NCBI RefSeq assembly: GCF_000422385.1
Contig: NZ_KE383822.1
Coordinates: forward strand, 30,053-94,052
Reading direction: 5' to 3'
DNA: 64,000 nt
Source: Microbacterium indicum DSM 19969
GTDB lineage: Bacteria > Actinomycetota > Actinomycetes > Actinomycetales > Microbacteriaceae
Within the stretch, counting starts at the first letter, position 1. Every line of letters starts with the position of its first letter. Under the pieces are notes generated by a model that was given only the letters and a program-made list of their open reading frames with translations, was not told the origin of the DNA and did not search any database. Positions 1-64,000 of this stretch are shown in pieces. Position numbers and translations under genes: made by a program.

Positions 1-1032
1 ACCGCTGCGTCGGACGACGACTCGTCGGCTGATGTCGCGGCGGACGCCGATGCCGACAGCGATGTCAACGGGTCGACGGCCACGGCCGACGCCGCCGCTG
101 ACACCGATGCCGACTCGAACGCCAACGCTTCGGCTTCGGCTGCGGCGTCGGCGAACGCGGACGACGAGAGCAACGCGGCCGCTCAGGCTGCCGCGCAGGC
201 CGCTGCCAACGCCGACGCTTCGACGACGGCCTCGGCCGCGTCGGATGCGGACGCGACGGCCGCCGCGGCTTCGGCCGCGAACGCCGACTCGTCGAGCGAC
301 TCCTCGACCGACGTCTCGAGCGAGGCGAACGCGTCGGCCCAGGCCGCCGCGACGGCCGCTTCGGACGCCGACTCGTCGAGCGACTCGAACGCTGAGGGCA
401 CCGCGACGGCCGAAAGCGACGGAGCGGCGACCGCCGCTGCCGCCGCCAACGCCGACGCGTCGAGCGACGCCTCCAGCGACGCCAGCGCCGATTCGGACTC
501 TGACGGGTCCAGCGCGAACGCCGATGCGAGCACGTCAGGCGAGGTCCCGGTGACCAAGCCGTGGATCGAGCTCGAGCACGACGAGCGCTACTTCGCAACG
601 GGCGCCGAGCAGATCGCATACGGTCACGACTTCACCCCGGGTGAGCTCGTGACGGCATCGATGCACTCGACCCCGTACGAGATCGGTACGCAGACTGCAG
701 ACGAGAACGGTGACGTCACCTTCGTCTGGAACCTGCGCGACAGCGACGAGGTCGGCGAGCACTACGTCGAGCTGGACGGCGAACTCCACGATCCTCTTCG
801 TGCGACGTTCGACATCGTGCAGCAGACCGGAGCCGGCGGTTCGGGTTCCAACGGCGGCAGTGACAGCACCGGAGCCTCGAGCAACGGCACGGGGAACGGC
901 ACGGGTGGAAACCTCGTCGCGACCGGTGGTCCCGCCGGTGCGATCGTGCCCATCGCGATCATCCTGATGCTCGCGGGTGCGGCGCTGTTCGCAGTGACGC
1001 GCCGAGGCCGAAACGGTGCAGTTCACCGGTAA
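1..1032 (+). CDS. Wall-anchored low-complexity surface protein, C-terminal part
   Basis: Only the last 343 residues are in the window; the frame is open from base 1 and ends TAA at 1030-1032. Residues 1-180 are almost entirely Ala, Ser, Asp, Asn, Thr and Glu, in irregular repeats such as DADSNANASASA. A compact domain of about 90 residues follows (VTKPWIELEHDERYF onward), probably an Ig-like wall domain. Then comes a Gly/Ser/Asn linker, an LVATG sequence, a hydrophobic helix (IVPIAIILMLAGAALFAV) and the basic tail TRRGRNGAVHR. This is the layout of a sortase substrate with an LPxTG-like motif, of the LAxTG type common in actinobacteria. The protein is inferred to be secreted and wall-attached. 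The function of the ectodomain is not recognisable. Confidence 0.8.
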   Translation, partial: TAASDDDSSADVAADADADSDVNGSTATADAAADTDADSNANASASAAASANADDESNAAAQAAAQAAANADASTTASAASDADATAAAASAANADSSSDSSTDVSSEANASAQAAATAASDADSSSDSNAEGTATAESDGAATAAAAANADASSDASSDASADSDSDGSSANADASTSGEVPVTKPWIELEHDERYFATGAEQIAYGHDFTPGELVTASMHSTPYEIGTQTADENGDVTFVWNLRDSDEVGEHYVELDGELHDPLRATFDIVQQTGAGGSGSNGGSDSTGASSNGTGNGTGGNLVATGGPAGAIVPIAIILMLAGAALFAVTRRGRNGAVHR

Positions 1033-1129
1033 GCCTGACGAAACAACGCGGTGGCGGTTCGGGGACTCCCGAGCCGCCACCGCGGTGCGTGTTACAGAAA
1101 CAACTCATCAGGACGGGATACTCGACAAC

Positions 1130-1900
1130 GTGACCAACGAAACCCCGCTGAAGCGCCGACGGCCATGGTGGGTCCGCACGATTGCACTGGTAGCCGTCAT
1201 CTTCACGGCGTGGCACGTGTTCGCGACCTTCCTCTGGATCGCCCCCTACTCGCCCGCTCGCGAGATCGTGCCGGCGAAGATGCTCTCCGGATACATGCTC
1301 CCGATGTTCGGCCAGTCCTGGAGCGTGTTCGCGCCTGAGCCGATCAACGGCGACTACCGCTTCGAGGTGAGGGCGATCGTCGACGGCGAGGAGACCGAGT
1401 GGGTCAGCGCGACCGACGTCGAGCTGCAGATGATCCGCTACAAGCTGTTCACACCGCGCGCGGGGATCGTGGGGCAGGACGTCTCGAGCCAGTTCCGGGA
1501 CGCCTGGAGCGACTTGAACGATGCGCAGAAGGACATCTCCGATCTCAACTACTTCAAGGACGAGTGGGACACCCGGATGACGTCAGCTCTGACCGATGCC
1601 GCCGGCGATGGGAAACAGTCGACGGTCGACGCCTACGTCGAACAGGAGCACAGGGCGACGGCGTACGCGACGCAGGTCGCGCTCGCGATCTGGGGCGACG
1701 ACGTCGAGCGCGTGCAGTTCCAGGCCACCCGCCAGAACGTGATCCCGTTCGAGGAGCGCCACGATCCCGACGCAGAGGAACGCCCTATCCAGTACGCGCC
1801 GACGGGCTGGCGGGGCCTCGTGATCAACGACGGCCAGTCGGACGAGGCGTTCGCCGACGTCTTCCGGTCGACCTACGAGCGGATGGAGGCCGCCGGATGA
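1130..1900 (+). CDS. DUF5819 family membrane protein
   Basis: A 256-residue protein. Residues 12-30 form one N-terminal membrane helix (VRTIALVAVIFTAWHVFATF), followed by an extracytoplasmic region containing GQSWSVFAPEPINGDYRFEVRA, the most conserved part of DUF5819 proteins. I chose GTG 1130 because it lies just before the basic KRRRPWWVR stretch; the frame is open upstream to 1016, but that would overlap the preceding gene. The ATG of the next gene overlaps its stop (ATGA at 1897). DUF5819 and HTTM genes are often adjacent in actinobacteria, so the two products probably act together in the membrane. The biochemical role is unknown. Confidence 0.85.
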   Translation: MTNETPLKRRRPWWVRTIALVAVIFTAWHVFATFLWIAPYSPAREIVPAKMLSGYMLPMFGQSWSVFAPEPINGDYRFEVRAIVDGEETEWVSATDVELQMIRYKLFTPRAGIVGQDVSSQFRDAWSDLNDAQKDISDLNYFKDEWDTRMTSALTDAAGDGKQSTVDAYVEQEHRATAYATQVALAIWGDDVERVQFQATRQNVIPFEERHDPDAEERPIQYAPTGWRGLVINDGQSDEAFADVFRSTYERMEAAG

Positions 1901-2958
1901 ACGCGGCGCTCGACCTCCTGAAGCGCACGCCGCGTGCGGTCGGCTCGCTCGTCGCCGAGGTGTGGCGCACGGTCATCGGCGTCATCGTCCGCGCGTACGT
2001 GTGGGGCGAGTCATGGCTCCTCGACAGCAAGAAGTCGCAGTACGGGCTCGCGGTCACGCGGATCCTCTTCGGCCTCACGGGCGTCGGCCTGCTGCTCACG
2101 AACTTCGGCACGCGGCTCTACACCTTCGGATCCGGCTCCGCCTGGAACGGCGAGGCCCAGGAGCCCGTGAGCGACTTCCCGAAGATCTGGCTCTTCAGCC
2201 TCTTCGACCGCGTGCGCCTCGACGACGGGCTCTTCACGGCGCTGTACCTCCTGCTCCTCGCCCTCGCCGTCGCCTTCACGCTCGGCTGGCGCACGAAGAT
2301 CGTGCTCCCCGTCTACTTCGTCCTGTGGGTCAGCTTCATCGAGATGACCGACGCGGTGGGGGACCAGGGCGACAACATGTACCGCATCGTCCTGCTCCTG
2401 CTGCTGTTCGCCGACCCTGCTTCGCGCTGGTCGCTCGACGCGCGGCGCCGCAGGAAGAAGGGCTTCCCGACGATCCTGCCGCGCGAGATCAGCAACCTGC
2501 TGCACAACCTCGTGCTCGTCGCGATGACGGCGCAGGTCATCTTCGTCTACGCCTCGGGCGGTCTTTACAAGGCCGGAGGGGATCCGTGGAAGGAGGGCGA
2601 CGCCGTCTACGCGCCGCTCATGACCGAGCGCTTCGGCACGTGGCCCGCCCTGAGCGACCTCGTCACCGCGTGGGGCCCGGCCGTCACGATCGCGAGCTGG
2701 GGGTCGATCATCATCCAGGTCGCGTTCCCGCTCATGCTGCTCACACGGCCGACGCGCATCCTCGCGCTCATCGGCATCATGAGCTTCCACATCGGCATCG
2801 GCGTGCTCATGGGGCTGCCGTGGTTCTCGCTCGCCATGATCGGCATCGACTTCATCTTCATCCGCGACCGCACGTGGCGGCACATGGCCGACAGGATCCG
2901 GGCCGCCTATCGTCGCGAGCCGATCGACAAGGAAGACGGCGTCCCCAGCCCCGCGTGA
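1897..2958 (+). CDS. HTTM domain membrane protein (vitamin K carboxylase-like)
   Basis: A 353-residue multi-pass protein with about eight hydrophobic segments. Recognisable HTTM features include the N-terminal helix with YGLAVTRILFGLTGVGLL, a central GDNMYRIVLLLLLFADPASRWS and IMSFHIGIGVLMGLPWFS near the C-terminus. HTTM domains are related to the membrane part of vitamin K-dependent gamma-carboxylase, but bacterial members mostly have no known substrate. The start ATG overlaps the stop of the DUF5819 gene, implying translational coupling and a joint function. The C-terminal 30 residues are charged and probably cytoplasmic. Confidence 0.85.
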   Translation: MNAALDLLKRTPRAVGSLVAEVWRTVIGVIVRAYVWGESWLLDSKKSQYGLAVTRILFGLTGVGLLLTNFGTRLYTFGSGSAWNGEAQEPVSDFPKIWLFSLFDRVRLDDGLFTALYLLLLALAVAFTLGWRTKIVLPVYFVLWVSFIEMTDAVGDQGDNMYRIVLLLLLFADPASRWSLDARRRRKKGFPTILPREISNLLHNLVLVAMTAQVIFVYASGGLYKAGGDPWKEGDAVYAPLMTERFGTWPALSDLVTAWGPAVTIASWGSIIIQVAFPLMLLTRPTRILALIGIMSFHIGIGVLMGLPWFSLAMIGIDFIFIRDRTWRHMADRIRAAYRREPIDKEDGVPSPA

Positions 2959-3049
2959 TTGTCGCAGGGGAACAAACGATCCGCGCGATCCGGGTGGACG
3001 GGCATAGCGTCGGCCTCGTACCCACCTCATCACCGTGGAGAGGATCCCC

Positions 3050-5095
3050 GTGGCAGACATCGCCGTTCGCCCCGCCGAGACCGACGCCGCCGAAGCGCGC
3101 ATCGACCTGGGCGCCCTGACCCCGCTGCTTCTCGGAAAGTGGGGTGACATCCGTCTCGAGGCGCGCGAGATGATCCGCGACGAGTCGTTCTGGCGCATCG
3201 AGGGGCAGCCCTATCTCGAGCACCGCGAGCGCGTGCTCGAGCAGCTGAAGAAGCTCGCCGATCTCGGAGCGGGCGCGCGGGCGTACCCCGCCGAGTACGG
3301 CGGTCGCGACACCCAGGGCGGCAACCTCGCGGGCTTCGAGGAGCTCGGCCTCGCCGACCCGAGCCTGCAGATCAAGGCCGGCGTGCAGTGGGGGCTCTTC
3401 ACGAGCGCGATCTTCCAGCTCGGCACGAAGAAGCACCACGACAGGTGGCTGCGCGACTGCATGGCGATGAAGCTGCCCGGCGCCTTCGCGATGACCGAGA
3501 CGGGCCACGGATCCGACGTGCAGTCGATCGCGACGACCGCGACCTACGACCCTGCGACCGAGGAGTTCGTGATCCGCACCCCGTTCCGCGGGGCGTACAA
3601 GGACTACCTCGGCAACGCCGCGAAGCACGGCCGCGCCGCGACGGTGTTCGCACACCTCATCACGGGCGGCGTCGACTACGGCGTGCATTGCTTCTTCGTG
3701 CCGATCCGCGACGAGGACGGCGAGAACCTCCCCGGGATCACCAGCGAGGACGATGGCCCCAAGGGCGGGCTCAACGGCATCGACAACGGGCGTCTCGCGT
3801 TCGACGACGTGCGCATCCCGCGCGAGAACCTCCTCAACCGCTACGGCGACGTCGCGCCCGACGGCACCTACTCGAGCCCCATCGCGAGCCCCGGGCGTCG
3901 CTTCTTCACGATGCTCGGCGCGCTCGTGCAGGGCCGCGTCTCGCTCGACGGATCCGCGACCTGGGCGTCGGCGCTCGCGCTGAAGATCGCCGTCACCTAC
4001 GGCAACCAGCGCCGCCAGTTCGACGGCGCGTCAGGTGGCGAGGTCGTGCTCCTCGACTACGCGAACCACCAGCGCCGCCTCCTGCCGCTTCTCGCACAGA
4101 CCTACGCGCAGGCCTTCGCGCACGAGGAGCTGCTGCAGAAGTTCGACGGCGTCTTCAGCGGCGCGGCCGACACCGACGAGAACCGCCAGGATCTCGAGAC
4201 CCTCGCGGCCGCGCTCAAGCCCCAGTCGACGTGGCACGCGCTGCGCACGATCCAGGAGTCGCGCGAGGCGTGCGGCGGTCAGGGCTTCCTCTCGGAGAAC
4301 CGGCTCACCGGCCTGCACCACGACTTCGACGTGTACGCGACCTTCGAGGGCGACAACACGGTTCTGCTGCAGCTCGTCGGGAAGCGCCTCCTCGGCGACT
4401 TCGGCCGCCAGTTCCAGGGAGCCGACACGAAGAAGCTCGCCGCCTACGCGGCCCGCCAGGGCGCGTCGAAGTTCTTCCACGGGGCGGGGCTGCGCCAGCT
4501 GGGGCAGGCGGTCGCCGACTTCGGATCCACCGCCCGCTCCGTCGAGCACGGCCTGCGGGGCGACGACCAGCACCAGCTGCTCGCCGACCGCGTGCAGCAG
4601 ATGGTGACCGACGTGGGCACGCGCCTCAACGCGTCGCGCAAGCTCAGTGCGGTCGAGCAACAGCAGGCGTTCAATGACAACCAGGTCGAGCTGCTCGCGG
4701 CTGCCCGCGCGCACGGCGAGCTGCTGCAGTGGGAGGCGTTCAGCGACGCCCTCGCGGGGATCCGCGACGAGGGCACGCGCACGGTCCTCACCTGGGTGCG
4801 CGACCTCTTCGGGCTGGCGGTGATCGAGCGCAACCTGTCGTGGTACCTCGTGAACGGGCGCCTCTCGGCCCAGCGCGCCTCGGCGGTCTCCCGCTACATC
4901 GACCGGCTCTGCCTGCGGCTGCGCGACCACGCGCAGGACCTCGTCGACGCGTTCGGCTTCGCGCCCGAGCACGTGCGCGCGCCCATCGCGTCGGGCGTCG
5001 AGCAGCAGCGGCAGGACGAGGCCCGCGCCTACTACGCCGACCTCCGTTCGTCGGGCGCGGCCCCGACGCCGGAGAAGAAGGCGAAGAAGGGCTGA
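3050..5095 (+). CDS. Acyl-CoA oxidase / acyl-CoA dehydrogenase family
   Basis: A 681-residue flavoprotein of the acyl-CoA oxidase family, whose usual length is about 650-700. The middle domain carries the FAD-binding segment FAMTETGHGSDVQSIATTAT (residues about 145-164). The C-terminal part has CGGQGFLSENRLTGLHHDFDV followed by TFEGDNTVLLQ, the substrate and catalytic Glu region of oxidases. It should catalyse the first, 2,3-desaturating step of fatty acyl-CoA beta-oxidation. GTG 3050 is preferred over GTG 3035, because a GGAGAGG ribosome site at 3037-3043 lies six bases before 3050. It stands alone, with no beta-oxidation partners nearby. Confidence 0.9.
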   Translation: MADIAVRPAETDAAEARIDLGALTPLLLGKWGDIRLEAREMIRDESFWRIEGQPYLEHRERVLEQLKKLADLGAGARAYPAEYGGRDTQGGNLAGFEELGLADPSLQIKAGVQWGLFTSAIFQLGTKKHHDRWLRDCMAMKLPGAFAMTETGHGSDVQSIATTATYDPATEEFVIRTPFRGAYKDYLGNAAKHGRAATVFAHLITGGVDYGVHCFFVPIRDEDGENLPGITSEDDGPKGGLNGIDNGRLAFDDVRIPRENLLNRYGDVAPDGTYSSPIASPGRRFFTMLGALVQGRVSLDGSATWASALALKIAVTYGNQRRQFDGASGGEVVLLDYANHQRRLLPLLAQTYAQAFAHEELLQKFDGVFSGAADTDENRQDLETLAAALKPQSTWHALRTIQESREACGGQGFLSENRLTGLHHDFDVYATFEGDNTVLLQLVGKRLLGDFGRQFQGADTKKLAAYAARQGASKFFHGAGLRQLGQAVADFGSTARSVEHGLRGDDQHQLLADRVQQMVTDVGTRLNASRKLSAVEQQQAFNDNQVELLAAARAHGELLQWEAFSDALAGIRDEGTRTVLTWVRDLFGLAVIERNLSWYLVNGRLSAQRASAVSRYIDRLCLRLRDHAQDLVDAFGFAPEHVRAPIASGVEQQRQDEARAYYADLRSSGAAPTPEKKAKKG

Positions 5096-5133
5096 CGGCG
5101 CCTGAGGGGGTGTGATGAGACTCCCCTGGAGGG

Positions 5134-5162
5134 TTTACCGGTATTCCTGGGTGCCCTAGGGT
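5134..5162 (+). promoter_or_regulatory. Probable promoter of the FHA gene
   Basis: TTTACC at 5134-5139 and TAGGGT at 5157-5162 are separated by 17 bases, a housekeeping-type -35/-10 pair. Transcription would start near 5169, leaving a short leader with the AGGAGAGGGG ribosome site at 5181-5190. Confidence 0.55.
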
Positions 5163-5196
5163 GATCCCCGTCGTCCGTCGAGGAGAGGGGATCGGA

Positions 5197-5532
5197 ATGC
5201 CGGAGTCCGCAGAAGCTCAGGGCGTCGTCACGCTCACGTGGGACGACGGCGCCGAGACCACGATCACGGGCCGCGTCGTCGTGGGGAGGAACCCCGAGGG
5301 ATCCCCCGACGCGCGGCCCGTCGCGGTGCCCGATGCGACCCTGTCGATGTCGAAGACGCACTTCGAGATCGACGCGGACGCCGCGACCCTGGTCGACAGG
5401 GAGTCGACGAACGGGGTCATCGCGGTGCGCGGTCGGACCGAGCTCGCGGTCGCGCCCGGAGAGCCCTTCGTGCTCGCGGCGGGCGACCTGCTGGTGCTCG
5501 GCGAGCGGACCGTGCGGGTCGACCTGGCCTGA
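5197..5532 (+). CDS. FHA domain protein, stand-alone
   Basis: A 111-residue protein that is essentially one forkhead-associated domain. The phosphothreonine-binding landmarks are visible: VVGRNPEG, then SMSKTHFEI (the S/H pair of the second loop), then RESTNGVIA (the N of the third loop). FHA domains bind phosphothreonine peptides, usually made by Ser/Thr kinases in actinobacteria; no kinase is nearby. ATG 5197 is chosen because AGGAGAGGGG ends six bases upstream. It is convergent with the next gene, with only three bases between stop codons. Confidence 0.85.
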   Translation: MPESAEAQGVVTLTWDDGAETTITGRVVVGRNPEGSPDARPVAVPDATLSMSKTHFEIDADAATLVDRESTNGVIAVRGRTELAVAPGEPFVLAAGDLLVLGERTVRVDLA

Positions 5533-5535
5533 GGC

Positions 5536-5913
5536 CTACTTCGCCTTCTCGGCGCCGCGGGCGCCGTGCTCGAGCACCTTGATGATGATGCCGCGGCGGC
5601 CCAGCTCGGCGATCGTCTGGGCCTCCTCCGCCGCGTCGCGTCCGAGCGCGCACGTCGCGGTCACGACGACGACGTCGCCGCTGTCGAGCCGCCCGAACAG
5701 CCGGGTGAGGCGCTCCTCCCACGTCTCGACGACGTTGGGGGCGGGGTGGCGGAAGCCGGCGATCGGAACGCCGAAGCTCGTGAGCTGCTCGCGCTGATCG
5801 TGGATCGACGGCATCCCCTCGCGTGCGACCACGATGCCGACCAGTCGCGACCCCACGGGGCGCGTGCGCCAGATCTCGCCGGCGCTGCTGACCTGTTCGA
5901 CGTGCTCGTTCAC
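5536..5913 (-). CDS. Resolvase-fold protein lacking the catalytic serine
   Basis: A 125-residue protein that resembles only the N-terminal catalytic domain of small serine recombinases. RLDSGDVVVVTATCALGRDAAEEAQTIAELGRRGI matches the conserved region usually containing DRLGRS, and the ALGRD Arg is kept. At the site where recombinases have RVST (nucleophilic Ser), this protein reads VAREGMPSIHDQ. There is no DNA-binding helix-turn-helix. It is therefore unlikely to recombine DNA; a DNA- or protein-binding role is possible. The start is GTG 5913. Remote homologues in related genomes have carried misleading names such as dehydrogenase. Confidence 0.7.
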   Translation of the reverse strand: MNEHVEQVSSAGEIWRTRPVGSRLVGIVVAREGMPSIHDQREQLTSFGVPIAGFRHPAPNVVETWEERLTRLFGRLDSGDVVVVTATCALGRDAAEEAQTIAELGRRGIIIKVLEHGARGAEKAK

Positions 5914-5937
5914 GCCTCCATCCTGCCGTATGCGGGC

Positions 5938-5981
5938 GCGAAAAACCGGGCGGACCCGGCTGGGGCCGCCCGGTTCTTCGC
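5938..5981 (-). terminator. Intrinsic terminator of the mycoredoxin gene
   Basis: Sixteen-base arms at 5938-5953 and 5966-5981 with a single mismatch. Read on the minus strand, the stem is followed by TTTTT and lies just after the mycoredoxin stop at 5987. Confidence 0.75.
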
Positions 5982-5986
5982 GGGGA

Positions 5987-6241
5987 TCAGATGAGCGAGA
6001 GCTCGCGCAGCTTCGACTCGACGTCGGCGTTCGACGGCTCGACGTGGTGCGAGGAGTCGGGGTAGACGACGACGGGGATGTTCGTGCGGCCCGAGATCTC
6101 CTTCGCCACGTCGGCGGCGGCGGGGTCGGCCTCGAGGTCGACGTAGGTGTATTCGACGCCGAGCTCGTCGAGCTGGGCCTTGGTGCGGCGGCAGTCGCGG
6201 CACCACTCGGCGCCGAACATCGTGATCGTGTCGTTCGTCAT
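5987..6241 (-). CDS. Mycoredoxin / glutaredoxin-like protein
   Basis: An 84-residue thioredoxin-fold protein with the redox motif WCRDC at residues 13-17 and the cis-proline segment TNIPVVVYPD near residue 60. Mycoredoxins reduce mycothiol mixed disulfides in actinobacteria that lack glutathione. The TACCCT box is seven bases before the ATG (minus strand), so the transcript is probably leaderless. It is divergent from the glycosyltransferase gene, with only 70 bases between them. Confidence 0.88.
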   Translation of the reverse strand: MTNDTITMFGAEWCRDCRRTKAQLDELGVEYTYVDLEADPAAADVAKEISGRTNIPVVVYPDSSHHVEPSNADVESKLRELSLI

Positions 6242-6311
6242 ACCCCATAGGGTATTCCACCTCCAGGGGCCAGGCGCGGCCCGCTCACCGGGGCATGCGA
6301 CGATAGACGGC

Positions 6312-7460
6312 ATGCGTTCGGGGGAGCAGCCTGCAGTCGACGTGACGGTCGTCGTGCCGACGTTCAACGAACGCGGCAACGTCGCCGAGCTCGTGCGCCG
6401 CGCGGCCGCGGCCCTCGCGGGGCGCCGCGCCGAGATCCTCTTCGTCGACGACTCGAACGACGGCACCGACGACGAGATCGCGCGCGTCGCGTCCGACGCC
6501 CCGATCCCCGTCCGCATGATCCACCGCGATCGCCCGACCGCCGGACTCGGCGGCGCCGTGGTCGAGGGCTTCCGAGCCGCGCGGTCCGACGTCTGCGTCG
6601 TCATGGACGGCGACCTGCAGCACCCGCCCGAGAAGATCCCCGAGATCGTCGATCGCCTGGCCGAGGGCGACGTCGACATCGTGCCGGGCTCGCGCTACGT
6701 CGGGGGAGGGAGCGCGACGGGCCTCGCCGACGCGTCGCGGCACCTCGTCTCGCGCGCCTCGACCCTCGTGACGCACGCGATGTTCCCCGTGCGCCTCCGC
6801 CAGGTGACGGATCCCATGACGGGCTTCTTCGGCGTCGACCGCACCCGCATCGACCTCGCGACCCTCAAGCCGCGCGGCTTCAAGATCCTCCTCGAGATCC
6901 TCGTGCGCAGCCCGCTGCGCGTCGCCGAGGTCCCGTTCGAGTTCGCCGACCGCTTCGCCGGCGCATCGAAGGCGTCGTTCCGCCAGGGCCTCCACTTCAT
7001 CCAGCAGCTCGCACTGCTGCGCTTCGGCAAGATGAGCGGCTTCGCCCTCATCGGCGCGCTCGGCGCCGTCGCGAACGTCGCGATCGTGTGGCTGCTCACC
7101 GAGGCGCACGTCGAGTACATCGTCGCGGCGGTCATCGCGGCCGAGGTCACGATCGTGGCGAACTTCCTCGCGGCCGAGCACTGGGTGTTCCGCGACATGC
7201 GCGAGAACGCGCGCGGCTTCTGGCGACGCTTCGTCTCGTCGTTCGTGTTCAACAACGTCGAGTCGGCGATCCGGATCCCCATCATGGTCCTGCTCGTCGA
7301 GCGGCTGGGCATGTCGAGCGCCGTCGCGACCGCGATCACGCTCGCCGTCGCGTTCCTCGTCCGCTTCACGTTCCACTCGCTCGTCGTCTACGCGCCCCGC
7401 AAGGAACGCGCGCGCTCCGCCGCGGAGCAGGATCAGCCCGCGCGCGACCGCGCTGTGTGA
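6312..7460 (+). CDS. Polyprenol-phosphate glycosyltransferase with GtrA domain
   Basis: A 382-residue fusion. Residues 10-235 are a GT2 domain with VVVPTFNERGN, the DDSNDGT nucleotide site, and MDGDLQHPPEKIPEI (the metal-binding DxD), typical of polyprenyl-phosphate mannose synthases of the DPM1 type. Residues about 240-365 are a four-helix GtrA/DPMS domain (MSGFALIGALGAVANVAIVW onward) that anchors the enzyme in the membrane. The likely product is a polyprenyl-phosphate sugar used for glycosylating envelope polymers or proteins. The sugar cannot be told from sequence. ATG 6312 directly precedes the conserved domain. Confidence 0.85.
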   Translation: MRSGEQPAVDVTVVVPTFNERGNVAELVRRAAAALAGRRAEILFVDDSNDGTDDEIARVASDAPIPVRMIHRDRPTAGLGGAVVEGFRAARSDVCVVMDGDLQHPPEKIPEIVDRLAEGDVDIVPGSRYVGGGSATGLADASRHLVSRASTLVTHAMFPVRLRQVTDPMTGFFGVDRTRIDLATLKPRGFKILLEILVRSPLRVAEVPFEFADRFAGASKASFRQGLHFIQQLALLRFGKMSGFALIGALGAVANVAIVWLLTEAHVEYIVAAVIAAEVTIVANFLAAEHWVFRDMRENARGFWRRFVSSFVFNNVESAIRIPIMVLLVERLGMSSAVATAITLAVAFLVRFTFHSLVVYAPRKERARSAAEQDQPARDRAV

Positions 7461-7512
7461 CCTTCCCACAAGCGATGTGCGCCGGCGCGGCGCCGGTGAT
7501 TCACTCGGGCTC

Positions 7513-8037
7513 GTGAATCTCTACCTGCGCATGCTCCTCCTGTGGATCCGCACGCGCCGCGCGCGGCCGCTCTCGCTCTGGGACGAGGGGCGCGTCTCGT
7601 TCCGGGTGCTTCCCAACGACCTCGACGTCCTGCGGCACATGAACAACGGGCGGTACCTGACGCTCCTCGACCTCGGCCGCACTGACCTCATGATGCGGTC
7701 CGGGTTCTGGCAGAAGGTGCAGGAGCGCGGCTGGTACTCGGTCGTCGCGGCGCAGACGATCACCTACAAGCGCTCGCTGACCCTGTGGCAGAAGTTCGAC
7801 ATCACGACGCGGGTCCTCGGCCACGACGGCCGCTCGGTCTACATGCAGCAGGAGTTCCGCCGCGGGGCGACGCTCATCGCGCGCGCGACGATCCAGGCGC
7901 GCTTCCTGCGCACCGAGGGCGGGACCGTGCCACTCGACGACCTCTTCGCGCTCGCGGGAGGGGAGCCCGAGCACCTCGAGCTGCCGGGCTGGGTCGAGGA
8001 GTGGGCCTCCGCCGTCCGCATCACGTCACAGGAGTGA
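7513..8037 (+). CDS. Hot-dog thioesterase family protein
   Basis: A 174-residue hot-dog fold protein of the 4-hydroxybenzoyl-CoA thioesterase type. The family motif [21 protein letters not shown] (residues about 37-57) includes the conserved HMNN and the catalytic Asp region. The frame is open upstream to 7477, but GTG 7513 gives the usual N-terminus ([11 protein letters not shown]). It is predicted to hydrolyse an acyl-CoA, substrate unknown. It lies 17 bases upstream of trhO on the same strand. Confidence 0.8.
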
Positions 8038-8054
8038 GTGCCTACGCTGGATCC

Positions 8055-8954
8055 GTGCCCGCGAAGATCCTCCTCTACTACGTGTTCACGCCGCTCGCCG
8101 ATCCCGAGGCGATCCGGCTGTGGCAGCGCGACCTCGCCGAGCTGCTCGGCCTGCGCGGGCGGATCCTCATCTCGGAGCACGGCCTCAACGGCACGCTCGG
8201 CGGCGACATGGCATCGCTCAAGAAGTACGTGCGGCGCACGAAGCAGTACGAGTCGTTCCGCGATCTCGACATCAAGTGGTCGTCGGGCACGGGGCTCGAC
8301 GACGAGGGGATGAGCCTCGACTTCCCGCGCCTCAGCGTGCGGGTGCGCGACGAGATCGTGTCGTTCGGCGCGACCGAGGAGCTGCAGGTCGACGAGGCGG
8401 GCGTCGTGGGCGGCGGCGCGCGGCTCGGCCCGGGCGACCTGCACCGGCTCGTGGAGGAGCGCGACGACGTCGTGTTCTTCGACGGACGCAACGCGTTCGA
8501 GGCCGAGATCGGGCGCTTCCGCGGCGCCGTCGTCCCGAACACCGAGACGACCCGCGACTTCATCGAGGAGCTCGATTCGGGCGCCTACGACCACCTCAAG
8601 GGCCGTCCCGTCGTGACCTACTGCACGGGCGGGGTCCGCTGCGAGGTGCTCTCGAGCCTCATGACGGCGCGCGGCTTCGGCGAGGTGTACCAGCTCGACG
8701 GCGGCATCGTCCGCTACGGCGAGACCTTCGGCAACAGCGGGCTGTGGGAGGGATCCCTCTACGTCTTCGACGGGCGCGAGCAGGTGACGTTCGGATCCGG
8801 CGCCGAGACGATCGGGCGCTGCGTGTCGTGCGGCGAGCCCGAGACCCGCATGGTCAACTGCGCGGGTCCGTCGTGCCAGTCGCGCGCCGTGCTCTGCGCC
8901 TCCTGCGGTGAGGCGGCGCGATGTCGCCTACACGCGGGGGCCGCGGCGGCCTGA
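8055..8954 (+). CDS. trhO: tRNA uridine(34) hydroxylase (rhodanese-related)
   Basis: A 299-residue member of the TrhO/YceA family, which forms 5-hydroxyuridine at tRNA position 34. The N-terminal acylphosphatase-like domain contains [12 protein letters not shown]. The rhodanese domain carries the active loop CTGGVRCE (catalytic Cys). The C-terminus adds a Cys-rich zinc-ribbon-like tail ([29 protein letters not shown]), common in this family. GTG 8055 lies six bases after TACGCT at 8043-8048, which suggests a leaderless mRNA. Confidence 0.9.
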
Positions 8955-8972
8955 CCCTCGCGGACGGCCGGG

Positions 8973-10181
8973 TCAGCCGCGCAGCAGGCGCGATCCCGCC
9001 ACGACGACGAGGACCGCGACGGCCGCCGAGAGACCCACGAGCACGGGCACGATCGGCCACACCGTGAGGGCTCCCGCGGTGAGGAGCGGCGGGAAGGTCA
9101 TGCCGGCGTAGCCGATGAGGAAGATCCCCGCGAGGGCCTCGCCGCGCTTCTCGGGCGCCGCAAGCGAGCCCGCGGTGCCGAGCGCGCTGCGGAAGAGGAT
9201 CCCGACGCCCGCGCCCGCTGCGCCTCCGCCGAGGAGGAAGAGCGCGAGCGAGGCCGCGACGGCCCCCGCGGAGATCAGCGCGAGGCCCGCGACCGCCGCG
9301 ACGATCGCGAGGATCATCTGCGCTCGGATCGGCATGCGCACGGTCGCGATCTGGGCGAGCGACGCCGCCATGAAGACGATGAACGGCGCGGCGCCCGCGA
9401 GCAGGTGCGAGTGCTCGCCGAGCAGCCCGACGAGGAAGGTCGAGCTCAGGCCCGTGAAGGTCCCGAACACGGCGAACGCCGCGAACGCCCCCGCGGCCGC
9501 CGCGAGATACGCGCCGCGCGACGCGGCGGGGACCGCGACGCGCTGCGGGCTGTAGGCGGGGCGCTCCTCGCGGTGCTCGACCGTCTCGGGGACGAGCGCG
9601 ACGAGGACGATCTCGACGGCGAGGAGGAGCGCGAAGACCACGTAGGGCGTGGTCGTCGGCGCGGGCGCCGTCGTGACGAGGACGCCCGCGATGAGCGCGC
9701 CGAGCGAGAGACCGCCGAGGTTGGCGAAGGTCGACACGATCTGCGAGCGCACGCCCGACCGGCCCGTCTCGGCGCCGAGTTCCGAGAGGTGCGCCGTCGC
9801 GGTCGCGGTGATGATGCCGATCCCGAGTCCGTTGACGAATCGCGCGACGAGCAGCCCCGCGAGGCCGTCCCACGCGAGGAAGAGGATCGCGGCGAGGAGG
9901 TTGAGCGCGAGCGCCGCGAGGATCACGCGCCGGCGCCCGAGCCAGTCGGACACGTGGCCCGCGAGGTACAGGCTCAGCATCACGCCGACGGCGTAGACGG
10001 CGAAGATCACGGTCACGACGATCGTCGGGAAGCCGTCGCGCTGCTGATAGATCGCGTAGATCGGGGTCGGCACGGTGCTGAATGCCATCGCCGTGAGGAA
10101 CGCGGCGGCGATGATCCAGAAGCCGGGGCCGTGGGGCAGCAGCCCGCTGCGCGCGGGGGCGGAGCGCTCGGTGATCGTCAT
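8973..10181 (-). CDS. MFS transporter (12 TM)
   Basis: A 402-residue major facilitator protein. Between helices 2 and 3 it has the family signature GHVSDWLGRRRV, and an equally clear N-terminal half (FWIIAAAFLTAMAFSTVPTPIY). About twelve hydrophobic segments are visible. The start at 10181 gives MTITERSAP. It is divergent from the LysR-type regulator at 10260, an arrangement that usually means the regulator controls the transporter. The substrate is not predictable; drug or small-metabolite efflux is most likely. Confidence 0.85.
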   Translation of the reverse strand: MTITERSAPARSGLLPHGPGFWIIAAAFLTAMAFSTVPTPIYAIYQQRDGFPTIVVTVIFAVYAVGVMLSLYLAGHVSDWLGRRRVILAALALNLLAAILFLAWDGLAGLLVARFVNGLGIGIITATATAHLSELGAETGRSGVRSQIVSTFANLGGLSLGALIAGVLVTTAPAPTTTPYVVFALLLAVEIVLVALVPETVEHREERPAYSPQRVAVPAASRGAYLAAAAGAFAAFAVFGTFTGLSSTFLVGLLGEHSHLLAGAAPFIVFMAASLAQIATVRMPIRAQMILAIVAAVAGLALISAGAVAASLALFLLGGGAAGAGVGILFRSALGTAGSLAAPEKRGEALAGIFLIGYAGMTFPPLLTAGALTVWPIVPVLVGLSAAVAVLVVVAGSRLLRG

Positions 10182-10259
10182 GGATCCAGGTTCCGCCAGA
10201 TCCGTGATCGTGTCCGACGAATGATTCGGATATCTGTGATCGACCGATACGATCAGGGC
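10182..10259. promoter_or_regulatory. Divergent MFS/LysR control region
   Basis: This 78-base gap holds the palindrome CGAAT-G-ATTCG (10218-10228), flanked by TCCGA and GGA. A direct repeat GTGATCG occurs at 10204-10210 and 10236-10242. A TACGAT -10 box (10248-10253) lies six bases before the LysR GTG. The sites are candidates for LysR-type operator binding. Confidence 0.5.
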
Positions 10260-11126
10260 GTGGACACGAGGCAGGTCGAGTACGCGGTCGCGGTCGCGGA
10301 GGAGCTGAGCTTCACGCGGGCGGCCGCCCGGGTCTTCGCGGTGCAGTCGACGGTCTCGGCGGGGGTCCGCGCGCTCGAGGCCGACCTCGGCATCGAGCTG
10401 TTCGAGCGCGACCGCCGCGGCGTGCGGCTGTCGGCGGCGGGGGAGCAGGTCCTGCCGGCGCTCCGCGACCTCCTCGCGGCCCAGGACCGGGTGCGCACGG
10501 CGGCAGACGCCGAGGGATCCCTCCGCGGGCTCCTGCGGATCGGGATCTTCGCGAATCTCGGCTACCTCGACTTCCCGCGGGTCATCGGCGACTTCCACGC
10601 CGCTCACCCCCTCGTCGACATGCGCCTTCGGCCGTCGGCGACGGGATCCGCGGGGCTCGCCGAGGACGTGCGCCGCGGCCGCCTCGACATCGCCCTGTTC
10701 GGCCTGCCGGCCTCGGCCGCCCCGGGGCTCGACGTGCACCCGCTCGCGGTCGCGTCGTTCGTCGCGGTCCTGCCCCGCGATCACCGGCTCGCGGGGCGCC
10801 GCGAGATCGACATCGACGACATCATCGACGAGCGCTTCGTTGACACCCCGCAGGGCTACGGCAACCGGGCGATGCTCGACGCGGCGCTCGCCGCGCGGGG
10901 CGCCGTGCGCGATGTCGCGACCGAGGTGGGCGAGGTCGGATCCATCCCGCACTGCGTCGCGGCCGGCCTCGGCGTCGCGCTGCTTCCGGACCTGCTCGTG
11001 CAGCAGGCGGACGAGACGGCTGTGGTCCCGCTGCGCGCCGCGATCCCGTGGGAGCTGAACGCGATCACGCGCCCGGCCGCGGCCCCCGTCGTCCGCGCGT
11101 TCCTCGACCGGCTGAGGAGCGCGTGA
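10260..11126 (+). CDS. LysR-type transcriptional regulator
   Basis: A 288-residue regulator. Residues 1-60 form the winged helix-turn-helix (MDTRQVEYAVAVAEELSFTR, then AARVFAVQSTVSAGVRALEADLG), and residues about 90-285 form the periplasmic-binding-like effector domain. It probably activates or represses the divergent MFS gene and itself by binding the 78-base gap between them. GTG 10260 lies six bases after a TACGAT box, so the mRNA may be leaderless. Confidence 0.88.
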   Translation: MDTRQVEYAVAVAEELSFTRAAARVFAVQSTVSAGVRALEADLGIELFERDRRGVRLSAAGEQVLPALRDLLAAQDRVRTAADAEGSLRGLLRIGIFANLGYLDFPRVIGDFHAAHPLVDMRLRPSATGSAGLAEDVRRGRLDIALFGLPASAAPGLDVHPLAVASFVAVLPRDHRLAGRREIDIDDIIDERFVDTPQGYGNRAMLDAALAARGAVRDVATEVGEVGSIPHCVAAGLGVALLPDLLVQQADETAVVPLRAAIPWELNAITRPAAAPVVRAFLDRLRSA

Positions 11127-11140
11127 CCTACGCTCGAGGG

Positions 11141-11395
11141 GTGTCGTATGTCGTCGTGCTCCAGCCCTCCGAGACCATCGAGATCGAGACCGAGAAGGCC
11201 GTGGCGCTGCAGGACATCCTCGACGGGCTTCACGCGAAGGTGCCGGACGGCTTCGTGCTGACGCACTTCACGGCAAGCACGGCCCGTGGCGTCGCGCGCC
11301 GCGTCGGGTCCCGCGAGATCACGGGCGACGACAAGCAGGCGCTCCTCGCGGGGATCCCCGAGGGTTGGCGGGCGGTCAGCATCCGCGAGGAGTGA
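11141..11395 (+). CDS. Conserved small hypothetical protein
   Basis: An 84-residue soluble protein (VSYVVVLQPSETIEIE at the start) with no signal peptide, membrane helix or motif I recognise. The reading frame shows the strong third-position GC bias of real genes. The TACGCT box at 11129-11134 is six bases before GTG 11141. It may be cotranscribed weakly with lysR, or have its own start. It ends 20 bases before a strong hairpin. Confidence 0.65.
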   Translation: MSYVVVLQPSETIEIETEKAVALQDILDGLHAKVPDGFVLTHFTASTARGVARRVGSREITGDDKQALLAGIPEGWRAVSIREE

Positions 11396-11414
11396 CCCGC
11401 TCGCGGGCAGAGAA

Positions 11415-11448
11415 GAACCCCCGCGATGTAGAAGCTACGCGGGGGTTC
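11415..11448. terminator. Hairpin terminator between small gene and tRNA-Phe
   Basis: Perfect 11-base arms GAACCCCCGCG (11415-11425) and CGCGGGGGTTC (11438-11448). It lies just past the small protein gene on the plus strand and three bases past tRNA-Phe on the minus strand, so it can serve both. Confidence 0.7.
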
Positions 11449-11450
11449 AG

Positions 11451-11523
11451 TGGCTCCGACCGGCGTCGATCCGGTGACCTTTCGATTTTCAGTCGAACGC
11501 TCTACCAACTGAGCTACAGAGCC
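11451..11523 (-). tRNA. tRNA-Phe (GAA)
   Basis: A complete cloverleaf of 73 bases. Acceptor GGCTCTG pairs with CGGAGCC, the anticodon loop is CTGAAAA (anticodon GAA) and the T arm is ACCGG-ATCGACG-CCGGT. CCA is not encoded. It is last in a Glu-Asp-Phe operon. Confidence 0.95.
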
Positions 11524-11585
11524 GTACGGCTTATGCCGCATCCGACGCGAAAGGCCTCCTCGAAGAGAAGGCCCGTCGCTTGGAG

Positions 11586-11659
11586 CGACCCTGACGGGAC
11601 TTGAACCCGCGACCTCCGCCGTGACAGGGCGGCACGCTAACCAACTGCGCTACAGGGCC
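11586..11659 (-). tRNA. tRNA-Asp (GTC)
   Basis: A 74-base cloverleaf with acceptor GGCCCTG opposite CAGGGTC, anticodon GTC in the CTGTCAC loop and a canonical GTTCAAG T loop. CCA is not encoded. It is the middle gene of the three-tRNA operon. Confidence 0.95.
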
Positions 11660-11701
11660 ATGATGTGCTTGACGCACGATTTTCAATTATATCAGCTGAT
11701 G

Positions 11702-11774
11702 TGACCCCAACGGGATTCGAACCCGTGCTACCGGCGTGAAAGGCCAGCGTCCTAGGCCGCTAAACGATGGGGCC
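11702..11774 (-). tRNA. tRNA-Glu (TTC)
   Basis: A 73-base cloverleaf with acceptor GGCCCCA opposite TGGGGTC, anticodon TTC in the CTTTCAC loop and a GTTCGAA T loop. CCA is not encoded. It is first in the operon. The spacer after it is unusually AT-rich for this genome (around 11682-11700). Confidence 0.95.
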
Positions 11775-11809
11775 GGGCGAACCTCGGGGGCTCACGAACC
11801 AACCCTCCT

Positions 11810-11839
11810 AGCTTACGCATGCCCGCGGTCGAATCGCAA
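11810..11839 (-). promoter_or_regulatory. Promoter of the Glu-Asp-Phe tRNA operon
   Basis: On the minus strand TTGCGA (11834-11839) and TAAGCT (11810-11815) are 18 bases apart, upstream of tRNA-Glu. Confidence 0.55.
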
Positions 11840-11933
11840 AACGGGCGCGTGTCGTGCGCGCTTCGGGCGTGTCGGGGTGAGATGCTGGCGGCGTCGTGTC
11901 CGGTCGGCCCGGGGATGGATCCCGTCATTCACG

Positions 11934-11961
11934 TTGCGCATGGGGAAGGTGTTGTTACTGT
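11934..11961 (+). promoter_or_regulatory. Promoter of the M23 peptidase gene
   Basis: TTGCGC (11934-11939) and TACTGT (11956-11961) are spaced 16 bases apart. The -10 box ends seven bases before GTG 11969, consistent with a leaderless message. Confidence 0.5.
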
Positions 11962-11968
11962 GACACGT

Positions 11969-13462
11969 GTGAAAACTCCCCTTCTCACGCGCGCGAGCGC
12001 GCCCAGCGACCCCGAGGTCTGCGACTGCGCGCCCACCGGCGACGAGAAGCGCGTGATGTGGCGCCCGATCTCGCGCCGCGGCGCGCTGGCGGCGGGAGCC
12101 GTCGCCGTCGCGACCGTGGCCGTGCTCGGCACCGTCTCGCACAGCAGCAGCGCGTACGCCGCGATCACCTACGACCCCTCCGACTACCCCACGTGGGCCG
12201 ACGTCGAGCAGGCGCGGTCGAACGAGTCGACCAAGGCGTCCGAGATCACCCGCATCGAGGGCCTCATCTCGGAGCTCCAGGCCTCGGTCGCCGCGGCCCA
12301 GCAGGCTGCTCAGGACGCGGGCGACGCGTACTACGCGGCCCAGCAGGAGTACCTCGAGGCCGCCTACCGCGCCGACGAGCTGCAGTCGCAGGCCGACGAG
12401 CAGTCGAAGAAGGCCGACGAGGCGGCGACCGCGGCGGCCAAGGTCGCGACGGCGCTCTCGCGCTCGGGCGGCGACAGCACGTCGTACGAGCTGCTCTTCG
12501 CCGACTCGGCCGGAGACGCCGACGAGCTGCTGTCGAAGCTCGGCCAGATGGACAAGCTCGCCGAGCGCAACCAGTCGATCTACGCCGACGCAGCCTCGGC
12601 GCGCGACTCGGCCCAGCAGCTGTCGAACCAGGCCGCCGACGCCCGCACAGAGCGCGACCGCCTGCAGAAGATCGCGCAGCAGAAGCTCGAGGAGGCGCAG
12701 GCCGCGCAGGCCGCCGCCGAGCAGGCGCTCGCCGACCAGGAGGACTACCTGATCGTCCTGCAGCAGCAGCTCGCCGCGCTGAAGGACACGACGTCGAAGA
12801 CCGTCGCCGAGTACCAGGACGGCGTCGAGCAGAAGAAGGCCTACGAGGAGGAGCAACGCCGCCTCGAGGAGGAGCGCCGCAAGAAGGCCGCCGAGGAGGC
12901 CGCGCGCCAGGCCGAGGCCGCACGCAAGGCCGCCGAGGAGGCCGCGGCGGCGGCCGCGGCGGCCCAGCCGGAGCCCTCGTCGACCGGCACAGGAACCTCG
13001 ACGCCCTCGGCTCCCGTGGTCTCGACGCCCTCGACGGGCGGATCCGGGTGGGTGCACCCGCACCCGGGCGCCTCGATCACCTCCGGCTACGGCTACCGCA
13101 CCCAGATCTGCGGATCCTCGTACTGCTCGAGCTCGTTCCACGCGGGCGTCGACCTCGCCGAGGGCTGCGGAACCGCGATCCTCGCGGCCCACTCCGGCAC
13201 GGTCTCGATCGCGGGCCCCTATGGCGGCTATGGCAACTACGTGCGCATCGACAACGGCGACGGCGTCGGCACCGGGTACGGCCACATCGTCAACGGCGGG
13301 ATCCTCGTCGGCGTCGGCCAGTCGGTCAGCGCCGGGCAGGTCATCGCCTACGAGGGCAACACCGGCAACTCGTTCGGCTGCCACTGCCACTTCGAGGTCT
13401 ACCTCAACGGTGCGACGACGAACCCCATGACCTACATGGCGGGCGTCGGCGTCTCGCTCTGA
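11969..13462 (+). CDS. Secreted M23 peptidase with coiled-coil domain
   Basis: A 497-residue protein. The N-terminus has a Tat-like motif (ISRRGALAAG) before a hydrophobic segment ending in SSAYA, so it is exported. Residues about 75-340 are a long Ala/Glu/Gln-rich coiled coil, as in envelope hydrolases of the EnvC/FtsEX-linked kind. A Ser/Thr/Pro linker leads to a C-terminal LytM/M23 domain with zinc ligands in HAGVDLAEGCG (HxxxD) and HCHFEVY (HxH). It should cut peptidoglycan peptides. GTG 11969 is favoured by the TAnnnT box seven bases upstream; an in-frame GTG at 11960 is the alternative. Confidence 0.88.
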   Translation: MKTPLLTRASAPSDPEVCDCAPTGDEKRVMWRPISRRGALAAGAVAVATVAVLGTVSHSSSAYAAITYDPSDYPTWADVEQARSNESTKASEITRIEGLISELQASVAAAQQAAQDAGDAYYAAQQEYLEAAYRADELQSQADEQSKKADEAATAAAKVATALSRSGGDSTSYELLFADSAGDADELLSKLGQMDKLAERNQSIYADAASARDSAQQLSNQAADARTERDRLQKIAQQKLEEAQAAQAAAEQALADQEDYLIVLQQQLAALKDTTSKTVAEYQDGVEQKKAYEEEQRRLEEERRKKAAEEAARQAEAARKAAEEAAAAAAAAQPEPSSTGTGTSTPSAPVVSTPSTGGSGWVHPHPGASITSGYGYRTQICGSSYCSSSFHAGVDLAEGCGTAILAAHSGTVSIAGPYGGYGNYVRIDNGDGVGTGYGHIVNGGILVGVGQSVSAGQVIAYEGNTGNSFGCHCHFEVYLNGATTNPMTYMAGVGVSL

Positions 13463-13474
13463 CCAGAGACGGAG

Positions 13475-13507
13475 AGAGGCCCCGGTCGGGATCCGACCGG
13501 GGCCTCT
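13475..13507. terminator. Bidirectional terminator, M23/ppa
   Basis: Perfect 15-base arms AGAGGCCCCGGTCGG (13475-13489) and their complement (13493-13507), with a GAT loop, between two convergent genes. Confidence 0.8.
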
Positions 13508-13519
13508 GCGTATGCACGA

Positions 13520-14056
13520 TCAGGCGCGGGTGTTGGGGATCTCGCCCTCGCCCTGCGTCTTCGTCTCGCCCTCGGCGGCCTCGAAGCGCTCGAACGCCTC
13601 GGTCACGATGCGCTCGGCCTCGGCGGCGTCGCCCCACTCGTCGACCTTGACCCACTTGCCCGGCTCGAGGTCCTTGTAGTGCTCGAAGAAGTGCGCGATC
13701 TCCTTGCGGCTGTACTCCGGGAGGTCCTCGACGTCCTGGATGTGGTCCCAGCGCGGGTCCTTCGCGAGGACCGCGATGACCTTGTCGTCGCCGCCGGCCT
13801 CGTCGCTCATCTTGAGCACGCCGACGGGGCGGACCTTGGCGCCGACGCCCGGGTACACCGAGTAGTCCATGACGACGAGCACGTCGAGCGGGTCGCCGTC
13901 CTCGCCGAGCGTGTTCTCGAAGAACCCGTAGTCGGTGGGGTAGCCGAACGTCGTGAACAGCACGCGGTCGAGGAACACGCGGCCCGTGCCGTGGTCGACC
14001 TCGTACTTGACGCGGCTGCCGCGCGGGATCTCGATGACGGCGTCGTAAGCGCCCAT
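13520..14056 (-). CDS. ppa: Inorganic pyrophosphatase
   Basis: A 178-residue family I soluble pyrophosphatase. The metal-binding signature is in [11 protein letters not shown] (the DxDPxD core), with YGFFENTLG before it and DKVIAV and KDPRW after it. It hydrolyses pyrophosphate, pulling biosynthetic reactions forward. A GAGGAG ribosome site lies five bases before the ATG. It is convergent with the M23 gene and divergent from tilS, with 66 bases between starts. The acidic C-terminal tail is typical of actinobacterial members. Confidence 0.95.
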
Positions 14057-14122
14057 GGGAACTCCTCAGTTGTCGGTGGAGACTGCCGGATCACCCTACC
14101 GGGCGAAGCCTACGATTGACGG

Positions 14123-15109
14123 GTGCTCGACCCTGCCATCGCCAGCGCCCGCCGCGCCGTCCGCTCCGCGCTCGCCGCGCTCGAGACCCCGGGACCCGTC
14201 GTGGTCGCGCTCTCGGGCGGCGCCGATTCCCTCGCCCTCGCGGCGGCCGCCGCGTTCGAGGCGCCGAAGCTCGGGCGCGACGCGCACGCCGTGACGATCG
14301 ACCACGGCCTGCAGGCGGGGTCGGCGGATCAGGCGGAGCGCGCGGCGGCGCAGGCGCGCGATCTCGGCCTCGGCGCCCGCGTGATCCGCGTCGAGGTCGG
14401 ATCCGACGGCGGGCCGGAGGCCGCGGCGCGCGACGCCCGCTACGCGGCGCTGCGCGACGCGGCGCACGAGATCGGAGCCGTCGCCGTGCTCGTCGGACAC
14501 ACGCTCGACGATCAGGCCGAGACCGTCCTCCTCGGGCTCGCCCGCGGATCCGGCGCGGGCAGCCTCCAGGGCATGGCTCCCGCGCGGATCGACGACGCGG
14601 GGCTCGCCTGGATCCGCCCCCTCCTCGGGCTGCGGCGCGACGAGACGCGCGCCTTCTGCGCCGCGGCGGGCCTCGAAGCGTGGGCGGATCCCCAGAACGC
14701 CGACCTGCGCTTCGCGCGCGTCCGGGTGCGCGACCGGGTGCTCCCCGTCCTCGAGCGCGAGCTCGGACCCGGCGTCGCCGAGGCGCTCGCGCGCACAGCC
14801 GAGCAGCTGCGCGAGGACAACGAGGCGTTCGCCGACATGATCGACGAGACGATCGAGGACATCTGCGAGCCGGCCGAGGCGGGCATCGCGGTCTCGGTTC
14901 CGGCGCTCGCCGCGAACCCCGCCGCCGTGCGCAACCGCGTCATCCGCCACGTCGCCCAGAGCGAGTTCGACGCCGTCCTCACGCGCGCGCAGACCCTCGA
15001 GGTCGCCCGCCTCGTGACCGACTGGCGCGGCCAGGGCCCCATCGACCTCCCGGGCTGCTCGGCGGCGCGCATCGGAACCCGCATCGTGTTCACGGCCTCG
15101 CCCAATTAG
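14123..15109 (+). CDS. tilS: tRNA(Ile)-lysidine synthetase
   Basis: A 328-residue N-type ATP pyrophosphatase. The PP-loop is VALSGGADSLALA (residues about 28-40), followed by TIDHGLQ and VGHTLDDQAETVLLGLARGSG, all typical of TilS. It converts cytidine 34 of an Ile tRNA to lysidine so that the tRNA reads AUA. The short C-terminal domain is usual in actinobacteria. The TACGAT box at 14111-14116 is six bases before GTG 14123. It heads the tilS-hpt-ftsH-fol cluster. Confidence 0.93.
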   Translation: MLDPAIASARRAVRSALAALETPGPVVVALSGGADSLALAAAAAFEAPKLGRDAHAVTIDHGLQAGSADQAERAAAQARDLGLGARVIRVEVGSDGGPEAAARDARYAALRDAAHEIGAVAVLVGHTLDDQAETVLLGLARGSGAGSLQGMAPARIDDAGLAWIRPLLGLRRDETRAFCAAAGLEAWADPQNADLRFARVRVRDRVLPVLERELGPGVAEALARTAEQLREDNEAFADMIDETIEDICEPAEAGIAVSVPALAANPAAVRNRVIRHVAQSEFDAVLTRAQTLEVARLVTDWRGQGPIDLPGCSAARIGTRIVFTASPN

Positions 15110-15118
15110 TCTCGACCT

Positions 15119-15670
15119 ATGCGTGCTTCCGACATCGCCGGCGACCTCGACCGCATCCTCGTGACCGAGGAGCAGATCCACGACAAGCTCGACGAGCTGG
15201 GCGCTCGGATCGACGCTGACTACGCGGGCAAGGACGTCCTGCTCGTGGGCGTCCTCAAGGGCGCCGTCATGGTCATGGCCGACCTCGCGCGACACCTCAC
15301 GATCGACGCCCCGATGGACTGGATGGCCGTCTCGAGCTACGGATCGTCGACGAAGTCGAGCGGCGTCGTGCAGATCCGCAAGGACCTCGACACCCCGCTC
15401 GAGGGGCGCCACGTGCTCGTCGTCGAGGACATCATCGACTCGGGGCTCACGCTCAACTGGCTGCTCGAGCACTTCCGCACGCGCGGCGTCGCCTCGCTCG
15501 AGGTGTGCGCGCTCCTGCGCAAGCCCGACGCGATGAAGGTCGAGATCGACGCGAAGTACGTCGGATTCGACATCCCCAGCGACTTCGTCGTGGGCTACGG
15601 CCTCGACTACGCCGAGCGCTACCGCGGGCTGCGCGACGTCGCGGTCCTCGCGCCCCACGTTTACAGCTGA
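15119..15670 (+). CDS. hpt: Hypoxanthine phosphoribosyltransferase
   Basis: A 183-residue purine salvage enzyme. The PRPP-binding motif is VLVVEDIIDSGLTL (residues about 99-112), the PPi loop is LLVGVLKGAV and the hood is SSYGSSTKSSG. It makes IMP or GMP from hypoxanthine or guanine. TAGTCT at 15107-15112 lies six bases before ATG 15119 and overlaps the stop of tilS, so hpt may have its own leaderless transcript besides readthrough. The tilS-hpt-ftsH order is conserved in many bacteria. Confidence 0.95.
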   Translation: MRASDIAGDLDRILVTEEQIHDKLDELGARIDADYAGKDVLLVGVLKGAVMVMADLARHLTIDAPMDWMAVSSYGSSTKSSGVVQIRKDLDTPLEGRHVLVVEDIIDSGLTLNWLLEHFRTRGVASLEVCALLRKPDAMKVEIDAKYVGFDIPSDFVVGYGLDYAERYRGLRDVAVLAPHVYS

Positions 15671-15680
15671 CCCATCATCT

Positions 15681-15699
15681 GATTCGCCCTGCGCGAATC
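15681..15699 (+). promoter_or_regulatory. Small inverted repeat upstream of ftsH
   Basis: GATTCGC and GCGAATC surround a five-base loop, followed about 25 bases later by a TAGCCT box near 15727. It may be a short terminator for hpt or an operator for ftsH. Confidence 0.35.
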
Positions 15700-15795
15700 C
15701 CCGGGCCGCCGCTGGCGACCCACAGGTAGCCTGATCTGAATCGCGGGTCGTGCCCGCGTGCGTGACCATCAGGAGGAGTCGGGGCTTCCCGCACC

Positions 15796-17793
<1,998 letters not shown>

Positions 17794-17797
17794 TCCC

Positions 17798-18427
17798 ATG
17801 GCCGTCGACGCCCGCCGGGTCGCCGAGCTGACCCGCGAACTGCTGCTCGCGATCGGGGAGGACCCCGACCGCCCCGGCCTGCGCGAGACGCCCGAGCGGG
17901 TCGCCGCGGCCGCGACGGAGCTCTTCGGCGGCATCGACCGCGACCCCGCCGAGCCGCTCGCCCGCACGATCGACGTCTCGCGCGGCCCGGCGCCCGACAC
18001 GACCCCGTCGGGCGTCGTGCTCGTGCGCGACATCCGGTTCCGCTCGATGTGCGAGCACCACCTCCTGCCGTTCGAGGGGCGCGCGCACATCGCCTACCTG
18101 CCGGGGGAGCGGGTCGTGGGCCTCGGATCCCTCGCCCGCGTCCTCGACATCGCGTCGTCGCGACCGCAGGTCCAGGAGCGCCTCGGCGAGCAGGTCGCCG
18201 ACGCGATCTCGTCGGCGCTCGACGCGCGCGGCGTCTGGATCATGCTCGACGCCGCCCACGGCTGTCTGCGCGACCGCGGCGAGCAGCGCCCCGACGCGAC
18301 GACCGTGACGGTCGCGGCGCGCGGCGAGCTCGCGACCGACGCCGCGCGGGCCGAGCTGGCCGCGCACGTGATCCTCGGCGTGCAGAACCAGGCCACGGGC
18401 CCCGGAGTGACGGGACGCGACGCGTGA
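17798..18427 (+). CDS. folE: GTP cyclohydrolase I
   Basis: A 209-residue enzyme for the first step of tetrahydrofolate synthesis (GTP to dihydroneopterin triphosphate). Zinc ligands are visible in RSMCEHHLLPFEGRAHIAY and in the later Cys of AHGCLRDRG. ERVVGLGSLARVLD and the N-terminal GLRETPERVA are family hallmarks. The segment AHGCLRDRGEQRPDATT departs from the common HLCMxxRG consensus but keeps the Cys. folP starts inside its stop codon (GTGA). Confidence 0.93.
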   Translation: MAVDARRVAELTRELLLAIGEDPDRPGLRETPERVAAAATELFGGIDRDPAEPLARTIDVSRGPAPDTTPSGVVLVRDIRFRSMCEHHLLPFEGRAHIAYLPGERVVGLGSLARVLDIASSRPQVQERLGEQVADAISSALDARGVWIMLDAAHGCLRDRGEQRPDATTVTVAARGELATDAARAELAAHVILGVQNQATGPGVTGRDA

Positions 18428-19218
18428 CCGAGATCATGGGAGTCGTCAACGTGACCCCCGACTCGTTCAGCGACGGCGGCGAGCACTTCGACCACGACGC
18501 CGCGATCGCGCACGGGCTGCTCCTCGCGACGCAGGGCGCGACGATCCTCGACGTCGGCGGCGAGTCGACCCGCCCCGGATCCGAGCCCGTCGGATCCGCC
18601 GAGGAGCTGCGCCGCGTCGTCCCCGTCGTCCGCGAGCTCGCCGCGGCCGGCCACACGGTGAGCATCGACACCTATCGCGCCGACGTCGCCGCAGCGACCG
18701 TGGACGCCGGGGCGCGCATCGTCAACGACGTCGCGGGCGGGCTCGCCGATCCCGGCATCCTGGGCGTCGTCGCCGCCTCGGGCGCCGAGTACGCGATCGG
18801 CCACTGGCGCGGGCCGTCGGCCGACATGTACGCCGCGGCCGACTACGACGACATCGCCGCCGAGGTCGCGTCCGAGCTCGGCGACCGCGTCGACGCGGCG
18901 CTCGCGGCCGGCATCGCGCCCGAACGGATCATCCTGGATCCGGGGATCGGGTTCGCGAAGTCGGGCGCGCAGAACTGGCGCATGCTCCGCGGGCTCAGCG
19001 CCGTGACGGGCCTCGGGTTCCGGGTGCTCGTCGGAACGTCGCGCAAGCGCTTCCTCGGCCGCGCGCTCGGCGCCGATCCCTCGCGCGAGAGGCTCGACGG
19101 CGCGACCGCCGTCACGAGCGTGCTCGCTGCGCAGGCGGGGGCGTGGGGCGTGCGCGTGCACGACCCCGCCGCGACGCGCGACGCGCTCGCGGTCCTCAGC
19201 GAATGGGAGAGCGCATGA
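18424..19218 (+). CDS. folP: Dihydropteroate synthase
   Basis: A 264-residue TIM-barrel enzyme that joins 4-aminobenzoate to dihydropterin pyrophosphate. MGVVNVTPDSFSDGG (residues 5-19) and DVGGESTRPGSEPV are the two diagnostic loops; SIDTYRADVA and LDPGIGFAKSG complete the set. It is the sulfonamide target. Translational overlap with folE before it and folB after it indicates one operon. Confidence 0.95.
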   Translation: MTEIMGVVNVTPDSFSDGGEHFDHDAAIAHGLLLATQGATILDVGGESTRPGSEPVGSAEELRRVVPVVRELAAAGHTVSIDTYRADVAAATVDAGARIVNDVAGGLADPGILGVVAASGAEYAIGHWRGPSADMYAAADYDDIAAEVASELGDRVDAALAAGIAPERIILDPGIGFAKSGAQNWRMLRGLSAVTGLGFRVLVGTSRKRFLGRALGADPSRERLDGATAVTSVLAAQAGAWGVRVHDPAATRDALAVLSEWESA

Positions 19219-19595
19219 GCACCGCCGACGACATCACGCTTACGGGCCTCGTCGCGTTCGGCCACCACGGCGTCTTCGACTTCGAGCGCGAGAACGGCCA
19301 GGAGTTCGCGATCGACCTGCGGCTCGGCCTCGTCACGTCGACCGCGGCGGCCTCGGACGACGTCGCCGACACCGTGCACTACGGCGAACTCGCCGAGAAG
19401 GTCGTTGCGATCGTCGAGGGCGATCCCGTGAACCTCATCGAGACCCTCGCGCACCGCATCGCCGACGCCGTGCTCGAGGACGCGCGCATCGAGAGCCTCG
19501 ACGTGACGGTGCACAAGCCGCACGCCCCGATCGCGGCGCAGTTCCGCGACGTCTCGGTCACGGTGCGCCGCCGCCGGACGGGCGGCCCCGCATGA
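19215..19595 (+). CDS. folB: Dihydroneopterin aldolase
   Basis: A 126-residue enzyme that cleaves dihydroneopterin to 6-hydroxymethyl-dihydropterin. GLVAFGHHGVFDFERENGQ holds the substrate Glu and the conserved FGHHG. NLIETLAHRIADAVLE and VTVHKPHAPI are the other family blocks. It overlaps folP by ATGA and folK by ATGA. Confidence 0.93.
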   Translation: MSTADDITLTGLVAFGHHGVFDFERENGQEFAIDLRLGLVTSTAAASDDVADTVHYGELAEKVVAIVEGDPVNLIETLAHRIADAVLEDARIESLDVTVHKPHAPIAAQFRDVSVTVRRRRTGGPA

Positions 19596-20119
19596 GCCGC
19601 AGCCTCGCACAGCCGATCCGCACGCCGCTCCCCGCCGTCGAACGCGAGCCCGTCACTGCCGTCGTCGCGCTCGGCGCCAACCTGGGCGACACCGCGGCGA
19701 CGCTCGACGAGGCGATCGCCGAGCTCGCGGCGCTGCCGCTCACGGATCGCGTCGTGTGCTCGGACCCGATCGCGTCGGTCGCGCTGACGCTCGACGGGCC
19801 CGACCCCTCGAAGCCCGGTTACCTCAACGCGGTCGCGCTCGTGACGACCCGGCTCGCCCCGACGGTCCTCCTCGCGCACCTGAACGCGATCGAGGACAGG
19901 CACGGCCGCGTCCGCCGCGAGCGGTGGGGTGACCGCACCCTCGACCTCGACCTCATCGCATACGGTGACGTCGTGTCGGCGGATCCGCACCTCACGCTCC
20001 CGCATCCGCGCGCGCACGAGCGCGACTTCGTCCTCGCGCCGTGGCTCGAGGTCGACCCCGACGCCGTTCTGCCGGGCCGCGGGCGCGTCGCCGACCTCCT
20101 CGCGGGGCTCGGCCGATGA
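19592..20119 (+). CDS. folK: Hydroxymethyldihydropterin pyrophosphokinase
   Basis: A 175-residue kinase of the folate pathway. VALGANLGDTAATLDEAI is the N-terminal signature, and HGRVRRERWGDRTLDLDLIA contains the metal-binding DxD. The product feeds FolP, encoded two genes upstream. The next gene overlaps its stop by ATGA at 20116. Confidence 0.94.
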   Translation: MSRSLAQPIRTPLPAVEREPVTAVVALGANLGDTAATLDEAIAELAALPLTDRVVCSDPIASVALTLDGPDPSKPGYLNAVALVTTRLAPTVLLAHLNAIEDRHGRVRRERWGDRTLDLDLIAYGDVVSADPHLTLPHPRAHERDFVLAPWLEVDPDAVLPGRGRVADLLAGLGR

Positions 20120-20601
20120 AGCGCACCTCGCCCGTCACGCTCGTCGTCTGGGGCGCCGTCTCGATCGCGGCGGGCTTCGTGCTCGACCTCATCCTCGAGC
20201 GCTCGGGGCACCCGACCTTCACCCCGTCGATCCTGCTGCCGCTCCTCGCGGTCCTCCTCGGCGCGGCGGTGCTGACCCTCGCGTGGCAGGTGCGCCGATC
20301 CGTGACGCGCGACGACCGGCTCGTGGATCCGTTCCGTGCCGTGCGGGTCGTGGTCCTCGCGAAGGCGTCGAGCATCGTCGGCGCCGTCGTCGCCGGCGTG
20401 GCGGCGGGAATGCTCGTGTACCTCCTCACGCGGCCGGTCGTGCCCGGGTTAGGGTCTATGGCGGAAGTGATCGCGTCGGCGATCGGGGGCATGATCCTCG
20501 TGATCCTCGCGCTCATCGCCGAGCACCTCTGCACACTGCCAAAGGACCCCGATGACCGAGAACCCCACGCCCCCGAGCACGGAGCCGAGCCCGGGTTCTG
20601 A
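20116..20601 (+). CDS. DUF3180 family membrane protein
   Basis: A 161-residue protein with four hydrophobic helices (near residues 8-28, 36-56, 84-108 and 115-138). DUF3180 proteins are found in actinobacteria right after folK, as here. A role in the pathway is not established. The C-terminal 20 residues are charged. The downstream PH gene starts inside this gene, 50 bases before its stop. Confidence 0.8.
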   Translation: MKRTSPVTLVVWGAVSIAAGFVLDLILERSGHPTFTPSILLPLLAVLLGAAVLTLAWQVRRSVTRDDRLVDPFRAVRVVVLAKASSIVGAVVAGVAAGMLVYLLTRPVVPGLGSMAEVIASAIGGMILVILALIAEHLCTLPKDPDDREPHAPEHGAEPGF

Positions 20602-21238
20602 ACCCCTGATCCCGCCGCGCCCGCCGGTTCCCCCGGCCGCGCCGGCTCCCTCGGCGCCGCCGCGGGTGACCGAGCCCGAGTTCCCGCCCGCGGCCGAGCC
20701 CGTCGCCGCGCCGCCCCAGCTGGACGACGGCACCTACACCGCGATCCGCGAGCCGCGCCGCCGCGGCCTCGCGCTCGACGGAACGTGGCACCAGATCTCG
20801 CGCAAGTACGTCGCGTCGCAGATCCTGCAGGGCGTCATCGGGCTCGTCGTCACGGCCGTCGTCATGTACGTCGTCGCGACCACGACCGGGCAGTGGTGGC
20901 CTTGGCTCGCCGGAGGCGTCGTCCTCCTCGGCGAGCTGATCTCGCTCGTCATCGTGCCCCGCCAGGCGCGCGCCCTCGGATACATGCTGCGGGGCGACGA
21001 CATCGTCTTCCGGCGCGGGATCATGTGGCAGCGCGTCGTCGCGGTGCCCTACGGGCGCATGCAGCTGATCGACATCACGCACGGCCCGCTCGACCGCCTG
21101 TTCGGCGTCGCGAAGCTCAAGATGGTCACGGCCGCCGCGTCGACGGGCGTCGAGATCCCCGGCCTGTCGCAGAAGGCGGCCGACGCCCTGCGCGACACGC
21201 TGATCGAGGTCGCCGAGACCCGTCGGACCGGCCTGTGA
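20552..21238 (+). CDS. Bacterial PH domain membrane protein (YdbS-like)
   Basis: A 228-residue protein. Residues 1-65 are Pro/Ala-rich and disordered, two membrane helices follow (about 90-110 and 117-135), then a bacterial PH domain (YMLRGDDIVFRRGIMWQRVVAVPYGRMQLIDI). It is paired with the larger YdbT-like protein downstream, as in other Gram-positives, where such pairs are linked to resistance to secreted antimicrobial peptides. That link is family knowledge and was not tested here. Confidence 0.8.
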   Translation: MTENPTPPSTEPSPGSEPLIPPRPPVPPAAPAPSAPPRVTEPEFPPAAEPVAAPPQLDDGTYTAIREPRRRGLALDGTWHQISRKYVASQILQGVIGLVVTAVVMYVVATTTGQWWPWLAGGVVLLGELISLVIVPRQARALGYMLRGDDIVFRRGIMWQRVVAVPYGRMQLIDITHGPLDRLFGVAKLKMVTAAASTGVEIPGLSQKAADALRDTLIEVAETRRTGL

Positions 21239-22902
21239 GCGAGAACGCCCCCGCCGAGCACCCGGCCTCGCGCGTCGCGCGCCTGCTCGCCGACGGCGGA
21301 TCCTCGAACCTCGCCGACGGCGAGTGGCACCGCCTGCACCCGCTGACCCCGCTGTTCAAGGGCGGGCTCGTCCTGATCATCGTGCTCGGCATCGTGATCG
21401 CGAACATGCGCGACCGCCTCATCTACCTCGCGATCGGGATCTTCGCGCCCCACGAGGTCGAAGAGGCGATCAGCGCCGAATCCAACGACCCCGTCTCGAT
21501 GGGGCTCGACTGGCTCGTCGCGCAGAACCTCCTCCTGCTCGGCGCGGCCGCCCTCCTCGTGGTCGCGGTCGTCCTCGTCCTCGGGTACTGGGCCGTGTGG
21601 CGGTTCCAGCAGTTCCGGATCACGGGCGAGAGAGTCGAGATCAAGAAGGGCATCGTCTTCCGCTCGCAGCGGCAGGCCCCGCTCGACCGGCTCCAGGGCG
21701 TCGACCTCACGCGCCCGTTCCCCGCGCGCCTCATCGGCATGGCGAAGCTGCGGCTCGAGGGCGCCGGATCCGGGGCGGGCGTCGACCTCGAGTACCTCAC
21801 CGCCTCCAAGGCCGAGAGCGTGCGGCGCGACATCCTCCAGCTCGCGTCCGGCGTGCGCGCCGCGCGGGCGCAGGAGCGCGGCGGTCCCGCGGCCTCAGCC
21901 GGCGTCGCCACGGCCGGGATCCGGGGCGCCGTGGGCGCCGGCGTGCAGGGGCTCATCGAGGGCGTCGACCGCGACGACGTCGTGCCCGAGAGCGTCGTGA
22001 AGATCCCGCTCCTGCGGCTCATCGGATCGCAGGCCGTGTCGGCGATCCTCTGGATCCTCTTCTTCCTGGCGATCCTCCTCTGCGCCGTCATCCTGCCGAT
22101 CCTGCTGTTCGAGAACGGCCCCGAGCGGTGGATCATCATGGCCGGCGCGGGGTTCGCGTCGGGGATCCCCATGTTCATCGCGGTGTTCGCGATCGTGTGG
22201 TCGGCGCTCTCGAAGGGCTTCCGCTACTCGATCGCCCCGACGCCCGACGGCGTGCGGATCTCGGGCGGCCTGCTCACGACGGTGTCGCGCACGATCCCGC
22301 CGGGGCGCGTGCACGCCGTCGAGATCACGCAGAGCCTCCTCTGGCGCCCGTTCGGCTGGTGGACGGTGCGGATCAACCGCATGGGATCGCAGTCGGCGGC
22401 GCAGCAGGCGAACAGCCAGCAGCAGGCCGCCGCGACGGTGCTGCCCGTCGGAAAGCGCGCCGACGTCGAGCGCGTGGTCGAGCTCCTCATGCCCGACGCG
22501 CCCGCGGGCGACGCGCTCTTCGCCTGGGAGCACGGGATCCAGGGGCCGAAGCGCGACGACCCGTTCACGATCGCGCCGCGCCGCGCGTGGATCTGGCACC
22601 CTTTCGCCCGACGTCGTCGCGGTGTGCGGGTGACGGGCTTCGGCGTGCTGCTGCGGCGCGGGCTGTTCTCGCGCCGCCTCGCGCTCTTCCCGCTCGCGCG
22701 CCTGCAGGGCGTCTCGCTCCGCCAGGGCGTGTTCGCGCGATCGCAGCGCCTCGCCGCGCTCGTGCTGCACACCGTTCCCGGGCCCGTGACGGGGCGCGCC
22801 TCGTGCCTCGACCTCGATGATGCGCAGCGCATCGCCGACCTCGTGAGCCGGGGATCCGTCGCCGCCGCCTCGGCGGATCACACGCACCGCTGGGCGAGCT
22901 GA
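21235..22902 (+). CDS. Bacterial PH domain membrane protein (YdbT-like)
   Basis: A 555-residue protein with three bacterial PH-type repeats separated by helix pairs. The repeated core recognised near residues 135, 330 and 465 is of the form R-x-P-L-D/A-R-L-Q-G-V (QAPLDRLQGVDLTRPF, FPLARLQGVSLRQGVF). Its GTG overlaps the stop of the YdbS-like gene. The last codons and stop (CGCTGGGCGAGCTGA) are also the first bases of the tandem repeat that follows, so the repeat has fused to, or arisen from, the 3' end of this gene. Confidence 0.82.
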   Translation: MSENAPAEHPASRVARLLADGGSSNLADGEWHRLHPLTPLFKGGLVLIIVLGIVIANMRDRLIYLAIGIFAPHEVEEAISAESNDPVSMGLDWLVAQNLLLLGAAALLVVAVVLVLGYWAVWRFQQFRITGERVEIKKGIVFRSQRQAPLDRLQGVDLTRPFPARLIGMAKLRLEGAGSGAGVDLEYLTASKAESVRRDILQLASGVRAARAQERGGPAASAGVATAGIRGAVGAGVQGLIEGVDRDDVVPESVVKIPLLRLIGSQAVSAILWILFFLAILLCAVILPILLFENGPERWIIMAGAGFASGIPMFIAVFAIVWSALSKGFRYSIAPTPDGVRISGGLLTTVSRTIPPGRVHAVEITQSLLWRPFGWWTVRINRMGSQSAAQQANSQQQAAATVLPVGKRADVERVVELLMPDAPAGDALFAWEHGIQGPKRDDPFTIAPRRAWIWHPFARRRRGVRVTGFGVLLRRGLFSRRLALFPLARLQGVSLRQGVFARSQRLAALVLHTVPGPVTGRASCLDLDDAQRIADLVSRGSVAAASADHTHRWAS

Positions 22903-23030
22903 CCCGGCCGGGCCGCGCGAGGGGCGTCCTTCGTGCGGCCTTTCGCCACTCCGGCGGCCTGTCGGCGGTGAATCGGCCGCGCAGGGGCGGATCCCCGCGT
23001 GAGGGTGTGGCTTGACGCGGGGATCCGACG
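22888..23030 (+). repeat. Tandem repeat copy 1 (143 bp)
   Basis: It starts with CGCTGGGCGAGCTGACCC, inside the last codons of the PH gene, and ends with a perfect 13-base-arm hairpin (22988-23000 with 23015-23027; arm CGGATCCCCGCGT). The first 110 bases are almost identical to copy 2. The hairpin could terminate transcripts of the folate/PH operon. Confidence 0.85.
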
Positions 23031-23192
23031 CGCTGGGCGAGCTGACCCGGCCGGGCCGCGCGAGGGGCGTCCTTCGTGCGGCCTTTCGCCACTCCGGCGG
23101 CCTGTCGGCGGTGAATCGGCCGCGCGGGGGCGGATCCCCGCGTGAGGGTCGATCTCGGCGCGGTGATCTGCGTCTCGGCGGGTTCCGTGCTC
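23031..23192 (+). repeat. Tandem repeat copy 2 (162 bp)
   Basis: The first 110 bases match copy 1 nearly base for base. Its terminal hairpin is degenerate: arm CGGATCCCCGCG faces CGCGGTGATCTG, two mismatches. A 20-30 base extension follows before copy 3. Confidence 0.85.
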
Positions 23193-23336
23193 CGCCGGGC
23201 GAGTGGATCCGGCTTGGCCGCGCGAGGGTCGTCCTTCGTACGGCCTTTCGCCGTTCCGGCGGCCTGCTGACGGGGATTCGGCCGCGTGGGGGCGGATCCC
23301 CGCGCGAGGGACGATCTCGGCGCGGGGATCCGCCGG
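23193..23336 (+). repeat. Tandem repeat copy 3 (144 bp)
   Basis: A diverged copy with the same order of blocks (GTCGTCCTTCGTACGGCCTT, GGCGGCCTG, GGCGGATCCCCGCG). It ends with a perfect 15-base-arm hairpin, GGCGGATCCCCGCGC at 23291-23305 with its complement at 23320-23334. It abuts the stop of the APC permease gene on the other strand. The three copies fill the whole 435-base gap, with no other gene. Confidence 0.8.
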
Positions 23337-23337
23337 G

Positions 23338-24723
23338 TCAGCGACGCGTCTCGAGCTCGGGGCGCACCCGCCCCTCGGGCCTCACGAAGGCGGCGTAGGC
23401 GACGAGCAGGATCAGGATCCACGCGGCGCCGATGACGAGAGCCCACCGGCCCGAGGCGCTGAAGAGGAGGATCACGACGACGAACGCCATGAACGCGAGG
23501 GCGATCCGGTTGATCCAGGGCCAGAGCGGCATCGCGAAGCCGGCGCTCGGGATCCCGTCGCGCCGCATCTCGCGGCGCATCCCGCTGTGGGCGAGGAGGA
23601 TCGACGACCACGTGAGGACCGTCGCGAACGTCGCGATCGACGCGACGACGAGGAACAGCTGGTCGGGGATCCAGAGGTAGGCGAGGAGGCCGACGACGGC
23701 GCAGGCGGCGACGATCGCGACGGGCAGGATCGGGACGCCCGTGCGCGCGAGCCGCGTGAAGGCCTTCGGCGCGTGGTGCTGCTCGGCGAGGCCGTACATC
23801 GTGCGGCTCGCGGCGTAGGTGATCGAGTTCATCGCCGACAGGGCGGCCGTCAGCACGACGGCGTTGAGGATGTGCGCGGCCGCGGGGACGCCGAGCTGCG
23901 CGAAGACCTGGACGAAGGGCGACTCGCCCGATCCGATCTCGGTCCACGGGATGAGCATGAGGATCACGGCGATCGTCGCGACGTAGAAGAGCAGGATCCG
24001 GACGGGCACCGTGTTGACGGCCTTCGGGATGGATCCGGCGGGGTCGGCCGTCTCGCCCGCCGTCATGCCGAGCGTCTCGATGCCGCCGAACGAGAACACG
24101 ACGATGCCGAGACTCATGACGAGGCCCCACACGCCGAACGGCGCGAACCCACCCTCGAGCGCGAAGAGGTTGTGCGGGCCCGGCTCGAAGCCGCCGAGGC
24201 TCACCCCGAAGACGATGAGGGCGAGGCCGCCCGCGATCATCGCGATGATCGTCGCGACCTTGATGATCGTGAACCAGAACTCGAGCTCGCCGAACACACG
24301 CACCCGCAGGGTGTTGAGCCCGCAGATCAGGAGGATCGCGGCCGCCATCCAGACCCAGCCGGGGGCGTCGGGGTACCACATGCCCATGTAGCTCGCGACG
24401 GCCGTCATGTCGGCGATCGCGACCACGATCATCTCGAAGGTGAAGGTCCACCCCGTGAGGAACCCCATGAGCGGGCTCACGTATCGGCTCGTGTACTGCG
24501 CGAAGGATCCCGCGACGGGGTCCCGCACGGCCGTCTCGCCGAGGGCGCGCATGACGGCGAACGCCGCGCACCCCGCGATGACGTAGGCGACGAGGACGGC
24601 GGGGCCTGCCGCCTGGATGGTCTCGGATGATCCGTAGAACAGGCCCGTTCCGATCGCGGTTCCGAGGGCGATGAACCGGATGTGGCGGAGCGACAGGCTG
24701 CGTCCGAGGTGCGAGGTGGACAT
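23338..24723 (-). CDS. APC family amino acid permease
   Basis: A 461-residue permease with twelve predicted helices. The start MSTSHLGRSLSLRHIRFIAL, followed by GTAIGTGLFYGSSETIQAAGPA, is the conserved TM1 region of the amino acid transporter (AAT) subfamily. GETADPAGSIPKAVNTVPVRI is the conserved cytoplasmic loop. It imports an amino acid with protons; the specificity is not clear (proline, aromatic and histidine carriers look alike). A TACTGT box lies eight bases before the ATG on the minus strand. Confidence 0.9.
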   Translation of the reverse strand: MSTSHLGRSLSLRHIRFIALGTAIGTGLFYGSSETIQAAGPAVLVAYVIAGCAAFAVMRALGETAVRDPVAGSFAQYTSRYVSPLMGFLTGWTFTFEMIVVAIADMTAVASYMGMWYPDAPGWVWMAAAILLICGLNTLRVRVFGELEFWFTIIKVATIIAMIAGGLALIVFGVSLGGFEPGPHNLFALEGGFAPFGVWGLVMSLGIVVFSFGGIETLGMTAGETADPAGSIPKAVNTVPVRILLFYVATIAVILMLIPWTEIGSGESPFVQVFAQLGVPAAAHILNAVVLTAALSAMNSITYAASRTMYGLAEQHHAPKAFTRLARTGVPILPVAIVAACAVVGLLAYLWIPDQLFLVVASIATFATVLTWSSILLAHSGMRREMRRDGIPSAGFAMPLWPWINRIALAFMAFVVVILLFSASGRWALVIGAAWILILLVAYAAFVRPEGRVRPELETRR

Positions 24724-24778
24724 GGGGGCTGACAGTACCAAGGAGCCGCCGCGCGCCGGGTGTGCGACGCTGGGGATC

Positions 24779-25471
24779 ATGCAGCGCGCAGGACGACTCG
24801 GCGTCGGGATCATCGGAGCGGGCCGGGTCGGACCCGTCGTCGGGGCGGCGCTCGCCGGGGCGGGCCACGCGATCACGGGGATCACCGCGGGCTCCGACGC
24901 GGATCGCGCCGAGGCCGTGCTCCCCGGGGCGCCCGTGCTCGAGGTCCCCGAGATCCTCCGCCGCAGCGAGCTCGTGATCGTCGCCGTCCCGCGCTCCGAG
25001 CTGCCGGGCCTCGTCTCGGGCCTCGCGGAGACGGGGCTCTGGCAGATGGGACAGCTCGTGCTGCACACCGACGCGTCGCACGGCATCGAGGTGCTGCGGC
25101 CCGCGGCCGAGCGCGGCGCGATCCCGCTCGCCGTGCACCCCGCCATGCGGTTCACGGGCACGAGCATCGATCTGCGCCAGCTCGCGGCGACCTACGCCGC
25201 CGTGACGGCGCCGCCCGCCGTGCTGCCGATCGCGCAGGCGCTCGCGGTCGAGATGGGGTGCGAGCCCGTCACGGTCGCCGAGGCGGATCGCGCCGCGTAC
25301 GCCGAGGCGATCGCGACGGCGAGCGATTTCTCGCGGCAGATCGTGCAGCAGGCGACGGGCATGCTGCGGGGCATCGGCGTCGAGAACCCCGGCGGGTTCC
25401 TCTCGTCGCTCGTGCGCTCGACCGTCGACCAGGCGCTCAGCGAGTCGAGCCCGCCGCCCGAGGCTCTGTGA
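24779..25471 (+). CDS. Rossmann-like DUF2520 family protein
   Basis: A 230-residue protein with an N-terminal NAD(P)-binding motif (VGIIGAGRVGPVVGAALAGA, GxGxxG) and a helical C-terminal DUF2520 half. It resembles ketopantoate and pyrroline reductases in fold. In many actinobacteria this gene sits between PH-domain genes and panC, with lysS nearby. Here lysS follows but panC is absent from the window. The substrate is unknown. Confidence 0.8.
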   Translation: MQRAGRLGVGIIGAGRVGPVVGAALAGAGHAITGITAGSDADRAEAVLPGAPVLEVPEILRRSELVIVAVPRSELPGLVSGLAETGLWQMGQLVLHTDASHGIEVLRPAAERGAIPLAVHPAMRFTGTSIDLRQLAATYAAVTAPPAVLPIAQALAVEMGCEPVTVAEADRAAYAEAIATASDFSRQIVQQATGMLRGIGVENPGGFLSSLVRSTVDQALSESSPPPEAL

Positions 25472-25504
25472 GGCGTTCAGCGCCGGATCACTAGACTTGT
25501 CCGG

Positions 25505-25520
25505 GGCGCCGATCGGCGCC
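25505..25520. promoter_or_regulatory. Perfect palindrome in the lysS leader
   Basis: GGCGCCGATCGGCGCC is a 16-base perfect palindrome followed by TTCTCC, 26 bases before the lysS ATG. It may be the terminator of the DUF2520 gene or a leader hairpin. A TAGACT box near 25492 precedes it. Confidence 0.4.
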
Positions 25521-25546
25521 TTCTCCCCGCACCCGAGGATCCGCGC

Positions 25547-27067
<1,521 letters not shown>

Positions 27068-27080
27068 CGCCGGGCGGCTC

Positions 27081-28172
27081 TCACGCCGCTCGCGTCGCCG
27101 TGGGGCCGAACGACGCGCCCGGCGTTCGGTCGGGGAACGGCCTCCCGGCCTCGTCGTAGACCCACCCGGGCAGCATGTTCGCATTCACGAACGCGGCGAG
27201 GATCTGCGCGAGGCCGTAGTCGGGATCCACGCGCATGACCTGCGTGAGGAGCGCCCCGGCCTGCGATCCGCTGCCGAGGGCCCACGACAGCCAGGCGCAC
27301 ACAGTGAGCGCCATCGCGCGATGCGAGTCGGGGGCGAGGGCCGCGAGCAGCAGCATGCGCTCGCGGACCGCCCTCAGGCGTTCGGCGTTCGGCCGCGGCC
27401 CCTCGCCCGCGACCCGGAGCGGACCGGGGAGGGGCGTGCTCGCGTCCTCGTGCCACGCGACGTTCCACGCGGCCGTCGCGCGCGCCTCCTCGATCCCGCC
27501 GCTCCACTGGGTGAGGGCGACGTCGCGCTCGGCGGGGCCCGCGAGCACGACGAGCATGAGCGCCGCGTCGTCGTCGCCCAGCCGGTCGAGCGGCCAGACG
27601 GTCATGGCCTCGAACAGGTCTGTCGGATCCTCGAGGGCCTCGGCGGCGATCCGGGAGAGCGGCGACCGCGCGCACGACGCGACGGCGTCGCGCACGGCGG
27701 CCCGTCTCGCCGCGCTGACGGCCGGGAGCGCGATCTCGGCCGACTGATCGCCGGGCGGGCCCTCGGCGATCTCGCCGAGCGGGCGCGGCAGCGCGTCGGA
27801 GTAGTCGCACCACGCGTCGCCCGCGACGCACAGCTCGTCGACGACCGGGATCCCGCAGGCGTCGGCGCGCAGCGCGACCGCGGAGACGAGCGCGTCGTGC
27901 GCGATCTCCCCGCCCGCCCGCAACGGGTCGTCGGTGTAGACGACGGTGACCATCGCTCCCACGCCATCGGTCTGGCAGAGGGTGCCGATCGCGGTCGCGG
28001 CGACGGCGTCGATCTCGTCGGGGGAGCGGGGCAGATCGATCCGCAGGAGGCGATCGATGCGCCCGCCCGCGACGGGCGCGATGACGAGGCTCTCGCGCGG
28101 GACGTAGCCGGCGAGGAGCGGCAGGGAGGAGAGCAGGCGCGCCGGCGATCCGGCGGAGATGATGGCTGTCAT
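27081..28172 (-). CDS. DUF4192 family protein
   Basis: A 363-residue soluble protein. It begins MTAIISAGSPARLLSSLPLLAGYVPRESLVI, the typical N-terminus of DUF4192, a family restricted to actinobacteria. No catalytic motif is evident. Family members are often found near lysS or DNA repair genes, and their function is unknown. No clear ribosome site is seen. Confidence 0.8.
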   Translation of the reverse strand: MTAIISAGSPARLLSSLPLLAGYVPRESLVIAPVAGGRIDRLLRIDLPRSPDEIDAVAATAIGTLCQTDGVGAMVTVVYTDDPLRAGGEIAHDALVSAVALRADACGIPVVDELCVAGDAWCDYSDALPRPLGEIAEGPPGDQSAEIALPAVSAARRAAVRDAVASCARSPLSRIAAEALEDPTDLFEAMTVWPLDRLGDDDAALMLVVLAGPAERDVALTQWSGGIEEARATAAWNVAWHEDASTPLPGPLRVAGEGPRPNAERLRAVRERMLLLAALAPDSHRAMALTVCAWLSWALGSGSQAGALLTQVMRVDPDYGLAQILAAFVNANMLPGWVYDEAGRPFPDRTPGASFGPTATRAA

Positions 28173-28239
28173 GCGGCGAGCCTGGCGCGGCGCCGGACCG
28201 CGCGGTTCCCGCTCACAGGCGGCGCGCCGCGATCCGCGG

Positions 28240-28248
28240 TTATCCACA
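28240..28248 (+). promoter_or_regulatory. Consensus DnaA box
   Basis: TTATCCACA, an exact match to the DnaA 9-mer, lies in the gap between the divergent DUF4192 and small membrane protein genes, 61 bases before ATG 28310. No second box is close by, so it is not an origin. Confidence 0.45.
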
Positions 28249-28309
28249 GGGGTGTGCGGGGTCGCCACGCCCGACTTCCGTTCAGCGCGCGTCGCGTAGG
28301 ATCGGGGAC

Positions 28310-28498
28310 ATGGAGTTCTGGCAGGCGGCCGTCTGGTCGATCGCCCCGACGATCGTCGTCGCGGTGTTCTTCTTCTTCATCCTGCGTTCGATCCTCCGCA
28401 TGGACCGCACCGAGCGGCGCATCTACGCCGACATCGAGGCCGAGGAGCGCGCGAAGCGCGGCCTCCCGCCGAAGGATTCCCCCGCGCCGAAGCCCTGA
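28310..28498 (+). CDS. Small single-pass membrane protein
   Basis: A 62-residue protein. One membrane helix (residues 8-30, SIAPTIVVAVFFFFILRSIL) is followed by a charged cytoplasmic tail ending in PPKDSPAPKP. TAGGAT lies seven bases before the ATG. It is 64 bases upstream of the cardiolipin synthase gene on the same strand, which has its own ribosome site. The family is widespread in Microbacteriaceae as a hypothetical; no function is known. Confidence 0.7.
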   Translation: MEFWQAAVWSIAPTIVVAVFFFFILRSILRMDRTERRIYADIEAEERAKRGLPPKDSPAPKP

Positions 28499-28562
28499 GC
28501 CACCGGGCGCCGCACGCGCCCCATATGCTCGGGTCACGGAGACGTGTAGGGGAGAGATCCGC

Positions 28563-30035
28563 GTGGAGTGGACCTGGGAGTGGCTCGCATGGCCGTCCAT
28601 CGGGACGACGATCCTGCGCTGCGTCGACCTCGCCATCCGCATCGGCGCGATCTTCCTCGTGCCGCCGAACCGCCGCCCGTCGTCGGCGATGGCATGGCTG
28701 ATGCTGATCTTCCTCGTGCCGATCCCGGGGATCCTGTTCTTCTTCCTCATCGGCAACCCGCGCCTGCCGATGAAGCGCCGCCGCATGCAGGCGGCCGTCA
28801 ACGAGACGCTGCGGGCCGCGAACGCCGACCTGCAGCTCGGCACTCTGATCCCGAACCCGCCGTCGTGGTTCCAGCCGATCGTGCGGATGAACCGCGAGTT
28901 CGGCGCGCTCCCGCTCTCGGGCGACAACGGCGTCCGCCTCATCAGCGACTACGAGGCGAGCATCCACGAGATGGCGGCCGCCGTGCGCGGCGCGACGAAG
29001 ACGGTGCACGTCGAGTTCTACATCCTCAAGGCCGACGCCACGACCGAGCCCTTCTTCCAGGCGCTCGAGGCCGCGTGCGCGCGCGGCGTGCGGGTGCGGG
29101 TGCTCATGGACCACTGGGCCAACCTCGTCAAGCCGCTGCACCGCGAGACGATGCGGCGCCTCACGCGGATGGGCGCCGACTGGCACCTGCTCCTGCCGCT
29201 CAAGCCGCTCGCCGGCAAGTTCCAGCGCCCGGATCTGCGCAACCACCGCAAGCTCCTCATCGTCGACAGCGAGGTCGCGTACCTCGGCTCGCAGAACATG
29301 ACGGATCGCTCGTACAACCTGCGGAAGAACATCAAGCAGGGGCTGCAGTGGATCGACACGATGGTGCGCCTCGATGGGCCCGTCGTGCGCTCCGTCGAGG
29401 CCGTGTTCCTCAGCGACTACTACAGCGAGGTCGGCGAGATCCTCGACGACATCGACCTGCAGGAGCAGCCGTCGGGATCCGACGACTTCGACTGCCAGGT
29501 CGTGCCGTCGGGCCCCGGGTTCGACAGTGAGAACAACCTGCACCTCTTCCTGTCGCTGATCTACGCGGCGAAGAAGCGCATCGTCATGGTGAGCCCCTAC
29601 TTCGTGCCGGACGAGGCGCTGATCCGGGCGATCGCGGGCGCCGTCGCGCGCGGCGTCGAGGTCGAGCTGTTCGTCGGCGAGAAGGGCGACCAGGCGATGG
29701 TCTACCACGCGCAGCGCAGCTACTACGACGACATCCTCTCGTCAGGCGTGCGGATCTGGATGTACCGCCCGCCGTACATCCTCCACACGAAGAGCCTCTC
29801 GATCGACGACGAGACGGCCGTCATCGGCTCGAGCAACATGGACATGCGCTCGTTCGGCCTGAACTTCGAGGTCTCGCTCCTCGTGCGCGGCGACCGCTTC
29901 GTGGATCAGCTGCGCGCCGTCGAGGAGAGCTACCGGGCCGACAGCCGCGAGCTCACCCTTGAGGAGTGGTCGAAGCGGCCCATGCGCTCCCGCGCGCTCG
30001 ACAACCTCGCCCGCCTGACGAGCGCGCTGCAGTAG
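28563..30035 (+). CDS. cls: Cardiolipin synthase (phospholipase D family)
   Basis: A 490-residue protein. Two N-terminal helices (about residues 10-30 and 40-64) are followed by two phospholipase D domains. The HKD motifs are HRKLLIVD, with His at residue 228, and HTKSLSID, with His at residue 408; each is followed by GSxNMxxRS. It makes cardiolipin from two phosphatidylglycerols or from CDP-diacylglycerol. AGGGGAGAG at 28548-28556 fixes the GTG start. It is convergent with the lipid kinase gene, whose product handles related substrates. Confidence 0.92.
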   Translation: MEWTWEWLAWPSIGTTILRCVDLAIRIGAIFLVPPNRRPSSAMAWLMLIFLVPIPGILFFFLIGNPRLPMKRRRMQAAVNETLRAANADLQLGTLIPNPPSWFQPIVRMNREFGALPLSGDNGVRLISDYEASIHEMAAAVRGATKTVHVEFYILKADATTEPFFQALEAACARGVRVRVLMDHWANLVKPLHRETMRRLTRMGADWHLLLPLKPLAGKFQRPDLRNHRKLLIVDSEVAYLGSQNMTDRSYNLRKNIKQGLQWIDTMVRLDGPVVRSVEAVFLSDYYSEVGEILDDIDLQEQPSGSDDFDCQVVPSGPGFDSENNLHLFLSLIYAAKKRIVMVSPYFVPDEALIRAIAGAVARGVEVELFVGEKGDQAMVYHAQRSYYDDILSSGVRIWMYRPPYILHTKSLSIDDETAVIGSSNMDMRSFGLNFEVSLLVRGDRFVDQLRAVEESYRADSRELTLEEWSKRPMRSRALDNLARLTSALQ

Positions 30036-30053
30036 GCACGGCGCCGCGGCGGC

Positions 30054-31040
30054 TCAGAAGGTGTGGCCGGCGGGCATGCTGAGGAGCAGCCCGCCCTCGT
30101 CGATCACGCATCGGATGAGCACGGCGTCGCCGAACTCGTCGCCGTCGAGCTCGACGGGTCGCGCCTCGTCGGGCTTGGCCTCGATGGCGTCGCCCGTGAG
30201 GTAGCGGATCGACTGGCCGCGCGTGCGCTCGACCCGTCGCCCGATCGCCGAGCGGCGGAGGAACGGGGCGTTCCACGTGATCGTGCGGGCGACGCCGAGC
30301 CAGCCGAACGCGCCGCTCGGCTGGATCACCGCGACGTCGAGGCGGCCGTCGTCGACGCGCGCGTCGGGCATGAGCTCGATGCCGGCGGGCAGGTGGCCGC
30401 AGTTCGCGAACAGGATCGACTGCACCTTCGCGGTGTGCACGTGCTCGCCGCGGAACTGGTATGCGATGCGGAACGGCTTCGCGCGGGGGAGCGATCGGGC
30501 CGCGCCGTCGACGTACGCGACCCACCCGACCTGCTTCTTGAGCCGCGCGCTCGTGTTCGCGATCATCGCGGCGTCGAGCCCCATGCCCGCCATCACGACG
30601 AACGCGTGCTCGTCCTTCGTCCCGTCCTCGCGGGTGAGGGTCGCGACGCCGATGTCGACCGCCGCGGCGTCGCCCGAGAACGCGGCGTCGACCATCGGCT
30701 CGACCGACGCGAGCGGGAGCCGGAGGTTGCGGGCGAGGAGGTTGCCCGTGCCGCTCGGCACGATCGCGAGCGGCACCCCGGATCCGCGCATCGCCTCCGC
30801 GACGGCGCGCACGGTCCCGTCGCCGCCCGCGACGAGGACGACGCTCGCCCCCTGCACGAGGGCCTCGCGCGTCGCCCCCTGCCCCGGGTCCTCGACGCTC
30901 GTGGGCAGGAAGAGCGGATCCGGCCATCCCGCGTCGCGCGAACGCGCCGCGATCGCGCGGCGCAGGCCGACGATGTCGGCCACCTTCACGGGGTTGAAGA
31001 CGAGGGCGGCCCGCCCCGCCTCAGCCTGCTCATCCGCCAT
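30054..31040 (-). CDS. Diacylglycerol kinase family lipid kinase
   Basis: A 328-residue member of the DagK/YegS catalytic family. VVLVAGGDGTVRAVAEAM contains the nucleotide-binding GGDGT, IVPSGTGNLLARNL follows, and the C-terminal half has MPDARVDDGRLDVAVI. It phosphorylates a membrane lipid such as diacylglycerol. The product TATTCT box lies seven bases before the ATG on the minus strand. It is divergent from serS with a 45-base gap. Confidence 0.88.
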   Translation of the reverse strand: MADEQAEAGRAALVFNPVKVADIVGLRRAIAARSRDAGWPDPLFLPTSVEDPGQGATREALVQGASVVLVAGGDGTVRAVAEAMRGSGVPLAIVPSGTGNLLARNLRLPLASVEPMVDAAFSGDAAAVDIGVATLTREDGTKDEHAFVVMAGMGLDAAMIANTSARLKKQVGWVAYVDGAARSLPRAKPFRIAYQFRGEHVHTAKVQSILFANCGHLPAGIELMPDARVDDGRLDVAVIQPSGAFGWLGVARTITWNAPFLRRSAIGRRVERTRGQSIRYLTGDAIEAKPDEARPVELDGDEFGDAVLIRCVIDEGGLLLSMPAGHTF

Positions 31041-31085
31041 GCGCAACAGAATACGGAGTGCCCCGCTCCCGCATACACTTGACGG

Positions 31086-32372
31086 GTGATCGACCCCGTG
31101 CTGCTTCGTGAGAACCCCGAGCTCGTCAAGGCCTCCCAGGCCGCCCGCGGCAACGACACCTCGTCGGTCGACGTCGCGGTCGCCGCCGAGGCGGAGCGCC
31201 GCCGATCGCTCACGGTCTTCGAAGAGCTGCGCGCCGAGCAGAACGCGTTCAGCAAGGTCGTCGCGAAGGCGCCGAAGGACGAGAAGCCGGCGCTCGTCGC
31301 GCAGGCCAAGGACCTCGCGCTGCGGGTGAAGCAGGCGCAGGCCGCGTCGCTCGAGGCGGAGGACGCGTTCCGCGCCGCGATGGAGCCGATCCAGAACATC
31401 ATCATCGACGGCGTTCCCGAGGGCGGCGAGGACGACTTCGTGACGCTGCGCGAGGTCGGCGAGATCCGCGCCTTCGACCCCGAGGAGTTCCCGGACGGAC
31501 CCCGCGACCACCTCGAGTTGGGCGAGATGCTCGGCGCGATCGACATGTCGCGCGGCGCGAAGGTGTCGGGCGCGCGGTTCTCGTTCCTCAAGGGCGTCGG
31601 CGCCCGCCTCGAGCTCGCGCTCATGAACTACGGCCTGCAGACGGCCCTCGACAACGGCTTCACGCCGATGATCACGCCGACGATCGTGAACCCCGAGATC
31701 ATGGCGGGCACGGGCTTCCTCGGCCAGCACGCCGACGAGATCTACCACCTCGAAGAGGACGACCAGTACCTCGTGGGCACGAGCGAGGTCGCCCTCGCGG
31801 GGTACCACAAGGACGAGATCGTCGACCTCGGCGACGAGCAGGAGATCCGCTACGCGGGCTGGTCGACCTGCTACCGCCGCGAGGCCGGATCGGGCGGCAA
31901 GGACACCCGCGGCATCATCCGCGTGCACCAGTTCAACAAGCTCGAGATGTTCGTCTACACGACGCCCGAGAAAGCCGAGGAGGTGCATCGCCAGCTCGTC
32001 GCGCTCGAAGAGCAGATGCTCGCCTCGCTGGGCCTTGCGTACCGCGTGATCGACGTCGCGGCCGGGGATCTCGGATCCAGCGCCGCCCGCAAGTACGACA
32101 CCGAGGCGTGGGTCCCCACGCAGGGTGCGTACCGCGAGCTGACGTCGACCTCGAACTGCACGACCTACCAGGCCCGCCGCCTCGACATCCGCTACCGACC
32201 GGAGGAGGGCGGCCGCACGCAGAGCGTCGCGACCCTCAACGGCACGCTCGCGACGACGCGCTGGATCGTGGCGATCCTCGAGACGCACCAGCGGCCCGAC
32301 GCATCCGTCGTCGTCCCCGAGGTCCTCCGGCCCTACATGGGCGGGCTCGAGATTCTGGAACCGATCGCATGA
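31086..32372 (+). CDS. serS: Serine--tRNA ligase
   Basis: A 428-residue class II synthetase. The N-terminal 100 residues form the long tRNA-binding coiled coil. The core has [19 protein letters not shown], FRxE-type motif 2 within [20 protein letters not shown], and the class II motif 3 near the end ([17 protein letters not shown], then [18 protein letters not shown]). TACACT is six bases before GTG 31086. Two of its substrate tRNAs, Ser(UGA) and Ser(GCU), lie 1-2.5 kb downstream. Confidence 0.96.
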
Positions 32373-33256
32373 CCCGCACCGAGCCGCACGCCCACGTCGA
32401 GCTCGACCCGGCGACGGGGAAGCCCCCGCTCACGCCCGAGTCGGAGCGCCTCCTCATCGCCCTCGACATCGACGGGACCGTGCTGCTCGAGGATGAGTCG
32501 TTCAGCCCCGGCGTCCCGGCGGCCGTGCGCGAGGCGGCCATGCGCGGCCACATCGTGACGCTCGCGACGGGTCGCAGCTGGGAGTCGACGTCGCCGGTCC
32601 TCGCCTGGCTCGGCCTCACCCCCGAGTTCGTCGTGAGCGCCAACGGCGCGACGATCCTCGAGCGCGACACGACGCAGCCCGGCGACTACCGCCGCCACAC
32701 GATCGAGACCTTCGACTCGACCGACGTCCTCGAGCGCCTCGAGCAGCACCTGCCCGACGCCAACTACATGGTCGAGCTCGGCGACGGCACGCGCCTCTTC
32801 AACACCTTCATGGACGACTGGGACCTGTCGCGCCCCCACGCGCGGCGCGCCTCGCTCGAAGACATGAAGGGCCTGCAGGTCATGCGCGTCGTCGTGGTCT
32901 CGCCCGATCACGACAGCGAGGCCTTCGTCGGCTTCGTCGACGACATGGGCCTGCAGCACGTGTCGTACTCGGTCGGCTGGTCGGCGTGGCTCGACATCGC
33001 CCCGCAGGGCATCGACAAGTCGACGGCGCTCGAGAAGGTGCGCGGCATGCTGGGCATCGATCCGTCTCGCGTCGTCGTCATGGGCGACGGCCGCAACGAC
33101 ATCCAGATGCTCGAGTGGGCGAGGCGGATCGGCGGGCGGGGAATCGTCATGGGACAGGCGGTCCCCGAGGTCGTCGAGGCGGGATCCGAGCTCACCGGAA
33201 CGGTGCTCGAGGGCGGCGTGGCGCAGGCGCTGCGGGCGCTCGGCGCGGTCAGATAG
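32369..33256 (+). CDS. HAD superfamily phosphatase (Cof type)
   Basis: A 295-residue Cof/YidA-like HAD hydrolase. Motif I is ALDIDGTVL (nucleophile Asp), motif II is ATGRSWES, and motif IV is [16 protein letters not shown]2 cap domain lies between. The usual substrates are sugar phosphates or flavin precursors; none can be chosen here. Its ATG overlaps the serS stop, so the two are coexpressed, as in many Microbacteriaceae. Confidence 0.9.
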
Positions 33257-33300
33257 GCCTCGGCTACACTCGCGCTAACGGCCGGGCACCGCTCGGCCCG

Positions 33301-33385
33301 GGAGGGTTGTCCGAGCGGCCGAAGGATCTGGTCTTGAAAACCAGCGCGCAGAGATGTGCCGTGGGTTCGAATCCCACACCCTCCG
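33301..33385 (+). tRNA. tRNA-Ser (TGA)
   Basis: An 85-base class II tRNA with acceptor GGAGGGT opposite ACCCTCC, anticodon TGA in the CTTGAAA loop, and a long variable arm (GCGCGCAGAGATGTGC). CCA is not encoded. A TACACT box at 33265-33270 is a probable -10 element. Confidence 0.95.
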
Positions 33386-33409
33386 CTGATCCCGATCGAA
33401 AGGATCCGT

Positions 33410-34666
33410 GTGAGCACCACGCCTGATCACAACCTGCGCGGCCCCGTGGCCCGTCACACGAAGCTGCGCCGCCCGAACCCCGGCCTCGGGGTCCTGAAGT
33501 GGCTCGGCCTCGCGCTGTCGGCGGTCCTCGTCGCGGTCGTGGGCGTCGGCGCCTACGCGTACACCGACTACACCGGCACGCTCAGCGCCAACTCGATCAC
33601 GCTCGACGGGCAGGACACGGATCCGCCCGCGGTCGACGTGCTGCCGAACGAGGACTACAACATCCTCATCGCGGGCATCGACAAGTGCGAGGAGAAGTAC
33701 CTCGAGTACTTCGGTGGCCGCTGCACCGAGGCGATGGTCGAGGAGCAGGCGAACTCGTACGCGAGCCAGCTCAACGACGTCAATATGATCATCCACATCT
33801 CGGCCGAGCCGCGCCGCGTCACGGTGATCAGCATCCCCCGCGACACCATGGCGTCGCGCCCCTCGTGCACCGACGCTGACGGCAACGCGACGTCGGCCGT
33901 CGACCTCGCGGCGTTCAACGAGTCGTACGGAACCGGCGGCCTGTCGTGCGTCGTGAGCACGGCCGAGCAGCTCACGGGGCTCGAGATCGACCACGCGGCC
34001 CTCATGACCTGGGCCGGAGTGATCGATGTGACGAACGCGATCGGCGGTGTCACGGTGTGCGTCGAGGACGGGATCTACGACCCCGACAACACGGGTCTCA
34101 TGCTCGACCCCGGAACCTACGACCTCGCGGGCGAGACAGCCCTGCAGTTCCTGCGCGTGCGCCATGGCATCGGCGACGGCTCCGACCTGTCTCGCATCTC
34201 GAACCAGCAGGTCTACATGTCGGCGCTCGTCAACAAGCTCGTGAGCGACGACACGCTCAGCGACTACGGGGCGCTGCTGCGGCTCGCGAACGCGGTCGTG
34301 AACAACGTCACGGTCTCGTCGGGACTCTCGAACCCGCTGACGCTCGTCCAGATCGCGGGCGCGCTCTCGAGCGTCTCCCTGAGCGACTACGCGTTCATCC
34401 AGCTGCCCGTCGTCGACTACGCGCCGAACCCGAACAAGGTCGCGATCGACCAGACCTCGTGGGATCAGGTGAAGGCGGCGCTCGACGCGAACCAGCCGAT
34501 CACCTTCGACGACCCGTCGGCGACCGAGACGCCCGCCCCTGCGGATCCGACCGCCGAGCCGACGCCCGAGGCGACCGACCCGTCGACCGTGACCCTGCCG
34601 TCGAACCTGTCGGGATCGACGGCCGATCAGCAGACGGCGACCTGCGGCACCCAGTCGCTCTTCTGA
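33410..34666 (+). CDS. LytR-CpsA-Psr (LCP) family wall ligase
   Basis: A 418-residue protein with a short cytoplasmic tail, one membrane helix (about residues 27-48) and an LCP domain. The catalytic blocks are YNILIAGID, VISIPRDTMA (conserved Arg/Asp) and ALQFLRVRHGIGDGSDLSRISNQQ. LCP enzymes move teichoic acid, arabinogalactan or capsule polymers from lipid carriers to peptidoglycan. The C-terminal 60 residues are Pro/Thr/Ser-rich. A GAAAGG site at 33398-33403 sets the GTG start 25 bases after tRNA-Ser. It is cotranscription-compatible with that tRNA. Confidence 0.9.
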   Translation: MSTTPDHNLRGPVARHTKLRRPNPGLGVLKWLGLALSAVLVAVVGVGAYAYTDYTGTLSANSITLDGQDTDPPAVDVLPNEDYNILIAGIDKCEEKYLEYFGGRCTEAMVEEQANSYASQLNDVNMIIHISAEPRRVTVISIPRDTMASRPSCTDADGNATSAVDLAAFNESYGTGGLSCVVSTAEQLTGLEIDHAALMTWAGVIDVTNAIGGVTVCVEDGIYDPDNTGLMLDPGTYDLAGETALQFLRVRHGIGDGSDLSRISNQQVYMSALVNKLVSDDTLSDYGALLRLANAVVNNVTVSSGLSNPLTLVQIAGALSSVSLSDYAFIQLPVVDYAPNPNKVAIDQTSWDQVKAALDANQPITFDDPSATETPAPADPTAEPTPEATDPSTVTLPSNLSGSTADQQTATCGTQSLF

Positions 34667-34731
34667 CACGCCGTTTCGACGGGCGCGCGGCGCTCGGTTA
34701 TGATGGTGGGAGTGCCCGTTCGCGGGCACGT

Positions 34732-34820
34732 GGAGACGTGCCAGAGCGGCCGAATGGACTTCACTGCTAATGAAGGGTCGGGCTAAAACCCGACCGGGGG
34801 TTCAAATCCCCCCGTCTCCG
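34732..34820 (+). tRNA. tRNA-Ser (GCT)
   Basis: An 89-base class II tRNA with acceptor GGAGACG opposite CGTCTCC, anticodon GCT, and a long variable arm (GGGTCGGGCTAAAACCCGACC). CCA is not encoded. TATGAT near 34699 is the likely -10 box. Confidence 0.95.
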
Positions 34821-34825
34821 CCGGT

Positions 34826-34876
34826 GTCCTGAGCCGCGACAGAGTTCTCGAACTCGTCGCGGCTCAGGACTTTCTC
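34826..34876 (+). terminator. Terminator after tRNA-Ser(GCT)
   Basis: Perfect 14-base arms GTCCTGAGCCGCGA (34826-34839) and its complement (34857-34870), followed by TTTCTCGT. Confidence 0.75.
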
Positions 34877-34976
34877 GTCTCCGCCTGCCCCGCGGGCGTG
34901 CCGATGCGGCCCAGGTCGTCGAACAGCTGCGCGACCGCGGAGCCGGCACGAAGCGAGGCGCCGGTAACGTGGCCTG

Positions 34977-35396
34977 ATGCACTGGTCGCTCCGCCCCGCC
35001 ATCGCCTCCGACGCCGGCTGGATCGCCGAGCTGCGCGCCGAGGTCCTGCGGCCCGATCTCGAGCGGCTCGGGCGCTACGACCCCGTGCGGGTGCGCGAGC
35101 GCTTCACGACGGCGTTCGAGCCGGCGCTGACGCGCGTCATCGTGGTCGACGGCGAGGACGCGGGATCCATCGCGGTGCGCCCCGCCCGGGACAGCGCCTG
35201 GATCGAGCACTTCTACCTCCCCGCGCGGGTGCAGGGTCGCGGCGTCGGCACGGGCGTGCTGCGCGGCGTGCTCGAGCCGGGTGGGGTCTTCCGGCTCAAC
35301 GTCCTCCAGGGCAGCCCCGCGAGGCGACTGTACGAGCGGCACGGGTTCGTCCTCGACAGCGAGGACGACGTCGACGTCTACCTCGTGCGCCGGTGA
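34977..35396 (+). CDS. GNAT family acetyltransferase
   Basis: A 139-residue GCN5-related N-acetyltransferase. The acetyl-CoA pyrophosphate loop is in LPARVQGRGVGTGVLRGVL (Q/RxxGxG/A), and the C-terminal SPARRLYERHGFVLDSEDD is the usual motif B region. The substrate is unknown. TAACGT is six bases before ATG 34977. It is convergent with the SDR gene. Confidence 0.85.
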   Translation: MHWSLRPAIASDAGWIAELRAEVLRPDLERLGRYDPVRVRERFTTAFEPALTRVIVVDGEDAGSIAVRPARDSAWIEHFYLPARVQGRGVGTGVLRGVLEPGGVFRLNVLQGSPARRLYERHGFVLDSEDDVDVYLVRR

Positions 35397-35419
35397 CGGT
35401 GCGCGGGCCGGCTGCCGCG

Positions 35420-36295
35420 TCAGCTGATCCCGAACCCGCCGTCCGACGTGAGCACCTGCCCGACGACCCACGCGCCGCTCGCGGTGCTGAGCCACCCGAT
35501 GAGCTCCGCAGGATCCTCGGGGCGCCCGAACCGCCCGAACGGGGTCGAGGCGAGGTGGTCCTCGAGCGCATCGAGCGACCGGTCCGTCGTGTCGGGATCC
35601 ATGTACCCCGTGTTCACGGGGCCGGGATCGATCGTGTTGAGGACGATCCCGAGGTCGAGGAGCTCGCCCGCGACGGTGGCCGTCGCCCCGGCGAGGGCGG
35701 CCTTGCTCGTCGCGTAGGCGACCTCGCCGCGCATCGGCCCGTGCACCTGGCCCGACGTCATCCAGAAGACCCGCCCGAGAGGCTCGGCGAATGGGCCGCC
35801 CCCGCGGACGCGGTCGCCGGGGCGGCGGCGCGCCGCGTGCTCCGTGGCGGCGACCCGTCGGGCGAACTCCGAGGTGAGGAGCAGCGTCGAGCGCGTGTTG
35901 ATCTGCCAGAACGCGTCGAGGCGCTCCGGCGTCATGTCGAGGATGCCGCCGTCGTCACCGCTCTTCGCGTGGTTGCAGACGAGGAGGTCGAGGCCTCCCG
36001 TGAGCGCACCCGCGGCATCGAGCAGCGGGGCGATCGTCGACGGGTCCGAGAGGTCGGCGCTCATGTCCGCGGCAACGGCGTCCTCATGCAGCACCTCGCG
36101 GATCCCCGCGCGCACCGCGTCGAGATCGTCGCCGCCCCACGGCAGGTCGAGGTCGTGCGGGCGGAAGTGGTGGGCGAAGACGCTGGCGCCGAGCGACGCG
36201 AGCTTGCGCGCCACCGCGTATCCGATGCCGCGGCGCCGGGAGACGCCCGTGACGAGCGCCGTGCGGCCGAGCAGGGGGAACGAGGAAGCGGGCAC
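35420..36295 (-). CDS. Short-chain dehydrogenase/reductase
   Basis: A 291-residue SDR. The cofactor loop is TALVTGVSRRRGIGYAVA (a variant of TGxxxGIG), the NAG-like segment is VCNHAKSG, and the active site is SGQ...AYATSKAALAG (Ser, Tyr and Lys). The C-terminus WLSTASGAWVVGQVLTSDGGF resembles 3-oxoacyl-ACP reductases. The insertion around HAARRRPGDRVRGGG is unusual. The substrate is unknown. It is downstream of, and on the same strand as, the membrane pair. Confidence 0.85.
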   Translation of the reverse strand: MPASSFPLLGRTALVTGVSRRRGIGYAVARKLASLGASVFAHHFRPHDLDLPWGGDDLDAVRAGIREVLHEDAVAADMSADLSDPSTIAPLLDAAGALTGGLDLLVCNHAKSGDDGGILDMTPERLDAFWQINTRSTLLLTSEFARRVAATEHAARRRPGDRVRGGGPFAEPLGRVFWMTSGQVHGPMRGEVAYATSKAALAGATATVAGELLDLGIVLNTIDPGPVNTGYMDPDTTDRSLDALEDHLASTPFGRFGRPEDPAELIGWLSTASGAWVVGQVLTSDGGFGIS

Positions 36296-36351
36296 GGATC
36301 AGGACATTACATGGAGAACATCCCGCGCGGGGCGGCCCCGCGCCGCGCCCG

Positions 36352-36912
36352 TCAGTCGCCGATCGACTCGCCCCAGCTGTCGAGCGTCTCGTCGGTGTCG
36401 ACGACGAAGGCCTGCGGGTGATCCGGCAGGTACCGCACGACGACCTGCTCGGACATCGCGAGGAACGCGTCGGCGTCGGGGTACGACGGCTGCGTGAAGA
36501 ACGGGACGTTGACGGTGTACTCCGCTCCGTCCTCCGCCGTGAACGTCAGGGTGTCGTCGCCGTTGTCGACGGCGACGGCCATCGCGCCGTTCGCGTAGAT
36601 GTAGGGGCTCGTGATCGGGCTCGAGATGAGCGAGATGAGCCCGATGACGGCCCCCGACAGGACCACGAGGGCGAGGATCCGCCACAGCCACCGGACGAAC
36701 ACGAACGTCGCCGAGGCGCCGGCGGCCGCGGGCGCCTGGAGGCCGCGCTCCCGGCGCAGGTCGGCGAGCCGCGAGCCCGACGAGCCGCTGCCGCCGCGGA
36801 ACGCCATCGCGATGAGGCCGATGCCGCCGAACGCGCCGACGAAGACCATCTCGTAGCCGTGCGTCGCGGGGAACGTCGCGAGCCAGACGAGGGCGTCGAG
36901 GAACCCGGTCAT
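36352..36912 (-). CDS. Membrane protein of unknown function
   Basis: A 186-residue protein. One helix lies near residues 22-40 and one near 74-96, with a polar linker between (SGSSGSRLADLRRERG), and the C-terminal domain of about 85 residues is probably extracytoplasmic. No family is recognised. It overlaps the upstream gene by ATGA, so the two probably work together. Confidence 0.7.
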   Translation of the reverse strand: MTGFLDALVWLATFPATHGYEMVFVGAFGGIGLIAMAFRGGSGSSGSRLADLRRERGLQAPAAAGASATFVFVRWLWRILALVVLSGAVIGLISLISSPITSPYIYANGAMAVAVDNGDDTLTFTAEDGAEYTVNVPFFTQPSYPDADAFLAMSEQVVVRYLPDHPQAFVVDTDETLDSWGESIGD

Positions 36913-37388
36913 GCGGTGTGCTCCTTCGCGATGCGCACGCGGTCGGGGTTCGTCCCGCGGTACTCGACCGTCACGGGGGATCCGACTCGGAGGCCCTCCC
37001 CGACGAACGGATCCTGGAACGCGCGCACGGTCGTGACGAACGCGTCGCCGTCCTCGGGCGTGACCTCGACGAAGAACTCGTACTGCGGCACGTCGTTGAC
37101 GCTCGTTCCGGTGCGGCGGCCCTCGAGCACGATGCCGACGGCCATCCGCACGGGGCCGAGGGACGCGCGCCGGCCGCCGCCGTCCTGGCGCGGGAACATG
37201 AGGGGACCGCACACCATCGTCGCGAATCCCCACCCGACGCCCGCGAGGAGGAAGGCGACGTCGATGGACCCGTCCGTGGGGCGCAGCCACCCCGCCGACT
37301 GATCGACGAAGAACAGCGAGGCGATCACCCGCGAGAGGAGGAAAGCTGAGAGCGCCAGCCAGATGAGGCGGCCGAGCCATCGGAACAT
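36909..37388 (-). CDS. DUF3592-like membrane protein
   Basis: A 159-residue protein. Two N-terminal helices (about residues 5-28 and 42-65) are followed by a beta-rich domain with GIVLEGRRTGTSVNDVPQYEFFVEV, similar to DUF3592 proteins. TACTGT lies six bases before the ATG on the minus strand. Its stop overlaps the start of the next membrane protein gene. The function is unknown. Confidence 0.7.
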   Translation of the reverse strand: MFRWLGRLIWLALSAFLLSRVIASLFFVDQSAGWLRPTDGSIDVAFLLAGVGWGFATMVCGPLMFPRQDGGGRRASLGPVRMAVGIVLEGRRTGTSVNDVPQYEFFVEVTPEDGDAFVTTVRAFQDPFVGEGLRVGSPVTVEYRGTNPDRVRIAKEHTA

Positions 37389-37504
37389 GCTCCAACAGTA
37401 CGGGCAGCGCCGGATCCCTCCCGGTCACGGGTGGGGGAAACCCGATCCCAGCCGGGAGGCGGGCTCCGGTGCGCCGCCCCCACCCGCTCCGTACGTTTGA
37501 GGAC

Positions 37505-38758
37505 ATGACAACAACGACCTCCCCGGCGCCCCGCCTGATCACCCCGCTGCGGGTGCTCGGCGCGGTCGCCCACCTCAGCTTCATGGCCTTCTGGGGAGTC
37601 GCCGTCGCCCTCCTCGTCGGAACCCTGCTCGTCGGCGGCGTCGGCGGGCTCGTGTTCCTCGGCCTCGGCGCGATCCTCCTCGTCGGCGTCGTGTACGCGC
37701 TCTACGGCGCGGCGTTCCTCGAGACCGCCCGCGTCGAGGGGCTCTACGGCTTCGGCCTCCCCGTTCTCCGTCCGCGGCGCTCCCCGAAGCGCGGCTTCGT
37801 CGGCTTCCTCCACACCATCTGGATCCAGTTCATCGACGGCGGCATGTGGCGAGCGATCGCCAACCTCGTGCTCTCGACGGTGCTCGGCTGGATCACGTGG
37901 GCGCTCATCATGATCGCCGTCGTCGGCGTGACCGCCGCGTTCGCCCCGCTCTACGCGTCGGAGGACACCGTGCGGCTCGTCGGCGGATCCGTGTCGATCG
38001 CATTCGCGCCCGTCGCCGGCCCGCTGCTCGCCGTCGCGGCGCTCGCCGCGGTCGTCGGAGTCGCGCTGCTCCACGGCGTCCTCGCGCGCCTGCTCGTCGC
38101 CCCGATCCGCGAGGCGCAGCTCACCGCCCAGGTGCGCGACGCATCGACCCAGCGGCAGGAGGCGATCCGCGCCGGCGACGTCGAGCGCACCCGCATCGAG
38201 CGCGACCTGCACGACGGCGTCCAGCCGCGACTCGTCTCGATCGGCATGACGCTCGGCCTCGCCCAGACGAAGATCGACGCGGATCCCGAGGGCGCCAAGG
38301 CGCTCGTCGCCGAGGCGCACACCTCGACGAAGGCCGCGATCACCGAGCTGCGCCAGCTGGCGCGCGGGATCCACGCCTCGGTCCTCGACGACCGCGGCCT
38401 CGACGCCGCGCTGAGCGCCGTCGCGAGCCGCTCGCACATCCCCGTGCAGCTCGACGTCCGCATGGACGGCCCCGCGGGGCGCGACGCCGAGGCGGCGATG
38501 TACTTCGCGATCGCCGAGAGCCTCACGAACGCCGCGAAGCACTCGCGGGCGTCGGGCGTGCGGGTCACGGTCCGCTCGCGGCCCGGAGAGCTCTGGGCCC
38601 GCGTCGAGGACGACGGGCTGGGCGGCGCGCGCGTCGTGCCGGGCGGCGGGCTCGACGGCATCATGAATCGCATCACGGCCCTCGGCGGGACGGCTCGTCT
38701 CGACAGCCCCGCCGGCGGCCCCACGTCACTGGAGGTCAGCGTCCCATGCGCATCCTGA
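37505..38758 (+). CDS. Sensor histidine kinase (HisKA_3, NarL-type partner)
   Basis: A 417-residue kinase with four to six membrane helices in residues 15-205. The dimerisation block is RTRIERDLHDGVQPRLVSIG, with the phosphoacceptor His at residue 236. The ATPase domain has YFAIAESLTNAAKHSRAS (N box), EDDGLGGARVVPGGGLDGI (G boxes) and a degenerate end. Such sensors often respond to envelope stress. TACGTT lies seven bases before the ATG. The response regulator gene overlaps its 3' end by 13 bases. Confidence 0.92.
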   Translation: MTTTTSPAPRLITPLRVLGAVAHLSFMAFWGVAVALLVGTLLVGGVGGLVFLGLGAILLVGVVYALYGAAFLETARVEGLYGFGLPVLRPRRSPKRGFVGFLHTIWIQFIDGGMWRAIANLVLSTVLGWITWALIMIAVVGVTAAFAPLYASEDTVRLVGGSVSIAFAPVAGPLLAVAALAAVVGVALLHGVLARLLVAPIREAQLTAQVRDASTQRQEAIRAGDVERTRIERDLHDGVQPRLVSIGMTLGLAQTKIDADPEGAKALVAEAHTSTKAAITELRQLARGIHASVLDDRGLDAALSAVASRSHIPVQLDVRMDGPAGRDAEAAMYFAIAESLTNAAKHSRASGVRVTVRSRPGELWARVEDDGLGGARVVPGGGLDGIMNRITALGGTARLDSPAGGPTSLEVSVPCAS

Positions 38759-39444
38759 TCGTCGAAGACTCCGTCCTGCTGCGCGAGGGCCTCTCGCGCC
38801 TGCTCGCCGACTCGGGGCACGAGGTCGTCTCGGCCCTGCCCGACGCCTCGCGGCTCCTCGCCGCGGCGGCGGACACGGATCCCGATCTCGCGATCCTCGA
38901 CGTGAGGCTTCCCCCGACCTTCACCGACGAGGGGATCCGCGCCGCGATCGACCTGCGCCGCCAGGATCCGCGACTCCCGGTCCTCGTCCTCTCGCAGTAC
39001 GTCGAGGAGCGCTACGCGGCCGACCTCGTCGCCCAGCAGGGCGGCGGCGTCGGGTACCTCCTGAAGGACCGCGTCACCGACGTCGCCGACTTCCTCGAGG
39101 CGATCGGGCGGATCCGCGAGGGCGCCACGGTGCTCGACCCCGAGGTCGTGTCGCAGCTCCTGACGCGGCGATCGCGCGACGACCGCTTCGCCCGCCTCAC
39201 CGAGCGCGAGCGCGCCGTCCTCGCGCTGATCGCCGAGGGCAAGAACAACGCGGCGATCGCACGGCTGCTCTTCGTGAGCGACGGCGCGGTCGAGAAGCAC
39301 ATCACGTCGATCTTCCAGAAGCTCGACCTCGAGCAGGACGACACGGGCAACCGCCGCGTGCTGGCCGTGCTCGCCCACATCGACGCAACAGCCGCCCCGG
39401 GCCCCGTCGGCCCCGCGGCGCCCCAGAACGGATCACAGCGATGA
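38746..39444 (+). CDS. LuxR-family response regulator
   Basis: A 232-residue protein. The receiver domain has the acidic pair in VED (residues 6-8), the phosphoacceptor Asp at residue 52 (LAILDVRLPP) and the Lys in YLLKDRV. The LuxR/NarL helix-turn-helix is LTERERAVLALIAEGKNNAA onward. It is activated by the kinase encoded just upstream. The next gene starts in its stop (ATGA), making it the probable regulated output or co-sensor. Confidence 0.93.
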   Translation: MRILIVEDSVLLREGLSRLLADSGHEVVSALPDASRLLAAAADTDPDLAILDVRLPPTFTDEGIRAAIDLRRQDPRLPVLVLSQYVEERYAADLVAQQGGGVGYLLKDRVTDVADFLEAIGRIREGATVLDPEVVSQLLTRRSRDDRFARLTERERAVLALIAEGKNNAAIARLLFVSDGAVEKHITSIFQKLDLEQDDTGNRRVLAVLAHIDATAAPGPVGPAAPQNGSQR

Positions 39445-40292
39445 CCGATCAGCCCCTGCCTCCCGTCCCTCCCCACCCCGAGCCCCCGCGCCAGGCGCCG
39501 TCGTCGAACGCGCGGCTCGGATCCCGCGCCCTCGCCGTCACGGTGTCGGTGCTCGGCGGCATCGCGCTCGTCGTCCCCGCCGCGGGGACCGCCTTCGCGA
39601 CCGTCGCGTCGGCGAGCTTCGACCGCAGCCGCGACACGGTCTCGGCCGACGCCGCGGGCGTCGACCTCGTCGACCTCACCGTCCCCGCCGGCAGCATGAC
39701 GGTGCGCTTCGACGACGTCGACGAGGTGACGCTCGACGCGCCGTCCGCCGCTCGGTGGTCGCTCGTGCGCGACGGATCCTCGCTCGTCGTCGATCGCGGG
39801 AACCTCACCTCGCTCTTCGGGATCGGCGCGTGGGGCGACGACGGCAACGCGATCCTCACGCTGCCGCGCTCGCTCGAGGGCGTCGACCTCGACGTCGACC
39901 TGCTCGCGGGCGGCGCAGACATCGAGGGCGACTTCGGAGCCGTCGTCAGCGAGGTTGACGCGGGCTTCCTCGACATCGAGGGATCCGCCGACACCGTCGA
40001 GGCGCGCATGTCGGCGGGCGGCAGCTCATACGACCTCGCCGACGTGCAGAGCGCCTCGTTCGACATCAGCGCGGGCGGCGTCTCGGCCGACTTCACGGGC
40101 GAGGCGCCCGAGGCCGTCGACGTGACGCTGAGCGCGGGATCCCTCGACCTCACGGTCCCCGACGAGACCTACGCGGTCACGACGAGCGGCGACTTCGGCG
40201 ACGTCGACAACGGCCTCGATACCGACCCGTCCGCCCCGCGCACGATCGACGTGACGACCGACGCCGGGAGCGTCTCCCTCTCCGCGGGCTGA
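39441..40292 (+). CDS. DUF4097-like beta-repeat membrane protein
   Basis: A 283-residue protein. A Pro-rich cytoplasmic N-terminus and one helix (about residues 30-55) are followed by a domain of short parallel beta repeats rich in Asp, Gly, Ser and Ala (VDLDVDLLAGGADIEGDFGAV and similar). This matches the adhesin-like DUF4097 domain commonly encoded with histidine kinase/response regulator pairs. It is the third gene of the operon. A role in sensing or in the response is inferred from position only. Confidence 0.75.
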   Translation: MTDQPLPPVPPHPEPPRQAPSSNARLGSRALAVTVSVLGGIALVVPAAGTAFATVASASFDRSRDTVSADAAGVDLVDLTVPAGSMTVRFDDVDEVTLDAPSAARWSLVRDGSSLVVDRGNLTSLFGIGAWGDDGNAILTLPRSLEGVDLDVDLLAGGADIEGDFGAVVSEVDAGFLDIEGSADTVEARMSAGGSSYDLADVQSASFDISAGGVSADFTGEAPEAVDVTLSAGSLDLTVPDETYAVTTSGDFGDVDNGLDTDPSAPRTIDVTTDAGSVSLSAG

Positions 40293-40316
40293 CCGTCGGT
40301 CCACCCGCCCCGCCGG

Positions 40317-40344
40317 TAGGGTGGGGCGGGTGATCGACGCATGA
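40317..40344 (+). promoter_or_regulatory. Leaderless four-codon uORF before tauE-like gene
   Basis: TAGGGT (40317-40322) is seven bases before GTG 40330. That GTG opens the mini-frame GTG ATC GAC GCA TGA, whose stop overlaps the ATG of the transporter gene at 40341 (ATGA). The transporter ATG has no good ribosome site of its own. Confidence 0.4.
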
Positions 40345-41141
40345 ACGCAGTCCAGTCCCGCGGGTCCCGGGCCATCCTCACGTTCCTCGGCATCGGCCTC
40401 CTCTCGGGGTTCATGTCGGGGCTCTTCGGCGTCGGGGGCGGGACCGTCATCGTCCCGATGCTCGTGACGTTCGCGGTCTTCACGCAGAAGTACGCGTCGG
40501 GGACATCGGGCGCCTCGATCATCGTCACGGCCTCGGTCGGCGTGATCAGCTACGCGATCGACGGCCAGGTCGACTGGCTCGCGGCGCTCCTGCTCGCGAT
40601 CGGCGGCATCGTCGGGGCCCCGATCGGGGCGTCGCTGCTGCACCGGCTGAGCGAGGCGTTCCTGCGCTGGTTCTTCGTCGGGTTCCTGCTCGTCGTGATC
40701 GTGAGCCTGTTCTTCATCATCCCCGACCGCGACGCGTCCGTCCCGCTCAACGTCTGGCTGGGCATCGCGCTCGTTGCGCTCGGCGTCGTCACGGGGATCC
40801 TCTCGGGTCTCATCGGCGTCGGCGGCGGCATCATCGTCGTCCCCGTGCTGATCCTCGTCTTCGGGGCGAGCGACCTCGTCGCGAAGGGCACGTCGCTCCT
40901 CATGATGATCCCCACGACGATCTCGGGCGCGTGGAAGAACGCCAGGAACCACAACATCGACTTCGTGGCCGCGGCGGTCATCGCCGTCGCGACGGTCGTC
41001 ACGACGCCGCTCGGAACCCTCGTCGCGACGCACGTGGATCCGTTCGTCGGAAACCTGCTCTTCGCCGCGTTCCTGCTCGTGATCGCGGTGCAGATGGGGC
41101 TGAAGGCCCGCAGGGCCTCGCGCAACAAGAAGGAGGCCTGA
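40341..41141 (+). CDS. TauE/SafE family anion permease
   Basis: A 266-residue membrane protein with two four-helix halves, each containing the family motif (GLLSGFMSGLFGVGGGTVIVP near residue 18 and GILSGLIGVGGGIIVVPVL near residue 153). TauE/SafE proteins move sulfite, sulfonates or other organic acids, mostly outward. Its stop shares one base with the start of the next gene (TGATG), so it is cotranscribed with the dehydratase genes, though no metabolic link is obvious. Confidence 0.88.
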   Translation: MNAVQSRGSRAILTFLGIGLLSGFMSGLFGVGGGTVIVPMLVTFAVFTQKYASGTSGASIIVTASVGVISYAIDGQVDWLAALLLAIGGIVGAPIGASLLHRLSEAFLRWFFVGFLLVVIVSLFFIIPDRDASVPLNVWLGIALVALGVVTGILSGLIGVGGGIIVVPVLILVFGASDLVAKGTSLLMMIPTTISGAWKNARNHNIDFVAAAVIAVATVVTTPLGTLVATHVDPFVGNLLFAAFLLVIAVQMGLKARRASRNKKEA

Positions 41142-41593
41142 TGGCCGTCGACCCCGAGCTCGCGAGCCGCGAGTTCCCACCCACCGCCCCGTATCTCGTG
41201 GGGCGCGAGAAGGTGCGCGAGTTCGCTCGCGCCGTCTTCGCGACCGCGCCGCAGCACACCGACGTCGAGGCCGCCCGCGCCCAGGGCTACGCCGACGTCG
41301 TGGCGCCGCCGACCTTCGCGATGCTCATCGCGAACGACGCGCTGCAGTTCATGCTCGACGACCCGACGACGGGGATCTCGCTCGAGCGCGCGCTGCACAC
41401 CGACCAGTCGTTCACCTGGTCCCGGCCGATCGTCGCGGGCGACGAGCTGACGGGCCGGATCCGCGTCACGCGCGTGCGCGCGATGGGCGCCGCGTCGATG
41501 GTGGCGAGCGAGACCGAGATCGTGGATCAGAACGGCGAGCACGTCGTCACGGCGGCGTCGACGCTCCTGATCTCGTCGGACGAGGAGGCGTGA
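41141..41593 (+). CDS. HadA-like MaoC N-terminal dehydratase subunit
   Basis: A 150-residue hot-dog protein of the MaoC-N/UPF0336 family (ATAPQHTDVEAARAQGYADVV, APPTFAMLIA). It lacks the catalytic Asp/His motif, as HadA does in mycobacteria, where it pairs with HadB. An AAGGAGG ribosome site lies before ATG 41141. The pair upstream of murB, tRNA-Trp and secE-nusG is conserved in actinobacteria, including species without mycolic acids. Confidence 0.82.
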   Translation: MAVDPELASREFPPTAPYLVGREKVREFARAVFATAPQHTDVEAARAQGYADVVAPPTFAMLIANDALQFMLDDPTTGISLERALHTDQSFTWSRPIVAGDELTGRIRVTRVRAMGAASMVASETEIVDQNGEHVVTAASTLLISSDEEA

Positions 41594-42003
41594 TGGAACT
41601 CGCAGGACTCGAGAAGGGCCAGGTCGTCGCCGAGCGCTCGCAGCACCTCACGCGCGACTCGCTCGTGCGCTACGCGGGCGCATCCGGCGACTTCAACCCG
41701 ATCCACTACCGCGACGACGTCGCGCAGCGCGTGGGACTCGAGGGCGTCCTCGCCCACGGGATGCTCACGATGGGCCTCGCGTCGTCGATCGTCGGCGAGC
41801 TCGTGGGCGACACGAGCCGCATCGCGTCGTACGTCGTGCGCTTCACCAAGCCCGTGCTCGTCGACCCCGAGGCGGGCGCCGACGTCGACGTCGCCGTGAC
41901 CGTCGGAGCGGTGAACGACGACGGATCCGTCCGCCTCGACCTCGCCGTCACGACCGGGGGCCAGAAGGTGCTCGGCAAGGCGCAGCTCGTCGTCCGCGCA
42001 TGA
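41593..42003 (+). CDS. HadB-like MaoC dehydratase subunit
   Basis: A 136-residue hot-dog protein with the hydratase 2 motif YAGASGDFNPIHYRDDVAQR (catalytic Asp and His). It is expected to form a heterodimer with the preceding HadA-like protein and dehydrate 3-hydroxyacyl thioesters. ATG 41593 is chosen over GTG 41590, because the GAGGAGG site at 41582-41588 would be only one base from the latter. murB overlaps its stop by ATGA. Confidence 0.85.
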   Translation: MELAGLEKGQVVAERSQHLTRDSLVRYAGASGDFNPIHYRDDVAQRVGLEGVLAHGMLTMGLASSIVGELVGDTSRIASYVVRFTKPVLVDPEAGADVDVAVTVGAVNDDGSVRLDLAVTTGGQKVLGKAQLVVRA

Positions 42004-43121
42004 CGACGCCGCTCTCCAAGCTCACGACGATGGGCGTGGGCGCCGCGCCCGCCCGCATGGTCGACGCCGCGACGCGCGAGGAGCTCGTCTCCGCGCTGCG
42101 CGAGGCGTGGGACTCGGGCGACGAGTGGTTCGTCCTCGGGGGCGGATCCAACACCCTCGCGGGCGACGAGCCGTTCGACGGAACCGTGATCCGGGTCCTC
42201 ACGACGGGCTTCGCGCCCGTCGACGGGGCGCCCGAAGGCTTCCAGCGCGTCGTGATCGAGGCGGGGCAGAACTGGGACGACTTCGTCGCCTGGGCCGTGT
42301 CGCAGGGGCTCGCGGGCGTCGAGGCGATGAGCGGGATCCCCGGAACCGCGGGCGCCGCCCCGATCCAGAACGTCGGCGCCTACGGGCAGGAGATCGTCGA
42401 GACGCTCGTCGCCGTGACGCTCCTCGACGAGGCGACGGGCGAGCTCTCGCACGTGCCGGCCGCCGACCTCGGGCTCGGCCCGCGCACCTCGGTGCTCAAG
42501 CGGCACTACGGATCAGAGCCGCTCCGATCGGCCGTCGTCATCGACCTGACGCTCGACCTCGCGGTCGTGGGGACGGATCCGCGCCCGCTCGAGAGCGAGC
42601 GGCTGCGCGCGGCGCTGCGCGTCGGGACCGAGCCGATCTCGCTCGCCGAGACGCGCGATCGGGTCCTCGCGATCCGCGCGTCGAAGGGCATGGTGCTCGA
42701 CCCGGACGACGCCGACACGCGCAGCGCGGGCTCGTTCTTCAACAACCCGATCGTGGGCGAGGCGACGTCGCGCGCCCTTCCGGCCGACTGCCCGCGGTGG
42801 CCCGTCGAGCCGGAGCCCGCGGCCGATCAAGTGTTCGAGCTCGCGACGTGGGATGGCCAGGTCGCCCCGCCGACGTCGGCGCCCGCGATGGTGAAGGTCA
42901 GTGCCGCGTGGCTCATCGAGCACGCGGGCCTCGCGAAGGGCTTCCGCCTCGGCGACTCGCGCGCGTCCCTCTCGACCAAGCACACGCTTGCGCTCACGAA
43001 CCGCGGGGGAGCGACGGCCGAGGAGGTCGCCGAGCTCGCCCGCTTCGTGCGCACGCGCGTCGCCGCCGAGTTCGGCATCGAGCTCAACCCCGAGCCCGTC
43101 TTCCTGGGCCCCACCCTCTGA
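42000..43121 (+). CDS. murB: UDP-N-acetylenolpyruvoylglucosamine reductase
   Basis: A 373-residue flavoenzyme of peptidoglycan precursor synthesis. FVLGGGSNTLAGDEPFDG and GIPGTAGAAPIQNVGAYGQE bind FAD. SAGSFFNNPI carries the proton-donor Ser, and SAAWLIEHAGLAKGFRLGD is the C-terminal block. The length fits the longer type I/II enzymes. It is translationally coupled to the HadB-like gene. A very strong hairpin follows six bases after its stop. Confidence 0.95.
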   Translation: MTTPLSKLTTMGVGAAPARMVDAATREELVSALREAWDSGDEWFVLGGGSNTLAGDEPFDGTVIRVLTTGFAPVDGAPEGFQRVVIEAGQNWDDFVAWAVSQGLAGVEAMSGIPGTAGAAPIQNVGAYGQEIVETLVAVTLLDEATGELSHVPAADLGLGPRTSVLKRHYGSEPLRSAVVIDLTLDLAVVGTDPRPLESERLRAALRVGTEPISLAETRDRVLAIRASKGMVLDPDDADTRSAGSFFNNPIVGEATSRALPADCPRWPVEPEPAADQVFELATWDGQVAPPTSAPAMVKVSAAWLIEHAGLAKGFRLGDSRASLSTKHTLALTNRGGATAEEVAELARFVRTRVAAEFGIELNPEPVFLGPTL

Positions 43122-43126
43122 CCGAA

Positions 43127-43191
43127 GACTCTCCTTTTCTCCGTGTTTTCCCCACGCGAGGCGTGGGGAAAACACGGAGAAAAGGAGAGTC
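43127..43191. terminator. Perfect 31-bp hairpin, murB/aspC
   Basis: Arms at 43127-43157 and 43161-43191 are exact complements (31 bases) around a GAG loop. The stem carries TTTT and AAAA tracts. It sits between convergent genes (stops at 43121 and 43201) and should stop transcription both ways. Confidence 0.9.
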
Positions 43192-43200
43192 GAGGGTGGG

Positions 43201-44400
43201 TCAGGCGAAGAGGCGCTGGAGGCGCTGCACGCCCTCGAGGAGCTGGTCGTCGCCGAGGGCGTAGCTCAGGCGCAGGTAGCCCGACGGGCCGAAGGCCTCG
43301 CCCGGCACGACCGCGACCTCGGCCTCCTCGAGGATGTACTCGGCGAGCTCGACCGTCGTCTCGATCCGGCGGCCGCCCCACTCGCGGCCCAGGAGGCCCG
43401 TGACGTCGGGGTACACGTAGAACGCGCCCTGCGGGACGGGGACGACGACGCCCGGGATCTTCGAGAGCTCGGCGACGATGAGGCGGCGGCGACGATCGAA
43501 CGCCTCGCGGAACTCCTCCGCCGCGTCCTGCGGGCCCGAGAGGGCCGCGGCGGCGGCGAGCTGCGCCACGTTGTTGACGTTGCTCGTCAGGTGCGACTGC
43601 AGGTTCGCGGCGAGGGCGATCGCGTCGGCCGGCCCGACCATCCAGCCCACGCGCCACCCCGTCATCGCATACGTCTTCGCGACGCCGTTCAGCAGGATCG
43701 TCTGCCCCGCGACCTCGGGAACGGCCTCGACGATCGAGACGGCCTTCGCGCCGTCGTAGGTGAGGTTCTGGTAGATCTCGTCCGACACGACCCACACGCT
43801 GTGCTCGAGCGCCCAGCGCGCGATCGCCGCGGTCTCCTCGGGCGTGTAGACGGATCCCGTCGGGTTCGACGGCGAGACGAACACGACGGCCTTCGTCTTC
43901 TCGGTGCGGGCGGCCTCGAGCTGCTCGACCGTGACCTTGTACTCCTGGTCCGCGCCGGCGAAGACGGGCACGGCGGATCCGTCGGCGAGCTGGATCGCCT
44001 CGGGGTACGTCGTCCAGTACGGCGCGGGCAGCAGGACCTCGTCGCCGGGGTTCAGGATCGCCTGGAACGCCTGATACACCGCCTGCTTGCCGCCGTTCGT
44101 CACGACGATCTGGCTCGCGGCGACCTCGAGCCCCGAGTCGCGGCGGGTCTTCTCGATGATCGCGGCCTTGAGCGCCGGGAGGCCGGCGGCGGGCGAGTAG
44201 CGGAAGTTCGCGGCGTCGTCGAGGGCCGCGCGGGCCGCGTCGACGACGGCGGGAGGCGTGGCGAAATCGGGCTCGCCGGCCGCGTACGAGATGATGCGCC
44301 GCCCCTCGGCCTTCATGGCCTTGGCCTTGGCGTCGACCTTGAGGGTCGCCGACTCGGCGATGGCGGAGATCTTGCGGGAGAGCGGGGCGCGTTCGGTCAC
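43201..44400 (-). CDS. aspC: Class I/II pyridoxal-phosphate aminotransferase
   Basis: A 399-residue aspartate aminotransferase-type enzyme. [12 protein letters not shown] is the N-terminal motif, [12 protein letters not shown] and [14 protein letters not shown] bind the cofactor, and the PLP lysine is in [16 protein letters not shown]. The C-terminal Arg is in GYLRLSYA. The likely substrate pair is aspartate or glutamate with 2-oxo acids; prephenate activity is possible. GTG 44400 follows TACGCT by six bases on the minus strand. Confidence 0.9.
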
Positions 44401-44591
44401 GCGACCAGCGTACCGATCGGGCCGCGGGATCGGCACGCCCCGTGCGCCGTGACGCGCGCGGGTTCCCGGCTCGATTGGCCGGGCGCCGAGCCATGCCGTA
44501 TGCTTGATCGAGCAGTTGTTTGCTGCATTCTTTCGCTGTGCCCGGCACCGCGATCGCGTACGGCAGGCACCTCGAGGCCCGACGGGCCTCT

Positions 44592-44664
<73 letters not shown>

Positions 44665-44700
44665 CGCGTCAGCGGCACGCTGACTCACGAAAGGTGACGA

Positions 44701-44958
44701 ATGTCTCAGGACGCGGTCGGCGGGTTCGCCGCTCGGGGCGCGAGCGCCGGGAAGAAGCCGAACTTCTTCATGCGCATCGTGATCTTCTTCCGCCAGGTCA
44801 TCTCCGAGCTCCGCAAGGTGGTCACGCCCACCCGCAAGGAGCTCCTGACCTTCACGGGCGTCGTCCTCGGTTTCGTCATCGTCATGATGGCGCTGATCCT
44901 CGGGCTCGACACCGTGTTCTCGTGGGTGGTGAACGTCGTCTTCGGCGTTCCCTCCTGA
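44701..44958 (+). CDS. secE: Preprotein translocase subunit SecE
   Basis: An 85-residue protein. The conserved amphipathic helix FFRQVISELRKVVTPTRKEL is followed by a single membrane span (TFTGVVLGFVIVMMALILGL). It stabilises SecY in the translocon. An AAAGGTGACGA ribosome region precedes the ATG. nusG follows after 18 bases. Confidence 0.95.
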   Translation: MSQDAVGGFAARGASAGKKPNFFMRIVIFFRQVISELRKVVTPTRKELLTFTGVVLGFVIVMMALILGLDTVFSWVVNVVFGVPS

Positions 44959-44976
44959 TCCGGAAAGAGGCACCAC

Positions 44977-45966
44977 GTGGCTGAGAAGCACATCGACGAC
45001 GCCGACTGGGCCCCCGCGGCCGAGCAGTCGAGCGAAGACGACGAGGCCCAGACGGGCAACTACCTCGCGGCCGAGGAGGCCGCAAGCGCCTCCGCCGAAA
45101 GCGGAGCCGTGCACGTCGACGGCGAAGGCGAGCCGGCCGACGACTCCATCGAGATCGACGACCCGGAGGCAGACGCGATCGTGAACGACGCACTCAACAT
45201 CGACGAGACCGCCGAGGTCGAGGCCGCGGCCGAGGTCCTCACCGACGCGAGCGCCGAGGAGGCGAGCGAGGCGGCCGAGCGTGCGGCCGAGGTCGTGACG
45301 CCGTTCGAGGGCGAGGAGCCCGCCGAGGGCGCCGAGGACGAGGACCCGTACGCCGAGTTCCGCGCCGAGCTGCGGATCCTCGAGGGCAAGTGGTACGTCA
45401 TCCACACCTACGCGGGCTTCGAGCGCAAGGTCAAGGCCAACATCGAGCAGCGCAAGTCCACCCTCGAGGTCGAGGACGACATCTACCAGATCGAGGTCCC
45501 GATGGAGGACGTCGTCGAGATCAAGAACGGGCAGCGCAAGATGGTCACGCGCGTCCGGATCCCCGGCTACGTGCTCGTGCGCATGGAGCTCAACGAGGAC
45601 ACCTGGTCGGTCGTCCGCAACACCCCTGGCGTGACGGGCTTCGTCGGCAACGCGCACCAGCCGGTCGCGCTGCGCTTCGAAGAGGCGTTCAACATGCTCA
45701 AGCCGATCGCCGAGATCCGCGAGGCCGAGAAGGCCGCGGCGGGCGACGAGCAGGCCAAGAAGACGAACGAGTCGCGCACGATCGCGGCCGAGGTCGACTT
45801 CGAGATCGGCGAGACGATCACGATCAAGGACGGCTCGTTCGCGGGCCTGCCTGGTTCGATCAGCGAGATCAGCCCCGCGAGCGGCAAGCTCACGGTCCTC
45901 GTCTCGCTCTTTGAACGCGAGACCCCGGTCGAGCTCTCGTTCGACCAGGTCACCAAGATGAACTGA
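44977..45966 (+). CDS. nusG: Transcription antitermination factor NusG
   Basis: A 329-residue protein. Residues 1-125 are an acidic Ala/Glu/Asp-rich extension, common in actinobacteria. The NGN domain starts at WYVIHTYAGFERKVKANIEQ, and the KOW domain is GETITIKDGSFAGLPGSISE. It binds RNA polymerase and couples it to Rho or ribosomes. A GAAAGAGGC site precedes GTG 44977. Unlike the common arrangement, rplK does not follow directly but comes 3.8 kb later. Confidence 0.95.
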   Translation: MAEKHIDDADWAPAAEQSSEDDEAQTGNYLAAEEAASASAESGAVHVDGEGEPADDSIEIDDPEADAIVNDALNIDETAEVEAAAEVLTDASAEEASEAAERAAEVVTPFEGEEPAEGAEDEDPYAEFRAELRILEGKWYVIHTYAGFERKVKANIEQRKSTLEVEDDIYQIEVPMEDVVEIKNGQRKMVTRVRIPGYVLVRMELNEDTWSVVRNTPGVTGFVGNAHQPVALRFEEAFNMLKPIAEIREAEKAAAGDEQAKKTNESRTIAAEVDFEIGETITIKDGSFAGLPGSISEISPASGKLTVLVSLFERETPVELSFDQVTKMN

Positions 45967-45983
45967 CGCGCCTCCGCGCGAAA

Positions 45984-46015
45984 CGGAACGGCCGCCCCTC
46001 GGGGCGGCCGTTCCG
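45984..46015. terminator. Terminator between nusG and ABC operon
   Basis: CGGAACGGCCGCCCC (45984-45998) and its complement (46001-46015) form a 15-base stem between convergent genes. It separates secE-nusG from the foreign operon. Confidence 0.75.
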
Positions 46016-46019
46016 CGTC

Positions 46020-46934
46020 TCAGCCTTTCACCGCGCCGGCCGTGAGGCCCGCGACGATCTGCCGCTGGAGCACGAGGGCGAAGATGATGAGCGGGATCGA
46101 GACGAGCACGGATCCGGCCATCACCTGCCCGATCGGGTTCTCGTACCCCACGCGCTGGAACGTGCCGATGAACACCGGGACGGTCTGCACGTTGAGGTCG
46201 CGCGGCGCGAACGAGAACGCCAGCAGGAACTCGTTCGTCGCGTAGACAAACGCGATGATGGCCGACGTCCCGACGCCCGGCGCCGCGAGCGGCACGATGA
46301 GGCGGATGAACACCTGCCACGGCGTCGCGCCGTCGACCTTGCCCTGCTCCTCGAGCTCGCGGGGGATCCCCGAGAAGAACGTCACGAGGATGAAGATCGA
46401 CAGCGGCAGCGTCAGCGCCACGTAGGGGATCACCATGCCCGCGTAGGAGTTGAGGAGCGAGATCCCCGTCCACGTCTGCAGCTGCTGATAGACCTGGTAC
46501 AGCGGCGGGACGAGCGCGACGGGCGGGAACATGCTCGCGACGAGCGTCAGCGCGAGGATGATCGCCCGGCCCCGCAGCGGCAGCCGCGCGATCGCGTACG
46601 CCGCGAGCGACGCGACGGGGATGCAGATCACCGTCGTGAGCGCCGCGACGACGAGCGAGTTGCGCAGCGCGAACTCGAAGTCGAGCTCGAAGATCTGCGT
46701 GAAGTTCGCGAAGCTGAACGGGCCCTCGAAGATGTTCGGGTTCGTGAGGGCCGAGGCGCCGGAGCGCAGGCTCGTCATGAACATCCAGAGGAACGGGAAG
46801 AGGCACCACACGACCACGAGCGCGAGCCCGAGGATCCGCAGCACGCTCCCCGCCCACGGCGGGAGGCCCGATCCGGCCTTCTTCGTCGCCCCCGTGTCGC
46901 GCCCCGTCGTGAGGGTGCGGGTCGCGGTGCTCAT
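46020..46934 (-). CDS. Sugar ABC transporter permease (MalG type)
   Basis: A 304-residue inner-membrane permease with six helices. The EAA loop that contacts the ATPase is EEQGKVDGATPWQVFIRLIVPLAAPG. The C-terminal GLTAGAVKG ending is typical of carbohydrate uptake family 1 permeases. Its start overlaps the stop of the MalF-type gene. No ATPase gene is present; such operons in actinobacteria usually share one (MsiK type) encoded elsewhere. Confidence 0.92.
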   Translation of the reverse strand: MSTATRTLTTGRDTGATKKAGSGLPPWAGSVLRILGLALVVVWCLFPFLWMFMTSLRSGASALTNPNIFEGPFSFANFTQIFELDFEFALRNSLVVAALTTVICIPVASLAAYAIARLPLRGRAIILALTLVASMFPPVALVPPLYQVYQQLQTWTGISLLNSYAGMVIPYVALTLPLSIFILVTFFSGIPRELEEQGKVDGATPWQVFIRLIVPLAAPGVGTSAIIAFVYATNEFLLAFSFAPRDLNVQTVPVFIGTFQRVGYENPIGQVMAGSVLVSIPLIIFALVLQRQIVAGLTAGAVKG

Positions 46935-47869
46935 CGCTTCTTCCCCTTCCGCCCGCTCGGGGCCCCGTCCACGGTCTGCGGCCCCATGAGACGCACGAAG
47001 AACACGCCGACGATCATGACGATGATGAACGTCGCGGTCGACAGCGCGTTGGCGTAGCCGAGCTCGGGCTCGGCGTAGAGATAGCGCTGCGTGTAGACCG
47101 AGAGGGTCGCGAGCGAGTTGCTGTACCCCGAGAACACGTACGCGAAGTCGAACATGCGCAGGGCGTCGACGGTGCGGAACAGCAGCGCCACGATGATCGC
47201 GGGGCGCAGGAGCGGCAGCGTGATCGACCAGAAGCGCCGCCACGCGCCCGCCCCGTCGACCTCGGCCGCCTCGTAGAACTCGCCGGGGATCGTCTGCAGC
47301 CCCGCGAGAAGCAGAAGCGCGACGAACGGCGCGGTCTTCCACACGTCGGCCGAGATGATGCCGACCATCGACCAGGTCGGGTCGTTCAGCCAGTTGACGT
47401 CGATCCCGAGGACCGAGTTGATGAAGCCAGGGTTCTGGTCAAACATGTACCGCCACACCTGCGCCGCGACCGACGTCGGGATGACCCACGGCACGAGGAT
47501 GATCGCTCGGGTCACGCCGCGTCCCGCGAACGCCTGGTTCATGATCAGTGCGAAGAGCAGGCCGATGACGAACTCGATCGCGACCGAGACGACCGTGAAG
47601 ACGAGGGTGTTGCCGACCGCGTTGTAGAAGCCGCCGTCCGAGAGCAGCTGCGCGTAGTTGCCGCCGGCGATGAACTCGCGGCGGAAGCCCGTGATCCGGT
47701 ACAGGCTCATGACGATCGCGTAGATCACGGGGAAGAGCGCGATCACCGCCATGAACGCGAACGACGGGGTGAGGAAGATCTTTCCGAGCGCGCGTTCGCC
47801 GATGCCCGCCCGCTTCGGCTGATCCGAAGCGGGCGGGCGGGGCGGGGCGCTCTGCTGGGTGAGCGTCAC
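46931..47869 (-). CDS. Sugar ABC transporter permease (MalF type)
   Basis: A 312-residue permease with six helices and the EAA loop YEAAEVDGAGAWRRFWSITLPLLRPA. The N-terminal 25 residues are Pro/Ala-rich and cytoplasmic. GAGGAGATCGCC precedes the GTG start on the minus strand. It is the second gene of the operon, 16 bases after the binding protein gene. Confidence 0.92.
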   Translation of the reverse strand: MTLTQQSAPPRPPASDQPKRAGIGERALGKIFLTPSFAFMAVIALFPVIYAIVMSLYRITGFRREFIAGGNYAQLLSDGGFYNAVGNTLVFTVVSVAIEFVIGLLFALIMNQAFAGRGVTRAIILVPWVIPTSVAAQVWRYMFDQNPGFINSVLGIDVNWLNDPTWSMVGIISADVWKTAPFVALLLLAGLQTIPGEFYEAAEVDGAGAWRRFWSITLPLLRPAIIVALLFRTVDALRMFDFAYVFSGYSNSLATLSVYTQRYLYAEPELGYANALSTATFIIVMIVGVFFVRLMGPQTVDGAPSGRKGKKR

Positions 47870-47885
47870 GGCGATCTCCTCGGGA

Positions 47886-49166
47886 TCACTCGCCGCCGAG
47901 CGCGTCGGTCGCCGCCTGGTCGACCGCCTCGAGCGCCGTCTGTGGGTCCTCCTGGCCGAGGAACGCGGCGTGCAGGTGCTCCTGCATCGCGAGCGACAGC
48001 GAGTTGTACCCCGCGACGGCGGGGCGGGCCTTCGCGGCGGCGAGGATGTCGCCGAGCAGCGCGACGTTCTCGTCGTCGACGCCGTCGTAGGTCGACAGCA
48101 ACGTCGCGGGCAGGCTGTTGTCGAGGAGGATCTTCTGCGCATCGGCGTCGGTCGCCGCCCACGTGACGAACTCCTCTGCGATGTCGGGGGTGTCGCTCAG
48201 CGAGCTGACGGCGTTGTTCAGGCCGCCGAGCGCGCCGACGCCCGTGTTCCCGTCGAAGCCGGGGAGCGCCGCGACCGCGAAGTCGTCGGCGACCGCCGAG
48301 TCCTCGCCGTCCTGGCCCTCAAGGAGCGGGATCGCGTAGGGCCAGTTGTGCATGTAGACGGCATCGCCCGCCTGGAACAGCGCGCGGGCGTCGTCCTCGA
48401 CCATCGAGTCGAAGCCGTCGGCGAACAGGCCCTGCTCGCGGGCGTCGATGAGCCAGTCGAGCGCGCGCTGCGCCGCGTCGCCGTCGAGGAAGGTGCTCTC
48501 GGACTGGTTCTCGTCGTACACCTCGCCGCCTGCCGACCAGAACAGCTGCAGGAAGGTCACGACGAAGCCCTCGTACTGGTTGCCGAGGCCGACGTATCCG
48601 CTGATCCCCGCGTCGTCGGCCGCCTGGACGCCCGTCGTCACGACGTCGTCCCACGTCGCCGGCGGCGAGTCGACGAGGTCGGTGCGGTAGTAGAGGTAGC
48701 CGCCGTTCGACGAGTAGGGCAGCGCGTAGAGCTCGCCCTGGTACGACGAGCTGTCGATCGCGCCGGGAAGGCTCACGCCCTCGACCTCGTCGCGGTGCGA
48801 CTCGAGGCTCGTGATGTACCCGTTCTGGGCGAACTCGCCCGTCCAGACCACGTCGAGGCCGAGGACGTCGAAGTCGCCCGTGCCGCTCTGCAGATCCTGG
48901 AACATCGCCTGGCGCTGCTGGTCCGCCTCGGGCGCGAGGAACTCGATGTTCACCTGCTCGTCGGGGTGCTGCTCATTCCAGAGGTCGGCGACCGCCTGGT
49001 GGATGGCCTGATCGGATCCCGTGACGGCCCAGGTGAAGGCGGCGCCGCCGTCGCCCCCGTCTCCGGATGATCCGCTCTGGTTCGGGCTGCCGCATGCGGC
49101 GAGGGAGAGCGCGAGGGCGGCTGCTCCCGTGACGGCGATGATGCGCTGAGGGCTGTGCGTTTTCAT
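47886..49166 (-). CDS. Sugar-binding lipoprotein of ABC transporter
   Basis: A 426-residue extracellular solute-binding protein (family 1). The signal peptide MKTHSPQRIIAVTGAAALAL ends in the lipobox LAACGS (lipidated Cys at about residue 26). A Gly/Ser/Asp linker leads to the mature domain (FTWAVTGSDQAIHQAVADLW). It captures an oligosaccharide for the two permeases. AAAGGAG lies eight bases before the ATG. It is first in the operon, with no regulator next to it. A GTCATGAC palindrome lies just upstream at 49184-49191. Confidence 0.9.
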   Translation of the reverse strand: MKTHSPQRIIAVTGAAALALSLAACGSPNQSGSSGDGGDGGAAFTWAVTGSDQAIHQAVADLWNEQHPDEQVNIEFLAPEADQQRQAMFQDLQSGTGDFDVLGLDVVWTGEFAQNGYITSLESHRDEVEGVSLPGAIDSSSYQGELYALPYSSNGGYLYYRTDLVDSPPATWDDVVTTGVQAADDAGISGYVGLGNQYEGFVVTFLQLFWSAGGEVYDENQSESTFLDGDAAQRALDWLIDAREQGLFADGFDSMVEDDARALFQAGDAVYMHNWPYAIPLLEGQDGEDSAVADDFAVAALPGFDGNTGVGALGGLNNAVSSLSDTPDIAEEFVTWAATDADAQKILLDNSLPATLLSTYDGVDDENVALLGDILAAAKARPAVAGYNSLSLAMQEHLHAAFLGQEDPQTALEAVDQAATDALGGE

Positions 49167-49249
49167 GGAACGACTCCTTTGTTGTCATGACGCCTTGTGC
49201 CCGAAGCTAGTGACGCGCCGCGGTGCGCGTCAACGGTTCCGCGACATCC

Positions 49250-49641
49250 TCGCACCACCCCGATCTTCCACCGCCGCCGATTCGACGCGCATCCCGCGCT
49301 CGAGCGCGACCTGTTCCAGCGCGCCGATCAGGTGCAGGGGGGCAGGGGCGTGCACTCGCGGGACCGCTCGCCGGCTGCGCGAGCGTCCCTCGGGGTCACC
49401 GCCGACCTGCATCCCGTCGTCCACGGGCGCCCGTTCGCAGCCATCCCCGCACTCCGCGACGGGCGACCTCGACTCGCTCACGGTCGCGGCCGACGACGAC
49501 ACCGAGGTCTACCTGTGCGGACCGCTCTCCTTCATGGCGTCGATGCGCGCGGGCCTCGTCCGCAAGGGCATCGACCCCGAGCGGATCCACTACGAGGTCT
49601 TCGGACCCGGCGCCGAGGTCGCGATGCAGGCCGCCGCGTAG
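49250..49641 (+). pseudogene. Decayed flavohemoprotein (hmp) remnant
   Basis: Two pieces of a flavohemoglobin lie in different frames. At 49254-49350 the frame reads PIFHRRRFDAHPALERDLFQ then RADQVQGG, matching the globin helix region of Hmp. A neighbouring frame then gives ALAGPLAG. From about 49459 another frame gives DTEVYLCGPLSFMASMRAGL, then GIDPERIHYEVFGPG, the NAD-binding C-terminus of Hmp. The intact family is about 400 residues; only about 130 codons remain, so most of the globin and FAD domains is deleted. It cannot make a nitric oxide dioxygenase. Confidence 0.75.
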
Positions 49642-49649
49642 ATCCGGGC

Positions 49650-49678
49650 TTGGGGATCGGCCGGACATCGGGTAGTCT
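49650..49678 (+). promoter_or_regulatory. Promoter of rplK-rplA
   Basis: TTGGGG (49650-49655) and TAGTCT (49673-49678) are 17 bases apart. The start site would be near 49685, giving a 5' leader of about 105 bases ending in GAAAGGAAAG before the rplK ATG. It begins nine bases after the hmp remnant. Confidence 0.6.
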
Positions 49679-49789
49679 TGTCTGGTTTGTGGGCGCTTTC
49701 GCGCGCCCGCACTCATCACCGCTGTCCGGAGATGCCGGATCCGCGGGAGAGGGGCGCCGCCGGCGCCCGCTCGACGAAAGGAAAGCCAC

Positions 49790-50221
49790 ATGGCACCGAA
49801 GAAGAAGGTCTCGGGGCTGATCAAGCTCCAGATCCAGGCCGGCCAGGCCAACCCGGCGCCGCCGATCGGACCCGCCCTGGGTCAGCACGGCGTCAACATC
49901 ATGGAGTTCTGCAAGGCGTACAACGCCGCGACCGAGTCGCAGCGCGGCAACGTCGTCCCCGTGGAGATCACCGTCTACGAGGACCGCAGCTTCACGTTCG
50001 TCCTCAAGACCCCGCCGGCCGCTGAGCTCATCAAGAAGGCCGCTGGCGTGAAGTCGGGTTCGGCGACGCCGCACACCGTCAAGGTCGCGAAGCTCACGCG
50101 CGAGCAGGTCGAGGAGATCGCCAAGACCAAGCAGCCCGACCTGAACGCGAACGACATCGACGCCGCGGTCAAGATCATCGCTGGCACCGCCCGTTCCATG
50201 GGCATCACGGTCGAGGGCTGA
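49790..50221 (+). CDS. rplK: 50S ribosomal protein L11
   Basis: A 143-residue protein. [20 protein letters not shown], then [14 protein letters not shown], is the conserved N-terminal domain, and the C-terminal RNA-binding domain ends SMGITVEG. It lies in the GTPase-associated centre of the ribosome. It has a GAAAGGAAAG ribosome site. rplA follows after 13 bases. Confidence 0.98.
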
Positions 50222-50234
50222 GGAGAGAACCGAC

Positions 50235-50927
50235 ATGGCTAAGTCCAAGCTCTACAACGAGGCCGCTTCGAAGATCGAAGAGGGCAAGTTCTACTCTCCC
50301 GCCGAGGCCGTCGCCCTGGCGAAGGAGACGGGTTCGAAGAAGTTCGACTCGACCGTCGAGGTCGCGCTGAAGCTCGCCGTCGACCCCCGCAAGGCCGACC
50401 AGATGGTGCGCGGCACCGTCATGCTCCCGCACGGCACCGGCAAGACCGCCAAGGTCATCGTCTTCGCGAACGGCGCTGCGGCCGAGGCCGCCATCGCCGC
50501 GGGCGCTGACGAGGTCGGCGGCACCGAGCTCATCGAGAAGGTCGCCGCCGGCTGGACCGACTTCGACGCGGCCGTGGCCGTGCCGGAGCTCATGGGCCAG
50601 GTCGGTCGTCTGGGCAAGGTCCTGGGCCCCCGCGGCCTCATGCCGAACCCCAAGACCGGCACCGTGACCCCGAACCCGGCGAAGGCTGTCGAGGAGATCA
50701 AGGGCGGCAAGATCGACTTCCGCGTCGACCGCCACTCGAACCTCCACTTCATCGTGGGCAAGGCGTCGTTCGACGCCGAGAAGCTGAACGACAACATCCA
50801 GGCCGCCCTGGACGAGGTCGTCCGCCTCAAGCCGGCGAGCGCCAAGGGCCGCTACATCCAGAAGGGCACGGTGTCGACCACGTTTGGCCCCGGCATCCAG
50901 CTGGACGTCGCCTCGCTCGTCGCGTAA
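50235..50927 (+). CDS. rplA: 50S ribosomal protein L1
   Basis: A 230-residue L1-stalk protein. [38 protein letters not shown] and [18 protein letters not shown] are the family blocks. It binds 23S rRNA and often represses its own operon. It is cotranscribed with rplK and followed by a strong terminator, so it is separated from rplJ-rplL here. Confidence 0.98.
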
Positions 50928-50961
50928 CGACACCGCGCGCCCGCCCTGCGGGCTCACGGCA

Positions 50962-50999
50962 GATGGCCGCAGCACCCCGATCCGGGGGCTGCGGCCATC
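50962..50999 (+). terminator. Terminator after rplA
   Basis: GATGGCCGCAGC (50962-50973) and its complement (50988-50999), with inner CCCC/GGGG pairing. It closes the rplKA transcript before the secretion cluster. Confidence 0.75.
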
Positions 51000-51129
51000 G
51001 TCGTCTCTCCCGGCGGCGCGCCGGGAATCCTGATCTTGCGCCGCGGCATCGTCGTGATGGAATATCGACCTGATGCACCGGGTTCCTGGCGGGTCGATGC
51101 CGCCGCCCGGGGCGAAGGGGGAGATCCTC

Positions 51130-51675
51130 ATGTCTCGTGCCACGACGCGTCGCCGCAAGGTGCTCGCCATCCTCGCCGGAGGCCTCGTCCTCGGTATCGG
51201 CGCCGCCTACACGCTCGCGCAGTGGAACGACTCCGAGTTCGCGACCGGCGACTTCACGGCGGGCACGTTCGTGTTCGAGGGGTCGGCCGACGGAGTCGAC
51301 TTCGACGACCACGCGACCTCGGGCGAGGCCGCGTCGCTCGCCTTCGAGACGGGCGCCGACAACCTCGCGCCCGGCGACGTCGTCTACGCGGCGTATGCGC
51401 TGCGCGTCACGGGAAGCTACGACGCCGCGCTGACGGCCGTGGCGCCCGTCGCGACGGGCTCGTTCACGACCGCGGGCAAGCTGACCTACGACGCCGTGTC
51501 GACGAGCGCGTTCGGCTGCGATGAGTCGGCCTTCGCCGGGGGCGGCGCCGTGCCGGCGACGATCGCGTCGGGCGACGTCGTCAACCTGTGCCTGCGGGTG
51601 ACGGCGACGAACACGCTCGAACAGGGCGACACGGGAAGCGTCGTGTGGCAGTGGAACGCGGAGTCGCAGTCGTAG
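51130..51675 (+). CDS. Alternate-signal (SipW-type) exported protein 1
   Basis: A 181-residue protein with the alternate signal peptide recognised by SipW-like peptidases: basic TTRRRK, hydrophobic VLAILAGGLVLGIGAAYTLA, then QWNDSEFATGDFTAGTF, as in TasA/CalY-like proteins. The mature beta-rich domain has two Cys (FGCDE and NLCLRV) that may pair. GAAGGGGGA precedes ATG 51130. It probably forms or decorates surface fibres; that is inferred from the family. The peptidase gene overlaps its 3' end by 31 bases. Confidence 0.82.
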   Translation: MSRATTRRRKVLAILAGGLVLGIGAAYTLAQWNDSEFATGDFTAGTFVFEGSADGVDFDDHATSGEAASLAFETGADNLAPGDVVYAAYALRVTGSYDAALTAVAPVATGSFTTAGKLTYDAVSTSAFGCDESAFAGGGAVPATIASGDVVNLCLRVTATNTLEQGDTGSVVWQWNAESQS

Positions 51676-52265
51676 CGATCGCCGGCGCGTCCCCCGCCGC
51701 GGCGGGAGGCACGGGTGATCCCGATCCGCGCACGCGGCGCGAGCTCCGGGAGGCCGGCGTTCGGCCGGCCCGTCGCCCGCGCGCGCTCGGCGCCGTGGGC
51801 GAGGTGATCCTGTGGATCGCCGCGGTCGCGGGCGTCGCGTGCATCGTGCTCGTCATCGTCGCGAACGTCGCCGGGATCACGCTCATCATGTTCCGCACGG
51901 GTTCGATGACGCCGACGATCCCGTCGGGGTCGGTGGCCGTCGTGCAGAGGACGCCCGCGTCGGAGGTCGCGGTCGGCGACGTCGTGACGATCGACCGCGC
52001 CGACCAGCTCCCGGTCACGCACCGCGTCGTCGCGATCGCGGACGGCGGGTCGGACGCCGAACGGATGATCACGATGCGCGGCGACGCGAACGACGTCGAC
52101 GATCCGCAGCCCTACACCGTGACGGAGGTGCGCACCGTGCTGTTCTCGGTCCCCGGGATCGCCCCGATCCTCGCCGCGCTCGGCAGCCCGCTCGCGGCGG
52201 GCGGGATCACGATCGCCGCCGCGCTGCTCGTCGGATGGGCCTTCTGGCCGCGCGAGCGGACATGA
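51645..52265 (+). CDS. SipW-like signal peptidase I
   Basis: A 206-residue peptidase. An N-terminal cytoplasmic stretch rich in Arg and Ala is followed by a helix (about residues 58-82), then FRTGSMTPTIPSGSVAVVQR with the catalytic Ser, and LPVTHRVVAI, where His replaces the usual Lys, marking the ER/archaeal-type (SipW) class. A second helix is C-terminal. GTG 51645 has GGGAAG six bases upstream; other in-frame starts exist. It should process the two flanking alternate-signal proteins. Confidence 0.82.
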   Translation: MAVERGVAVVAIAGASPAAAGGTGDPDPRTRRELREAGVRPARRPRALGAVGEVILWIAAVAGVACIVLVIVANVAGITLIMFRTGSMTPTIPSGSVAVVQRTPASEVAVGDVVTIDRADQLPVTHRVVAIADGGSDAERMITMRGDANDVDDPQPYTVTEVRTVLFSVPGIAPILAALGSPLAAGGITIAAALLVGWAFWPRERT

Positions 52266-52885
52266 CGTCGCGCGTCGCGTGGGCCGTGCTCGTGGGCGCG
52301 ATGGGGGCGCTCGTCGCCCTGTCGCCGGCGTCGGCCGCGCCCGCGAGTGAGGTCGTCGAGGGGCGGTACGTGCGGCTCGTGTCGGTCGCCGACTGGGATC
52401 TCGCCGCCGCGATGTCGCCCGGCGAACCGCTGCGGTGGGACGTCGAGGTCAGCGCTGACGCGCCGGACCCCGGAACGCTCACGATCGGCGTGAGCGCGCG
52501 CGGCGAACTGGCGCTCGTGGTCTCCGCCGCCGTATGCCTCACCCCGTGGCAGGGCTCCGAGTGCGCTGGCGGGGCGGACCACGTGCGGACGGGTTGGGAG
52601 GTGCCCCGCGGCGGAGAGGCCGTCGAGATCGCCTCCGTCGACGCCGACCAGACGGCGTACGTTCGGCTCGAGCTCGAGCCGGCGGAGGGATCCACGGGGA
52701 CGACCGAGGTGCGCGTTCACGCGTCGGGCGCGGGGGAGAGCATCGCGACCGCTCCGGGCGAGCCGCTCGTCGCCACGGCGTCTCCCGCCGCGCCCTGGCT
52801 CGCGTACGCCGGGGTGGTCCTCGCGGGATCCGGCGCGGCCGCGATCGCGGCCCGCACCCGCCGGTCGGGCGGGGCGCCGTCGTGA
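52262..52885 (+). CDS. Exported anchored protein of the SipW cluster
   Basis: A 207-residue protein with a conventional signal peptide (MTSRVAWAVLVGAMGALVAL, cut near SAAPA), a beta-rich ectodomain with one Cys pair (AAVCLTPW, SECAGG), and a C-terminal helix (WLAYAGVVLAGSGAAAIAAR) with a basic tail. It is likely membrane-anchored at the cell surface. It overlaps the peptidase gene by ATGA and the next gene by GTGA. No named family is recognised. Confidence 0.72.
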   Translation: MTSRVAWAVLVGAMGALVALSPASAAPASEVVEGRYVRLVSVADWDLAAAMSPGEPLRWDVEVSADAPDPGTLTIGVSARGELALVVSAAVCLTPWQGSECAGGADHVRTGWEVPRGGEAVEIASVDADQTAYVRLELEPAEGSTGTTEVRVHASGAGESIATAPGEPLVATASPAAPWLAYAGVVLAGSGAAAIAARTRRSGGAPS

Positions 52886-53415
52886 CGAGGTCGCGCCGCA
52901 GCGCCCGCCGGGTCCTCGCCGCCGTCGCGGGGCTCGCGCTCCTCGCCGGCGCGGCCGTCGCGCCGCGGGCCGAGCCGGTCGAGGCGGCCTGGGTCGACGC
53001 CGAAGCGGGGTCGGCGACGTTCACGGCGATGACGATGCTCGCGCCGCTCGGCTCGTCGTGCACCGCCGCGGGAGGGGTCCTCGGCGTCACGCCGACGGTC
53101 ACGCTGCGCTGGAGCGTCCCCGCGGGTATGGCGGGCTACACGCTCGCGCAGGCGGAGTTCGGCGGGAGCCTCAACGGGCTCGTCCCCGTCGTCTCGAACA
53201 CGCTGTTCGGCAGCTCGAGCCACACGGGGACGCCGGCCGGGTACACGAGCGTCGCGAACATCGGGCTGCTCGGCAGCGTCCTCGGCGCGACGGGGACCGT
53301 CGCCGTGCGCTTCGTCGGCCCCGGCGGGTGGCGGTCCGAGTGGCTCATCGCCACGTGGACGATCCCGCTTCTGGGTCTCGGTCAGCCGACGTGCACGCTC
53401 TCGGTGCAGCCCTGA
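52882..53415 (+). CDS. Alternate-signal exported protein 2
   Basis: A 177-residue protein. Basic TRSRRSARR, a hydrophobic stretch, then AAWVDAEAGSATFTAMTM, which resembles the post-cleavage segment of SipW substrates. The mature part is rich in Gly, Ser, Thr and Val with Cys near both ends (SSCTAAGG, PTCTLSVQP) that may pair. It is the last gene of the four-gene operon and a likely second substrate of the peptidase. Confidence 0.75.
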   Translation: MTRSRRSARRVLAAVAGLALLAGAAVAPRAEPVEAAWVDAEAGSATFTAMTMLAPLGSSCTAAGGVLGVTPTVTLRWSVPAGMAGYTLAQAEFGGSLNGLVPVVSNTLFGSSSHTGTPAGYTSVANIGLLGSVLGATGTVAVRFVGPGGWRSEWLIATWTIPLLGLGQPTCTLSVQP

Positions 53416-53423
53416 CGGGCGCC

Positions 53424-53882
53424 CTACGCGCCGGGCGTCGTGAGTTCGTGCAGCAGGTCCGCGAGGCGCGCGATGTCGGCGACAGGCCAGGTGGCGAGCC
53501 GGTCGTGGAGGAACGACTCGTAGGGCAGGCGTGCCTCCTCGAGCCGCTTCACGCCGTCCGGCGTCGGCTCGATGAGGAAGACGCGCCCGTCGTCGGGATC
53601 CGGCGTGCGGACGAGGAGATCGAGCTCCTCGAGCTCGCGCACCGCCCGGCTGACGTGCCCCTTGTCCATGTCGAGCCACTCCGCCAGCTGGCGCGCCGTC
53701 ACGGGGGAGCGCCGCACGATCGCGGTGTACATCTTGTACGTCGTGGGGAGCATGCCGGGCTGGAAGCGCTCGGCGTTCTCGCGCAGCAGTCGCCGGAACT
53801 GGCCGAAGATGGCGCTGAGGCCCTCTTCGACCCCGCGCACCGCCGAGTCGAGCTCGTCGGTGCGCGGAGCCTCGTCGGTCAT
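53424..53882 (-). CDS. MarR family transcriptional regulator
   Basis: A 152-residue winged-helix repressor. TARQLAEWLDMDKGHVSRAV is the recognition helix region, and LVRTPDPDDGRVFLIEPTPDG is the wing (DxRxxxxxLT type). It overlaps the stop of the efflux pump gene upstream, so it is made from the same transcript and probably closes a feedback loop at the GTTG-N8-CAAC sites in front of the operon. Confidence 0.9.
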   Translation of the reverse strand: MTDEAPRTDELDSAVRGVEEGLSAIFGQFRRLLRENAERFQPGMLPTTYKMYTAIVRRSPVTARQLAEWLDMDKGHVSRAVRELEELDLLVRTPDPDDGRVFLIEPTPDGVKRLEEARLPYESFLHDRLATWPVADIARLADLLHELTTPGA

Positions 53883-55567
53883 CGCCGCTCGTCGCCCTCG
53901 GTGCGGACGACGGGGACGGGGCCCGTCGCGACGGCGCCGGCCTGGGCGAGCGCCACCTCGGACGCCGCCTCCTCGCCGTCGGTGAGGCCCTCGCGGCCCT
54001 CGGCGAGGCGCTCCTGCGTCGTCTTCGTGGCGAGGCGCTTGTTGGGCAGGAAGCACATCGCGATGAGGCTGATCACGGCGAGCGGGATCCCGACGAGGAA
54101 CGCGTGCGAGATGGCCTGGGCCGACACGTCCTCGATGATCGTCGCGATCGCCTCGGGCATGCCGCGGGTCGTCGGCAGCGCGCCGCTCGCGAGCTCCTGC
54201 GCGATCTGAGCGCCCTCCGCGCCGAGCGAGGCGATGGCCGCCTGCAGGTCTGCCGCGCGGTCGGTCAGCTGGTTGGACATGCTCGTCGCGAGGACGGATC
54301 CCATGATCGCGACGCCCGTCGTGCCTCCGACCGAGCGGAAGAAGTTGACGCCCGAGCTCGCGACGCCGATCTTCGACGGATCGGCCGCGTTCTGCACGAC
54401 GAGGACGAGGTTCTGCATCGTCATGCCCGTTCCGGCGCCGAGGAAGAACATGAAGACGCCGACGAGCCACAGCGGGGTGTCGAAGCGCAGCGTCGACAGC
54501 AGCGAGGTGCCGACGATCGAGAACACGGCGCCGATGATCAGGTAGCGCTTCCACTTGCCCGTGCGGGTGACGAGCTGCCCGACGACGGTCGATGCACCGA
54601 ACATGCCGACGGCCATCGGGATCGTGAGGAGGCCGGCCTCGGTCGGGCCGTAGCCGCGCGAGATCTGCATGTACTGGCCGAGGTACACGGCCGTTCCGAA
54701 CATCGAGACGCCGATCGAGATCGACGCGACGACCGCGAGCGTGAAGGTGCGGTTGCGGAAGAGCGAGAGCGGGATGAGCGGCTCGGCGACCTTCGACTCG
54801 GTGATGATGAAGGCGATGACGCCGAGGACGCCGATGCCGACCATGTACAGCGTCTGCCAGCTGATCCAGCCGTAGTCGCTGACGTTCGAGATCCAGACGA
54901 GAAGGAAGCCGGCTGCGACGGCGAGGAACACGATGCCGAGGTAGTCGATGCGGACCTTGCCGGTGCGGATCTGGTTGATGCGCATCGTGAACAGGATCAC
55001 GATGAACGCGAGGACGCCGAGGGGCACGCCCACGTAGAAGTTCCAGCGCCAGCCGACCGAGTCGGTGAGGAAGCCTCCGAGGATCGGGCCGCCGACGGTG
55101 CCGATGGCCATGACGCCCGCCATAAAGCCCATGTAGCGGCCGCGGTCGCGCGGGCTGATGATGTCGGCCATGAGGATCTGAGACATCGACTGCAGTCCGC
55201 CGCCGCCGATGCCCTGGAAGGCGCGGAAGAGGATCAGCATGCCGGCCGACTGCGAGAGGCCGGCGCCGGCGCTCGCGAGCACGAAGATCACGAGGGCCGT
55301 GAGCATGAGGACCTTGCGGTTGAGCAGGTCGGCGAGCTTGCCCCAGATGGGGGTCGAGATCGCGGTCGTGAGGAGCGTCATCGTGACGACCCACGTGTAG
55401 TCGGTCTGGGTTCCGCCGAGTTCGGGGACGATGATCGGCAGCGAGGTGCCGACGACCGTCATCGACATCATCGAGCAGAAGAGGGCCAGGAGCAGGCCGG
55501 TGAAGGCCTGCATCACCTGGCGGTGGGACATGCGCGCAGACACTGTCGTCGTCTGGGAGGAAGACAC
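53879..55567 (-). CDS. DHA2 family MFS efflux pump (14 TM)
   Basis: A 562-residue drug:H+ antiporter with fourteen helices. Diagnostic motifs are GKLADLLNRKVLM (motif A), FRAFQGIGGGGLQSMSQILM and GVMAIGTVGGPILGGFLTDS (motif C). The cytoplasmic C-terminus of about 55 residues is charged. GTG 55567 follows an AAAGGAC site; a downstream ATG (MSHRQ) is an alternative. The substrates are probably amphiphilic drugs. It is controlled by the MarR protein encoded after it. Confidence 0.92.
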   Translation of the reverse strand: MSSSQTTTVSARMSHRQVMQAFTGLLLALFCSMMSMTVVGTSLPIIVPELGGTQTDYTWVVTMTLLTTAISTPIWGKLADLLNRKVLMLTALVIFVLASAGAGLSQSAGMLILFRAFQGIGGGGLQSMSQILMADIISPRDRGRYMGFMAGVMAIGTVGGPILGGFLTDSVGWRWNFYVGVPLGVLAFIVILFTMRINQIRTGKVRIDYLGIVFLAVAAGFLLVWISNVSDYGWISWQTLYMVGIGVLGVIAFIITESKVAEPLIPLSLFRNRTFTLAVVASISIGVSMFGTAVYLGQYMQISRGYGPTEAGLLTIPMAVGMFGASTVVGQLVTRTGKWKRYLIIGAVFSIVGTSLLSTLRFDTPLWLVGVFMFFLGAGTGMTMQNLVLVVQNAADPSKIGVASSGVNFFRSVGGTTGVAIMGSVLATSMSNQLTDRAADLQAAIASLGAEGAQIAQELASGALPTTRGMPEAIATIIEDVSAQAISHAFLVGIPLAVISLIAMCFLPNKRLATKTTQERLAEGREGLTDGEEAASEVALAQAGAVATGPVPVVRTEGDERR

Positions 55568-55624
55568 GAGCGTCCTTTCTGCGAGGAGACGGGCAGGGAA
55601 GCGCGGCGACGCTGGCGCGCAGAA

Positions 55625-55673
55625 AGTTGATGAACTGCAACTATATGCCGATGGTTGACTTTCCGCAACCATC
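55625..55673 (-). promoter_or_regulatory. Efflux operon promoter with two MarR-type operators
   Basis: On the minus strand TTGCGG (55663-55668) and TATAGT (55640-55645) are 17 bases apart. Two inverted repeats share the form GTTG-N8-CAAC: AGTTG-N8-CAACT at 55625-55642 covers the -10 box, and GATGGTTG-N8-CAACCATC at 55650-55673 covers the -35 box. Their centres are 28 bases apart. Confidence 0.75.
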
Positions 55674-55729
55674 TCCCGCGAGCCGCGTCGCGCGGGGGAT
55701 GTCCGGGGTCCGCGGCTAGGCTGAACCCG

Positions 55730-56410
55730 ATGTTCACGCCCGACCTCGAATCTCGGATCGTCGCCGATTCGCGCGACCGGGTCGCGTGGATGCGGGCGCG
55801 CTCGCAGGGGATCACGGCGACCGACGTCGCGCACCTCTCGACGCCCGCGTCGATCCTCCGTGCGGCCGAGCACAAGCTGCGCCCGTCGAGCTTCGGCGGC
55901 AACGCCTACACCGACCACGGCCGGAGGCGCGAGCCCGAGATCGCCGCGTGGGTCGAGGAGCACCACGGGATCCAGCCGTCGACCTCGCTCTTCCGCGCCG
56001 AGGCCGAGAAGCGCCACCTCGCGACGCCCGACGGCATCGTGCAGCAGTCCGACGGCGTGATCGTGCTCGCCGAGATCAAGACGACGAACAAGCCGTGGCG
56101 CACGATCCCGCGCGCCTATCTGCGGCAGGTCTGGTGGCAGCAGCACGTCCTCGGCGCCGAGCGCACGCTCTTCGCGTGGGAGGAGCACCGCGACTTCCGC
56201 CCGCTGCACGACGAGCCCAAGACGGTGTGGATCGACCGCGACGAGAAGGCGATCGCCGAGCTCGTCGCGAAGGCCACGGCGCTGATCGACGAGCTGTACC
56301 GCATGACGACCGGGCAGTCGATCCCGCAGGACGGGCTGTCGCCGCGCGAGCAGGCGATGCTCAAGGCCGCGACGGCCGACGCGTACCGGGCGCTCGCGCT
56401 GACCGACTGA
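55730..56410 (+). CDS. YqaJ-type (lambda exonuclease fold) nuclease
   Basis: A 226-residue protein with the YqaJ/viral recombinase nuclease fold. GITATDVAHL is the N-terminal block, GNAYTDHGRRREPE carries the first acidic ligand (Glu 68 or 70), ATPDGIV gives Asp 101, and VLAEIKTTNKPW gives Glu 115 and Lys 117 of the D-ExK core. Relatives resect dsDNA ends with a single-strand annealing partner in phages. Here no phage gene is near. TAGGCT is seven bases before ATG 55730. Confidence 0.82.
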   Translation: MFTPDLESRIVADSRDRVAWMRARSQGITATDVAHLSTPASILRAAEHKLRPSSFGGNAYTDHGRRREPEIAAWVEEHHGIQPSTSLFRAEAEKRHLATPDGIVQQSDGVIVLAEIKTTNKPWRTIPRAYLRQVWWQQHVLGAERTLFAWEEHRDFRPLHDEPKTVWIDRDEKAIAELVAKATALIDELYRMTTGQSIPQDGLSPREQAMLKAATADAYRALALTD

Positions 56411-56433
56411 CGGCGGATCCCCAGACACCCGGG

Positions 56434-56463
56434 TTGGCGGATCCCGCTCCCGTCGCGTATCGT
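56434..56463 (+). promoter_or_regulatory. Promoter of rplJ-rplL
   Basis: TTGGCG (56434-56439) and TATCGT (56458-56463) are 18 bases apart. The start site falls in or just after the DnaA box at 56464-56472. Confidence 0.6.
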
Positions 56464-56472
56464 TGTGGATAA
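56464..56472 (-). promoter_or_regulatory. Consensus DnaA box at rplJ start site
   Basis: TGTGGATAA, the complement of TTATCCACA, begins one base after the -10 box of the rplJL promoter. DnaA bound here would cover the transcription start. Confidence 0.5.
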
Positions 56473-56669
56473 CCGAAGACCGCTGGTCATCGGAGCGCCC
56501 TCGGGCGATCCGATCGAAGCTCTGCAGAAGCAGGGGCCCGCGCAGGTGTGCTGAAACTCTCTCGAGCTCCGTGCGCCTTGCGCCGGAGCTCTTGTCATGT
56601 CTGGGCCCGAGCGCGAATCGGCCGGCATCTCGCCACCGCGAGACGCCTCGCAGATATCAAGGAGTGGCC
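56473..56669 (+). ncRNA. rplJ 5' leader (L10 leader type)
   Basis: A leader of about 195 bases. It contains a GAGCTCCG/CGGAGCTC stem (56564-56571 with 56584-56591) closed by GCGC pairs, and GC-rich pairing segments around 56495-56512 and 56533-56545. In many bacteria the L10(L12)4 complex binds such a leader and represses rplJL. Assignment rests on position and the stem, not on a model search. Confidence 0.6.
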
Positions 56670-57185
56670 ATGGCGCAGAAGGAAGCATCGGTCGCCGAGC
56701 TCACGAAGTCATTCGAGAACTCGAGCGCCGTCCTGCTGACCGAGTACCGCGGTCTGACGGTCGCCGAGCTCAAGGAGCTCCGCGACAGCATCCGTCAGGA
56801 CGCGGAATACGCCGTGGTGAAGAACACGCTGACCAAGATCGCCGCCAACTCGGTGGGGATCGACGCGTTCGACGACGAGCTCAAGGGCCCGTCGGCGATC
56901 GCCTTCGTGCACGGTGACCCGGTCGCCGTCGCGAAGGGCCTGCGCACCTTCGCCAAGGCACACCCTCTTCTCGTGGTCAAGGGCGGGTACTTCGATGGTG
57001 CCCCGCTCTCGGCTGAGGAAGTCAACAAGCTCGCCGACCTCGAGAGCCGTGAGGTTCTCCTGTCGAAGGTCGCCGGCATGATGAAGGCCTCGATGTCGAA
57101 GGCTGCCGCCGTCTTCCAGGCGCTGCCGTCCAAGACCGTCCGCACGGTCGAGGCACTGCGCGAGAAGCAGGAGAACGCGGCGTAA
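56670..57185 (+). CDS. rplJ: 50S ribosomal protein L10
   Basis: A 171-residue stalk base protein. MAQKEASVAELTKSFENSSA and LLTEYRGLTVAELKELR are the N-terminal blocks, and VKNTLTKIAAN follows. It carries the L7/L12 dimers and probably represses its own message through the leader. ATG 56670 has an AAGGAG site nine bases upstream. rplL follows after 54 bases. Confidence 0.97.
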   Translation: MAQKEASVAELTKSFENSSAVLLTEYRGLTVAELKELRDSIRQDAEYAVVKNTLTKIAANSVGIDAFDDELKGPSAIAFVHGDPVAVAKGLRTFAKAHPLLVVKGGYFDGAPLSAEEVNKLADLESREVLLSKVAGMMKASMSKAAAVFQALPSKTVRTVEALREKQENAA

Positions 57186-57239
57186 TCGCCGACGTTCACA
57201 CATACCACCGACCTCACCCAGACAAACAGGAGAAATAAC

Positions 57240-57629
57240 ATGGCGAAGCTCAGCACCGAAGAGCTGCTCAGCGCGTTCGAGGAGCTCACGCTCATCGAGC
57301 TCAGCGAGTTCGTGAAGGCGTTCGAGGAGAAGTTCGACGTCACCGCCGCCGCTCCGGCCGCCGTCGCCGTCGCGGGTGCGCCCGCCGCTGGTGGCGCCGC
57401 CGAGGCTGCCGAGGAGAAGACCGAGTTCGACGTCATCCTCGAGGCTGCCGGCGACAAGAAGATCCAGGTCATCAAGGCCGTCCGCGAGCTCACCTCGCTC
57501 GGCCTCGGCGACGCCAAGGCGCTCGTCGACGGTGCCCCCAAGCCGGTCCTCGAGGCCGCTGCGAAGGACGCCGCCGACGCCGCGAAGGCGAAGCTCGAGG
57601 AGGCCGGCGCCACGGTTACCGTCAAGTAA
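57240..57629 (+). CDS. rplL: 50S ribosomal protein L7/L12
   Basis: A 129-residue stalk protein. The N-terminal dimerisation domain ([20 protein letters not shown]), an Ala/Gly hinge and the C-terminal factor-binding domain ([20 protein letters not shown]) are all present. ACAGGAG lies nine bases before the ATG. Confidence 0.98.
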
Positions 57630-57646
57630 TCGAGGCTTCTGCCTTC

Positions 57647-57687
57647 ACGGGGCTCGGATCCATCACGGATCCGGGCCCCGTTCCTTT
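57647..57687 (+). terminator. Terminator after rplL
   Basis: ACGGGGCTCGGATCC (57647-57661) pairs with GGATCCGGGCCCCGT (57667-57681) with one G-T pair, followed by TCCTTTTC. Confidence 0.85.
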
Positions 57688-57736
57688 TCGCGGGGCGTGA
57701 ACACGCCGTTCACATCGAGCGGGCACAATCGGTCGC

Positions 57737-59371
57737 ATGACAGCCGAGTGGTGGCGCACCGCCGTGATCTACCAGGTCTACCCGCGCTCGTTCGCCGACA
57801 GCGACGGCGACGGGATCGGCGACCTGCCCGGGGCGCTCGCGCGCATCGACGCCCTCGCGGATCTCGGGGTCGACGCCGTCTGGTTCTCGCCCTTCATGCC
57901 GTCGCCGCAGAAGGACGCGGGATACGACATCAGCGACTACCGCGCGATCGACCCGCTGTTCGGCACGCTCGCCGACTTCGACGCGTTCCTCGCGGCGGCG
58001 CACGAGCGGGGGATCCGGGTCATCGTCGACCTCGTCCCCAACCACTCGTCGGATCAGCACGCCTGGTTCCAGGAGGCGGTCGCGGCCGACCCCGGATCCC
58101 CCGAGCGCGCGCGGTACCTGTTCCGCGACGGGCGCGGGGAGGGCGGCGACGAGCCGCCGAACAACTGGGAGAGCTTCTTCGGAGGATCCGCGTGGCAGCG
58201 CACGACGCTCCCTGACGGTTCGCCCGGCCAGTGGTACCTGCACCTGTTCGACGCCTCGCAGCCCGACTTCGACTGGCGCAACGAGGAGGTGCGCGAGGAG
58301 TTCCGGCAGATCCTGCGCTTCTGGCTCGACCGGGGCGTCGACGGGTTCCGCGTCGACGTCGCGCATGGGCTCATCAAGGCCGAGGGGCTGCCCGACCAGG
58401 TCTCCGCGGAGGATGCGGAGGCGGCGAGCGCGATGGGCGGGCTCGCGAACACGGCGCCCTACGTGGGGCAGCCGGAAGTGCACGAGATCTACCGCGACTG
58501 GCGCCGCCTCCTCGACGAGTACGACGGCGACCGGGCGCTCTGCGCCGAGGCCTGGCTGCCGACGCTCGCGCAGGCCGCCCTCTGGGTCCGGCCCGACGAG
58601 ATGCACCAGGCGTTCAACATGAACTACCTCGGGACCCCGTGGCTGGCCGACCGGCTGCGGTCCGTTATCGACGAGTCGATCGAGGAGTTCGGTGGCGTCG
58701 GCGCACCCGCCACCTGGGTGCTCTCGAACCACGACGTCATCCGCCACGGCTCCCGGCTCGCCCTGCCCGACGACGAGCAGTCGTTCGGCGTCGGGCCCCG
58801 CTCGCCGCACCTGCCGGATCCGCAGCTCTCGTCGCGCCGCGGCCGGGCGGCGACGGCGCTCATGCTCGCGCTCCCGGGTTCGGCCTACCTCTTCCAAGGC
58901 GAGGAGCTCGGGCTGCCAGAGGTCATCGACATCGCCGACGCCGAGCGGCAGGACCCCCGCTTCTTCCGCACGAACGGAGCCGACTACGGGCGCGACGGCT
59001 GCCGCGTGCCGCTCCCGTGGGAGGCGGCCGAGCCGCACGCGGGCTTCGGCGGGGATCCGTGGCTGCCGCAGCCCGCGTCGTGGGCGGCGCTCGCACGATC
59101 GGCGCAGACCTCCGACCCCGGATCGACCCTGTCGATGTATCGGCGCCTGCTGGCGCTGCGCCGCGAGAACGCGCTCGGCGCCGGATCCCTCGAGTGGCTC
59201 GACGAGTATCCCGACGACCACACGCTCGCCTTCGCGAACGGGGGCGTCGCGGTCGTCGTCAACTTCGGCGACGAGCCGATCGAGCTGCCCGACGGCGAAG
59301 TCCTCGCCGCGTCGTGGCCCCTCGCCGACGGGCTGCTGCCGCCCGACGCGACGGCGTGGGTGCGGGCGTAG
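57737..59371 (+). CDS. GH13 alpha-glucosidase
   Basis: A 544-residue enzyme of the oligo-1,6-glucosidase/alpha-glucosidase branch. Conserved regions are DLVPNHSS, GFRVDVAHG (nucleophile Asp 207), LCAEAW (acid/base Glu 271) and VLSNHD (Asp 333). No signal peptide is seen, so it acts in the cytoplasm on imported maltose or isomaltose-type sugars. It could serve the ABC transporter 8 kb upstream. A degenerate -10 (CACAAT) lies seven bases before the ATG. Confidence 0.92.
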   Translation: MTAEWWRTAVIYQVYPRSFADSDGDGIGDLPGALARIDALADLGVDAVWFSPFMPSPQKDAGYDISDYRAIDPLFGTLADFDAFLAAAHERGIRVIVDLVPNHSSDQHAWFQEAVAADPGSPERARYLFRDGRGEGGDEPPNNWESFFGGSAWQRTTLPDGSPGQWYLHLFDASQPDFDWRNEEVREEFRQILRFWLDRGVDGFRVDVAHGLIKAEGLPDQVSAEDAEAASAMGGLANTAPYVGQPEVHEIYRDWRRLLDEYDGDRALCAEAWLPTLAQAALWVRPDEMHQAFNMNYLGTPWLADRLRSVIDESIEEFGGVGAPATWVLSNHDVIRHGSRLALPDDEQSFGVGPRSPHLPDPQLSSRRGRAATALMLALPGSAYLFQGEELGLPEVIDIADAERQDPRFFRTNGADYGRDGCRVPLPWEAAEPHAGFGGDPWLPQPASWAALARSAQTSDPGSTLSMYRRLLALRRENALGAGSLEWLDEYPDDHTLAFANGGVAVVVNFGDEPIELPDGEVLAASWPLADGLLPPDATAWVRA

Positions 59372-59397
59372 GGGCGGAGGACCCTCGGCGCAGTCGG

Positions 59398-62643
<3,246 letters not shown>

Positions 62644-62749
62644 GCGTGCGGATCCTTCAGAAAACGGTCGTCAGGAGATTCTCTCGCGTCTCGCGCGTGT
62701 TGCCAAGTGGCAGAGAGGATTCGCAGAAGATATGCCGCCTGCCGGGGGT

Positions 62750-62769
62750 TTTCTCCGGATCCGGAGAAA
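62750..62769. promoter_or_regulatory. 20-bp perfect palindrome
   Basis: Half-site TTTCTCCGGA and its exact complement meet at GGATCC without a spacer, 107 bases upstream of the sigma fusion start and 323 bases upstream of the protease start. It is a candidate operator for both. Confidence 0.6.
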
Positions 62770-62891
62770 TCTTCGCGAACTCGCGTAACGAAACGCGCTC
62801 CGCGCCGTCTCATGTATCGAGAGAGACACGTCGCTCGGCGTCCGGGGGGAGTAAGTCCGAGCAGTGGGTGGCGGTGACGCTGAACCCCGGA

Positions 62892-62935
62892 AGGCGGTTC
62901 CGGATTCTCGGGGGAGGAGATCCGGAGCCGCCTTC
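62892..62935 (+). terminator. Hairpin in the protease upstream region
   Basis: AAGGCGGTTCCGGAT (62892-62906) pairs with ATCCGGAGCCGCCTT (62921-62935), one T-G pair, followed by CTTTCGTCTTTCTCCC. It resembles an intrinsic terminator and would stop a transcript coming from further left, or act as an attenuator. Confidence 0.55.
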
Positions 62936-62957
62936 TTTCGTCTTTCTCCCTGTAGGA

Positions 62958-63091
62958 CTTGGATTTCTGAGTGTCGTCTGTAAGGGTGTTATCGCTGTGC
63001 CGAGCCGGGGATGCGCTCCGGGAAGCACGACGAGGCGCAGCGATCAACTGTCAGAGGCGCGCCGGTCGCGCCGTCACCATGGGGGAACCTC
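62958..63091 (+). promoter_or_regulatory. Promoter and structured leader of the protease
   Basis: TTGGAT around 62959 and TAAGGG around 62981 suggest a promoter. The following RNA can form a nested stem: ATCGCTG (62991-62997) with CAGCGAT (63038-63044), enclosing GTGC/GCAC. A second hairpin is GGCGCG (63056-63061) with CGCGCC (63067-63072). No known riboswitch consensus is matched. The rest of 62644-62957 has no gene. Confidence 0.45.
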
Positions 63092-64000
63092 TTGAGCTCC
63101 AACATCAGGAAGGGCGCGCGCCTGGGCGCGCTCGGGGCCGCTGCAGCGCTTGTCGCCAGCGGTCTCTTCGCGTCTGCGGCCTCGGCCGAGGAGGTCGCGC
63201 CGACGGGCAGCGTCGACGACCTCGACGCGATCGCCGCGCAGGCGTTCACCGACCCGGCCGTCAGCTCCGTGACGACCGACGGGCGCGACATCATCATCCG
63301 CAAGCTCGCGGATGACCAGCTCGAGGCGTTCTCGACGGCGCCCTCTGCTCCCGATTCGGTCGTCGATCGCATCGCCGACTCGTTCTCGAACGTCGTCGTC
63401 GAGGAGTCGGCCAAGCCGGTCGAGCCCCTCGCCTCGAACACCGTCGTGGGCGGCGCGGGCTACGCGACCTGGGGCGACGGCTTCTACCTGGGCACCTGCT
63501 CCGTCGGCTTCCCGGCGTGGACGCCCTCGGGCGACCCCGCCGTGATCTCGGCCGGCCACTGCACGGCCGACGGCGATACCTACGGCGTCGCCGAGGGTGC
63601 CGACCTGACGCTCCCGTCGACCGAGATGAACCCCGACGAAGCCGACTACGTCGACCCCGAGCCGTTCACCGAGCTCGGAACCTTCGCGTTCGAGCAGTTC
63701 GGCGGCACCGGCAACGCCGAGTGGGACGGCAACGGCCAGGTCGACCCGGACGCCGACGACTACACCGACATCTCGGTGCTCGACGTCACCAACCCGGATC
63801 TCACGCTCCAGCCGTCGATCACCGACTGGGCCGGCAAGGCCGACGACGACCTCGCGTCGTCCGGCTTCGCGGTCACGGGCGTCTCGACGCCCGAGATCGG
63901 CGACCCGATCCAGCGCAGCGGCCGCTCGACCGGCTACGGCGAGGGCGAGGTCATCGACCCCGGCTACACCGTCGACGAGATCGGCTACACCCTCGTCTCG
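63092..64000 (+). CDS. Secreted trypsin-like serine protease, N-terminal part
   Basis: 303 residues in frame to the window edge. TTG 63092 is the start, with GGGGGA at 63081-63086 five bases upstream. The signal peptide is LSSNIRKGARLGALGAAAAL and a following hydrophobic run, cut after SAASA. A propeptide of about 85 residues precedes the protease fold. GTCSVGF and VISAGHCTADG give the Cys136-Cys157 pair and catalytic His 156; DYTDISVL is the likely Asp. RSGRSTGYGEGEV resembles the segment before the active Ser in S1 (streptogrisin-like) enzymes. The Ser itself lies beyond the window. Confidence 0.85.
   Translation, partial: MSSNIRKGARLGALGAAAALVASGLFASAASAEEVAPTGSVDDLDAIAAQAFTDPAVSSVTTDGRDIIIRKLADDQLEAFSTAPSAPDSVVDRIADSFSNVVVEESAKPVEPLASNTVVGGAGYATWGDGFYLGTCSVGFPAWTPSGDPAVISAGHCTADGDTYGVAEGADLTLPSTEMNPDEADYVDPEPFTELGTFAFEQFGGTGNAEWDGNGQVDPDADDYTDISVLDVTNPDLTLQPSITDWAGKADDDLASSGFAVTGVSTPEIGDPIQRSGRSTGYGEGEVIDPGYTVDEIGYTLVS

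Follow-up and report, generated by a model that had tools for sequence, protein, structure and literature searches.

A candidate palindromic intergenic repeat of the genus Microbacterium, apparently amplified in tandem in Microbacterium indicum

In Microbacterium indicum DSM 19969, the gap between two convergent genes, one for a PH-domain protein and the other for an amino acid permease (APC), is filled from one stop codon to the other by three copies of a repeat, which raises the question of what this repeat is: a terminator, a mobile element, the product of local slippage, or something else. We examined the repeat in the 64,000-nucleotide stretch of contig NZ_KE383822.1 that contains it (hereinafter, the window), in the rest of the genome, and in other species of the genus and the family.

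The array between the PH-domain and permease genes

The sequence-only reading of this DNA had described three copies spanning the whole convergent gap, the first two nearly identical and the third diverged, and this description was confirmed. The array (22888-23336) consists of three direct copies, in register at 22866, 23009 and 23171, that is, at steps of 143 and 162 bp, and occupies the 435-bp gap between the PH and APC stop codons; identity to copy 1 is 94% over 138 bp for copy 2 and 82% over 143 bp for copy 3. TRF reports a period of 143 with 99% matches over 22888-23149 and a period of 162 with 86% matches over 23031-23330, and the GC content at the locus is 0.75-0.78. The features are listed below; the models R1 and R2 and the half-sites, whose orientations are given as > and <, are introduced in the following sections.

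21235-22902, plus strand: PH-domain gene (bacterial PH, bPH_2, three stretches), left flank
22888-23030, plus strand: copy 1, including the last PH codons; R1 core at 22910-23027
22926-23004, plus strand: four-half-site core (< < > >) of copy 1, which aligns with the element of the relatives; R2 E 0.012
22988-23027, no strand assigned: GGATCC hairpin of copy 1, 13-bp perfect arms (22988-23000/23015-23027) and a 14-base loop
23031-23192, plus strand: copy 2, first ~119 bp 99% identical to copy 1, with ~19 bp of extra spacer; R1 core at 23053-23170
23069-23147, plus strand: four-half-site core of copy 2; R2 E 0.043
23193-23336, plus strand: copy 3, diverged, 82% identical to copy 1; R1 core at 23215-23332
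23231-23309, plus strand: four-half-site core of copy 3, the nearest of the three to the element of the relatives; R2 E 3.7e-5
23291-23334, no strand assigned: GGATCC hairpin of copy 3, 15-bp perfect arms (23291-23305/23320-23334) and a 14-base loop
23338-24720, minus strand: amino acid permease gene (AA_permease), convergent right flank

As had been claimed, the first copy begins within the final codons of the PH gene, whose stop codon is at 22900-22902, and copies 2 and 3 also contain forms of the last bases of this gene, so the duplicated piece included the PH gene end. Thus, to judge from the sequences, the copies within this gap look like products of local duplication that took in the end of the PH gene. 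The terminal inverted repeats ascribed to every copy are perfect, with arms of 13 and 15 bases, in copies 1 and 3, unlike copy 2, in which the arms are mismatched. Open reading frames cross the array on both strands, but the unit occupies intergenic stretches elsewhere in the genome and no ground for a coding interpretation was found; the earlier verdict that this is not a gene is upheld. A search of positions 22700-23500 against Rfam yielded three matches (best E 0.55), each under its own gathering score. Within the window, R1 detects the three copies, on both strands, and one other match with an E value of 0.62. Elsewhere in the window, long low-complexity repeats of the GTCGGC type are found at 60000-60905, within a predicted minus-strand gene (59398-62643).

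Comparison of the PH locus was feasible in 18 relatives, the locus of a nineteenth ending too early. In 17 of the 18, the PH gene is followed after 44-488 bp, on the same strand, by a gene with a DUF2520-type Rossmann motif, leaving no room for a permease; in M. indicum, the permease gene sits between these two genes. The convergent PH/permease gap was therefore not seen in the sampled relatives, and the array arose or arrived together with, or after, the change that involved the permease. Arrays lie directly against the genes on either side. No empty site came to light; in the relatives, the gene order at the PH locus differs.

Copies across the genome and their half-site lattice

With copy 1 as the query, blastn (40 of 99 candidates scored) found at least 36 places at E <= 0.1 in the 2.81-Mb genome, some of them inside genes. 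Alignment of 24 copies from 11 gaps (A1) yielded the covariance model R1, which, with both strands counted, produced at least 112 matches at E <= 1; 55 placements with 38 bits or more, counted on one strand each, resolve into 44 non-overlapping copies in at least 16 gaps, a lower bound given that the count rests on the best 150 of the 8294 first-look candidates. Five of the 16 gaps are outside the training set of R1, and three of these (C9:76 kb, C1:445 kb and C1:50 kb, with 10 copies) were first found with the model. Four early blastn places (L073-L076) that lie inside predicted genes were dropped, and so was a match at C23:4739 (L116; E 0.96), as a chance match.

The sequence-only reading had envisaged an expanding element, to be abandoned if the core occurred nowhere else; the family search found the unit in 15 other gaps, and direct repeats of 178-186 bp were detected in the four other arrays tested (L065, L066, L072 and L115). 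By eye, the spacers differ between array loci, and local growth of the arrays is well supported by these sequence comparisons. Slippage confined to the PH/APC gap would explain the versions of the PH gene end found in copies 2 and 3 and the 99% matches at period 143 over 22888-23149, but the presence of the unit in 15 other gaps refutes it as a full account, a role for which it has next to no credibility, so that it fits only the copy number within the locus. A run of N at L065:1223-1232 lies inside an array of near-identical 180-bp repeats, so the assembly may have collapsed copies there. There is also a regional bias: contig C1, with 19% of the genome, holds 8 of the 16 arrays (P 0.006).

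Six half-sites with the core CGCGCGGCC make up the unit, an imperfect palindrome; their order, > < < > > <, is unchanged by reverse complementation, so most copies match on the opposite strand as well. The R1 consensus spans 118 model positions and contains six conserved cores, each of them CCG or CGG. When half-sites (CGCGCGGCC with at most one mismatch) were counted in 7,619 bp of the 16 arrays, with array limits set by hand, 144 were found, compared to 54.7 +/- 6.8 in 100 dinucleotide shuffles, and the distances between them are strongly constrained: same-orientation steps of 19 were observed 14 times (0.14 in shuffles), < > steps of 24 nine times (0.15), and > < steps of 20-21 seventeen times (0.17). 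Autocorrelation using a looser motif gave mixed peaks only. The central spacer shows 56% column identity and no gaps across the 24 aligned copies. The earlier emphasis on GGATCC hairpins is justified in so far as GGATCC is common among these copies, but it is not invariant, and, judging from the alignment, what is conserved is the half-site lattice and not the hairpin.

A related element in other species of the genus

The search with R1 yielded a match in another species of the genus (G339; E 3e-5), which led to a related element with four half-sites (< < > >) and the core CTTCSCKCGGCC; blastn with the G339 element produced matches in 4 of the 20 genomes tried, including that of M. indicum (E 4e-5). 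We then searched 366 genomes of the genus with a strict dyad pattern whose centre could be 6-24 bp long and obtained 15 sites in 11 of them, namely, 13 sites in 10 of the 365 relatives and two in M. indicum itself. Although any length in this range was allowed, the centre is exactly 15 bp in all 15 sites, which fall into eight locus groups by flank similarity, so that the fixed length is unlikely to be due to chance ((1/19)^7 under a flat null). A control pattern read backward, which also forms a hairpin, occurs by eye in about 55 of the 366 genomes, against 11 for the pattern itself, so only the fixed spacing, and not the number of sites, stands out. The control pattern is itself a GC-rich hairpin, found once or twice in each of these ~55 genomes, and might represent a further conserved hairpin.

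When the 13 sites of the relatives are aligned (A2), a CGG and a CCG flank the searched pattern at a distance of exactly 19 bp in all 13 cases, the same geometry as that of the inner four half-sites in M. indicum. The spacers of these sites are 60% conserved, as opposed to 85% in the half-site columns that the pattern did not fix, again without a single gap. Single copies with the same geometry thus exist in other species of the genus. A sequence-only model built from the 13 sites (R2) matches the arrays of M. indicum, with the best E value of 6.8e-13 in 101,315 bp. At the array in the window, R2 gives the E values listed above, weak for copies 1 and 2, and elsewhere in the window it has one match (55753-55800, E 0.05), so the link to the genus runs through the family and not through the window locus alone. 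On 47 other loci (162,613 bp), R2 produced 18 matches at E <= 1, all on seven loci that hold the element, namely, five blastn-found sites, one training site encountered again (L145 = L163), and the array of the window itself (L117); the remaining 40 loci gave no match at this threshold. In the reverse direction, R1 is weak on 19 loci of the relatives: the best E value is 4e-7, most values lie in the range from 0.0001 to 0.8, and L139 and L146 have no match.

Comparisons with the complete unit reached less far. Blastn with the array against 57 relatives gave short matches only (best E 1.3e-4), and at E <= 1e-6 the array was found in one of 366 genomes of the genus, that of M. indicum, among the best two candidates per genome. 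R1, applied to the best 9-10 candidates per genome, found 2 of 361 genomes in the genus, M. indicum and the single site in G339, and M. indicum alone among 398 genomes of 85 genera in the family; the filters in these scans were stricter, and for M. indicum itself they displayed no more than 10 and 9 matches, respectively, so weak or diverged copies can be missed. A pattern scan of a collection of named genomes, which may leave out the records of M. indicum, gave four single hits (two Actinomadura, one Streptomyces and one MAG); these were treated as chance, given that R1 had only one match at those loci, with an E value of 0.41 and off the pattern. In five species (L150, L153, L155, L157 and L159), the element is found beside matching flanking DNA and thus can persist at one place by descent. 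Taken at the level of sequence, the element appears to be a dispersed palindromic intergenic repeat of the genus that has been amplified in tandem in M. indicum.

Gene context, folding and competing explanations

The unit lies between called genes in 13 of the 16 gaps; in the remaining three (L067, L068 and L070), predicted frames enter the array, and gene starts were placed by eye. Eleven gaps are convergent (the window, L061-L066, L069, L072, L114 and L115), three are co-directional (L067, L071 and L113), and two are divergent (L068 and L070, with one copy each), an assignment that was partly made by eye. In the window, a simple gene caller finds 10 convergent pairs among 63 neighbouring gene pairs; the excess of convergent gaps has a P value of 3e-6 at this rate, 0.0003 at a rate of 1/4 and 0.004 at 1/3. 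Apart from the gap with the array, the window has nine convergent gaps, 3-79 bp long, and three of them contain, by eye, one unrelated hairpin. The 79-bp gap at 43122-43200 is filled by an extended, nearly perfect inverted repeat, one arm rich in T and the other in A, that looks like an ordinary two-way terminator, unlike the array.

RNA folding of the three window copies is moderately better than that of shuffled sequences (z-scores -2.4 to -3.9), and that of three elements from relatives is strongly so (-5.2 to -10.8). The pairing is register-specific, dropping from 83% to 36-51% when the partners are slid. Compensating changes, however, are hardly above the level in shuffles: 12 changed cells against 11.3 for the three local hairpins, and 16 against 14.2 for the nested form, with seven double-changed pairs against 4.2 (7 of 500 shuffles); in the relatives, there are 28 double-changed cells against 21.7 (22 of 500 shuffles), and the other measures are not raised.

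The repeats could be plain bidirectional intrinsic terminators, similar by chance and subsequently duplicated, an explanation that we consider unlikely. Hairpin I (GGCCGCGCGAGG...CCTTCGTGCGGCC, then TTTCG) resembles a GC-rich terminator, the copies fold better than shuffles, and the position is mostly convergent. Against this, a search for T-tract terminators in 22700-23600 found none (0.2 expected in shuffles), two gaps are divergent, the other convergent gaps of the window do not exceed 79 bp, and, by eye, the L114 array adjoins a separate hairpin (~1680-1720) and the element in the relatives' loci L138 and L158 is preceded by a T-rich hairpin. At L115, the hairpin overlaps the last copy of the array. 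Of the terminator-like character proposed at the outset, hairpins at a convergent junction stand, and classical intrinsic termination is not supported at this locus. Alternatively, the half-site lattice might offer a platform on the DNA to a sequence-specific protein that either is nucleoid-associated or recruits a topoisomerase, with arrays between convergent genes relieving or containing positive supercoiling; recruitment of a topoisomerase (gyrase) has been proposed for BIMEs. The constant length and drifting sequence of the spacers, both in M. indicum (56%) and in the relatives (60% versus 85%), with no gaps in either, speak for this possibility, and the convergent bias (11 of 16 gaps) is in line with it, as is the state of the two variable stem pairs in the relatives (28-58 and 30-56), where 7 of 26 cells are unpaired, 2 are compensated and 17 are unchanged. 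Nevertheless, a 19-bp step amounts to ~1.8 helical turns, so the sites are not on one face of the helix, no binding protein is known, and fixed spacing is equally expected if the element is copied as a unit; we hold the platform to be doubtful. A shade more doubtful is its more specific version, in which a half-site code of the genus (CTTCSCKCGGCC, 19-15-19) would be read by one dedicated, undescribed DNA-binding protein, with phase-locked arrays of up to ~1 kb serving as insulators between converging genes.

Mobilization by a Y1 (RAYT) transposase, as in REPINs and BIMEs, is suggested by a series of parallels in position and form. According to PMC3733652 and PMC3116915, elements of the REP/BIME/REPIN type are palindromic and intergenic, with inverted pairs able to form hairpins, lie mainly downstream of genes and are sometimes repeated in tandem along with flanking DNA; REPs occur mostly between convergent and co-directional ORFs, in some genomes in tandem clusters (PMC3733652), and REPINs are inverted doublets tied to RAYTs (PMC3116915). 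All the same, a search of the 28 contigs of the M. indicum genome for Y1_Tnp (PF01797), the check for a linked transposase called for by the sequence-only reading, gave no match at E <= 0.001, whereas 5 of 14 control genomes were positive, and neither a GTAG nor a CGTC tag is among the invariant or near-invariant columns of the 24 copies. As both are defining traits of REPs, the element is not filed here as a REP, and this origin strikes us as very improbable. Furthermore, each arm consists of two same-orientation half-sites and not, as in the REPs of those accounts, of one short palindrome, and compensatory changes, reported there as common in REPINs, are scarcely in evidence. The array had no match in plasmids or phages, and the element of the relatives had no plasmid match and no viral contig with the exact longer dyad. 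Of the two terms applied to this element at the outset, "expanding" is borne out and "mobile" is unproven, no REP-associated transposase having been found. According to PMC2229807, ERIC/IRU and RUP elements are similar in being ~100-130 bp long, dispersed, intergenic and non-autonomous, with long stem-loops, but they possess inverted repeats at their termini, TA ends and duplicated target sites, features that could not be seen here, and differ from the GC-rich, tandemly arrayed element of M. indicum. The STAR elements of Staphylococcus, as described in PMC3532100, are likewise intergenic repeats with locus-specific sequences and different loci in each species, and they expand and contract at fixed loci; they are described as direct repeats, however, and not as a dyad-symmetric lattice. 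We found no earlier description of the element in the open-licence literature, which was covered partly by title and abstract.

The explanation that we favour, with modest confidence, sees in the array tandem copies of a small, mirror-symmetric repeat, intergenic and without coding function, that would have grown by unequal recombination and would either form a hairpin barrier at gene 3' ends or simply be tolerated there; we prefer such a barrier or neutral tolerance over a binding lattice. Under this scenario, an ancestral palindrome of four half-sites, ~85 bp long, would have been dispersed between loci. In this species, array growth would then have followed from template switching or unequal recombination at these palindromes, chiefly in gaps with gene 3' ends on either side. 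There, GC-rich hairpins formed by the converging transcripts might serve as a barrier in both directions or protect 3' ends, or else be harmless.

These findings add a palindromic intergenic repeat family to a large genus, in a genome without a detected REP transposase. Since some species have single copies and another has arrays, the growth of such elements can be studied, and it can be asked whether convergent gene ends select for them. The combination of fixed spacing with drifting spacers also makes the binding-protein hypothesis directly testable.
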